DNA of 34,689 nt, from positions 1-34,689 of the forward strand of contig JACDEL010000028.1 of assembly GCA_013816405.1 (NCBI GenBank), in the 5' to 3' direction. Of this stretch, positions 1 through 34,689 are shown one piece after another (position 1 is the first letter of the stretch; every line of letters starts with the position of its first letter). This stretch comes from Chloroflexota bacterium (GTDB taxonomy: Bacteria; Chloroflexota; Limnocylindria; QHBO01). Both the position numbers and the translations under genes were made by a program. The notes beneath the pieces are model-generated. The model was not told where the DNA came from and did no database searches. It worked only from the letters and a program-made list of their open reading frames with translations.

Positions 1-393
1 CTGCAGCGCGGCGACCGCGAGGTATGAGGTCGTGGTCTTGCCGTCGGTGCCGGTCACGCCGATCACCTCGAGCCGCTCGGACGGACGGCCGAACCAGGCA
101 TCGGCTGCGTCGGCCAGGGCGTCGCGCGCGCGCTTCCCCAGGAGCTGTGGCACGGCCAGGCCGGCGCTCTCGCGCTCGGCCACCACCGCTCGAGCGCCAC
201 GTGCCACGGCATCGCCGATGAAGTCATGCCCGTCTACATGATCCCCGGGGATCGCGAAGAAGAGCGTGCCAGGAGCCACGTGCCGCGAGTCGTATGCCAG
301 GGCTGTGATCTCGCCGACCGGCACGCCGACCACGCGCTCCGGACCGATGACGTCCGCAAGCTCGCCCAGCCCCATGCTGCGCGGTACGCTCAT
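1..393 (-). CDS. murE: UDP-N-acetylmuramyl peptide ligase MurE, N-terminal part
   Basis: This is the N-terminal 131 residues of a Mur ligase; the rest lies beyond the left window edge. MurE adds the third amino acid to UDP-MurNAc-dipeptide in the cytoplasm. The N-terminal uridine-nucleotide domain is visible (YDSRHVAPGTLFFAIPGDHVDG near residues 39-60), followed by the start of the ATPase domain with the P-loop VTGTDGKTTT near residues 113-123. The ATG at 393 is preceded by GGGAGG and overlaps the stop of the FemX-like gene in an ATGA, so the two are probably translationally coupled. MurE is preferred over MurF or MurC because of the domain order and the GTDGKTT loop, but the substrate-specifying C-terminal region cannot be seen. 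Confidence 0.88.
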   Translation of the reverse strand, partial: MSVPRSMGLGELADVIGPERVVGVPVGEITALAYDSRHVAPGTLFFAIPGDHVDGHDFIGDAVARGARAVVAERESAGLAVPQLLGKRARDALADAADAWFGRPSERLEVIGVTGTDGKTTTSYLAVAALQ

Positions 394-1445
394 CGGGACC
401 TCCCGGGGATGAAGCCGCGCGCCATGGCGATGGCCGAGCGCAGGCGATAGAGAGCGGGATCGATGACGAGGTTCCAGGTCCCCGCCCATCGCACCTCGCG
501 ACCGCCGAATCCCTTCTTGAACAGCCCAACTCCGTGCCAGGCATGCTCGGGCCCGGCGCCGGCAGGAGCGACCCCCCACAGGTCGTGGACCCGACTGCCG
601 AGCTCGCGGGCGAGCCGCATCATCTCCCACTGCAGGAGGTAGCTCGCGTAGTGCTTGGGCTCACCCGGCTCCTCGCGCCGCGAGCCGGAAAAGAGGTAGA
701 AGGAGCGGCCACCCTCCACCACCAGCATTCCCGAAGCGAGCAGCACTTCACCGCGGCGAGCCTCGAGGATGAAGGCGCGGCTGGCGCCAGCCAGTCCCCG
801 CCACGCGATCCGGTAGCGCTCCAGCGGCGGCTTCACGAAGCCCGCTCGCCGCTGCGTTTCGAGCACGAGCGCGTGGAGCGCGTCGATGGGGCCGGAGTCC
901 GAGGCGTCGGTCAGGACGCGGACCTCCACGCCCTCCCGTTGTGAGCGCCGCACCGCGTAGCGCGTGTCCTTGTCGAACGAGGCCATCAGCGTCTCGTCAT
1001 CGGTCAGGTCCACCAGGCGGGTCTGGCCCACCTGGATCGGTCGCGGGTCGGAACGCAGTCGCGCAAACAGCGAAAGCTCCGGCGCCTCGGCCGCCATTCG
1101 CGGCTCCAGCTTGACTGCGATGGCGCGAGAGGCCCGGCCCAGTTCGCGCAGGCCGATCGTCGCTGCGCGCAACCGCTCGCCGGCCCGCGGAGCGGCGTAG
1201 TCGAGGACCGGGCCGTGCGGGACGTACCAGAAGGTGCGTCCGACCGGCAGGCGACGCTCCTGGGCGGCCACCAGCGTTACGATCTCGCCCTCCTCCTCCA
1301 GCACGAAGCGTCGCTGCGGCTGGCCGTCGAATGCTGCCACCTCCGCCCAGGCCCAATCGTGTAGGAAGTCGCCGGCCTGGCTCCGCCCCAGGAGCGCCTG
1401 CCAGGCTGCCTCGTCATCGTGCGTCGCTGGCCGGAACTTGCTCAC
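390..1445 (-). CDS. FemA/FemX-like peptidoglycan branching aminoacyltransferase
   Basis: A 351-residue protein of the FemABX family, which attaches amino acids from aminoacyl-tRNA to the stem peptide of lipid II at the inner face of the membrane. Family landmarks are visible: DKDTRYAVRRSQREGV (basic helix near residue 160), a YLFSGS strand, DLWGVAP, and the C-terminal FKKGFGG signature. The length fits the single-unit FemX type without the long coiled-coil insertion of staphylococcal FemA. The GTG start at 1445 overlaps the murJ stop as GTGA, and the stop overlaps the murE start as ATGA. Location between the lipid II flippase murJ and murE supports a cell-wall role. The amino acid transferred cannot be told from sequence. 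Confidence 0.88.
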   Translation of the reverse strand: MSKFRPATHDDEAAWQALLGRSQAGDFLHDWAWAEVAAFDGQPQRRFVLEEEGEIVTLVAAQERRLPVGRTFWYVPHGPVLDYAAPRAGERLRAATIGLRELGRASRAIAVKLEPRMAAEAPELSLFARLRSDPRPIQVGQTRLVDLTDDETLMASFDKDTRYAVRRSQREGVEVRVLTDASDSGPIDALHALVLETQRRAGFVKPPLERYRIAWRGLAGASRAFILEARRGEVLLASGMLVVEGGRSFYLFSGSRREEPGEPKHYASYLLQWEMMRLARELGSRVHDLWGVAPAGAGPEHAWHGVGLFKKGFGGREVRWAGTWNLVIDPALYRLRSAIAMARGFIPGRSR

Positions 1446-3061
1446 GCAGCCTCCTGACCCGCCCGCCGGCGGAAGAGATAGCGGCGCACCTGGCCAAGCT
1501 CCTTGGAGCGCAGCGCGATGGCCGCCAGCAGGTAGACAGCCGTCCCGCCGCCGGCGAGCACGAGCAGCACCGGCACGCGTCCCGCGCCGTTCGCCATCAT
1601 CGAGCCGAACCATTCCTGTGCGGCCGCCAATCCGGCGAGCATGCCGAGGCCCGCAATCGTCGCCGCCAGCGCCGACCGGAGGCCAGACCGCAGGATCGTC
1701 CCCTCGTCGATCGAGTCGATCCGGCGACGCAGGGCCCAGGCCAGGCCGATCACCTCCAGCGTGGCGCTGATCGAGAGGGCCAGGGCCAGCCCTTCGACCC
1801 CCATCGGTCCGGACAGGACCACCATCAGCGGCACATTGATGGCGACTGCGAAGATCGCCCACAGGACGGGAACGCGGGTGTCCTGCATGGCATAGAAGGC
1901 GCGCGTCAGCACGTGGACCACGATATGGCCAGCGAGGCCGATGCTGAAGAAGACCAGCGCCCCAGCGGTCCGTTCGGCGGCGGCATCCGAAAAGAGGCCG
2001 TACTGGAAGAAGACGGCTGCGATCGGTCGCGCCAGCACGATCATGATCGCCGTGAGCGGCGCGGCCAGGAAGATGAGGATGCGCAGGCTTGTGGACAACT
2101 GGCGTCGGATCTCGCCGATGCGCCCCAGCGCGGCGTCGCGCGAGAAGGTCGGGAAGAGGGCGATCGCGACGCTCACGCCCAGCACCCCGACGGGGATCTG
2201 GCTCAGTTGGAAGGCGTAGTTGTAGGCGGTCACCGCGCCGACGCCCAGGTTGCTCGCCAGCACGGTGCTCACGATGAAGTTCACCTGTCCCGCCGCCAGG
2301 CCCAGCAGGCGCGGACCCATCAGCCACGCCACCTTGCGAACCCCCGGGTGTCCGAGGCCGATGGTCAGGTCGTAGTGCCGCCCAACCTTGCGGAGCTGTG
2401 GGAGCTGGATCGCCAGGTGCAGGATCGAGCCGGCGACCACGCCGATTGCCAGGCCCTCGACCCCGAGGATCGGTGCCAGGACCACGGCCGCGGCGATGAT
2501 CGCCAGGTTGTAGACCAGCGGCGCGAGCGCTGGCACGCCGAAGCGTCCGTAGCTGTTTAGCAGCCCGCTGACCACCGCGCCCATGCCGATGAAGACAGGA
2601 CTCAGGAGCATCAGGCGCGTGAGGCGCACCGTCAGCTCGGTGGTCTGCGCGTCGAAGCCCGGAGCGATGATCGGCACCACCCACGGCGCCAGGACCGCCA
2701 TGACCAGGCTGAACACTGCCAGCGCGATCAGGACCAGGTTGATGACGCTGCTGGCCAGGCGCCATGCCTCGTGCTCGTCCTCCCGCGCCCTGTAGCTGCT
2801 GAAGACCGGGATCAGGGCGGCCGAGAGCGCCCCGGCCACGACCAGCTGGAAGATGGCATCGGGGATGCGGAAGGCGGCGAAGTAGGCGTCGAGGTCTGCC
2901 GAGGCGCCGAACTGCGAGCCGATGACCAGCAGCCGGATCCAGCCCAGCAGCCGGCTGGCGAGTGCCGCCAAGGTCAGGATCAGGCTGGCGTTGGCCAGCA
3001 CCCGACCAACCGATGGACCGCTCGCCTCCGGCGGCGTCTCCACGCCGACGGCGTCGCTCAC
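1442..3061 (-). CDS. murJ: Lipid II flippase MurJ
   Basis: A 539-residue polytopic membrane protein of the MurJ/MviN branch of the MOP superfamily, which moves lipid II across the cytoplasmic membrane. It opens with [19 protein letters not shown], the conserved first helix with the arginine-bearing RLLGWIR segment, then [11 protein letters not shown] and [11 protein letters not shown], both typical of MurJ. Hydrophobic helices continue to the C-terminus, about 12-14 in all. The GTG start at 3061 overlaps the recombinase stop as GTGA. A longer in-frame extension upstream runs through xerC out of frame and looks non-coding, so this start is preferred. Context with femX-like and murE genes fits cell-wall assembly. 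Confidence 0.93.
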
Positions 3062-4044
3062 TCTGTGGGGCGGGCGGAGCCGGTCCGGCCCGATCGGGGG
3101 TGCGCGGAGCGATAGGCCGTGCGCAACGACGCGTCGGAGAGATGCGTGTAGATCTGGGTCGTGGCCAGGCTGGCGTGGCCAAGGAGCTCCTGCACGGTGC
3201 GTAGGTCGGCCCCGCCCTCGAGCAGGTGCGTGGCAAAGGAATGGCGAAGCGTGTGCGGCGAGGTCGTGGCCGGGGCACCGGATGCCGTCACCCATCGGTC
3301 CACGATCATGCGAGCCCCTCGCCCGGTCAGCGGTCCACCGGCGCTGTTCAGGAAGAGCGCCGCAACCGGGCGCGTGCCGCGGGCGGCCAAGGTGGGGCGC
3401 CCCGAGGCGAGGTAGGCACGGACGGCCCGGGCGGCCGGCTCGCCGAAGAGCAGCTCGCGCTCCTTGCTTCCCTTGCCGATCACGCGCAGCCGGCGCCGCG
3501 TGGGGTCGAGGCGGTCGACGGTGAGCGAGGCGAGCTCGCTGATCCGCATCCCGGTCGCGTAGAGCAGCTCCAGCACGGCGGCATCGCGACGCGCGGTGGC
3601 ATCCGCGACCGCGGGGTCATGCCTGCGTCGTCCTGCGCGGACGAAGGTCACCGGCGCTTCAACGAGGCGGGCCGCCCCGTCCACCGACAGGACTCGCGGC
3701 AGGCGCCCTGGGCGCTTGGGTGAGCGGACCCCAGCAACGGGATCGCCCTCGATCCAGCCCTGGCGGGCAGCATGTCGATACAGCGAGCGGATGGCGGCCA
3801 GCTGCCCGCCGACGGTCGAGGCGGACAGGCCGCGCTCCGCCAGCGTTCCCAGGTAGGCGCGCACGGTGGCGCGATCGGGGGACTTCCAGTCGACCCCGCG
3901 CGACCCGAGGAAGGCGAGGAACTGCGCCACATGCCGGCGGTACTCGCGGATCGTGCCCGACGAGGAGTTGCGGCTCGAGAGATGGCCGAGGAAACGCTGC
4001 AGGGCCGCCGCGGCATCGCCGCTCAGCGCCGGCGCCTCAGCCAC
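3058..4044 (-). CDS. xerC: Tyrosine recombinase, XerC/XerD type
   Basis: A 328-residue tyrosine recombinase of the size and layout of XerC/XerD, which resolve chromosome dimers at dif. An N-terminal SAM-like core-binding domain (about residues 10-100) is followed by the catalytic domain with R167 (GMRISEL), lysine in GKGSKER near 191-194, H264 and R267 (HTLRH), H290 (LLGHASL) and nucleophile Y299 (TQIYTHL). The GTG start at 4044 overlaps the end of topA by 8 bases. The place between topA and murJ is that of a housekeeping Xer protein rather than a phage integrase. XerC and XerD cannot be separated with certainty. It is the only site-specific recombinase in the window. Confidence 0.9.
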
Positions 4045-6232
4045 TTGCGGCCGCGGCTGCCGCGGGAGCTTCGCCCTCCTCCTCCGGGCGACCCGGCCGG
4101 GTCCAGCTCACGTAGTCGCAATCGGGATAGCGGTCACAGCCCCAGAAGGGCCGCTTGCCGCGGCGGGCGCGCTTCGTGACCACCCTCCCCTGTCCGCACT
4201 TCGGACAGACGCCGAATCGCTCGGCGGCGGGTGTCTCGCGCTTGATGTACTTGCAATCGGGATAGCGGTCGCAGCCCACGAACGGCCCGAATCGGCCGGT
4301 TCGCGCCACCAGGTGACCTTTCCCGCACTCGGGGCACTCCTCTCCCACCCCGGGCAGCGCTGCCGCCTCGGCCGCCTCGCCGGGCAGCGGCGCGGTGTAC
4401 TTGCACTCCGGGTAGCCACTGCAGCCCAGGAACCAGCCGTTGCGACCGAAGCGCTTCACCAGCAGGTCACCACTCAGCGGGCAGACGATGTCGGTCAGCT
4501 CGACCTGCTTGGTGATGTTGGCGCGCCCTTCGGCGATCTGGACGCTGAAGGGATCCCAGAAGGCGCGCACCATCGGCACCCACTCGTTCTTCCCCGCCGC
4601 AACCTCGTCGAGTTGCTCCTCCATCCGGGCCGTGAACTCGATGTCCACCACCTCGGGGAAGTGCTCCACCAACAGGTCGGTGACCTTGAAGGCCGATTCC
4701 TCGGGGAAGAGCCGCCGTTCCTTGATGGTCACGTAGCCGCGGGCGCGGATCGTCTCGATCGTCGGGGCATAGGTCGATGGCCGCCCGATGCCGTGCTCCT
4801 CCAGCGCCTTGATCAGCGTCGCCTCGGTATAGCGCGGCGGGGGCTGGGTGAAGTGCTGCTCGGCGGCCACGGCGGCGAGGTCGAGCGGTTCGTCGTCGCG
4901 CAGGTCCGGCAGGACCGTCAGCCGCTCATCCTCCTCGTCGTCCTTCCCCTCGACGTAAACCGCCTGGTAGCCGTCGAAGACGCGCTTCCGCGCGCCGGCG
5001 TGCAGCGTGTAGCGGCCCGCGTTGACGTCGACACCGACCTGGTCGAATCGGGCCGGAGCCATCTGGCTGGCGATCGCGCGCTTCCAGATCAGCTCGTAGA
5101 GGCGGAACTCGTCGGGCTTGAGGTACGCCCGCATGCTCTCCGGCGTTCTCGCGAAGCTCGACGGCCGAATCGCCTCGTGGGCCTCCTGCGCGCCGCGGCT
5201 TCGGTTGCGGAAGGCGTTCGGCTTGTCGGGCACGAAATCGGCGCCGAATCGCTCGCCGATGACGCCGCGCGCCTCGCTCACCGCGCCGCTCGCGATCGAG
5301 AGCGAGTCGGTACGCATATAGGTGATCAGGCCAACCTGCCCCTCCGGCAGGGAGACGCCCTCGTACAGCGACTGTGCGACGCTCATAGTGCGTCGTGCCC
5401 CGAAGCTCAGCTTGCGGGACGCTTCCTGCTGCAGGGTGCTCGTCGTGAACGGAGGCGGCGCCGACTTCTTCTGCTGCGTACGACTGACCGATGCGACCTT
5501 GTACTCGGCCGCTCGCAACCCGGCCTCGTGCTCTCGCGCCTCAGCCTCGGAGCCGATGCGGGCCTTCTTGCCATCAATCTTGGTGAGCTCGGCCGTGAAC
5601 TCGCCACTCTCCCCGCGACGGGTCAGGTCGGCCGCGATGCTCCAGTACTCCTCGGCGGTGAAGGCGTCGATCTCGCGCTCGCGGTCGACCACGAGACGGA
5701 CCGCCACGCTCTGCACGCGGCCGGCGGAGAGGCCACGCCGGATCTTGCTGCTGACCAGCGGACTGAGCTTGTAGCCGACCAGCCGATCGATCACGCGCCG
5801 TGCCTGCTGGGCGTTGACCAGGTCGAGGTTGACGGCCCGTGGGTGGGCGAAAGCGGCCTCGATCGCCGGCTTGGTGATCTCGCTGAAGGTCACGCGTCGA
5901 ACGTGCGCGTCGTCCAGGCCGGCGTAGTCGGCGATGTGCCAGGCGATCGACTCTCCCTCGCGATCGAGGTCAGTGGCGAGCCACACTGTCTCCGCCTTGC
6001 GCGCCTGGTCGGCGAGCTTCTCGAGCTCTTTCCTGCGCTCCTTGAGCGGCTCGTAGCGCGGGGCGAAGTCATGCTCGAGATCGACTCCCAGGTTCTTCTG
6101 CGGAAGGTCGCGAACATGGCCGTAGGAGGCGGTGACGGTGTAGCCAGGGCCGAGGTACCGCTCGATCGTCTTGGCTTTGGCGGGAGACTCGACGATCACC
6201 AGGTTGCCGCTGGGGCGCTTCTTCGGGGGCAT
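4037..6232 (-). CDS. topA: DNA topoisomerase I (type IA)
   Basis: A 731-residue type IA topoisomerase that relaxes negative supercoils. The Toprim domain starts at residue 11 ([18 protein letters not shown]15) with the metal motif at D88, D90 and E92 (DLDREGE). The catalytic tyrosine is Y305 in [10 protein letters not shown]. The C-terminus carries three zinc-ribbon repeats. The second and third are complete C4 type (CPECGKG and CPKCGQG, each closing with a GCDRYPDC-like pair). The first reads CPLSG, so its second cysteine is replaced by serine. The ATG at 6232 has no clear Shine-Dalgarno, but a -10-like TACACT lies 9 bases upstream, which suggests a leaderless or near-leaderless message. It probably heads the topA-xerC-murJ-femX-murE operon. 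Confidence 0.96.
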
Positions 6233-6241
6233 CGGTCAGGG

Positions 6242-6247
6242 AGTGTA
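6242..6247 (-). promoter_or_regulatory. Candidate -10 box of topA operon
   Basis: On the minus strand this reads TACACT, 9 bases before the topA ATG. No Shine-Dalgarno is visible between them. The same arrangement (TANACT close to the ATG) occurs before nfeD and the Nudix gene. No good -35 is seen, so this is a moderate inference. Confidence 0.35.
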
Positions 6248-6272
6248 GCACCCGTCATCGGGCACCCCGGAG

Positions 6273-6288
6273 CACGGACTAGTCCGTG
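6273..6288. repeat. Perfect 16-bp palindrome across a stop codon
   Basis: CACGGACTAGTCCGTG is its own reverse complement and contains the TAG stop of the CAP-domain gene. A second small inverted repeat (CCCG-ATGA-CGGG) follows towards topA. There is no T-run, so an intrinsic terminator of the usual kind is not supported. It could be a protein-binding site or an RNA hairpin protecting the 3' end. Confidence 0.5.
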
Positions 6289-7898
6289 AAATCCCACACG
6301 ACGTAGACCCTGGAGCCGCTGACGGCGATCCCGATGCCGATCCGGGTGTAGTGCGTGCCGAGGATGTTCCCAATGTGATTGTAGTACCCCGGGTACGGCT
6401 CGGACATGAATTGCGAGTGGCACCAGTTGAGCACGGCGCTCGGCGATCGTGCCGAGCTGTTGCTGTAGCAGATGTTCTCGCCGGACCAGCTGAAGGAGAT
6501 GCCCGCGTTGCGCAGACGGTCCTGCTTGGTCCTCCCGTCGAGGCTGGTGTGGCTGAAGTAGTTGTTCCTCAGCATGTCCCAGGCATGAGCGTTGGAGACG
6601 GCCGAGATGGCCGAGGAGAGGACGAGCGGCCTGAAGCCATAGGCGGCGCGGGCGGCGTTGAGCTGGTTCAGGGCGTAGCCGACCAGGCTCGACGACGGAG
6701 CCGGCGCCGGGACCGAGACCCCGGTCCGGGTCCGGGTGCGCGCGGGGGCGGGCGCCGGGGGCTTGGTGCTGAAGCTCAGGCTAGCGGTCACGGCGTTGCC
6801 GTCGGCGTCGACCGCTCCGCCGGCCAGGCCCACGTCGAAGCGGTTGCCCGCGGCGAGGGGGCGGTCCGGTGTGAAGACCAGCTGGGTTTCCGCGGCGTTC
6901 CACGACGCCTTTCCGGTCAGGAGCGCGCCGGTCGCATGGTCGCTGACCCGCAGCGCGGCCGCAACCGCGGCGGGATCAACCGGCTGGCTGAACCAGAGGC
7001 CGATCTCCTTGGCCGTCACCCCGGTCGAATCGGCCTTGGGTGCGCTCTGCACCAGCTGCGCCCCCGGACGGGTCGTGAACGAGAAGGCCGCATCCCCGCC
7101 CAGCGGGTTGCCGACACGGTCATGCACCCCCACCAGCGAGACGGCATAGCGCGCGCCCGCCGCCAGTCGGTCGATCGGCGTGAAGGTCAGGGTCCCGCCG
7201 TCCCAGCGGAAGGCGCCGGGAGCGGCGGGCGTGAGCACGAAGGCCCGCTCCACCTCGCCCTGGTTCATCGACTCGCTGAAGGCGATCTCGATCGAGGTCG
7301 CCGCGCTCACGTCGGAGCTGGTGTCGGCCGGCGGGTCTATCTGATCCGTCTCTGTAGCGCGCAACGCAGCGGCAGGCGGCGTGGTCTCGGCAACGTAGTG
7401 GAGGCCGAAGTCGCTGATGTGCGGCGCCGTCTGGGTCGTGAAGCTGAAGCGGGCCGGCGCTCCCAACACCGCGCCTGCGGCGGTGCGAGCCGTCCCGCCA
7501 ACCACCATGGCATAGCGGCTGTCAGGTGACCAGAGGCCATCGGGGATGAGATGGAGCTGGCGCCCATCGTCCGACCAGATCATCAGCACCGGGTGCGACG
7601 GAGCGATCGACAGCGCCGTTTCCACGGACGCGACATCCATCGAATGGGTGAAGGCCAAAGTCACGGGCTGTCCGGTGCCGATGCCGACGCCGATCCCCAC
7701 GGGAAGGATGGAGGTCGGTGCCGGGAGTACGGTCGTCAGCCCTGCCTGCGCAGCACCGCCCGAAGAGACGGCGGCGGCGAGGGACACGGCGAGGGCGGCG
7801 ATCAGAGTGCGGGTGACGGCACGATGGCGTCGCACCTGGTACGAGAGCGACGCGAATGGAGCGCGATTTCCGAAGCGCGCAGTACGAATTGAGATCAA
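6279..7898 (-). CDS. Secreted CAP/SCP-domain protein with Ig-like repeats
   Basis: A 539-residue exported protein. From a TTG start at 7898, ten bases after AGGAG, a basic N-region leads to a hydrophobic signal (TLIAALAVSLAAAVSS) ending near AAQA. Three bacterial Ig-like (Big_5 type) repeats follow, each with a 'VTLAFTHSMD/IEIAFSESMN/IGLWFSQPVD' strand and a closing 'FSFTT/LSFSTK' strand. A proline-rich linker (about residues 395-410) leads to a CAP domain of about 130 residues with HAWDMLRNNYFSHTS, SGENICYS and YYNHIGNILG, ending VVWDFTD. CAP proteins are extracellular; their activity varies and none can be assigned here. It is monocistronic, transcribed from a promoter inside the end of dprA. 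Confidence 0.87.
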   Translation of the reverse strand: MISIRTARFGNRAPFASLSYQVRRHRAVTRTLIAALAVSLAAAVSSGGAAQAGLTTVLPAPTSILPVGIGVGIGTGQPVTLAFTHSMDVASVETALSIAPSHPVLMIWSDDGRQLHLIPDGLWSPDSRYAMVVGGTARTAAGAVLGAPARFSFTTQTAPHISDFGLHYVAETTPPAAALRATETDQIDPPADTSSDVSAATSIEIAFSESMNQGEVERAFVLTPAAPGAFRWDGGTLTFTPIDRLAAGARYAVSLVGVHDRVGNPLGGDAAFSFTTRPGAQLVQSAPKADSTGVTAKEIGLWFSQPVDPAAVAAALRVSDHATGALLTGKASWNAAETQLVFTPDRPLAAGNRFDVGLAGGAVDADGNAVTASLSFSTKPPAPAPARTRTRTGVSVPAPAPSSSLVGYALNQLNAARAAYGFRPLVLSSAISAVSNAHAWDMLRNNYFSHTSLDGRTKQDRLRNAGISFSWSGENICYSNSSARSPSAVLNWCHSQFMSEPYPGYYNHIGNILGTHYTRIGIGIAVSGSRVYVVWDFTD

Positions 7899-7915
7899 TA
7901 GACAGTGACTCCTGT

Positions 7916-7956
7916 CAAGGGCTGACCGTCGTCGGGCATGACCTACGGCTGCCTTG
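7916..7956 (-). promoter_or_regulatory. Hairpin in the leader of the CAP gene
   Basis: In the minus-strand transcript CAAGG (7952-7956) can pair with CCTTG (7916-7920). An inner CCGT/ACGG pair is separated from it by an asymmetric internal loop (CAG / TCAGC) and closes a 15-base loop. The hairpin ends immediately before the AGGAG that precedes the TTG start, so it could control access to the ribosome site. It did not match any riboswitch consensus I know. Confidence 0.35.
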
Positions 7957-7966
7957 TGGCCCATGA

Positions 7967-7972
7967 AGTATA
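7967..7972 (-). promoter_or_regulatory. Candidate -10 box of the CAP gene
   Basis: On the minus strand TATACT, the same hexamer found before nfeD, the DnaB-like operon and ftsH. It lies just past the dprA stop and would give a leader of about 60 bases containing the hairpin. The -35 is poor. Confidence 0.4.
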
Positions 7973-7980
7973 CCCGCCGA

Positions 7981-9228
7981 TCACCGATCAAGCCCATTGG
8001 GGCGTCCGATTCGCCGCGCGGGAAGGGTCGGATGGAAGGTCGCGCCACCGTAGGATTCGACCAGTCCGCGAGCTTCCAGCAGGGTCAAGGTCGCCGCCAC
8101 CGTCCCGGTTGCCAGGTGCGTTCGCCCGATCAGCTCCTCGATCGAGCCGGGGCGCTGGAGCAGGGCGTGGAGCACCATCGCTTCCGAATCCGAGAGGCTG
8201 GCGACGCTCACCGGCCGGCCGCCGGACTCCGCGCCGATACGATGCAGCAGCGCGCCGGCCGAGGTGACGATCGTCGCCTGGTGGTCCGCGATCAGCCGGT
8301 TGCAGCCACGCGACGCGATGGCGTCGATCGGACCGGGGACGGCGAACACCTCGCGGCCGTGATCAATCGCCGCAGCGGCGGTGAGGAGCGCCCCGGATCG
8401 ATCCGGCGCCTCGACCACCACCACCGCGCGTGCCAGGCCGGCGATGATCCGGTTGCGCCGAGCGAAGTCCGGCTTGCCAGGAGCGTGGCCGGGCGCGAGC
8501 TCGGAAACGAGGGCCCCGCCCGTCGCCACCAGCCGGGCGGCCAGGTCGCGGTGGCGAGGTGGATAGATGCGATCGAGTGGCGACGGCATGACCGCGACGC
8601 TCAGTCCGCCGGCCGCGATGGCGGCCAGGTGCGCCTGCGCGTCGATCCCGATCGCGAGCCCGCTGACCACCGTGACGCCTGCATGCGCCAACTCCTCGGC
8701 GATCTCGGCCGCGCAGGAGCGCCCGTAGCCACTGGCGCGGCGGGTGCCCACGATGGCGACGCAAGGTCGCCTCATCGAGGCGGGATCGCCGGCCAGGTAC
8801 AGGACCGGCGGGCGTGGATCGGCCGCGCTCAGAGCTGCCGGATATGCAGGATCGAGGGCGGTGAGAATGATGCCGCCACACCCCTGCGTTGCCTCCGCGA
8901 TGCGCCCGGCCACGCGTGTGGCCCCCTCGCGACTTAATCGTGCTATGCCAGCGGCAGCGTCATCCGGCACGCGCGGCAAGGTCTCCAGCAGCGCCGGCCC
9001 GGCAGCCCACGCAGCCCGGGCGCTGCCGAACCGTCGCAGCAACCGGGCGAATCCGACCGGACCAACGCCGGGAACCAGCGAGATGGTGATCCAGTACGGG
9101 GCCTCGGCCTCTCGGTCGAGCTCATCGAGATCAATCCCGGTCCAGCCACCATGCTCGGCGCGTCCGCCCGCCGCCCGGGCCGGCTGCGATTCTTCCAGGA
9201 CGGGTCCCATGGCCCCGACCCCGATCAC
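7981..9228 (-). CDS. dprA: DNA-processing protein DprA
   Basis: A 415-residue DprA/Smf protein, which loads RecA on incoming single-stranded DNA during natural transformation. A helix-hairpin-helix-like N-region (VPGVGPVGFARLLRRFG, near residue 52) precedes the Rossmann-like core with AIVGTRRASGYG, VVSGLAIGIDAQAH, SPLDRIYPP, ARRNRIIAGL and GALLTAAAAIDHGREVFAVPG. A DprA-type winged helix closes it (about 345-405). The GTG at 9228 overlaps the comM stop as GTGA, the usual comM-dprA coupling. A start at ATG 9210 is also possible. DprA looks intact although comM upstream is broken, so its expression may now depend on a different promoter. Confidence 0.95.
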   Translation of the reverse strand: MIGVGAMGPVLEESQPARAAGGRAEHGGWTGIDLDELDREAEAPYWITISLVPGVGPVGFARLLRRFGSARAAWAAGPALLETLPRVPDDAAAGIARLSREGATRVAGRIAEATQGCGGIILTALDPAYPAALSAADPRPPVLYLAGDPASMRRPCVAIVGTRRASGYGRSCAAEIAEELAHAGVTVVSGLAIGIDAQAHLAAIAAGGLSVAVMPSPLDRIYPPRHRDLAARLVATGGALVSELAPGHAPGKPDFARRNRIIAGLARAVVVVEAPDRSGALLTAAAAIDHGREVFAVPGPIDAIASRGCNRLIADHQATIVTSAGALLHRIGAESGGRPVSVASLSDSEAMVLHALLQRPGSIEELIGRTHLATGTVAATLTLLEARGLVESYGGATFHPTLPARRIGRPNGLDR

Positions 9229-10540
9229 GAGTCCACCGCCCCGCGGTAAGTCAGCGCCTCGTCAATGTGCTCTCGTGACACCTCGTCAGCGGCGGCGAGG
9301 TCGGCGATGGTGCGGGCCACGCGCGCAGCGCGATGGATGCGACGCGGGGACATCCGGAAGCGGCGAGCACGCTGCGCGAGGATGCCGTCGACAAGCAGGC
9401 CGAATCCGCGCTCCCGGTCGAGCGCGCCCGCCGCGAGGTCTCCATTGGCTAGCCCCTGCCGCCGCAGCTGGCGCTGCCATGCCTTGCCGACGCGGGCCGC
9501 CACGGCCTCGCTCGGTTCGACGCCGTCGGTGCTGGCCGCGGTGCCCGGAGCGGGCTGCGCCATCGTCACCCACAGGTCAATTCGGTCGCGCAGCGGGCCG
9601 GACAGGCGCGCGAGGTAGCGGCGGGCGGTGGCGTCCTCGCAGGTGCATTCCCGCTGCCGCGAGCCGCGCCAGCCGCAGGGGCACGGATTGAAGGCGGCCA
9701 GCAGCGTGAAGCGGGCCGGCATGGTCAGCGCACCATCCACTCGAGCGATGGTCACGCTCCCGCCTTCGAGGGGCTCTCGCAGGGCGTCGAGCGCATCCGA
9801 GCGAAATTGGAGCGTCTCGTCCAACAGCAGCATGCCGCGGTGCGCCAGCGACGCCTCGCCTGGCCGCACGCGCGGTCCGCCGCCGACGAGGGCCTGCGTG
9901 GAGATGGTGTGGTGCGGCGGGCGGAACGGTCGCTCACGAAGGAGGGGCGCGCGGCGATCGAGGAGCCCGGCGACGGAGTAGATGCGACTCACCTCGATCG
10001 CCTCGTCGTCCTCGAGCGGTGGCATTAGGTCGGGCGCGCACCGCAGCAACAGCGTCTTGCCGATTCCCGGCGGTCCGCACAGCGCGAGGTTGTGGTGGCC
10101 CGCCAGCGCGATCTCGAGGCCGCGGCGCGCGAGCGCCTGGCCCGCCACCTCGGCGAGATCAGGTCCCCGCCTGGCCGGGAGGGTCGCGGGGAGCTGCGTC
10201 GGCTCGGCCACCGGCAGGTTTCGCGTACGCCCGCCAGGTGAGCGACGGCCTCTCCCAACGAGGCGGCGCCGTGGACGCGCAGGCCTGCGACGGCGGCTGC
10301 CTCGCCGGTCGCTCCATTGGCCACGATAAGCGATGGAACGCCCGCGCCAAAGGAGGCGGCCGCGAGGGCCATCGTGCCCGGCACCGGGCGCACCGCGCCA
10401 TCCAGCCCCAGCTCCCCCACCATCGCGGTGTCGCGCAGGCGGTCGACGTCGCGCAGCTGGCCCGATGCGGCCAGGATCCCCACCGCGATCGGCAGGTCGT
10501 AGCCGGTGCCGTCCTTGGGCAGGTCTGCCGGGGCGAGGTT
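9225..10540 (-). pseudogene. comM: comM (YifB) 3' fragment, separated from its 5' end and frameshifted
   Basis: The C-terminal four-fifths of ComM, an AAA+ branch-migration helicase of natural transformation. It begins at NLAPADLPKDGTGYDLPIAV (from 10540), continues through VGELGLDGAVRPV and then changes frame between about 10220 and 10235. It resumes as DLAEVAGQALARRGLEIAL, Walker A GPPGIGKT, FRPPHHTIS, MLLLDETLQF, NPCPCG and SGPLRDRIDL, ending with VARTIADLAAADEVSREHIDEALTYRG. No start codon or ribosome site belongs to this piece. Its missing N-terminus is found at 14382-14598 on the same strand, so the gene was cut by inserted DNA. The frameshift could also be a sequencing or assembly error, but the separation cannot. 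Confidence 0.9.
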
Positions 10541-10554
10541 GTGTGAATGGGGTA
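10501..10554. repeat. Island junction on the comM 3' side
   Basis: This stretch spans the start of the comM 3' piece and the first bases of inserted DNA. It aligns without gaps to 11751-11804 (offset exactly 1250), with 40 of 54 bases identical by eye, including the insert-side block ATGGGGTA (10547-10554). Its core, 10522-10540, also matches 14382-14400 at the other end of the island in 16 of 19 bases. Confidence 0.72.
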
Positions 10555-10639
10555 TGGATCGGGGTTCTAGTGGCGGGTGGCCCTCCTGGAGGACGGGTTC
10601 TCCGACCTGCGCTAGGGTGGTAGGGTGGGTGATACAGGC

Positions 10640-10669
10640 TTGCCGCGGCCGCGCAGCGTCGCCTATGAT
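10640..10669 (+). promoter_or_regulatory. Candidate promoter in the island
   Basis: TTGCCG (10640-10645), an 18-base spacer and TATGAT (10664-10669). Transcription would begin near 10676, about 40 bases before the ATG at 10717. It sits about 100 bases inside the island, so the cassette appears to carry its own promoter. Confidence 0.5.
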
Positions 10670-10716
10670 CGGCGGAGCGCTGACGCCATCGAAGCGCACC
10701 AGGCAGCAGGGGCGAA

Positions 10717-11505
10717 ATGCCACACACGTTCAGGGCACTCTGGTCTCCGACGAGGTGCCCAGCGACGCGACCCTTGCTCCGGCATACCATTCCTGGCAAG
10801 CCCCGGCGTCCGAGGGCGAGCGAAGCGCCAGGCAGCACCGGGACCGCGACCGCCGAACCGACCTCCGCATTGCCCATTGACCTGCCCCGTCCGACCGACA
10901 TCCCGACCGACGGCTCCTGCGAGCAGGGACACGTCTGCCTGGGACTTCTGGAGCCCGGGACGACCTACACGACGACCGAGTTCGCGGCGCAGTTCAGCTT
11001 CACCGTGCCCGAGGCCGGGTGGCAGAACCGCGTCGACGCGGGACACACCATCCAGTTGCTGCCTATCGCCGTCCCCGGAGACGTGGTGGTCTTCTTCCCC
11101 GATCCTCGGGCCACGGATGCGCTCGGACAGTACGAGGCTGGCATCGGCAGCAGCGTCCAGGACCTTGCGACATGGCTGGTGGCGAACCCCCTGCTTGACG
11201 TCACACCAGCGACCGCGGTGACGGTCGGCGGTCTGACCGGGTTGCGCATGGATGTCAGGCTGGCGGACAAGACGCACAACTCCGGCCCGACGGACTGCCC
11301 CGTGCAGGCGTGCCTCGTCTACTTTGCCGGGAGCGATCCAGAGTCATGGAGCTACGGGGTCATCGGCTCCGAGGCGCAGCGGATCTACCTCCTGACGAGG
11401 CCCGAGGGGGTCGTGGCGATCATCGTCGACTCATGGGACGGCACGACCTTCGACACGCTTGCCGAGGCATCCGACGCGATCCTCGCATCGGTCACCTTCA
11501 AGTAG
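10717..11505 (+). CDS. Unrecognised protein with an extracellular-type domain, no signal peptide
   Basis: A 262-residue protein of unknown function. From about residue 68 it has a beta-rich domain (CEQGHVCLGLLEPGTTYTT, FSFTVPEAGWQN, GLRMDVRLADK, IYLLTRPEGVVAIIVDSWDG, ending ASDAILASVTFK). It resembles secreted or lipoprotein C-terminal domains of GC-rich soil bacteria. A low-complexity TATAEPTSALPIDLPRPTD linker precedes it, as after a lipoprotein anchor. However, the first 40 residues are arginine- and proline-rich and contain no signal peptide or lipobox in any forward frame. Either the N-terminus was lost when the cassette formed, or the protein now stays in the cytoplasm. ATG 10717 has AGGGG four bases upstream. 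A hairpin follows the stop. Confidence 0.6.
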   Translation: MPHTFRALWSPTRCPATRPLLRHTIPGKPRRPRASEAPGSTGTATAEPTSALPIDLPRPTDIPTDGSCEQGHVCLGLLEPGTTYTTTEFAAQFSFTVPEAGWQNRVDAGHTIQLLPIAVPGDVVVFFPDPRATDALGQYEAGIGSSVQDLATWLVANPLLDVTPATAVTVGGLTGLRMDVRLADKTHNSGPTDCPVQACLVYFAGSDPESWSYGVIGSEAQRIYLLTRPEGVVAIIVDSWDGTTFDTLAEASDAILASVTFK

Positions 11506-11550
11506 GCCCCAAGGGTCTGGTAGCACCCCGGCTAATCGAGTGCCGCAGCG

Positions 11551-11590
11551 TCCGGACGAGCGGGGGAGGGTCTCCCCGCCCCCGCCCGGA
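11551..11590. terminator. GC-rich hairpin after the orphan domain gene
   Basis: TCCGG (11551-11555) pairs with CCGGA (11586-11590) and GCGGGGG (11560-11566) with CCCCCGC (11579-11585). The hairpin lies between the plus-strand gene ending at 11505 and the minus-strand remnant ending at 11594, so it may act in both directions. There is no clear T-run. Confidence 0.45.
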
Positions 11591-11593
11591 TGG

Positions 11594-11750
11594 TCACATG
11601 GCGACGAGGGCTTCCTCGGCCGCCCCGTTGGCGGAGGTGCTGATCACGGTCGGCATCCCATCGGGGCCGGTTTCGGCCACCGCCTGAGCCTCCTTGGCGT
11701 ATTCCTTCGACACCGCCGCGTTCGACGAATTCTTCGCGTAAGAACGCCTA
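11594..11750 (-). pseudogene. Remnant of an unrecognised gene, 3' end only
   Basis: On the minus strand an open frame runs from the internal comM-like joint to a TGA at 11594. It ends KEYAKEAQAVAETG, then PTVISTSANGAAEEALVAM. Codon use is like the surrounding genes, and the alanine/glutamate-rich tail looks like a real protein C-terminus. There is no start or ribosome site, and the frame begins at the junction repeat, which suggests the 5' part was lost at integration. I do not recognise the family. Confidence 0.3.
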
Positions 11751-11804
11751 GGCCGGTGCCCTCCTTCGGAAGGTGGGCCGGGGCGAATCTGGAGTTATGG
11801 GGTA
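11751..11804. repeat. Internal comM-like junction repeat
   Basis: An extra copy of the comM target inside the island. On the minus strand it encodes FAPAHLPKEGTG, close to the ComM sequence LAPADLPKEG. It aligns ungapped with 10501-10554, including the non-comM block ATGGGGTA (11797-11804) at the same spacing. It is therefore more than leftover comM: it repeats the complete cassette junction. Confidence 0.68.
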
Positions 11805-12151
11805 GGAGGGGCAAACGCGAGCCTAGTCGGTTGCCCCATGCTCGGCGGCCTCCTTGGAAGCCCTGTTCCTCCCCACCGGTCGCGGCCGTGGCCGCTCGAG
11901 ACTCCCACGCCGTCAACGTCCCGCCGCGCATGCTGCGGGCTTTGTTGGCCACTGGACGTCCGGGCGTAGCCTGCTCTCTAGCGCCAGGAATGCGATGAGG
12001 CCGGAGAGGAGATGACTGGTGAGGAACCAACGGCGGGTAGAACGTACTCGATGCCGCCGAGGAGTTGGGTAGCCCATCGGCAGGGTAGCGGCTAGCATCG
12101 GGGCATTCGAATATCGGTTCGGTGTTAGCCGCAGCAGCAGGGAGGCAGGCC
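11805..12151. other. Island spacer without a recognisable gene
   Basis: About 350 bases between the internal joint and the methyltransferase. No frame on either strand has gene-like composition together with a start and ribosome site. It presumably holds the methyltransferase promoter, but no convincing -35/-10 pair was found. Confidence 0.4.
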
Positions 12152-13207
12152 GTGCCACTGACGACGAATGCGCTCGAGCGCCTGATCCTGACGCGCCTCA
12201 ACTTGGCGCCCGCCCTGCTGCTCGACTACTTCTCAACACTCGGCTTCCGAGCCGCGCTCGTGGGCGTTCGGCTGGGCGTCTTCGACGCGCTGGAGAAAGG
12301 GCCTCGCACCGCTGCAGACGTCGCAGAGCAGCTTGGGACTGATCCAAGGGGAACGGAGTCCCTGCTGGAGGCACTCACGTCCCTCCAGTACCTGCGGCGT
12401 CAGGGGGACCGGTATGCGAACCGCCCAACGGCAAGTCGCTGGCTCACAGAGGCGCGGGACCCCGCGTTCGTCGAGGCGACCCGTTTCCTGGAGATGGCCG
12501 CCTTCGACCTGTGGGGGGACCTGGAAGAGGCGGTGCGCTCCGGCCGGCCGGTTAGGGCGTTCTACCCATGGCTCGAGGCCGATCCGCAGCGTTCAGCTAC
12601 CTTCCAGGCTTGGACGCTGTGGACCGCCCGTGATCTGGCTCCCGAGATCGTTCGACGCGTGCCCCTTCCGGGTGGCGCCCAGCGGCTGATCGATGTCGGG
12701 GGCGGCCATGGACGGTATGCGGCGGCGTACTGCCGTGCCACTGCCGGCCTGTCGGCCGTCGTCTTCGACCTCCCGATTGCGTTGCGCTCCGCGGAGGATC
12801 TGCTCGACGAGCCGGACCTGGATGGGCGGATTCAGCTGCAGCCGGGCGACTTTCTGACCGACGAGCTCGGTGCCGGCTTCGACGTCGCCCTCGTGATCAA
12901 CATCGTCCACGGGCTGAGCGAAGACGAGAACCGCCGGCTCATCGGGCGAGTCTCGGCAGCGCTGAATCCGGGCGGCCGCATCGTGCTCCTCGAGCAGTTC
13001 GCCGGCCGGGCGCCGGGGCCTGCCGTCTATGCCATCAACCGCCTGCTCGACCTGACCTATCACCTGGTTCTGAAGGGGCGCACCTACCGATTCGCCGACG
13101 CCGTCGGATGGCTGACTGATGCCGGCTTCGGCACACCGAAGCGGATCAACCTGCGCTCAGCGCCAGGGGCGAGCCTCGCGACGGCGACGAAGCCTCGCAG
13201 CGGTTGA
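12152..13207 (+). CDS. SAM-dependent O-methyltransferase, natural-product type
   Basis: A 351-residue methyltransferase of the Methyltransf_2 (plant COMT/bacterial tailoring) type. An N-terminal winged-helix dimerisation domain (about residues 20-100; GVFDALEKGPRTAADVAEQL is typical) is followed by the Rossmann fold with the SAM loop LIDVGGGHGRY at 179-189. INIVHGLSEDE, further on, corresponds to the LHDWSDE segment that carries the catalytic histidine in this family. GTG 12152 is preferred over an in-frame GTG 30 bases upstream because GGAGG lies 6 bases before it. The enzyme would methylate a hydroxyl on a small aromatic or polyketide-like substrate, which is unknown; no biosynthetic partners are nearby. 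Its place in the comM island implies acquisition by transfer. Confidence 0.87.
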   Translation: MPLTTNALERLILTRLNLAPALLLDYFSTLGFRAALVGVRLGVFDALEKGPRTAADVAEQLGTDPRGTESLLEALTSLQYLRRQGDRYANRPTASRWLTEARDPAFVEATRFLEMAAFDLWGDLEEAVRSGRPVRAFYPWLEADPQRSATFQAWTLWTARDLAPEIVRRVPLPGGAQRLIDVGGGHGRYAAAYCRATAGLSAVVFDLPIALRSAEDLLDEPDLDGRIQLQPGDFLTDELGAGFDVALVINIVHGLSEDENRRLIGRVSAALNPGGRIVLLEQFAGRAPGPAVYAINRLLDLTYHLVLKGRTYRFADAVGWLTDAGFGTPKRINLRSAPGASLATATKPRSG

Positions 13208-13215
13208 CTTCCAGC

Positions 13216-13398
13216 TCATCGGGCTTGGGGGCCTGGTATGGCCCGAGGCGTAGAAGGCCGGGGTCGCCTGCACCCTACCGATCGCTGCGACTGCCGCAGC
13301 GCCGGGTTGCGGTACCCGGTGCAGATCACCGGGCGACCAAGGCGGACGTGTTCGGTGGAGGACGCCAGCGCGGCCAGGGTGGTGAAGGACTCGAAGGG
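13216..13398 (-). pseudogene. Luciferase-like (F420-type) monooxygenase remnant
   Basis: On the minus strand, directly after an in-frame TGA, the frame reads PFESFTTLAALA, STEHVRLG, and TGYRNPAL, then degenerates to a stop at 13216. These are the conserved strand-helix segments of the luciferase-like monooxygenase N-terminal half (WDPFESFTTLAALAAxTERVRLG and YRNPALLAKMA). Both the start of the protein and everything after the YRNPAL segment are missing. It is a short decayed fragment between the methyltransferase and the lipoprotein gene. Confidence 0.55.
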
Positions 13399-13429
13399 TC
13401 AGCTCGTCGGTGGGCTCGGGTTCGGTCTG

Positions 13430-14251
13430 CTATGAACTCGGTTGCCAGGTTCCCGTGAACACCCAAGCCCTACCGGGACACGGGTCGTCCGTGCCGCTTG
13501 TGGAAAGGATGAGATCCGCCCCGCTGATCTGCCAGGTCATCGTCGTGATGCCCTCGGATTCACAGAAGCCACCGCGAGCCTCTTCTGGCACGATCCAACT
13601 TGTCGGACCGTACAGCGTCAATACCCCATCCGAGGTGGCTTCGAAAGCCTCGGTCCCCTTGCCGCCGAGTGGGTCATCGAACCGGATCACGCCATCAGCA
13701 CCGAACTCGATACGCCAGACGCCATCCGGCATGTCACACGTCGCACATCGCGGCTCAGAAGGCTGGTGTTGGAATCCCTTGCCCTCGAGTTCGGCGGGCA
13801 CCAACGGCCGGGTGGTGGTCACGTTGGCTTCGGACGTCGCCGCGACCCCGGAGGTGGTGTAAACGTCCACCCTTAGCCGATGACTCCCGGGATCAAGCAC
13901 GGAAGGGACTAACAGGTTGCCGTCGTCGTTGAAACTGTAGGGAGCGTTGTGCTCGACCCAGGCGAGGTCGCCGTCGATGAGGAATTCGACCCGGTCGACC
14001 GGCGAGGTGGCTGACTGCCCGGTGACGGTGGCGATCCACGCCGTCGGGGTCGTCAGGTTTGTCCCGTCGGCTATGGATGACGTGACTGCCAGCGGCGGCG
14101 TGGCGGCGATCGACGTCGCAACGGGTGTTTCGGACGTTATGGGCTCGGAGGACGTAGTGGTGGTGGCACCTCCGCATCCCGCCATGACGAGCACCAAGCC
14201 GAGAACCCCGATGAATCTGAAGGTTGCGTATCGCACTGATCGTTTCCTCAT
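13430..14251 (-). CDS. Lipoprotein with bacterial Ig-like domain
   Basis: A 273-residue predicted lipoprotein. The signal has arginines and lysine (MRKRSVRYATFRF), a hydrophobic stretch and the lipobox VMAGC, so C25 would be lipidated after cleavage. A threonine/serine-rich linker leads to an Ig-like domain (about residues 75-145) with VDRVEFLIDGDLAW and LDPGSHRLRVDVYTTSG, the signature of Ig domains on cell-surface proteins. The C-terminal 110 residues form a separate beta-rich domain (GVWRIEFGADGVIRFDD ... MTWQISGADLILS ... FTGTWQPS) with paired cysteines and a lipocalin-like strand pattern. The function is unknown. It is the last gene of the larger island unit, reading towards the comM 3' side. 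Confidence 0.8.
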   Translation of the reverse strand: MRKRSVRYATFRFIGVLGLVLVMAGCGGATTTTSSEPITSETPVATSIAATPPLAVTSSIADGTNLTTPTAWIATVTGQSATSPVDRVEFLIDGDLAWVEHNAPYSFNDDGNLLVPSVLDPGSHRLRVDVYTTSGVAATSEANVTTTRPLVPAELEGKGFQHQPSEPRCATCDMPDGVWRIEFGADGVIRFDDPLGGKGTEAFEATSDGVLTLYGPTSWIVPEEARGGFCESEGITTMTWQISGADLILSTSGTDDPCPGRAWVFTGTWQPSS

Positions 14252-14381
14252 GCTGGGGTGAGCGACGGAATCCGTCGCGCTTGTTCCGATACGGGGTCGC
14301 GAGGGAACGTTCGTGCTCAGAATGGTGGAGGCGACGACGGGACTCGAAGCAGTGTACGCGCGGTCTTGCAGTACGCGGTAG

Positions 14382-14400
14382 GGTCCGCCGGCGAGAGGTT
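14382..14400. repeat. Island junction on the comM 5' side
   Basis: The last 19 bases of the comM 5' piece, encoding NLSPAD on the minus strand, match 10522-10540 in 16 of 19 positions. Beyond it, inside the island, the sequence no longer fits ComM and has two CGCGTAC copies (within 14346-14377). The crossover or duplication must lie within this core. Confidence 0.65.
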
Positions 14401-14598
14401 GATGGTGATCCTGCGCGCCGGCACTTCAAAGCCGCTGTTTCGCAGGGCGCTCCGTACCCGTTCCCGGGCCTCCTGCACCTGGCTCCCGGCCAGGCCCACG
14501 ATGGTGAGGGCCGGCAGGCCGAAGGCGACGTCGACCTCGACGCGCACCGGCAGGCCGTCGACGCCCATGATCGAAGCGCTGAGCGTCTCCGCCAGCAC
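14382..14598 (-). pseudogene. comM: comM (YifB) 5' fragment
   Basis: The first 72 codons of ComM. From the GTG at 14598, preceded by GAGGTGG five bases upstream, it reads VLAETLSASIMGVDG, VEVDVAFGLPALTIVGL, VQEARERVRSALRNSGFEVPARRITINLSPAD. This is the ComM N-terminal domain of the ribosomal-S5-like fold. After NLSPAD the frame runs into island DNA (PTAYCKTARTLL) and stops near 14317, so the product would be a truncated protein of about 90 residues without the ATPase. The rest of the gene starts at 10540 with the same residues (NLAPAD), which shows the cut was within that motif. Confidence 0.88.
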
Positions 14599-14739
14599 AG
14601 GCACCACCTCGCCTCGGGGGAGGCGGATCGGAAAGAGGTGCCGGCCGCGCACCTGCTCGCCTCCCAAACTCCGGCGGCGACCGGCTGAGCAGGAGGCTAG
14701 GGATCGAGCCTTATCGGCCCATTAGGCGACGCTTATCCG

Positions 14740-15927
14740 TCAAGCGCGAGCAGGGACGGCGTCGGGGGCGAAGGCCTTGTCGATGGCCCTGGCGAAGGCC
14801 AGCACGCTCTTGCTCAAGGGGGCATCGGCACGGCTGGACATGAACGGCTCGCCCGAGTTGAGGGCGCTGATTGCGCCCCGGTACTCGTTGATGACCTGGT
14901 AATCGATCTTGCGGCCAAGCGCCGACTCCGCGTTGCTGACGTTGATGCCGGTGTACGCATTCGACCGATTCAGCACGAGCTGCACCTTGCCCTGCTCGTA
15001 GCCGAGGCTGACCATCGTCTCGAGCACGAGCGGGACGTTCTTCAGGCACGAGAGGTCAGCGGTCATAACCACGAAGATGACATCTGCCTCGTCGAACAGC
15101 TGGAGGTTGAAGTCGTCGATCGCCTGCGACATGTCCACCAGCGTGTAGTCGTAGAGCCGCCGCGACAGACTCAAGATGTTGCTGATCACGGTCGGCGCCT
15201 GGCGCTGCCGCTCGACGACCAGGTCAGCCGAGGCGGGGGTCGGCGGAGCCAGCAGCAATTCGATCTGAGATCGATGCTTGACCATCATCGTGCGAAAGAG
15301 GTCCAGGTCCAGGTCCGGCTCGCTCACCGCGCTCACGATCGAGGGGGTATCGAGGCCCAGGTCCAGGAAGACGCGCAGGTCGCCGAACTGGAGGTTGGCG
15401 TCGATCAGCGCGGTCCGTCTGTTGAGCTCGCGCGCGAGGCCGATGGCGGTGTTGATGGCGATGGTCGTCGTCCCCACGCCGCCCTTGGCGGGGTAGAAGG
15501 CGCACAGCTTGCCGATGGTGGGTGCCTCGCCCCCCGCCTTGGCGCTGACAGGAGCGCTCTGCGCCATGAGCGCCTTGATGCGCGCCATCAGCTCGAGCGG
15601 GTGGAACGGCTTGACGATGTCGTCGTCGGCGCCGGCGCGGAGGCCCCTGACGCGCTGCCCCACGTCCGCCTCGGAGGTCAGCATGATGATCGGGATGTGG
15701 CCGACACCCTTCTCGGCGGCCCGGATCTGCTGCGTGGCTGCGTAGCCGTCGAGCTTGGGCATCGCCATGTCCATGAGGATCAGGTCCGGCCTGGCTTCGA
15801 GGGCCATCTGCACGCCGGCGGCGCCGTCGGACGCGACCGTGACCTCGTACCCCTCCTGCTTGAGGGCAAAGACCAGGACGCGCTGGATATTCAGGTCGTC
15901 GTCGACGACCAGGACTTTCGTGGCCAT
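14740..15927 (-). CDS. cpaE: Receiver-domain/CpaE-type ATPase fusion
   Basis: A 395-residue protein. Residues 4-118 form a response-regulator receiver with an intact acidic pocket (D9-D11), phosphoacceptor D53 (LILMDMAMPKLDG), T84 and K106 (VKPF). Residues 138-390 form a ParA/MinD-family ATPase of the CpaE/TadZ type with the deviant Walker A PAKGGVGTTT (K148-T154) and VDMSQ as the Walker B region. TadZ/CpaE proteins place Tad pilus machinery at a site in the cell. ATG 15927 follows GGGGAG by 4 bases; a more distal in-frame ATG lies inside the hydrolase gene. The tadE and tadG genes from 22369 onward are probable functional partners. An unbroken phosphorylation site is notable, because CpaE receivers are often degenerate. 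Confidence 0.9.
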   Translation of the reverse strand: MATKVLVVDDDLNIQRVLVFALKQEGYEVTVASDGAAGVQMALEARPDLILMDMAMPKLDGYAATQQIRAAEKGVGHIPIIMLTSEADVGQRVRGLRAGADDDIVKPFHPLELMARIKALMAQSAPVSAKAGGEAPTIGKLCAFYPAKGGVGTTTIAINTAIGLARELNRRTALIDANLQFGDLRVFLDLGLDTPSIVSAVSEPDLDLDLFRTMMVKHRSQIELLLAPPTPASADLVVERQRQAPTVISNILSLSRRLYDYTLVDMSQAIDDFNLQLFDEADVIFVVMTADLSCLKNVPLVLETMVSLGYEQGKVQLVLNRSNAYTGINVSNAESALGRKIDYQVINEYRGAISALNSGEPFMSSRADAPLSKSVLAFARAIDKAFAPDAVPARA

Positions 15928-15960
15928 GCAGCTCCCCGTGGAGGATTGAAGATCCGGCCG

Positions 15961-15966
15961 ATTATA
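15961..15966 (-). promoter_or_regulatory. Candidate -10 box for the receiver-CpaE gene
   Basis: A perfect TATAAT on the minus strand, 33 bases before the ATG at 15927. It contains the TAA stop codon of the upstream hydrolase. No good -35 is seen at 16-18 bases, so it may be a weak or activator-dependent promoter. Confidence 0.4.
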
Positions 15967-16888
15967 CGGGCGCTTCCCCATCAAGGTGGCGGGCCAGGAA
16001 GTCCAGGACCCGGCGCTCGTAGGCCTCGGGATTGGTCAGATGGGCCTCGCCGTGGGCGGCTCCCTCGACCACGAACAGCTCCTTCGGCTCGCCCGCAGCT
16101 CGGAACATGCGCTGCGATTGCTGCGGGCTCACCAGCCGATCCTCCCCCGGCGAGATGAGCAGCAGTCCGCGCGGCGCGATCTGCGCCACCCGGTTCATCG
16201 GCGAGCGAAGCCAGACCCCGGCTCGAAGGCTCGCGGCGGCGAGCACCAGCCCCGTGCCCAGCCGAGCCAGCGGATAACCGATCTCGCGCATGCGGTTCGC
16301 GATCGGGTCACGCAGGTCCGCGTAGGCCGCATCGGCCACCACGGCCGCCACCGGCAGGTCGGGCGCAGCCATGATCGCCACCGACCCGCCCATGCTGATC
16401 CCCATCAGCGCGATCGGCCCCAGCCCGCGACCGGCAAGGAAGTGCACCGCCGCGGCCACGTCTCGCTGCTCGAGCGTGCCGAGCGAGATGAGCGCATCGT
16501 CGCTTCCGCCGTGGCCGCGGAAGTCGAACTGGAGGACGTGGTAGCGCCGCTGCAGCCACGGCACGAAGCCGGCCAGCCACGGCAGGCGATGCCAGGAGAA
16601 GCCGTGCAGCAGGACCACCGCGGCGCGAGTCTCGCGAGCGGCGGGGACGAGCCAGCCCGACAGCGTCACGCCGTCATCGGTCGTGAAGCGGACGTCCTCG
16701 TACTCCAGGCCGATATCCGCGGGCGTCGCGGGATCGCCCTCCTCCGGCACGAAGGGGCGGCGGCCGGGGCTGACGATGCGGCGCGATCCCTCGACCGTCA
16801 GGTAGCCCAGGTAGCCAAACGTCACCGCTGCCACGATGCGGGCCAGCCAGCCGATCAGCCCGCGCCGCCGGCGCGGAGGGGTAGCCAT
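15962..16888 (-). CDS. Membrane-anchored alpha/beta hydrolase
   Basis: A 308-residue serine hydrolase of the alpha/beta fold. One N-terminal membrane segment (about residues 9-28, LIGWLARIVAAVTFGYLGYL) anchors it. The core has VVLLHGFSWH (oxyanion region), nucleophile elbow GISMGG, an acid candidate in SPGEDRLVSP and a histidine in GAAHGEAH. The pattern resembles BEM46/YqkD-like esterases with an alanine/leucine-rich lid before WLRSPMNR. The ATG at 16888 is 17 bases after the slipin stop, so the two are probably co-transcribed. The substrate is unknown. Confidence 0.85.
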   Translation of the reverse strand: MATPPRRRRGLIGWLARIVAAVTFGYLGYLTVEGSRRIVSPGRRPFVPEEGDPATPADIGLEYEDVRFTTDDGVTLSGWLVPAARETRAAVVLLHGFSWHRLPWLAGFVPWLQRRYHVLQFDFRGHGGSDDALISLGTLEQRDVAAAVHFLAGRGLGPIALMGISMGGSVAIMAAPDLPVAAVVADAAYADLRDPIANRMREIGYPLARLGTGLVLAAASLRAGVWLRSPMNRVAQIAPRGLLLISPGEDRLVSPQQSQRMFRAAGEPKELFVVEGAAHGEAHLTNPEAYERRVLDFLARHLDGEAPV

Positions 16889-16905
16889 GAGGCTCGAACG
16901 GTCCC

Positions 16906-17802
16906 TCAGGTCTTGGGGGTCGGCTCGGCGGCCTCGCGCGCGGCGCGCATGAACCCGGCAAGCGGCCGCGTCAGCTCGGCGAGCTCCATCGGCACGATCC
17001 ACTTGGTGGACGCACCGGCGGCCAGCGCCTTGAGCGCCTCGAGGTACTGGAGGGTCATGGTCTTCTCGTCGACCCCCTTGGCCGCGCCAAAGATCGTCTT
17101 GAGCGCGTTGCTGAAGCCCTCGGCGCGCAGGACCTGGGCCTGCCGCTCGCCCTCGGCGCGCAGGATGGCGCTCTGCTTGTCGCCCTCGGCAACGTTGATC
17201 GTCGCCTGGCGGGTGCCCTCCGACTCGGTGATGTTGGCGCGCCGGTTGCGCTCGGCGCTCATCTGGCGGTTCATCGCCTCCTGAATGTCGCGCGGCGGGA
17301 CGATCTCGCGAATCTCGACGTTGGTGATCTTGACGCCCCAGCGGTGCGTCACCTCGTCGAGCTTTGAGCGCAGGACGTTGTTGATCTCCTCGCGCTTGGC
17401 CAGCACGTCGTCGAGCGGGATGTCGCCGATCACGGCGCGCAGGGTGGTGGCCGCCAGGGCCTGCGAGGCGCCGGTGAAGTCGACCACCGCCGTCACCGTC
17501 TCGACCGGGTCGAAGACCTTGGAATAGACGAGGAAGTCGATGCTGATCGGCGCGTTGTCCTTGGTGATGCAGGTCTGCTGGGGCACCTCCAGGAAGCGCT
17601 CGCGGAGGTCCACCTTGACCGCCTGTTGGACGAACGGGATGAGGAGCACCAGCCCGGGGCCGCGCCCGCCCTGCAGCCGCCCCAGGAAGAAGACGACCAG
17701 CCGCTCGTACTCGCGGATGATGTTGACGACGCTGGTCACCAATATGAGGAGGACCGCCAGGCCGACCAGCAGGATGACCAGGCCAACCAGATTGTCAGGC
17801 AT
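16906..17802 (-). CDS. Slipin/stomatin-like SPFH membrane protein
   Basis: A 298-residue SPFH protein. One N-terminal membrane helix (about residues 4-27) is followed by the band-7 domain: YERLVVFFLGRLQGGRGPGLVLLIPF, QTCITKDNAPISIDFLVYSKV, TTLRAVIGDIPLDDVL and the RWGVKITNVEIREI segment. A heptad-rich alanine/glutamate region follows (MSAERNRRA through ERQAQVLRAEG), forming the oligomeric cage seen in this family. Slipins work with NfeD-type proteins, usually encoded next door. Here nfeD (20262-21602) is in the same run but separated by two metabolic genes. The ATG at 17802 lies 32 bases after the dehydrogenase stop. Confidence 0.93.
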   Translation of the reverse strand: MPDNLVGLVILLVGLAVLLILVTSVVNIIREYERLVVFFLGRLQGGRGPGLVLLIPFVQQAVKVDLRERFLEVPQQTCITKDNAPISIDFLVYSKVFDPVETVTAVVDFTGASQALAATTLRAVIGDIPLDDVLAKREEINNVLRSKLDEVTHRWGVKITNVEIREIVPPRDIQEAMNRQMSAERNRRANITESEGTRQATINVAEGDKQSAILRAEGERQAQVLRAEGFSNALKTIFGAAKGVDEKTMTLQYLEALKALAAGASTKWIVPMELAELTRPLAGFMRAAREAAEPTPKT

Positions 17803-17834
17803 CCGGGAGCTTCCCTTCTCGAGCGGCGCGGGCT

Positions 17835-19100
17835 TCAGTCGCGGGCAGCATAGGCCGTTGCATGATCGAAGACCACCTTGACCGATGCGTGTTGTGCCCG
17901 CCCGGTCGCGACCGCCAGGGCCCGCCGCCACTGATCGAGCCCGAACCGATGTGTGACGAGGTCGGCGACGCCCGGCGCGCCGGTTTCGACCAGCCGCTCC
18001 AGCAGGAAGTCGAAGGTGTGCGGCGCCCCCGGCAATGAGGCTTCGCTCCCGTAGACGTAGCTGCCGATGATCCGCAGCTCGCGCGCCCAGGCGAGCGTGA
18101 GATCGAGATGCTCGAGCTCCCCGGCGGTGCCGAGCAGGACGAGACGACCCCTTGGCGCGACAACACGCAGGCTGGCGTCCACGCTGGCCCGGCTGCCAAC
18201 CCCATCGAAGACAAGGTCGAAGCCGCCGGTGAGGACCTGGTCCCCGACGATCGGCCGATGCATTCGCGCGCTGGTGACCTCGATCGCCGCGCGCTGCGGC
18301 CCGCCCCCGCCATGATCGAGGATGACGCGGCTCGCACCCAGCCGCTCCGCCAGGCTGGCCTGCAGGGGATGACGCACCACCGCCGTGACGTCGACGCCGG
18401 GGTCCATCATGCGCAGGGCGACCAGGACGCCAAGCCCGATCGTGCCGCCACCCACTACCAGCACCTTCTCGCCAGGCCCCGGACGAGCGGCCAGGACAGC
18501 GTGGAGTGAGCACGCGAGCGGCTCGACCAGGACCGCGGTCTCGTCGCTCATCGACTCGGGGACGCGATGCAGCTGGCTGGTGTGGGCCAGCATCGCCTCC
18601 GACCAGGCGCCGGGAAGGTCACGGCAGTAGCCGATCAGCATCCCTGGGGCCAGGGGTCCGTCCGCCGCGTGCCGGCACAGGGCCGGCAGTCCGTTGCGAC
18701 AGGCGGGACACGGGTCAAGGCCTCGAACGAAGCAGGAGATGATCGGGTCGACCACCACCCGCTCCCCCGTCTTCAGCTCGACCGCGCTGCCGGCCTCCTC
18801 GACCACGCCCACCACCTCGTGGCCCAGGATCGCGGGGAAGGAGGCGAACGGCGAGAGGATCGGGCTGGCCCGGCCCGTGAGCAGGGCGGTGTCGCTGCCG
18901 CAGATCCCCGCCAGCAGGGGTCGAACGCGGACCCAGTCAGGCCCCGGCAGGGCGGGGATCGGGTATCGGGAGAGCGCCAGCCACGGCATCCAACCCCCGG
19001 TGACAGCCGGCAGGCGCCGACCGACGAGGTGCAGGACCCGCTGGTTCAGGCCGGACGCCGCGAGGCGCAGGCCAAGGCCGCGGGCCTGCCCGCCCTCCAT
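17835..19100 (-). CDS. Zinc-dependent alcohol dehydrogenase (MDR family)
   Basis: A 421-residue medium-chain dehydrogenase. Catalytic zinc ligands C67 (GICGSD), H94 and E95 (GHEVVG) are present, with E193 (LVEPLACSLHA). The structural zinc lobe has C123, C131, C134 and C142. The NAD(P)-binding turn is GGGTIGLG at 217-224. An N-terminal extension of about 50 residues and a short segment between the lobe and the cofactor domain make it longer than the common 340-350. It starts 8 bases after the stop of the aldolase-like gene, so the two enzymes probably act on related compounds, for example a sugar alcohol or hydroxy acid. The substrate is not evident. Confidence 0.87.
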   Translation of the reverse strand: MEGGQARGLGLRLAASGLNQRVLHLVGRRLPAVTGGWMPWLALSRYPIPALPGPDWVRVRPLLAGICGSDTALLTGRASPILSPFASFPAILGHEVVGVVEEAGSAVELKTGERVVVDPIISCFVRGLDPCPACRNGLPALCRHAADGPLAPGMLIGYCRDLPGAWSEAMLAHTSQLHRVPESMSDETAVLVEPLACSLHAVLAARPGPGEKVLVVGGGTIGLGVLVALRMMDPGVDVTAVVRHPLQASLAERLGASRVILDHGGGGPQRAAIEVTSARMHRPIVGDQVLTGGFDLVFDGVGSRASVDASLRVVAPRGRLVLLGTAGELEHLDLTLAWARELRIIGSYVYGSEASLPGAPHTFDFLLERLVETGAPGVADLVTHRFGLDQWRRALAVATGRAQHASVKVVFDHATAYAARD

Positions 19101-19108
19101 CGCGGCAG

Positions 19109-20269
19109 TCAGCTCATCGGGACCTGGCGGACGATGTGCGGCCCGACCCGCTCCAGGATCTCGTCCAGGCTCTCGCCGGTGATCGTCAGGCCGTGATTCT
19201 TGAGGCCGATCACCGCATGCCCCGGATCCGGCGCCTCGCGCACCAGCTGCGCGACCTCGCGGGCCAGCTCCTCGGTGCCGCACGGATACACGGCCTCGGT
19301 CGAGACGGCGCCGATGACCCAGCCATGGACATGGAGGATGGCACCCACCTCCGGGTGCTCGCGGTAGATGGTCAGGTGCTCGATGGCGTCGACCGAGACC
19401 CGCCGCGGCTTCACCTCCGGCGGGACGCTGAGGCGGATGACGCCGCCCTCGGCGTCGAAGCCGGTCACCAAGAGGATGTCGCGGCCTATCTCCCGCAGCC
19501 TGCTCTTGTCCACCCCGCTGGCGCTCATCCAGAAGTCATCGCCCGACTGACGCGCGCTGGCGTTTCCGTAGCTGAGGCCGCCGATCCCGAACAGGCGACT
19601 CACGTGCCGCAGCTCGTCGGCATTCAGCATCTCGTCGATCGGCCACGGGGCGGGCAGCAGGTCGAGCTCGTCGAGTCGCTGCCCCGCGCGCGCGATCTGC
19701 TCTGTGTGCCGGTCGCCATGCCACAACTCGCGCGGCAGGTCCGGCACGAATTCGTTGTCGATCACCAGCCGGGACTCGGCCAGCGGCACGAGCCGGTCCA
19801 CCACACGCGCGAAGAAGGTCTCGTCATCGGCCTCGCCGGCGATCCGGTGGAAGCCCTGCTCCATGGTGATGAGATAGGCCTCCGGCCCGCCGCCGTTGCG
19901 TGCGATGGGCACGAATACGTTGGACAGCGAGCGCACCAGCAGCGGATAGCCGGCCCGCAGCATGTCGTCGGGTGAGTCAGGCAGCTCGGCCACCCCGACC
20001 ACGAAGATCTCCTTGGAGCGCCGCCGGAAGCTGCGCGGCTCCGCGGCATCCACCGCGTTCAGCACGACCCGCACGTTGGGATCGATGTCGGTGGCATCCC
20101 GCTCGCGATCCCGCTGCACGGGATAGCCGCGGGCCGAGAGCTCGGCCGAGACGCCGTCGAGGAACCAGGCGGTCAGGGCGCCCCCGGCACCGTCCACCAC
20201 GGCCACGCCGTTTGGCCGATCGGACGCCGCGGGGCCTGAGCCAAGTCGAGTCGCGACCGCGTCAGCCAT
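19109..20269 (-). CDS. Class II aldolase/adducin domain protein with an extra N-terminal half
   Basis: A 386-residue two-part protein. Residues from about 190 to the end form a class II aldolase/adducin domain: LFGIGGLSYGNASAR, FWMSASGVDK, AILHVHGW (zinc-ligand histidines) and GLKNHGLTITGESLDEIL. This fold covers fuculose- and ribulose-phosphate aldolases and epimerases. The first 185 residues are a different domain I do not recognise (DPNVRVVLNAVD, FVVGVAELPD, YLITMEQGFHRI). The glutamate that normally serves as the catalytic base is not obvious, so enzyme class is uncertain. The ATG at 20269 overlaps the nfeD stop by 8 bases, and the dehydrogenase follows after 8 bases. Confidence 0.75.
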   Translation of the reverse strand: MADAVATRLGSGPAASDRPNGVAVVDGAGGALTAWFLDGVSAELSARGYPVQRDRERDATDIDPNVRVVLNAVDAAEPRSFRRRSKEIFVVGVAELPDSPDDMLRAGYPLLVRSLSNVFVPIARNGGGPEAYLITMEQGFHRIAGEADDETFFARVVDRLVPLAESRLVIDNEFVPDLPRELWHGDRHTEQIARAGQRLDELDLLPAPWPIDEMLNADELRHVSRLFGIGGLSYGNASARQSGDDFWMSASGVDKSRLREIGRDILLVTGFDAEGGVIRLSVPPEVKPRRVSVDAIEHLTIYREHPEVGAILHVHGWVIGAVSTEAVYPCGTEELAREVAQLVREAPDPGHAVIGLKNHGLTITGESLDEILERVGPHIVRQVPMS

Positions 20270-21602
20270 CCTTCTCCTCCGGCTCGACGATCAGCTCGAG
20301 CCCCTCGACCGCGACCACGCGGAGTGGGTCGCCGGGCTGGATCTCCCCGTGCCGGCTGCGAGCCGACCACGCCTCGCCTCCAGCATAGGCGATGCCGGTC
20401 GGGGCGATCAGGGTCTGGGCTGTCCCGCCCGTGCCGACCAGGGTCGCGATCGGGAGCGTGGTGGATCGGTTTGCCTGCATCTGGAGGAGGCCCCGCACCA
20501 GCAGGAAGAAGTAGCCGAGGCTGAGCAGGATTGCCCCGGCGATCAGGAACGGGCTGACCGTGAACTCGACCGGGTTGTTGGTGTCCACTCCCGTGTACAG
20601 GGCAAATGCGCCCAGCAGGAAGCAGACCACGCCACCCGCCGCCAGGAAGCCATAGCTCGTGAAGTGCAGCTCGAGCACGAACAGGCCGATCCCCATCAGG
20701 ATCAGCAGCAACCCGCCGACGTTCAATGGCAGGCTGTTGGAGCCGATGAAGGCCAGCACGATGGCGATCGCCCCCAGCGAGCCGCTGATCAGGTTCGGGT
20801 GGAAGAGCTCCGACAGGATCCCGTAGAAGCCGATGGTGAACAGGATGAAGGCGATGTTCGGGTCGGACAGAAGGTGGAGGAACTGCTGGCCGAGATTCAT
20901 GGTCCCGTCGCTGACCGGCAGTCCGGAGAGTTTCGGCAGCGGCTCGCCTTTGAACTCATACACGTAGCCGTCGGCCCGCGTCCCCTTGTCGATGGCGGCG
21001 AAGAGGGCATCGGTATCGGCCGCCTCGATGTCCACGATCGGCGGCTTCATGGAGATCGCCTCGCTGACCGACGCGCTGGCCGCGTCACGCACCGCACTCT
21101 CGGCCCAGGTCTCGTTGCGGCCGTGGTCACGCGCAAGCTCGGTGATGCGCGCCACGGCATCGTTGGTCACCTTGCGGCCCAGGGTCTCTGGCAGGTCTTC
21201 GCCATTCCCGGCGATCACCGACGCCGCACCGATGTTGGTGAGCGGCGCCATGGCGGCCACGTCCCCAGCCAGGGTGATGAAGGTGGCGGCGCTCCCGGCG
21301 CGTGCACCCTCCGGCGCAACCCAGGTGATGACCGGCACCTTGCTGCCCAGGATCGCCTTGACGATGTCGTCCATGGCAGTGAGTTCGCCACCGGGTGAGT
21401 CGATCTCGATCAGGACGGCAACTGCCCCCGAGTCAGCGGCCGTTCGCAGCCCCTCTTCGACATAGGTGGCATTGAACTGGTCGATCACGCCCGTCAGGTG
21501 GAGCCTGAGCACGCCCACATCGGCTCCGGCAGCGCTTGCCGCCAATGAGACGAGACCGATGAGCATGGCGCCGACCGCGATCGCGCGCCGCAGCCGAGAC
21601 AT
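20262..21602 (-). CDS. nfeD: NfeD-type membrane serine protease
   Basis: A 446-residue long-form NfeD protein. A signal peptide (about residues 1-26) precedes a ClpP-like serine protease domain with VLIEIDSPGGELTAMDDIV and the nucleophile serine in GARAGSAA. Four or five membrane helices follow (about 235-370; IAFILFTIGFYGILSELFHP is characteristic). The C-terminus is the OB-fold NfeD domain (LVGTGGTAQT, PTGIAYAGGEAWSARS, GDPLRVVAVEGLELIVEP). Known long-form NfeD proteins cleave the hydrophobic end of stomatin-type partners, which fits the slipin at 16906-17802. A -10-like TATACT sits only 7 bases before the ATG and no ribosome site is visible, suggesting leaderless transcription. Confidence 0.94.
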   Translation of the reverse strand: MSRLRRAIAVGAMLIGLVSLAASAAGADVGVLRLHLTGVIDQFNATYVEEGLRTAADSGAVAVLIEIDSPGGELTAMDDIVKAILGSKVPVITWVAPEGARAGSAATFITLAGDVAAMAPLTNIGAASVIAGNGEDLPETLGRKVTNDAVARITELARDHGRNETWAESAVRDAASASVSEAISMKPPIVDIEAADTDALFAAIDKGTRADGYVYEFKGEPLPKLSGLPVSDGTMNLGQQFLHLLSDPNIAFILFTIGFYGILSELFHPNLISGSLGAIAIVLAFIGSNSLPLNVGGLLLILMGIGLFVLELHFTSYGFLAAGGVVCFLLGAFALYTGVDTNNPVEFTVSPFLIAGAILLSLGYFFLLVRGLLQMQANRSTTLPIATLVGTGGTAQTLIAPTGIAYAGGEAWSARSRHGEIQPGDPLRVVAVEGLELIVEPEEKDG

Positions 21603-21609
21603 CGTTTCG

Positions 21610-21615
21610 AGTATA
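21610..21615 (-). promoter_or_regulatory. Candidate -10 box of nfeD
   Basis: TATACT on the minus strand with 7 bases to the ATG, so transcription would begin at or next to the start codon. The -35 region (AGGTCC at 17 bases) is poor. Confidence 0.45.
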
Positions 21616-21640
21616 CGCGGGGATCGCCGGGGGACCTTTT

Positions 21641-22225
21641 CTAGAGGAGGTGGTCGGCGACGAGCCGCGACCAGGTCTCCATCCGCTCCCAAGCCGCCTG
21701 TACCTCGGCCGCGCTGGCGAAGCGACCGGTCAGCTTGTCGCGCTCCCGCACCTCGACCGGGCGGCCATCGGCCTGGACCTCGAAGACAACTCCCAGGTGG
21801 ACCGATCCCACCGGGTTCGAATCATCGTTGAGGAGGCCGACCAGGCGGAATTCGGGCTCCCAATCGACGACCAGCTCCTCAGACCACTCACGGCGGAGCC
21901 CATCGGTCAGCGGGTCTTCTCCTTCATCGACCGGGTTGAGATGTCCGCCCACCCCGATACTCGCCTTGCCGTGCAATCGCGGGTCGACCCCGGCGGAGGT
22001 GCGCTCCATCAGGTAGACGAGCGGGCCGTCGCGCACGACGACATACGGAATCAGCTGCTTGAGGGCCGGATCATCCTCCGCGGCAGGGCGATCCACGAAG
22101 CGTCCATGCGTCGCCACCGCGGCCGATAGAGCGGCCATCGCCCGCGCATCGGCGTTGCGGACTCCGGTGAAGTCGCAGCCGCCCGGGACCTCCTCGCGGG
22201 GCAGCACCAGCACGCGCTCGACCAT
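21641..22225 (-). CDS. Nudix-like hydrolase
   Basis: A 194-residue protein with a Nudix-type core. GVGGHLNPVDEG is followed by LRREWSEELVV, which matches the REUxEExxU half of the Nudix box. The spacing between the glycine and the RE differs from the standard 23-residue box, with about three extra residues. The N-terminal 60 residues (VLVLPREEVPGGCDFTGV) resemble a group annotated as predicted phosphoesterase/Nudix proteins in bacteria. A nucleotide-type substrate is likely but not defined. The ATG at 22225 has no Shine-Dalgarno; TAGACT lies 6 bases upstream. It is divergent from the tad operon at 22369. Confidence 0.72.
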   Translation of the reverse strand: MVERVLVLPREEVPGGCDFTGVRNADARAMAALSAAVATHGRFVDRPAAEDDPALKQLIPYVVVRDGPLVYLMERTSAGVDPRLHGKASIGVGGHLNPVDEGEDPLTDGLRREWSEELVVDWEPEFRLVGLLNDDSNPVGSVHLGVVFEVQADGRPVEVRERDKLTGRFASAAEVQAAWERMETWSRLVADHLL

Positions 22226-22231
22226 CGGCCG

Positions 22232-22237
22232 AGTCTA
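22232..22237 (-). promoter_or_regulatory. Candidate -10 box of the Nudix gene
   Basis: TAGACT on the minus strand, 6 bases before the ATG; the third case of a TANACT box set for a leaderless message in this window. No clear -35. Confidence 0.33.
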
Positions 22238-22253
22238 GGTGTGTGCGTCCGGT

Positions 22254-22368
22254 CACCGCAGATTCGCGCTGCAAGGTCTCCTGCAAGGCGTCACCTTTAT
22301 GTTGCATGCCGAAGAAGGTCCCGTCCTCGCCCAGTACGACGGTACCGGGCATCACCAGGGGAGCAACC
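22254..22368 (+). promoter_or_regulatory. Conserved leader of tad operon 1
   Basis: Two blocks are shared with the leader of operon 2. Block 1 (22254-22288) matches 25592-25626 in 29 of 35 bases and holds a direct repeat TGCAAGG-TCTCC-TGCAAGG. Block 2 (22333-22364) matches 25673-25704 in 27 of 32 bases and includes AGTACGACGGTAC and the purine-rich ribosome site. Block 2 begins 36 bases before the start codon in both. CCGTC (22321-22325, with one base before) can pair with GACGG (22338-22342). This is probably a shared promoter plus structured 5' leader. Confidence 0.6.
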
Positions 22369-22974
22369 GTGCCGGTCAGGTCCAAGGGGGTTCACAAGCA
22401 TTCGCCTCGGCCGAGCCGGCGGGCAGCACGCACGCCGCGCGGGCAGGCGCTGGTCGAGTTCGCGCTCATCCTCCCGATCCTGCTCCTGCTGGTCGGCGGC
22501 ATCATCCAGTACGGCGTGATCTTCGCGACGAAGCACTCCCTGATCCAGGTTGGTCGCGATGCCGGGCGATGGGCGGCAACCCAGGAGTTCAACCCCTGCT
22601 CAAGCGCAGCGCTGGCCGCCCCAGCGCAGCCCCTCACCGAGGCCGATGCCATCGCGCAGCAATCGCGGCTGATGGGGTACTCGGCCGGCGACTGGAACGC
22701 CGGCACGTTCACCACCTACGCGGATAACGCAGCACTGCCCGCGACGCCGCCGAGCACCGAGGGGGTCGAGGTCGTGTGGTCCTACGGCAACGGCCAACCG
22801 TGCCCGACCATCAACAGCACCACGGCGGCGTATGTGACGATTCGCCTGAGCCACCGAGCGCCGGTCCTGCTGCCGGGGATCCAATTCCTGCCCGCCTTGG
22901 GAACGTGCGACCCAAGCGGCTGTTACCTGGCCATCAGCACCACAGCACGGTTCCGCATGGAGGCCCGTCCGTGA
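22369..22974 (+). CDS. tadE: TadE-like pseudopilin/surface protein
   Basis: A 201-residue TadE-family protein. After about 28 basic residues the hallmark GQALVEFALILPILLLLVGG begins, a TadE-type membrane helix, followed by IFATKHSLIQVGRDAGRW. The exported part has four cysteines and ends with LPGIQFLPALGTC, then ISTTARFRMEARP. TadE-type proteins are minor pseudopilins or envelope parts of Tad (tight adherence) pili. The GTG at 22369 follows AGGGGAG and is preferred to upstream in-frame starts because it sits at the same place as the TTG of operon 2. The stop overlaps the next start as TGATG. It is clearly paralogous to the next gene. Confidence 0.85.
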   Translation: MPVRSKGVHKHSPRPSRRAARTPRGQALVEFALILPILLLLVGGIIQYGVIFATKHSLIQVGRDAGRWAATQEFNPCSSAALAAPAQPLTEADAIAQQSRLMGYSAGDWNAGTFTTYADNAALPATPPSTEGVEVVWSYGNGQPCPTINSTTAAYVTIRLSHRAPVLLPGIQFLPALGTCDPSGCYLAISTTARFRMEARP

Positions 22975-23501
22975 TGGGCAGGCAATCCAGACGGTCGCAC
23001 CACGGCCAGGCGATGGTCGAATTCGGCCTGGTCATCGGCCTGTTCATGTTTGTCGTTGGTGGGCTGATCCAGTTCGGGGTCATTCTGTGGAGCCAGAACT
23101 CGATCACTCAGGTTGCCCGCGACGCCGCTCGGTGGGAGGTGACCCAATCGACCAGCCCGTGTGACTCGCCGGCGGCGAGGGCCGCCCTCGCTGCCGCGGC
23201 TGATCAGCTCGCGCGGGGCACGTCGCTGGTCAACTACTCGGCCGGCACCTGGTCGTCCGCCGTAACGATCGCCTCGCTTGGCGCCGAGGGAATCGGCGCC
23301 GACTGGCAGTCGGCTGACAGCAGCTTTCCGTCTGACTGCCCACCATCCGATAACACGACTGAATGGACTGTTCGCATTCGTGTGAACCACGTCGTCCCCA
23401 TCTTCCTGCCCGGGCTCGAGTTCATCGCCCCGGCCTGCGCATCCAGCGGCTTCTGCCTTACAACCACCACTGAGCTCAGAATGGAGCCGAAACGACCATG
23501 A
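22974..23501 (+). CDS. tadE: TadE-like protein, tandem paralogue
   Basis: A 175-residue TadE-family protein, a tandem duplicate of its upstream neighbour. It shares the QAMVEFGLVIGLFMFVVGGLIQFGVILW helix region (shown in both as GGxIQ(Y/F)GVI), the NSITQVARDAARWEVTQ segment, the NYSAGTW motif (GYSAGDW in the neighbour) and the end FLPGLEFIAPAC ... TTTELRMEPKRP. The exported part has several cysteines likely to form disulfides. The ATG at 22974 overlaps the previous stop by one base (TGATG); a GTG one codon earlier is possible. The stop overlaps the tadG start as ATGA. Confidence 0.83.
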   Translation: MGRQSRRSHHGQAMVEFGLVIGLFMFVVGGLIQFGVILWSQNSITQVARDAARWEVTQSTSPCDSPAARAALAAAADQLARGTSLVNYSAGTWSSAVTIASLGAEGIGADWQSADSSFPSDCPPSDNTTEWTVRIRVNHVVPIFLPGLEFIAPACASSGFCLTTTTELRMEPKRP

Positions 23502-25144
23502 CCCACCAGCCAGCGGCACGAAACCAGAGCGAGCGGGGACAGATCCTCGTTCTGGCTGCGCTGCTCATGGTCATCCTGATCGGCATCACCGGTCTGGCGA
23601 TCGATGTCAGCGCCGCCTACATGGCGGACCGCTTCCAGCGCGCGGTGGCAGACGCCGCAGCCCTGGCCGGCGGCCAGGACCTCCAGATCCCCGGGTCGAA
23701 GGCCCTCCCGGGGGCGACGCAGTACCAGAGCGCACGCACGCACGCCATGGACATCCTGGTCAGTGAGCTCCGCGCGACGTCCACGCCCAGCGTCAGCGCG
23801 GGATCGCCATGCCTCACGCCCGCCGGCTGCACCCTTCCGGGCACGCCCTATGAGGTAGCCCTCCGGACCGGCCCGTCGCCGAGCTGCGTCGATTGCGATC
23901 CATTCCGCGCCATCCAAGTCACGATCCGGCAGCCGGCGTTCGGGTTGACCTTCGCGCGCATCTTCGGCCAGCAGAGCTGGACCGTGAGCACCACCTCGGT
24001 GGCGGGCATCGTCCAGAGCCGTCAGTACGGCCTGGTCACCCTTCGTCCGCCGCGTCCGCGCGCCAATGGCAGCGACGCAAACGAGGTTGATATCCATGTC
24101 ACCGGTGGGTCGAGGGTCCAGGTCGACAACGCCGACATCGGCACAAACAGCAATCTCGTCATCGACGGCTCGAATTCCGCAGTCCTGCTGCAGAACCCTG
24201 CGGCACCGGGGCCTTATACCTACTTCGTTTGGCACTACGACACCTACCAGGCCTGGAGCGGCCAGCCGCCAGGATCGCAGCTGACCTCACCGATCGAGGA
24301 TCCGGACTACCCAATCCCGCAGCGGAGCGCGGTGCCCTCGACGCCGGTCTACACGGCGACAAGCCTCTCAGATGCCATGCTCGGCGGGGCGCCCGGGAGC
24401 ACTGCTTGCCAGACTGAGATGACCAAGGTGCCCCCCGAGTACAAGGTTGGCGGGACCTCCATCAAGAATATGATCCCGTCACGGGTGACCTGCTACAAGC
24501 CGGGGATCTACACCCGAGAATTGAACAACAGCAAGAACAATGAAGCCGTGCTCCTTACTCCAGGGGTCTACTTCCTCGACAAGGGCCTCGATGTCAGCGC
24601 AGTCCTGGTTGGCGGTTACGTCGGCAATTCGGCGGGAGTCGCGATCGTCCTTCCCACGTGCCCGGGAATCAACTGTCCCGCATTCACCGGCAACAACTCC
24701 CCTTCGGTCGCACTCAACTTCGGTAATGCGTACCAGAACTCCAGCGGACAGCGGGCAACCGCTGCCGCATGGAATGGCGGCTTCGTCGTGACCGGCGGTG
24801 TCCCGTCGACGCTCATGTCGATCATGGTCGAACCGGATCAGGGCTGCCTGGCGCCGCCGTTCCCCACGCTGGAGCCCTCCAACTCGTGCAGCAATCGACA
24901 GCCGCAGCTGAAGCTCCCCGGCGGTGGAGCGCTCGCGCTCGCCGGAATTCAGTACGCGCCCACCGACAACACTCAGGTGACGGGGAACAGCCCACAAACA
25001 GGAGTCCTGGGTCAGATCATCTCCTGGACGATCGTATTCTCAGGATCGTCAACCTTGAGCCTGGAGGCCGTGGTCGGTAATACGTCCGGCATCCTGCGTC
25101 TCGACCCTGCCTGCTCGCCCACCGTCAATATCTGCAACCCATAA
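23498..25144 (+). CDS. tadG: TadG-like membrane-anchored surface protein
   Basis: A 548-residue protein of the TadG/putative Flp-pilus assembly type. The N-terminus has RGQILVLAALLMVILIG, LAIDVSAAYMADRFQRAVADAAALAG, the TadG-like helix and following conserved block. The long exported region contains PFRAIQVTIRQPAFGLTFARIFG, which is common in TadG proteins, then a beta-rich, repeat-like C-terminal region (residues about 190-548) with ELNNSKNNEAVLLTPGVYFLDKG and ISWTIVFSGSSTLSLEA. It lacks the von Willebrand A domain of some TadG proteins. TadG is thought to act in the envelope with TadE. It is translationally coupled to tadE (ATGA). Confidence 0.82.
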   Translation: MTHQPAARNQSERGQILVLAALLMVILIGITGLAIDVSAAYMADRFQRAVADAAALAGGQDLQIPGSKALPGATQYQSARTHAMDILVSELRATSTPSVSAGSPCLTPAGCTLPGTPYEVALRTGPSPSCVDCDPFRAIQVTIRQPAFGLTFARIFGQQSWTVSTTSVAGIVQSRQYGLVTLRPPRPRANGSDANEVDIHVTGGSRVQVDNADIGTNSNLVIDGSNSAVLLQNPAAPGPYTYFVWHYDTYQAWSGQPPGSQLTSPIEDPDYPIPQRSAVPSTPVYTATSLSDAMLGGAPGSTACQTEMTKVPPEYKVGGTSIKNMIPSRVTCYKPGIYTRELNNSKNNEAVLLTPGVYFLDKGLDVSAVLVGGYVGNSAGVAIVLPTCPGINCPAFTGNNSPSVALNFGNAYQNSSGQRATAAAWNGGFVVTGGVPSTLMSIMVEPDQGCLAPPFPTLEPSNSCSNRQPQLKLPGGGALALAGIQYAPTDNTQVTGNSPQTGVLGQIISWTIVFSGSSTLSLEAVVGNTSGILRLDPACSPTVNICNP

Positions 25145-25207
25145 GACCACCCTTGTTGGGACCTTCGTCCCGTTGCCGCACGAGCCAACGCCCCACAGCA
25201 TGGGTGC

Positions 25208-25441
25208 ATGCAGACGAAGTTCTGGGTTCGCCGGGTCGTCCTCGCGCTCGTGTGGGGCCTCGCCATCGTGACGTGGGCATCCATCGCCCACTATCTCGCC
25301 GGGATGCCGAACGTCGGCGCGGTCCTGGCGCTCGCAACGATGACGTTCATCGTGGTGCGGCCTGCCCGGCGTGGATCTGTGGCGCGATCGCGGTCGAACG
25401 CATCCGACGCTGCGATGCACGCGGGCGCCCCGACCGCCTGA
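25208..25441 (+). CDS. Small two-helix membrane protein
   Basis: A 77-residue protein with two likely membrane helices (VVLALVWGLAIVTWASIAHYL at 10-30 and VGAVLALATMTFIVV at 36-50) and basic ends. It lies between the two tad operons in the same direction. There is no strong ribosome site, but codon composition and hydrophobic pattern are gene-like and no competing frame is better. The family is not recognised. Confidence 0.45.
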   Translation: MQTKFWVRRVVLALVWGLAIVTWASIAHYLAGMPNVGAVLALATMTFIVVRPARRGSVARSRSNASDAAMHAGAPTA

Positions 25442-25591
25442 GCTCGGCGAGCTCCGCTCTCGACCTCGTGCCGGCCGCCGCCGTCGGCTGCTAGCTGATC
25501 GGCTGGTCCTTCGCGCATTGCGCATCGACGCTGCGGCACCCTCCGGCTTGAGCCCCCTCTCAACGCAAATCCTCAATGAGGTGCGCTCAAG

Positions 25592-25708
25592 CACCACAGA
25601 TTCCGCCTGTAAGGTTTCCTGCAAGGAAGCCCGGCTATCTTTCGGCGACTTAGAAAGTACTAGTCGTCGAGTAGTACGACGGTACTAGGTTTCACCAGGA
25701 GAGCCGCA
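25592..25708 (+). promoter_or_regulatory. Conserved leader of tad operon 2
   Basis: Contains the same two blocks as the leader at 22254-22368: 25592-25626 and 25673-25704, separated by 46 bases here and 44 there. In RNA, AGTAC and CGTCG (25656-25669) can pair with CGACG and GTACT (25677-25686). The hairpin is placed as in operon 1, with different bases in the stem. The ribosome site AGGAGAG and TTG start follow. The preceding 150 bases (25442-25591) hold no recognisable gene. Confidence 0.58.
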
Positions 25709-26353
25709 TTGTTCAAGGCGTTCAGGGGGGCCGTTCAACCGGGCCTGCGTTTGTCGCGCGGCCAAGCGCTGGTCGAGTTCGGCCTTGTCCTGCCACTCCT
25801 GATGGTGCTTCTGCTAGGCATTGCAGACTTCGGCCGCATCTTCCAGGCGGGTATCGCCGAAGAGGCAGCCGTCCGTAATGCGGCGGAGGCAGCGGCCCTG
25901 CAATACAACCAATACCTGCAGTGCGGCCTTGGAAATCCAGACCCAACCTGTGGCGGCTTGCCGGATCCGACGCGGTACGACTCACTCCACGCCGAGGCTC
26001 TGCGGGTAGCGTGCCGCGAGGCGGAGCGAATGCCGGGCCGCACCGTCGATGGCGCTGCCAACTGCACGATGCCGATTATCGCGGTTTGCGTTCACGACAC
26101 CGCCGGCGGCGACGGTAATCGTTGCGGTCAAGAGGCCACATCGGCGCCCGCCGACTGCGACAGGATGATTGGCGGCTGGAATCCAGCGCGAAGCAGTCCG
26201 ACGGTTGTCGATGGAACGGACCCGTATGGCGGCAGACCGTATGTCGAAGTCCGCATGTGCTATCGGTTTGATCCGCTCTTCTCCTTTGCGATGGGCAGCT
26301 GGGGAACCATCTGGCTGCAAAAGGAGAACAACTTCGTGGTGACGAACTATTGA
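25709..26353 (+). CDS. tadE: TadE-like protein, second operon
   Basis: A 214-residue TadE-family protein. Basic N-terminus, then RGQALVEFGLVLPLLMVLLLGIADFGRIF, followed by EEAAVRNAAEAAALQYNQ. The exported part is cysteine-rich (about nine cysteines). The TTG at 25709 follows AGGAGAG by 5 bases and takes the same position relative to the conserved leader as the GTG of operon 1. The stop overlaps the next start (TGATG). It is not closely similar to operon 1 proteins outside the membrane region. Confidence 0.84.
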   Translation: MFKAFRGAVQPGLRLSRGQALVEFGLVLPLLMVLLLGIADFGRIFQAGIAEEAAVRNAAEAAALQYNQYLQCGLGNPDPTCGGLPDPTRYDSLHAEALRVACREAERMPGRTVDGAANCTMPIIAVCVHDTAGGDGNRCGQEATSAPADCDRMIGGWNPARSSPTVVDGTDPYGGRPYVEVRMCYRFDPLFSFAMGSWGTIWLQKENNFVVTNY

Positions 26354-27033
26354 TGATGCAACTCATCAAGCGACGCTCGAATGCCTCGCCCCGAGGTCAG
26401 GCGCTTGTTGAATTCGCCCTGATCTTGCCGCTCTTCGTCATGGTGCTCGTGGGCGTGATCGTCCTCGGCATCATCGTCTTCTACAACCAGCAGCTAACGA
26501 ACGCCGCCCGGGAGACGGCTCGTTACGCTGCGATCCACAGCGCAACCGACCCGTTTTGCCCTGTTGTCGGCCACCTTGACCCCGCAGCTCCTCCGATCGG
26601 CTACGCCCGATGCGATCCCGTCGATACGTCGTGGCCGAACATGACAGCTTACGGACGCACGAACGTGTTTGGGATTAATCCGTCAGGCGTGATCTTCTCT
26701 GCCTGTTGGTCCGGATATCAGTCCGGCGGGACGCCGGATGCCCGGCCTCCGGGAACCTACGTGGATGTCGGCGTCTACATAAGCGCTTGGACCCCCTGCA
26801 GTATCGGTGGCGTCGACCCCACCCTAGATCCTGGTTCGATCGGGTGCGCACCTGGCCTCACGACGGTGGATACGGCCAGCAACTTGTCCGAGGGCCCTGG
26901 CCGAATTGTTGCTAACCGGGTCACCGCGTTCGCCTGCTACCAGTGGAGTCCGCCAATGGCAGGCTTTCTGCTCATCCCCCAGACCGTTACGTTCCGGGCC
27001 GTTATCAGCGAGCCCATCCAGCGCCAGCAATGA
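26353..27033 (+). CDS. tadE: TadE-like protein, second gene of operon 2
   Basis: A 226-residue TadE-family protein with RGQALVEFALILPLFVMVLVGVIVLG and the following QQLTNAARETARYAAIHSA, a textbook TadE N-terminus. The exported domain has about eight cysteines and closes with IVANRVTAFACYQWSPPMAGFLLIP. ATG 26353 overlaps the previous stop; TTG 26350 and ATG 26356 are alternatives. The stop overlaps the tadG start as ATGA, so the three genes are coupled, exactly as in operon 1. Confidence 0.84.
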   Translation: MMQLIKRRSNASPRGQALVEFALILPLFVMVLVGVIVLGIIVFYNQQLTNAARETARYAAIHSATDPFCPVVGHLDPAAPPIGYARCDPVDTSWPNMTAYGRTNVFGINPSGVIFSACWSGYQSGGTPDARPPGTYVDVGVYISAWTPCSIGGVDPTLDPGSIGCAPGLTTVDTASNLSEGPGRIVANRVTAFACYQWSPPMAGFLLIPQTVTFRAVISEPIQRQQ

Positions 27034-28643
27034 AGAGGTTGTCGACGATGCCCAAGACGCGCCAGTCCCGGGGCCAGGTTCTCATCATCACGGCGTTCGC
27101 AATGATCGTATTGCTTGCAATCGCCGCCATCGTCGTTGACCTGGGTTTTTCTTGGATGCTCCACCGGAAGGAACAGAACGCGGTCGATCCAGGGTCGCTG
27201 GCAGCGGCGAAATGGATCAACCCGACCGTAAACCAGGGGAAGATGCAGGCCGAAGCATGCTTCTACGCCCAGGAGAACGGCTTCTTCGCGGGGGACGCCA
27301 ACTGCGCCGCTGCCCTGGCTACCGGCGACCTGGACGTGAACTCGCCGCCCTCGAGTGCTCTCTCCGGTCAGTGGCGCGGTTTCAAGGGTTACGTGGAGGT
27401 GATTATCCATTCCACGCACCCGAGCTTCTTCGGGCAGATCTTCGGCCAAGCTGTGGCCGGGGTCACGACCGCAGCAGTCGCTGCGAACACGCCCGGCAAT
27501 GCCAACTCAGCCAGCCTCACAGCCCTCGGACATGACTGCACCAATAGCAACAATGACAACGGAGTCAGCACGGTAAGTGGTGGCGCGAACGTCCACATCT
27601 TCCCGGCCCGCGCTGGCATTACATCTGGCGGATATGTCCAGGTGAACGCTTCCTGTGGCAATACGGACGATGTCTGTGCCAACGGCAGTGGCACGAATGC
27701 CCTCAAGATCAGCGGTCAGCTGGTTGCAGATACCCCACTGCCCGCCCCATTCGTGAACACGGTGGGCGGCTGCTCGTACCAAGGGACTGGATTGCCACAG
27801 CCGCGATGTCAGACTACAAGTCCGACATGTTTGGACGAGGGGGCTATTCCGGTCGGGGATCCCCTGTCCCTTCTGCCCGAGCCTTGGCCATTCCTGAACC
27901 TCACTGCGCCGCTCTGCCCGCGCATCAGTGGCCCCGTCAACGTGAACGACCCGACCGACACGAATCCATGCACACTGAAGGGTGGAAACAGCGGTACCTG
28001 CCCATTGGTCGGTACTGTCTACACGTGCACCATGAAGCCTGGCGTTTATTACGCCGGTTGGGATGTTCAATCGAACGTGAAGGTGGTGCTGAAGCCAGGC
28101 ATGTACGTGTTCGCCGGATTCGGCATCAAGCTATCGAATGGCAGCTCAATGGAGACCGTCAGCGACGTCGCCGCGGACGGCGTGACGCCGATCGAGGCCC
28201 GCATCACGATCTTCTCAACTGATTACACAGCCGGCTGCCTCGCCAACAAGCCGAACTTCTGCGAGGGCGCTATCAACATCACTGCCCAGGGAGCGCTCAA
28301 CCTGAAGGCCACCGATGAGACGAGCTGTCTCCAGGTATCACCGACCATTTGCACCTGGCGGGGCATCCTCATCTGGCAAGACGGGACGGTCGTCAACACC
28401 CCTCAGGATGTCACGATCACCGGCACATCGGATCTCATCCTGGCTGGGACCATTTACGCGCCGCAGGCTCACGTCAAGATCTCGGGAGCGAATGGATCGA
28501 CGGGCTGTAGCGGGTCACCGGGGTTCTGCCTAGCCATCCAGATCATTTCCAAGAGTTGGGACATCAGCGGCAACGCCACGGTCGGCATGCCATACGACCC
28601 GGACGAGCTCTTCCAACTCGTACAACGGGGTCTCGTCCACTAG
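27030..28643 (+). CDS. tadG: TadG-like membrane-anchored surface protein, second operon
   Basis: A 537-residue TadG-like protein. RGQVLIITAFAMIVLLAIAAIVVDLGF forms the membrane helix, and the following block has the variant NAVDPGSLAAAKW in place of the usual 'DAAALAGA' consensus. PSFFGQIFGQAVAGVTTAAVA is the TadG family segment. The C-terminal half is beta-rich with repeated phrases (MKPGVYYAGWDVQSN, LKPGMYVFAG, DLILAGTIYAPQAHVKISG), suggesting a beta-helix or polymer-forming surface domain. ATG 27030 overlaps the tadE stop; ATG 27048 is an alternative. A bidirectional terminator follows. Confidence 0.82.
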   Translation: MKRLSTMPKTRQSRGQVLIITAFAMIVLLAIAAIVVDLGFSWMLHRKEQNAVDPGSLAAAKWINPTVNQGKMQAEACFYAQENGFFAGDANCAAALATGDLDVNSPPSSALSGQWRGFKGYVEVIIHSTHPSFFGQIFGQAVAGVTTAAVAANTPGNANSASLTALGHDCTNSNNDNGVSTVSGGANVHIFPARAGITSGGYVQVNASCGNTDDVCANGSGTNALKISGQLVADTPLPAPFVNTVGGCSYQGTGLPQPRCQTTSPTCLDEGAIPVGDPLSLLPEPWPFLNLTAPLCPRISGPVNVNDPTDTNPCTLKGGNSGTCPLVGTVYTCTMKPGVYYAGWDVQSNVKVVLKPGMYVFAGFGIKLSNGSSMETVSDVAADGVTPIEARITIFSTDYTAGCLANKPNFCEGAINITAQGALNLKATDETSCLQVSPTICTWRGILIWQDGTVVNTPQDVTITGTSDLILAGTIYAPQAHVKISGANGSTGCSGSPGFCLAIQIISKSWDISGNATVGMPYDPDELFQLVQRGLVH

Positions 28644-28668
28644 CGAGCCAAGCGCCTAATGCGAAAGA

Positions 28669-28702
28669 CCGGCCGGGCGCTTCGCCCCGCCGGGGTGCTT
28701 TT
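28669..28702. terminator. Bidirectional intrinsic terminator
   Basis: GGGCG (28675-28679) pairs with CGCCC (28683-28687) and CCGGC (28669-28673) with GCCGG (28689-28693), with one mismatch between. A T-run (TGCTTTT) follows on the plus strand, and TCTTTC follows on the minus strand. It separates the converging tad operon 2 and the LOG-like gene. Confidence 0.75.
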
Positions 28703-28708
28703 CGGCGT

Positions 28709-29239
28709 CTAGTCCGGCGGATCGGCTCCGGCTGTTGCCAGGCGCAGGGCCATGGCCGGCGCCTCGCGAGGATCACGAGCGCGGTGCACCCGGGGGCCAC
28801 CGATGCGGTGATCGGACTCGACTCGCCATGAGCTGAGCGTCACGACCTGGCGGCCCATGCGCAGGGCCATCCCGATCTCCGACAGCGTCCCGTGCCGGCC
28901 ACCGACCGCCACCACGGAGTCGGCGGCAGTGACCACGACCAGATTCCGGACCACCCCCAGTCCCGTGGCGATCGGGATCGAGACGAACTCATTTGCCTCC
29001 GCTACATCGGCTCCCGGCAGGATCCCAATCGTCTCTCCGCCGGCGCCCTGGGCACCGCGCGAAGCAGCTCGCATGACGCCGCCCAGTCCACCGGTGATGA
29101 CGGTTGCGCCGCCACGGGCGAGCAGCTGACCGACCTCTTCCGCCCATTCGAGAATGCGATGCGCCTCTGGACCGCGCGGATCGCCGTCGCCGATCACCGC
29201 CACGTGCGGCGGTCGCGGACGTAGAGTCGGCTGCGTCAT
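28709..29239 (-). CDS. LOG/lysine-decarboxylase-like Rossmann protein (TIGR00725 type)
   Basis: A 176-residue single-domain protein of the SLOG superfamily. It begins VAVIGDGDPRGPEAHRI, then GGATVITGGLGGVMRAASRGA, IGILPG, VRNLVVVTAADSVVAVGGRHGTLSEIGMAL. This matches the TIGR00725 group, related to DprA and LOG proteins. The classic PGGxGTxxE motif of cytokinin-producing LOGs appears as VGGRHGTLSE, so phosphoribohydrolase activity is uncertain. SLOG domains bind nucleotides. The ATG at 29239 overlaps the thpR stop as ATGA, making it the last gene of the DnaB-like operon. Confidence 0.85.
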   Translation of the reverse strand: MTQPTLRPRPPHVAVIGDGDPRGPEAHRILEWAEEVGQLLARGGATVITGGLGGVMRAASRGAQGAGGETIGILPGADVAEANEFVSIPIATGLGVVRNLVVVTAADSVVAVGGRHGTLSEIGMALRMGRQVVTLSSWRVESDHRIGGPRVHRARDPREAPAMALRLATAGADPPD

Positions 29240-29832
29240 GAGGCGGCCCGCGATCCGGCCAGCGTCAGACCCAGCGGTGCGGAGGCCAGGATCTCGTACC
29301 TGGCCGGGCCGGCGCCGAGATGGCTCCGGTACAGAACCAGCTCCTCGACCGCCAGCTGCCCGGCCGGCACGGGCACCTTCCAGGTTGCCGGCGGCACGGT
29401 CACGCCGCGATCGCCACGCGCCCGGGCCAGCGTGAGGTGCGCCCGGAAGGGCGAGGCCGTCTCGCAGTCGACTGCGATCCGCACGGCGATGGCAAGCTCG
29501 GCCAGCCGGCGGGAGCGGTCGGCCAGGCCGTACCACAGGATCCGGACCTCGCGGCGCGACGGGAAAGCCCCCAACCCCCCGGTCGGAATGGCGAATGGCG
29601 CGTGGTTGGCCGCCACATCCGTCAAGGACTCGATCAGCCGCGGCAGCTCGGACTCGGCGACGGGCCCCATGAAGGCGAGGGTCAGGTGCCACTCCTGTGG
29701 ATCGATCCAGCGCAGCTCATCGGCGTCGACGGACGCCGCAGCCTTCAGCGCCCCGAGCGAGGCACGCAGCTCGCCATCGAGGGGCTCACCGATCGGCACG
29801 CCCACGAAGCACCGCCAGCCCTCGTCGATCAT
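29236..29832 (-). CDS. thpR: RNA 2',3'-cyclic phosphodiesterase ThpR
   Basis: A 198-residue protein of the 2H phosphoesterase (LigT/ThpR) family. The two HxTx motifs are H49-T51 (EWHLTLAF) and H132-T134 (FRAHLTLAR), with the usual CFVGVPI strand at the start and LVLYRSHLG near the end. ThpR hydrolyses 2',3'-cyclic phosphates at RNA ends and can ligate tRNA halves in vitro; its cellular role is unclear. The start overlaps the HAD stop and the stop overlaps the LOG-like start, each by four bases. Confidence 0.93.
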   Translation of the reverse strand: MIDEGWRCFVGVPIGEPLDGELRASLGALKAAASVDADELRWIDPQEWHLTLAFMGPVAESELPRLIESLTDVAANHAPFAIPTGGLGAFPSRREVRILWYGLADRSRRLAELAIAVRIAVDCETASPFRAHLTLARARGDRGVTVPPATWKVPVPAGQLAVEELVLYRSHLGAGPARYEILASAPLGLTLAGSRAAS

Positions 29833-30584
29833 CGGCCTGCAACTGTGGCGGGGAGTCGAGCGTCAACGATCGGGATCAGCTCAGTCAGGGTTCGGATCAC
29901 CGGCACCCCTTCCGGCACGTCAGCCGGCATGAAGCGCTCTCGGCGGTCGATAAGGACCGGCTGGATGCCCACGCCCTGGGCCCCGCCTACATCGGCGTCG
30001 AGGTGGTCGCCAACGTGGATCGCCTCGGCGGGACTGACCTTGGCCTGCTCCAGCGCCCAGCGGAAGATCTCGGGGTGTGGCTTCTCGAACCCGACGCGCG
30101 AGCTGGCGGCGATGAAGTCGAATTCCTTGACCAGCTCCAGCGCGTGCAGGAGCTCGGGCAGCTGCCAGACCCAGTTGCTGACCGCTCCGACCACCAGCCC
30201 TCGCTCCCGGAGAGCCGCCAGTGCCGGCGAGACATCGGGGAAGATGTGCCAGTTGGCGGTGAGCATGAACAGCTCCGACAGGCGGCGGAAGAAGGACTCC
30301 GGCATCGGCTCGAGGCCGAGGTCCGCCAGCGCGGCGCTGTCGATCTGCATGGTTCGGGCGAACGACGTCTCCTGGGTCGGCTCGAAGCCCGCCTCGAAGC
30401 CATAGCCGCCGTGGTGATAGGCACGCCGCAGGGCTGCGTACAGCGCCTCGACCTCGACCTTGACGCCATACTCCTCGAAGGCGATGGCGTAGACGTGCTC
30501 CCACGAGGGGTTGGGGCGCATCACGGTGTCGCCGATGTCCAGGAAGACTGCCCGCAAGCTCGCCGTCGATTGTGCGTCGCTCAT
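29829..30584 (-). CDS. HAD-superfamily hydrolase
   Basis: A 251-residue HAD phosphatase with a helical cap. Motif I is FLDIGDTVM: the nucleophile D16 is present but the position of the usual second aspartate is glycine (G18), as in HDHD3-like HADs. Motif II is GAVSNW, motif III GFEKPHPEIF and motif IV HVGDHLDADVGGA. Residues about 25-110 form the cap. The usual acid/base is missing, so rate or activity may be reduced. ATG 30584 is chosen over a start six codons earlier; neither has a strong ribosome site. The substrate is unknown. Confidence 0.85.
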   Translation of the reverse strand: MSDAQSTASLRAVFLDIGDTVMRPNPSWEHVYAIAFEEYGVKVEVEALYAALRRAYHHGGYGFEAGFEPTQETSFARTMQIDSAALADLGLEPMPESFFRRLSELFMLTANWHIFPDVSPALAALRERGLVVGAVSNWVWQLPELLHALELVKEFDFIAASSRVGFEKPHPEIFRWALEQAKVSPAEAIHVGDHLDADVGGAQGVGIQPVLIDRRERFMPADVPEGVPVIRTLTELIPIVDARLPATVAGR

Positions 30585-30620
30585 TCCGGCCAAGCGTACC
30601 AAGTCGAGGCCGCCCGTGGT

Positions 30621-31121
30621 TCAGCCCCCGGCGACCGCTCGCGAACCAAGGATGAGCGAGATCTCCTTGCGGTAGCGCAGGCCCGAGGAATGTCGTGCGA
30701 GCCACTTCAGGTAGTCCGGATCGTGCCCCGCCAGGTCCTTCAGCGTCCACCCGGCATAGCGGCCATCCTCCAGCTTGGTGGAGGTGGCGTTGGAGCTGCT
30801 GGCGTTGGTGCGCCGCCCCTGCGGAGGAGGTGGCTGCATGCGCCCGCCCATCGGAGGCACAGAGGCCGCGTCGAATGGGACGCGCGCGGTGCGCCGCGAC
30901 TTGTCGAACTGCGCCCGCAGCCCGGGTTCGCGGACCATGGCATAGGCCTGGTTCAGCTCCATCATGCGGCGGCTTGCACGAGCCGATGAGTCGCGGTCGG
31001 GGTGGTACTTCATGGCCAGCGCGCGGAATGCGGCATGGAGCACTTCCTGCTCGGCCGACGAGAGGACCTGCAGGGTCTGATACGGGTCGACCGATGAGGT
31101 CGGATGGCCCGGTTCAGTCAT
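30621..31121 (-). CDS. J-domain protein with a C-terminal DUF3820-like module
   Basis: A 166-residue protein. Residues 12-75 form a J domain with the HPD motif at 40-42 (MKYHPDRD), which would stimulate an Hsp70 (DnaK) ATPase. A proline-, serine- and asparagine-rich linker follows. The C-terminal part (about 115-155: DGRYAGWTLKDLAGHDPDYLKWLARH) looks like the short DUF3820/exonuclease-tail module found with nucleases. No zinc-finger or substrate-binding domain of DnaJ is present, so it is a specialised co-chaperone. It starts inside the last 8 bases of the DnaB-like gene, so the two are coupled, and an association between them is plausible. Confidence 0.82.
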   Translation of the reverse strand: MTEPGHPTSSVDPYQTLQVLSSAEQEVLHAAFRALAMKYHPDRDSSARASRRMMELNQAYAMVREPGLRAQFDKSRRTARVPFDAASVPPMGGRMQPPPPQGRRTNASSSNATSTKLEDGRYAGWTLKDLAGHDPDYLKWLARHSSGLRYRKEISLILGSRAVAGG

Positions 31122-32220
31122 TGAAGAGACGCTCCTCGATCAGCTTCTCAGCCGTCACTCGCCCGGTCGGGTCGAAGCAGCTGAACTCGAACAGCTTCTC
31201 GTACTCGAGGTCGATGTTGTCCTGGCCACCGCGGTTCTTCTCGACCGTGGCCACAACCCAATCGCGATAGCGCTGGGCCTGGTACGGGTTGAACTCGATG
31301 TTGACCTTGGCGACGATGTGGTACTTGTCGTTGAGGATCAGGATGATGTCGCTCTCGTAGTTGATGGCGCTGCTGCCGCGCAGGTGATGGTTGCGCAGTC
31401 GCTTGGCCTTCAGTCCCTCGCGGTCGGCCGCCACGATGGCCACCACCGGGATCCCCAGTGAAAGGGCGATGTCCTTCAGTCCACTGACGATGCGAGTGAC
31501 CTTCTCCGCCTCGTCGGTCGGCTCCGGGATGACCGGCACCTTCTGGAGGTAGTCGACGAAGAGGACGAGACGCTTCCCTTCGGCGCCACGATGCTCGGCG
31601 ACGAGGGAGCGCAGGTTGTCGATGGTGGAGCCGGTCGCAGTCCCGCGCATGAGGTACAGGTTGCTGCCGTAGCGCGCGATCCGTTCGAGCGACGGTCGGA
31701 GGCGCGGGTTGGTGCCCAGCTTGGCCCGCTGCCCCGCCTCCACTGCAGCGGAGTAGCTCTGCATGACCTCTTTCTTGACGTCCTGGATCTTCACGGCGCC
31801 TGTCTTCTTGGGCAGCTGGCCGAGCGCAGACTCCATGGAGATGAGCCGCTGGATGAGGTACTCCTCCTCGTGCTCGAAGCAGACGTAGAGCGCGGTCGCT
31901 TGGCCGGATGCGACCATGTTGCGGGCCATCTGGAGCGCCATGGTGGTCTTGCCGGCGCCCTGGGCCCCGCCGATCAGCATCAGCTCACCGGGGCGCAGTC
32001 CCCCACCGATCGTCTTGTCGAGGGGCACGAAGCCGGTGCCGATCGGCTGGAACTCGTCCACCTTGCCGGAGGCGATCCGCTCATTCAGGTTGGTCAGCAC
32101 GTCCAGGGCCGATCGAGGCGCGAGCGCCCCGGCCTCCCCATCCAGACGCCAATCGACGGCCGCCGGCTTGATGTCGGCGAGAGGATCGGCCTGGGGATCG
32201 CTGGTCGGGTCTTCAATCAT
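31114..32220 (-). CDS. DnaB-helicase-like RecA-fold ATPase lacking the DnaB N-domain
   Basis: A 368-residue P-loop ATPase of the DnaB/RadA-type RecA fold. After an acidic N-terminal 50 residues, LDKTIGGGLRPGELMLIGGAQGAGKTT gives Walker A at about 84-92. VLFVDYLQKV is Walker B with D223. ALSLGIPVVAIVAADREG and LRGSSAINYESDIILIL match the DnaB motif H3/H4 region (sensor, 'GSGAIEQDADVVL'). It has neither the DnaB helical N-domain nor a primase or zinc domain. It may be a helicase or a non-helicase DNA-binding ATPase. It heads the operon dnaB-like, J-domain, HAD, thpR, LOG-like. The replicative DnaB should be elsewhere. Confidence 0.82.
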   Translation of the reverse strand: MIEDPTSDPQADPLADIKPAAVDWRLDGEAGALAPRSALDVLTNLNERIASGKVDEFQPIGTGFVPLDKTIGGGLRPGELMLIGGAQGAGKTTMALQMARNMVASGQATALYVCFEHEEEYLIQRLISMESALGQLPKKTGAVKIQDVKKEVMQSYSAAVEAGQRAKLGTNPRLRPSLERIARYGSNLYLMRGTATGSTIDNLRSLVAEHRGAEGKRLVLFVDYLQKVPVIPEPTDEAEKVTRIVSGLKDIALSLGIPVVAIVAADREGLKAKRLRNHHLRGSSAINYESDIILILNDKYHIVAKVNIEFNPYQAQRYRDWVVATVEKNRGGQDNIDLEYEKLFEFSCFDPTGRVTAEKLIEERLFND

Positions 32221-32280
32221 GGGTGCCGCGGCTCCTCACACGAGCAATGCCACGCATGGTGCTCATGCGCAACGGAGGCG

Positions 32281-32286
32281 AGTATA
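32281..32286 (-). promoter_or_regulatory. Candidate -10 box of the DnaB-like operon
   Basis: TATACT on the minus strand, 60 bases before the ATG at 32220. A weak -35 (TTCCGG, 32305-32310) is 18 bases away. GAGGAG lies 11 bases before the ATG, a long spacing for a ribosome site. Confidence 0.45.
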
Positions 32287-32395
32287 CGACCAGCCCTCTT
32301 GGCTCCGGAATGGCCCGAATGGGCTACCGGCGATCCCTCTTAGGCCTGACGCCGCACGCCCATGGACCAGCGCGCGCTAGGGCGCCGCCCGACCT

Positions 32396-32513
32396 GATTA
32401 CTCACAGTTATCAAGATGCACCGATCTGGCCTGTCCCCGACGTGTGATTACCCGGGCTTATCGCACGACCCCGATCGAGCCCCTTCGGTGCACGACGATC
32501 ACCCACGGTTATC
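32396..32513. promoter_or_regulatory. Three evenly spaced 17-bp palindromes
   Basis: Sites at 32396-32412 (GATTACT-CAC-AGTTATC), 32446-32462 (GATTACC-CGG-GCTTATC) and 32497-32513 (GATCACC-CAC-GGTTATC). They share GATNACY-NNN-RNTNATC with near-perfect dyad symmetry. Centres are 50 and 51 bases apart, close to five DNA turns, so a dimeric regulator would bind on one face. They lie between the ftsH stop (32540) and the DnaB-like promoter, about 110-230 bases upstream of the -10. The regulator is unknown. Confidence 0.65.
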
Positions 32514-32539
32514 GGGGCGCGCAGGGACCCGGGGAGGGG

Positions 32540-34495
32540 CTACGCCGGCTGAGGCGCTGGCTTCCTGCGACGCTTCGGCGGCGCGGGAGCGGGCACGTCC
32601 TGCCCCTCGCCTGCCTTGACCTCGCCAACCCGCCGGGGGGTTGGACCGGAGCTGCCTCGAGGCGGGAGGACGCCAGTGAAGAGCGACTCGAACTCCTCGC
32701 TCTCGATCGTCTCCTTCTCGATCAGCAAGGCGGCCAGTCGGTCGAGCACCTCGCGATGCGAAGTGAGCGCCTGCTTGGCGCGCTGGTAGGCACGATCGAT
32801 GATCTCGCGAACCTCGGCGTCGATCTTGGCGGCGACCTCATCAGAGTAGTTGCGCTGCTCACTGATCTCGCGGCCAAGGAAGATCATCTCGTCCTTCTTG
32901 CCGAAGGTCAGGGGGCCGAGCTTCTCGCTCATGCCGTACTGGGTCACCATCGCCCGGGCCAGCCCGGTCGCCTTCTCGATGTCGTTGCTCGCGCCCGTGG
33001 TCGTGTCGCCGAAGACGATCTCTTCGGCCACGTGACCGCCCAGCATGCCGGCGAGCTTGTCCTCGAACTCCGACTTGGAGTGGAGGTATCGGTCCTCGGA
33101 TGGCAGGCTCATGGTGTAGCCGAGCGCCATGCCGCGGCTGACGATCGTCACCTTGCTGACGGGATCGCACTTCGGCAGCACGCGCTGCACGACCGCGTGC
33201 CCGCCCTCGTGGTAGGCGATGATCGTCTTCTCCTCGGGCGTGATCAGGCGGCTGCGCCGCTCAGGTCCGGCCACGACCCGGTCGATCGCCTCGTTGAAGT
33301 CGCTCGGGGCGACCGACTTCTTGTTGTGGCGCGCGGCCAGGATGGCCGCCTCGTTGACGAGGTTGGCGAGGTCCGCCCCGGAGAACCCAGGTGTCCGACG
33401 TGCCAACTCGTCGAGGTCGACGGTCTTGTCGAGGGGCTTGCCCTTGATGTGGACGTTCAGAATCTCGCGCCGTCCCCTGATGTCAGGCCGATCGAGCACC
33501 ACCTGGCGGTCGAAGCGGCCCGGGCGCAGGAGCGCCGGATCGAGGACATCGGGCCGGTTGGTGGCGGCGACCACGATCACGTTGGTGTTCGTGTCGAACC
33601 CGTCCATCTCGACCAGGATCTGGTTCAGGGTCTGCTCGCGCTCGTCGTGCGAGCCGCCCAGCCCGGCGCCGCGCTGGCGTCCGACCGCGTCGATCTCGTC
33701 CACGAACACGATGCACGGCGAGTTGCGCTTTGCCTGCTCGAAGAGGTCACGGACGCGAGAGGCGCCGACCCCCACGAACATCTCCACGAACTCCGAGCCG
33801 GAGATCGAGAAGAAGGGAACTCCCGCCTCGCCGGCGACGGCGCGAGCGAGGAGGGTCTTGCCGGTTCCGGGCGGGCCGACCAGCAGCACGCCACGCGGAA
33901 TCCGCGCACCCAGCGAGTTGAACTTCTCGGGGTACTTGAGGAACTCGACCACCTCGGTCAGCTCCTGCTTTGCCTCGTCCACGCCGGCCACGTCGTTGAA
34001 GGTGACCACCGTCTTGTTGCCGAGGAACATGCGTGCGCGGCTCTTGCCGAAGCTCATGGCCTGGTTATTGGTGCCCTGGGCCTGCCGCATCATGAAGAAG
34101 ATGAAGCCGCCGATCAGGAGGACGGGCAGGAAGGCGGTGATCAACAGGCCGAGCCACTGCCCGGCGGCGCTCTCCTCGACCGCCGAGTAGTCGACCGGGC
34201 AGTTGCCAAGGCCAGTGCCGCCGGCGGCGGCGCAGACCTCCGCGTTGACATTGACGAACTCCGACGGGACGACGACCGCCAGCGGATGTTCCTTGTCGCC
34301 GTTCTTGACGACGCTCAGGCGCGTGCCGTCCTGCTCGACGGAATCGATCTCGCCCTTGGCCGAATCCTGGAGCAGCTGGTGGTAGGTGTAGGGCGGGGTG
34401 GAAGGGCTCTCGACGACGTACGTCCACAGCAGGGCCAGGCCAAAGACGGCAAGGACGACCAGGACGACGCTGTTACGGACGAGGCGGCTGCTCAA
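32540..34495 (-). CDS. ftsH: ATP-dependent zinc metalloprotease FtsH
   Basis: A 651-residue membrane AAA+ protease for quality control of membrane and soluble proteins. Two membrane helices (about residues 8-26 and 114-135) flank an exported domain of about 85 residues. The AAA module has Walker A GPPGTGKT at 207-214, pore loop FVGVGA at 240-245, Walker B IVFVDEID at 262-269 and the arginine-finger region RPGRFDR. The zinc site is HEGGH at 429-433, with an aspartate in ASNDIEKAT as third ligand. The tail is proline/lysine/arginine-rich. The TTG at 34495 follows a GAGAG tract. It is full length. Confidence 0.97.
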
Positions 34496-34584
34496 CGTGG
34501 CTCTCTCTCAGTTTCAGGTGCGGGGATCGGCCACCAACTGCTTTCGCGTCGAGGGCCCCTCTGCGCCTGCGCGCAGGCCGGGCA

Positions 34585-34614
34585 AGTATAGGTGCGACTC
34601 GGCAACGCCAACAA
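34585..34614 (-). promoter_or_regulatory. Candidate ftsH promoter
   Basis: On the minus strand TTGTTG (34609-34614), an 18-base spacer and TATACT (34585-34590). Transcription would start near 34578, giving a leader of about 80 bases. The remaining sequence to the right edge holds no recognisable gene. Confidence 0.6.
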
Positions 34615-34689
34615 ACGGGCCATCTGGGCCATGACCGATGGCTGTCACTCCAGGCGAATGCGCCTCTCCCTGACCGATGCCCGACGGCC

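Follow-up and report, generated by a model that had tools for sequence, protein, structure and literature searches.

The DNA-uptake gene comM of a soil-type Chloroflexota bacterium appears, on balance, to have been disrupted by a short series of mobile gene cassettes. An insert of 3.84 kb (10541–14381) interrupts the minus-strand gene and leaves it in two parts. The insert is a mosaic of three cargo genes and fragments of genes for tRNA-Cys, an LLM-class oxidoreductase, ssb and comM. The window, i.e., the whole stretch of 34,689 nt that was analysed, comes from a fragmented metagenome assembly of 102 contigs, in which the insertion was observed once. Features of the region are listed in Table 1.

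Table 1. Features of the interrupted comM gene and its insert (positions in the window)
Feature	Position	Strand	Remarks
comM 3′ part, AAA domain	9225–10540	−	Restarts at 10540 with NLAPADLPKDGTG; 2-nt frameshift near 10221
Left junction	10522–10554	−	Element end TACCCCAT + TCACAC + core AACCTCGCCCCGGCAGACC (NLAPAD type), into host comM
Cargo, 262-aa protein	10717–11505	+	Pieces resemble G011 C16
ssb C-terminal fragment	11596–11708	−	76% to C92; 71% to L149:4161-4308, whose ORF matches Pfam SSB
32-bp segment	11712–11743	+	97% identical to 3′ end of a contig C65 gene
Middle copy (B site)	11751–11804	−	TACCCCAT + 8 + comM-derived 35 bp (FAPAHLPKEGTG)
A-left half	11880–11924	−	GACGTTGACGGCG...CACGGCCGCG; 34/41; ends methyltransferase cassette
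Cargo, O-methyltransferase	12122–13207	+	Dimerisation + Methyltransf_2 (Pfam)
A core site, right half conserved	13256–13289	−	CGATCGGTAGGGTGCAGGCGACCCCGGCC; 28/29; starts methyltransferase cassette
LLM-class oxidoreductase gene fragment, 138 bp	13292–13429	−	82% to own C78 gene; directly upstream of A core
Cargo, lipoprotein-like protein, 273 aa	13430–14251	−	Big_7 domain (Pfam)
tRNA-Cys 3′ half fragment	14310–14371	−	Anticodon loop to 3′ end + ~20 bp; 85% to C84 tRNA-Cys
Right core copy	14382–14400	−	AACCTCTCGCCGGCGGACC, host-type NLSPAD; 16/19 identical to 10522–10540; candidate attachment core common to both island ends
comM 5′ part	14383–14667	−	Translation ends ..RRITINLSPAD (tblastn); ChlI (PF13541)

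Interruption of comM and the ends of the insert

The genome carries a single comM copy, adjoined by dprA. Among the related genomes checked, comM is read without a break at every other locus spanning the insertion site; that the insertion was found in this genome alone counts against the explanation preferred below. The 3′ part is identical to comM of G002, a sister species, at 1122 of 1314 positions, with substitutions distributed 29/20/143 by codon position, and its one frameshift is the 2-nt insertion near 10221. This pattern indicates that comM probably retained its function up to recent times, and the disruption looks recent.

In comM orientation, the right junction is ATCAACCTCTCGCCGGCGGACC joined to CTACCGCGTACTGC, and the right arm of the element, read from 14381 downward, is GGACC followed by CTACCGCGTACTGC. 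The left junction joins TACCCCATTCACACAACCTCGCCCCGGCAGACC to TGCCCAAGGACGG. An imperfect direct repeat of 19–21 bp lies at both ends of the insert, with three differences between the copies and AACCTCNCNCCGGCNGACC common to both. The right core codes for Ser (NLSPAD), as in G002 and G003, and the left for Ala (NLAPAD), as in most of the family, suggesting that one core copy came with the element; a drifted target duplication would be a hard source for such a difference. An attachment-core direct repeat at both ends (16/19) is one mark of tyrosine-integrase islands. The other, an integrase gene of the island's own, is lacking here, as Pfam searches of the three main ORFs of the insert detected neither integrase nor transposase; this lack of a recombinase in the insert counts against the explanation preferred below.

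The methyltransferase unit has the apparent extent of a complete cassette, from the core right half (13289) to A-left (11880). The 262-aa protein gave no match in Pfam, and a search of the insert against Rfam returned nothing relevant. Counterparts of the oxidoreductase fragment, the family name of which was taken from the protein and not from a profile, occur in most genomes of the family. The tRNA-Cys fragment starts ~10 bp inside the right junction, and the same tRNA half is also found at the end of an element on contig C84 of this genome. That element (L068/L069, G000 C84:14938-43121) measures ~28 kb, occupies tRNA-Cys and encodes an integrase of its own (C84:15113); it includes polysaccharide-type genes and two A cores (22149 and 42928), and a half-tRNA repeat lies at the far end. 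Elsewhere in the window, ARAGORN predicted a tRNA-Asp (anticodon ATC) at 22675–22756 on the minus strand, within an apparent pilus-assembly-type coding region, and this is probably false.

The 54-base repeat and the comM-derived junction

The initial annotation drew attention to a gapless match between 10501–10554 and 11751–11804 (40/54 identical, spacing 1250), and this pair is indeed the strongest direct repeat of the 9200–14800 region (75% over 53). Failure against shuffled sequence had been named as grounds for discarding it; none of 1000 dinucleotide-preserving shuffles of the insert reached 40 identities, the maximum being 33. The match had been described as covering both comM-derived sequence and an insert-specific block. 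Both lie in the same register at the two copies, and the comM-derived part alone (10501–10540) is significant (31/40; shuffle maximum 27), but the insert-specific ATGGGGTA is by itself not significant within the insert, so its support comes from recurrence elsewhere. TACCCCAT was rejected as an independent signal, since it was not significant in pairwise tests, and this counts against the preferred explanation.

The layout of this repeat, here called B, is TACCCCAT, about 8 bp, and then 28–35 bp of comM. In the middle copy, 34 bp have 97% identity with comM from a different genus within the family (L041), in agreement with the earlier proposal that it derives from the comM of another species. 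It runs on for ~19 bp in comM-like sequence (TTCCGAAGGAGGGCACCGG) and then into the ssb fragment. The array of G002, a genome in which comM is intact, contains two B copies, the first being CATACCCCTTAATCGAAGG-TTCGCCCCCGCGGATCTGCCGAAGGACGG, and another (TACCCCATTAGCGAAGATTCGCCCCGGCTGAGTTGCC) is found near a recombinase on contig C54 of the present genome. The middle copy matches the first G002 copy at 34 of 46 positions (0/300 shuffles), and since in both an ssb fragment comes after the comM piece, a common ancestral module is probable. The combined motif TACCCCNTNANNNNAGNTTCGCCCCNGC, searched with up to 2 mismatches, was found at three places only in 177 genomes of the class (the middle copy, C54 and the G002 array); as the pattern was written from these three known copies, this shows specificity and not independent discovery.

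Recurrence in the G002 array and near the C54 recombinase suggests that cassettes carry B as an attachment-type junction, in keeping with the annotation's reading of the motif as a junction at an attachment site. The accompanying expectation that the motif always marks island edges did not hold, as B copies sit inside arrays. The right arm at 14381 is unlike those of the other B copies and contains the tRNA-Cys fragment, and this also counts against the preferred explanation. With these points included, there is a slight preference for regarding B as a second kind of junction, in which an element end is followed by a comM-derived core.

A sites, the tRNA-Leu locus and its recombinases

The A repeat is present in ~30 copies in this genome (about 33 by BLAST, E below 0.001). 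Its core, CCGCGGCGATCGGTAGCGTGCAGGCGACCCCGGCC, is 33–35 bp long, and in many copies a conserved left part, GACGTTGACGGCGCGAGGAGCTCGAGCGGCGACGG, stands before it. Searches with the 26-base heart of the core at up to 3 mismatches gave 23 copies in this genome (control 0), two in G002, one in G003 and one, weak, in G011. The core is sharply bounded, with information content over 32 copies at background within a few bases of either edge, and shared blocks are bounded by it: L143/L144 begin at the left edge, and L069/L213 stop at the right edge. The copies occur in clusters, mostly separated by a single gene, which may lie on either strand. Core orientation was the same in 14/14 neighbouring pairs under 5 kb (our own count), as in integron-type tandem arrays. 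The cassette genes carry Pfam matches to a cyclase domain, FAD-binding, ice-binding, SnoaL, nucleoside deoxyribosyltransferase and Kelch domains, and many are of unknown type.

No GTTRRRY box, as found in attC sites, was seen by eye in the A core, the consensus and one copy folded no better than shuffles, the covariation term (+0.21) indicated no covariation, and Rfam gave no integron-site match to A. An attC-like hairpin was rejected, as GGCCGGGG and CCCCGGCC at the consensus ends are not kept across copies and covariation is lacking. A promoter function was likewise rejected, because genes behind A lie on either strand. No match was obtained in viral contigs, whether the comM-site pattern, the B motif or the A core was searched. 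One A-array (L142, G000 C73:9700-21000) lies between an intact rarA and, at its far end, a diverged rarA N-terminal fragment joined to the end of an abhydrolase gene. Another array contains c-di-GMP-II-GAG and c-di-GMP-II-GCG riboswitch matches above gathering scores (L213:11023-11118 and 12018-12102, plus strand), the first of them in a block shared with C84.

The gene order in G002 is tig, tRNA-Leu, tyrosine recombinase, A-array and conserved flank, and half of the tRNA-Leu is repeated at the far end of the element (54 bp, 96%), as for an attachment repeat. This element thus has an integrase, unlike the comM insert. In the present genome, the tRNA-Leu locus with its recombinase and array is divided between contigs C73 and C87, the ends of which overlap by 127 bases and probably join as one locus. 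These 127 bases are (near-)identical at contig ends of C73, C87 and C33 (L207, L213 and L147). Because breaks in the assembly coincide with repeats within the arrays, array sizes are lower bounds. The G003 tRNA-Leu locus has a single cassette of core, gene and A-left, and no recombinase was found there. A gene family beginning INTDGMAFIGPGSEWFW directly follows the core in G003, in C73 (48% identity) and, more distantly, in C54.

The recombinases, encoded in this genome on C54 (L058:3524-4426) and at tRNA-Leu (L207:7379-8317) and in G002 as P0005, keep RHRWY-type residues (by eye), and the nearest A core is 0.9–2.3 kb away. Against IntI profiles, the C54 recombinase scored 59.6 bits for TIGR02249 and 31.3 for NF011946 (cut-offs 265 and 435), and the best single IntI match across the present genome was 81.8 bits, XerC-like levels only. 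A relative of the array recombinase (47%) is encoded beside tRNA-His (L208:7766-8896), with no A cores in the 16 kb read.

Origin of the insert and relation to known systems

The explanation we lean towards is that the insert is a small mosaic array of the integron-like cassettes of this genus, which entered comM by core × core recombination. Cassettes would be joined at the 33–35 bp A core, as in the methyltransferase cassette, and an element-borne, comM-derived core would have recombined with the matching NL[S/A]PAD codons of the chromosomal gene, leaving the 19–21 bp imperfect repeat at both ends and inactivating comM. The likeliest agent would be a tyrosine recombinase acting in trans. The middle copy may represent a comM junction of earlier date that the array carried in, its source probably being another species. 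No empty allele within the species, circular form or tandem form was seen, which counts against this explanation.

The initial annotation took the 54-base pair as the trace of two tandem insertions at one comM attachment site, with the middle copy as an att hybrid. In favour of such an origin, the element end and the comM core stand in the same register and with the same spacing in both copies. However, the middle copy continues on its right side as foreign comM and an ssb fragment, not as the right arm found at 14381, which argues against a simple tandem hybrid, and the order of comM piece and ssb fragment occurs also in G002, whose comM is intact. Tandem insertion is thus unlikely, and the middle copy is more likely a junction already carried by the element. 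The chief alternative is homology-facilitated illegitimate recombination in the course of natural transformation. This process has been described for competent bacteria (PMC3240628), which counts in its favour. A short comM stretch would have paired at one end and an illegitimate join formed at the other, the rest being gene scraps. Short comM, ssb, LLM, tRNA-Cys and C65 pieces do lie side by side, dprA is the neighbouring gene, and the many fragments, being also compatible with this route, count against the preferred explanation. A join at a random place would not be expected to give a 19–21 bp repeat at both ends, though, nor the recurrence of the comM piece in the same register in other arrays, and we consider this rival fairly unlikely.

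Insertion of a transposon with a target duplication of ~19 bp that later diverged would also leave a direct repeat at both ends. It is highly improbable, as the three differences are coding-like changes that turn Ser into the family-consensus Ala, the three main ORFs include no transposase, and no terminal inverted repeats were noted. If A were a mere dispersed non-coding repeat (MITE- or REP-like) or a shared promoter, then the genes between copies would be ordinary ones. A does end shortly before some start codons, and its core is only ~35 bp, but core orientation is constant within each cluster while the genes behind it lie on either strand, one gene family directly follows the core at three loci, spread over two species, and shared blocks are bounded by the core, so this reading is quite unlikely. 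With modest confidence, we retain the view that comM serves as an insertion target of a cassette system that differs from the integrons known to date; related comM-like pieces occur also in the array of a sister species.

The system works like a sedentary chromosomal integron or CALIN, yet lacks two defining features, IntI and attC. Likenesses are the tandem, mostly one-gene cassettes, the constant orientation and species-typical sequence of the sites, and a home locus with a tyrosine recombinase alongside dispersed arrays without one; CALINs, which are attC clusters without integrase, have been proposed to arise by off-target insertion (PMC8618304). It differs from integrons in that its recombinases, as scanned in the present genome, are XerC-like and far below the IntI cut-off, the A site has no folded attC structure and no GTTRRRY by eye, and no attI was identified. 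The Xer-dependent dif/pdif modules of Acinetobacter (PMC6449649, PMC12907356) similarly have genes between short core sites and no recombinase in the module. In contrast to these, the A core (33–35 bp) is by eye unrelated in sequence to dif, with its 11+6+11 layout, its sites keep one orientation, and it is almost confined to one genus, with copy number varying between species. A is missing from most genomes of the family and so is not the chromosomal dif.

AbaR islands carry a transposition module and produce a 5-bp duplication. In the comM insert, the three main ORFs have no transposase domains of the kind expected for an AbaR/Tn7-like island, the 19–21 bp imperfect repeat stands in place of the 5-bp duplication, and cargo and size differ. 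The likeness lies in the target: comM is known to affect natural transformability and is a known island target in Acinetobacter, interrupted by AbaR-type islands (PMC7508600). Integron-like elements in rulB are also integrase-associated and inserted site-specifically in a protein-coding gene, but they have three recombinases and a 3 bp repeat (PMC4542609), against none inside the comM insert and its longer repeat.

A more far-reaching and tentative possibility, which we hold to be less probable than its opposite, is a cassette-capture system distinct from integrons. It would use a double-strand core of 33–35 bp, XerC-like tRNA-targeting recombinases in place of IntI, a tRNA-Leu home array of one to about ten cassettes depending on the species, and comM and ssb pieces as secondary attachment cores. 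If the preferred explanation is correct, Chloroflexota would have integron-like arrays that differ in site and in recombinase type, and search tools for IntI and attC would miss them. Cassette numbers at the home locus in the three related species are one, several and about ten, making gain, loss and off-target insertion open to study. The competence gene comM would be a casualty of the cassette system, a parallel to AbaR in Acinetobacter reached by another route.

Follow-up and report, generated by a model that had tools for sequence, protein, structure and literature searches.

A candidate promoter switch before two tad operons of a Chloroflexota bacterium and its probable two-component regulator

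The sequence repeated before two neighbouring tad operons of a Chloroflexota genome appears to be mainly a DNA control switch, and its first conserved block (block 1) is likely to belong to a promoter, not to an RNA leader. A two-component regulator whose gene lies beside the main pilus genes is the probable binding protein. In full, we propose that block 1 and a -10 box form a promoter, that a tad-linked regulator of the OmpR/PhoB type binds to its repeats and acts in trans to activate tadE operons, and that a CRP-like dyad stands upstream; judged from sequence, the probability of this reading is roughly three in four. Comparison of genomes demonstrates the arrangement, its recurrence before tadE, its absence outside the host class among the Chloroflexota searched, and its co-occurrence with the regulator and a kinase.

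The analysed stretch (the window) is a contig of 34,689 nt, with both operons on the forward strand. Each encodes a TadE, then a second TadE, then a Tad/TadG-like protein, as assigned with Pfam: 22369-22974 (TadE, E=3.1e-13), 22974-23501 (TadE, E=3.3e-12) and 23498-25144 (Tad, E=7.7e-8) in tad1, and 25709-26353 (TadE, E=2.2e-11), 26350-27033 (TadE, E=2e-15) and 26943-28643 (Tad, E=3.5e-6) in tad2. An earlier note on this DNA had reported duplicated leader blocks before the two operons (22254-22368 and 25592-25708), and the duplication is real. Block 1 covers 46 nt with 76% identity between 22243-22288 and 25581-25626, and block 2 covers 42 nt with 79% identity between 22323-22364 and 25663-25704. 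The copies lie 3338 nt (block 1) and 3340 nt (block 2) apart, in keeping with the nearly equal spacing claimed, and a dyad in block 2 indeed begins 36 nt upstream of the start codon in both. The downstream TadE genes, described as much less alike, differ strongly at the protein level as well (first TadE of tad1 against that of tad2, 42% over ~63 residues, E = 1e-6). When the host genome was searched with copy 1, copy 2 was the only match below the 0.001 cut (E = 2.5e-6). A third and a fourth copy were found in one genome of the same genus, both before tadE. The presence of two conserved blocks and their recurrence near tad genes in relatives are supported.

The core of block 1 is a tandem direct repeat, TGCAAGG-N5-TGCAAGG, with a period of 12 nt; a TANNNT -10 box follows after 9-10 nt. 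In tad1 it occupies 22270-22288 on the forward strand (score 28.6 with a matrix of 46 sites), followed by a predicted -10 box TATGTT at 22298-22303 and a transcription start inferred near 22310. The tad2 counterpart, TGTAAGG-N5-TGCAAGG, lies at 25608-25626 (forward strand, score 28.7), with a predicted -10 box TATCTT at 25636-25641 and a putative start near 25648. No consensus sigma-70 promoter was reported at either window site. Across 46 tadE-linked sites both 7-mers are conserved, with a period of 12 in aligned sites, and the gap between repeat and -10 box is 9 nt in 32 sites and 10 nt in nine. TANNNT stands 8-10 nt past the repeat in 27 of the 46, against a control mean of 0.7%. Conservation of the -10 box among model matches is partly built in, because the 13 training sites had -10 boxes, two of them (G135 and G023) having come from a pattern already demanding TANNNT. 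Among the tadE-linked sites that a repeat-only search had found, 9/11 carry TANNNT at 9-10 nt.

The strict pattern of two repeats plus -10 box gave 11 matches in 177 genomes of the class, compared with one for the reversed control, and eight of these stand before tadE. Among 400 Chloroflexota genomes it was matched 13 times (reversed control, three), always within the 55 genomes of the host class and never in the 345 genomes outside it; the follow-up of these matches left out G045:C5 and C134. The loose repeat pattern was not enriched genome-wide (26 matches against about 38 in the reversed control). In a class-wide scan with a sequence-only model, a TadE ORF lay on the same strand within 450 nt downstream in 45 of the 89 matches listed (E up to 0.049). 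Among the matches listed, this proportion was 13/13 at E<1e-6, where most were training sites, and 10/23 at E 0.02-0.05. One of the 90 matches inspected had a TadE in divergent orientation no more than 450 nt upstream; these 90 were the 89 listed and G002:C7 (E 0.17), which was included for its position next to a TadE and is counted among the 46 tadE-linked sites. In a relative, the site occupies bases 557-598 of its contig, upstream of the leader portion aligned from base 640. Sites in reverse orientation were also seen near cpaB.

Which protein might bind the repeats? In 7/7 core tad loci examined, the order is regulator, kinase, site, tadE, although the assignment of next genes is rough, being based on simple ORF calling. 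The kinase is a histidine kinase, and the regulator is of the OmpR/PhoB type, with Response_reg and Trans_reg_C domains in all seven. In the host genome the regulator, the kinase and the core tad genes reside on another contig, C36, where the regulator gene spans 6262-6978; the window operons would be switched on in trans. The recognition-helix region, YVWVT.RRLR.K, is present in 30/30 orthologous loci, a few with conservative changes. Of the 34 genomes that have tadE-linked sites, 33 carry an orthologue of the regulator, the exception being G013, a genome 59% complete. In families f2, f4 and f5 none of 48 genomes has one, and in families lacking the orthologue the site was carried by 0/30 tadE operon starts. 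Conversely, 64/97 orthologue-bearing genomes had no tadE-linked site among the matches listed, and in family f1 12 of 25 distinct tadE operon starts score as sites. The missing sites are partly attributable to sensitivity, broken contigs or genes that are not first in their operon, and some tadE operons clearly do without the site. A search around the regulator's closest relatives beyond the class, at five f19 loci and one f6 locus, turned up nothing convincing, with one score of 8.3 against at least 15 for accepted sites.

A second element lies farther upstream, 12 nt before the first repeat in both window copies: TGTGCGTCCGGTCACC at 22242-22257, with one mismatch to GGTG-N8-CACC, and GGTGCGCTCAAGCACC at 25580-25595, with none. 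This dyad (at most one mismatch) occurs in 23 of the 46 tadE-linked sites, compared with a mean of 0.8 in shuffles, and other spacers from N4 to N13 gave 0-6 sites of 46. Its distance to the repeat is either 2-3 nt (11 sites) or 11-15 nt (12 sites; n=23), two positions that differ by roughly one turn of the helix. We call the dyad CRP-like with reference to the CRP consensus; it shares with CRP/FNR-type sites the GTG-N8-CAC inverted repeat and a fixed helical phase to the promoter. CRP-type HTH proteins were detected in 10/10 genomes searched, and equally in 14/14 control genomes.

From these observations a model can be put forward in which each block pair comprises a promoter region and the beginning of its leader. 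The tandem repeat would stand in for the -35 element, and the phosphorylated regulator would bind it head to tail, contacting the housekeeping sigma factor in the manner of PhoB. A CRP-family protein could provide a second input, and block 2 would add a dyad in the leader, close to the ribosome-binding site. We can speculate further about a composite switch with three inputs, namely the OmpR-type regulator on the 12-nt repeats, a CRP-family protein occupying either of two positions in helical phase and, in one family, the leader dyad. Together they would coordinate several scattered tadE operons, along with leaderless small and secreted proteins, in a single regulon for surface attachment among uncultured Chloroflexota; this wider reading is tentative and rather doubtful.

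It may be asked whether another regulator binds the repeats, for example the XRE-type protein whose gene lies close to several core tad loci, or a sigma factor of the extracytoplasmic-function (ECF) type. The site is also found ahead of an ECF sigma gene on two contigs of G063 and ahead of an XRE gene in G014, and G000, G004 and G009 share a conserved XRE gene near their core tad loci. However, it is the kinase-regulator pair that stands directly before the site in all seven core loci. In promoters of OmpR/PhoB-type activators, the repeats end about 10 nt before the -10 box and replace the -35 element. The sites of the window and the class combine tandem 7-mers with this -10 spacing, and the regulator linked to the core tad loci has receiver and Trans_reg_C domains in 7/7. 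ECF promoters have a spacing of 15-19 nt to the -10 box, and this candidate was rejected since neither repeat lies at that distance. An XRE regulator is a weaker rival to the response regulator, and we regard this whole alternative as improbable.

A slightly smaller chance is left for a structured RNA leader, either a riboswitch or a protein-binding leader, whose hairpins beside the ribosome-binding site would control both operons. The leader dyads, recognised by comparison among tadE leaders, are AGTACGACGGTACC at 22333-22346 (the core of block 2 in tad1) and AGTACGACGGTACT at 25673-25686 in tad2, followed by predicted ribosome-binding sites AGGGGAG (22357-22363, before GTG at 22369) and AGGAGAG (25697-25703, before TTG at 25709). 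A GTAC-N4-GTAC dyad is present in 7/46 tadE leaders (shuffled mean 0.07), and all six matches to RGTAC-N4-GTAC in 410 kb of loci, mostly tad neighbourhoods, sit in tadE leaders. Hairpins can be drawn beside the ribosome-binding site in both leaders, as the earlier note had suggested, but its explanation by conserved RNA structure was not supported. For its ten-pair hairpin 75% of cells pair across four sequences, with covariation no greater than in shuffles, and the inner helix is broken in the fourth copy; the long hairpin was rejected on both grounds. The short GTAC-N4-GTAC hairpin is invariant in the four sequences, so covariation is uninformative about it either way. Folding energies of four leaders are ordinary (z -1.7 to +0.9 relative to mononucleotide shuffles), and Rfam gave no relevant match at gathering or relaxed thresholds. 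The stretch between the -10 box and the TadE motif ranges in length from 57 to 305 nt, and leaderless mRNAs are predicted for some tadE genes and other targets (G002:C7 being a tadE case). The tandem repeat of block 1 keeps a fixed distance from the -10 box, and block 1 therefore lies upstream of the predicted transcription start. The note would have given up its RNA reading if transcription began below the blocks; the predicted starts give this outcome for block 1, which they place outside the transcript, and put block 2 within the leader.

That the two upstream regions, alike and before neighbouring operons, are a recent intergenic duplication kept by descent without function is practically negligible, being contradicted by distant copies that precede tadE across many genera from two families despite diverged surroundings, and by the element's absence before tadE in families without the regulator.

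For a class represented here by genome assemblies alone, the promoter reading supplies the Tad pilus genes with a concrete candidate operator and names a candidate for its regulator; the operator could be used to list the regulon computationally. The 12-nt period, together with a nearly invariant recognition helix, offers a test case for DNA reading by OmpR-family proteins. Among open-licence PMC papers none was found on this operator, the bare motif returning unrelated, mostly eukaryotic work.

The closest solved relative of the regulator is MtrA of Mycobacterium tuberculosis (2gwr; E = 1e-43, residues 3-230), which has the same domain architecture; MtrA is not known to control pili, nor is its site known to be TGCAAGG. 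The first repeat and the -10 box stand 28 nt apart here, the same distance as in the PHO box. Unlike PHO-box promoters, those described here have a CRP-like dyad upstream and pili instead of phosphate as target. The passages on the PHO box in PMC4415409 describe direct repeats of a conserved 7-mer with an 11-nt unit, bound head to tail by an OmpR-family regulator that works with the sigma factor. Two direct 7-mer repeats and a proposed OmpR-family regulator with head-to-tail binding recur in our case, but the unit is 12 nt, not 11, and the 7-mer is TGCAAGG rather than the CTGTCAT or GTTCACC given there (PMC4415409). As for tad regulation, the PprA-PprB two-component system of Pseudomonas aeruginosa is likewise encoded in a tad locus, and its activity changes tad expression (PMC3510237); PprB is of the NarL/LuxR family, unlike the OmpR/PhoB-type regulator here. 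Another parallel, described in PMC3767616, is Pectobacterium ECA0785-ECA0786, an OmpR-type two-component system beside tad genes, in which a kinase and an OmpR-domain regulator flank flp/tad and mutation of the regulator lowers flp/tad transcription. For that proteobacterium the passages of PMC3767616 mention no operator; in contrast, a class-wide candidate operator is proposed here, one that would also serve tadE operons away from the core cluster.

The leaders of the two tadE operons, tad1 (22254-22368) and tad2 (25592-25708), match in two blocks, one of 46 nt (76%) and the other of 42 nt (79%). Both blocks are present at nearly equal spacing (3338 vs 3340), which bears out the duplication proposed in an earlier sequence-only note. 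In the genome of this uncultured Chloroflexota assembly, the pair were the sole matches with E < 0.001 in a genome search, and each leader is followed 3' by two TadE genes and one Tad/TadG-like gene. The third copy near tad genes that the same note anticipated in relatives does exist: copies three and four were found in a same-genus genome, each preceding tadE.

A loose pattern made from the core of block 1 gave 26 matches in 177 genomes of the class. As a reversed control gave ~38 (our own count), the signal at that step lies in position and not in match number: 11 of the 26 had a TadE-like protein start within ~270 nt downstream. When the repeats were required together with a -10 box, 11 matches were obtained vs 1 for the reversed control. 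Eight of these had tadE downstream; of the remaining three, two lie before an ECF sigma gene, on two contigs in genome G063, and one before a secreted-protein gene. In G063 (C40:1526-1579 (-), locus L092), an ECF-type sigma factor gene is preceded by a tandem array of three 12-nt repeats together with a mismatch-free GGTGAC-N4-GTCACC dyad.

A sequence-only model was then trained on 13 tadE-linked sites and run on the 177 genomes, TadE ORFs being called with our own profile, built from 95 motif matches in fetched loci. Among the 89 model matches listed with E up to 0.049, 45 had a TadE ORF in the same orientation within 450 nt downstream. The consensus of 46 aligned sites is GCAAGGT-N5-GCAAGG followed by a -10 box, with a gap between repeat and predicted box of 9 nt in 32 sites and 10 nt in nine. 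Strict TANNNT was present in 27/46 sites vs 0.7% on average when control offsets were used; because model training included -10 boxes, the 9/11 observed in sites found via the repeat alone is the fairer figure. Upstream of the repeats, GGTG-N8-CACC with at most one mismatch occurred in 23/46 sites, vs 0.8 on average (at most 5) after shuffling of the upstream 36 nt, and in 0-6 sites with other spacers; this dyad was spotted by eye, and the statistics were computed afterwards. CRP-type sites have the same spacing. The gap between dyad and repeat was 2-3 nt in 11 sites and 11-15 nt in 12, the two classes differing by about one helical turn.

The earlier note had taken possible hairpins in both leaders as a hint of conserved RNA structure. 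Provided that the -10 boxes are correctly assigned, the block 1 repeats would lie upstream of the transcription starts and would act as DNA rather than RNA, because the distance from predicted -10 box to TadE motif ranges from 57 to 305 nt and some mRNAs are predicted to be leaderless (boxes and starts alike being predictions). In G002:C7, the sole in-frame start codon of tadE lies 12 nt past the first base of the box, and the tadE mRNA would therefore be leaderless. The same is predicted for several targets other than tadE. In three genomes the operator and a TATACC -10 box are followed by the gene of a conserved ~70-residue protein (G000:C84:43493-43527 (-), L213; G002:C4:408621-408653 (-), L214; G003:C183:33938-33976 (-), L128), whose mRNA is likely leaderless since its start codon, ATG or GTG, coincides with the predicted transcription start. 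Other copies of the operator precede related secreted proteins, likewise with predicted leaderless mRNAs (G133:C3:14011-14058 (-), L265; G045:C192:14565-14606 (-), L216).

As for block 2, near the ribosome-binding site, GTAC-N4-GTAC was detected in 7/46 tadE leaders (shuffled mean 0.07, maximum 1), from the window's genus and two further genera of family f1. RGTAC-N4-GTAC followed by C, T or G had six matches in 410 kb, all inside tadE leaders, and in the same genus the GTAC dyad begins 35-37 nt upstream of the start codon. Its arms are invariant, so covariation cannot tell an RNA hairpin from a DNA site; the longer hairpin of the earlier note was not supported.

Among the Chloroflexota searched, the operator appears confined to the class. 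A slightly different strict pattern, run on 400 Chloroflexota genomes, gave 13 matches, all among the 55 genomes of the class, and none in the 345 outside it, where all 3 matches of the reversed control fell; of 11 examined, eight were tadE-linked and three were not. A matrix search of 376 kb, covering the surroundings of tad loci and of other sites, gave 29 sites, mostly before tadE genes. In f1, 12 of 25 distinct tadE operon starts had a site, with clear score separation from most others; in f2, f4 and f19, three families without the regulator described below, the count was 0/30. Repeats in reverse orientation were also seen upstream of cpaB-like genes (G074:C250, G075:C120, G134:C447, G141:C202, G137:C18, G070:C263, G076:C89, G072:C8), in several cases just 3' of an apparent flp pilin gene; a conserved stretch that includes TAGAGTGGTG comes after them.

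Seven core tad loci (L205, L206, L209, L211, L212, L215, L219) share the order response regulator, histidine kinase, site and tadE, in some with a small gene, which we take to be DUF192-like, between kinase and site. The kinase was identified by Pfam in two loci and by similarity clustering in the others. Each of the seven regulators has a Response_reg and a Trans_reg_C domain; the closest solved proteins are MtrA, RegX3, RpaA and PhoP. The recognition-helix region is almost invariant among the seven regulators, as it is in 30/30 orthologous loci. With a cut-off of best E < 1e-66, an orthologue was present in 97/177 class genomes, all f1 or f3 (three, G001, G010 and G073, with fragments only), and in none of 48 genomes of f2, f4 and f5. 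It occurred in 33 of 34 genomes with tadE-linked sites (Fisher p = 3e-9; 3e-4 inside f1 and f3 alone; genomes counted as independent despite phylogeny), while 64 of the 97 had no tadE-linked site among the matches fetched. Outside the class, relatives reached at most 268 bits in 301 genomes sampled across the phylum, their recognition helix differs (f19 has EEGLRVHISRLRSK), and a search near the closest of them gave no convincing site.

In the window's genome the regulator query had 19 matches, the next best at 36% identity; the regulator is encoded on contig C36 and would therefore act on the window in trans. The window itself encodes a CpaE-like protein with response-receiver and AAA_31 ATPase domains (14740-15984 (-)), ~6 kb from the tadE operons and apart from the core tad cluster on C36. 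In G091, 180 nt separate a second regulator homologue (C38:65976-66668 (-), L266; E 1.2e-90) from a tadE-linked site downstream of it whose first repeat is degenerate; several f3 genomes have a second copy of this kind. In three genera the neighbourhood of the core tad cluster contains a conserved gene for an XRE-type regulator (L206:14152-14631 (-), L209:4971-5486 (+), L215:13947-14477 (-)); in G014 the operator sits before its homologue.

The best reading of these sequence comparisons, made on mostly incomplete assemblies, is that an OmpR/PhoB-type activator would bind in a head-to-tail arrangement between about -40 and -22, possibly with a CRP-family co-regulator upstream of it. No paper on the operator, or on tad control in the class, was found in the open-licence PMC literature. 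For comparison we used the PHO box as defined in PMC4415409. An OmpR-type two-component system beside flp/tad is known to increase tad transcription in Pectobacterium (PMC3767616), and tad expression in Pseudomonas aeruginosa is changed by PprA-PprB, with a NarL-type regulator (PMC3510237). Systems of this kind are thus already known; what appears to be new is the operator, together with its grammar and the pairing with this regulator.
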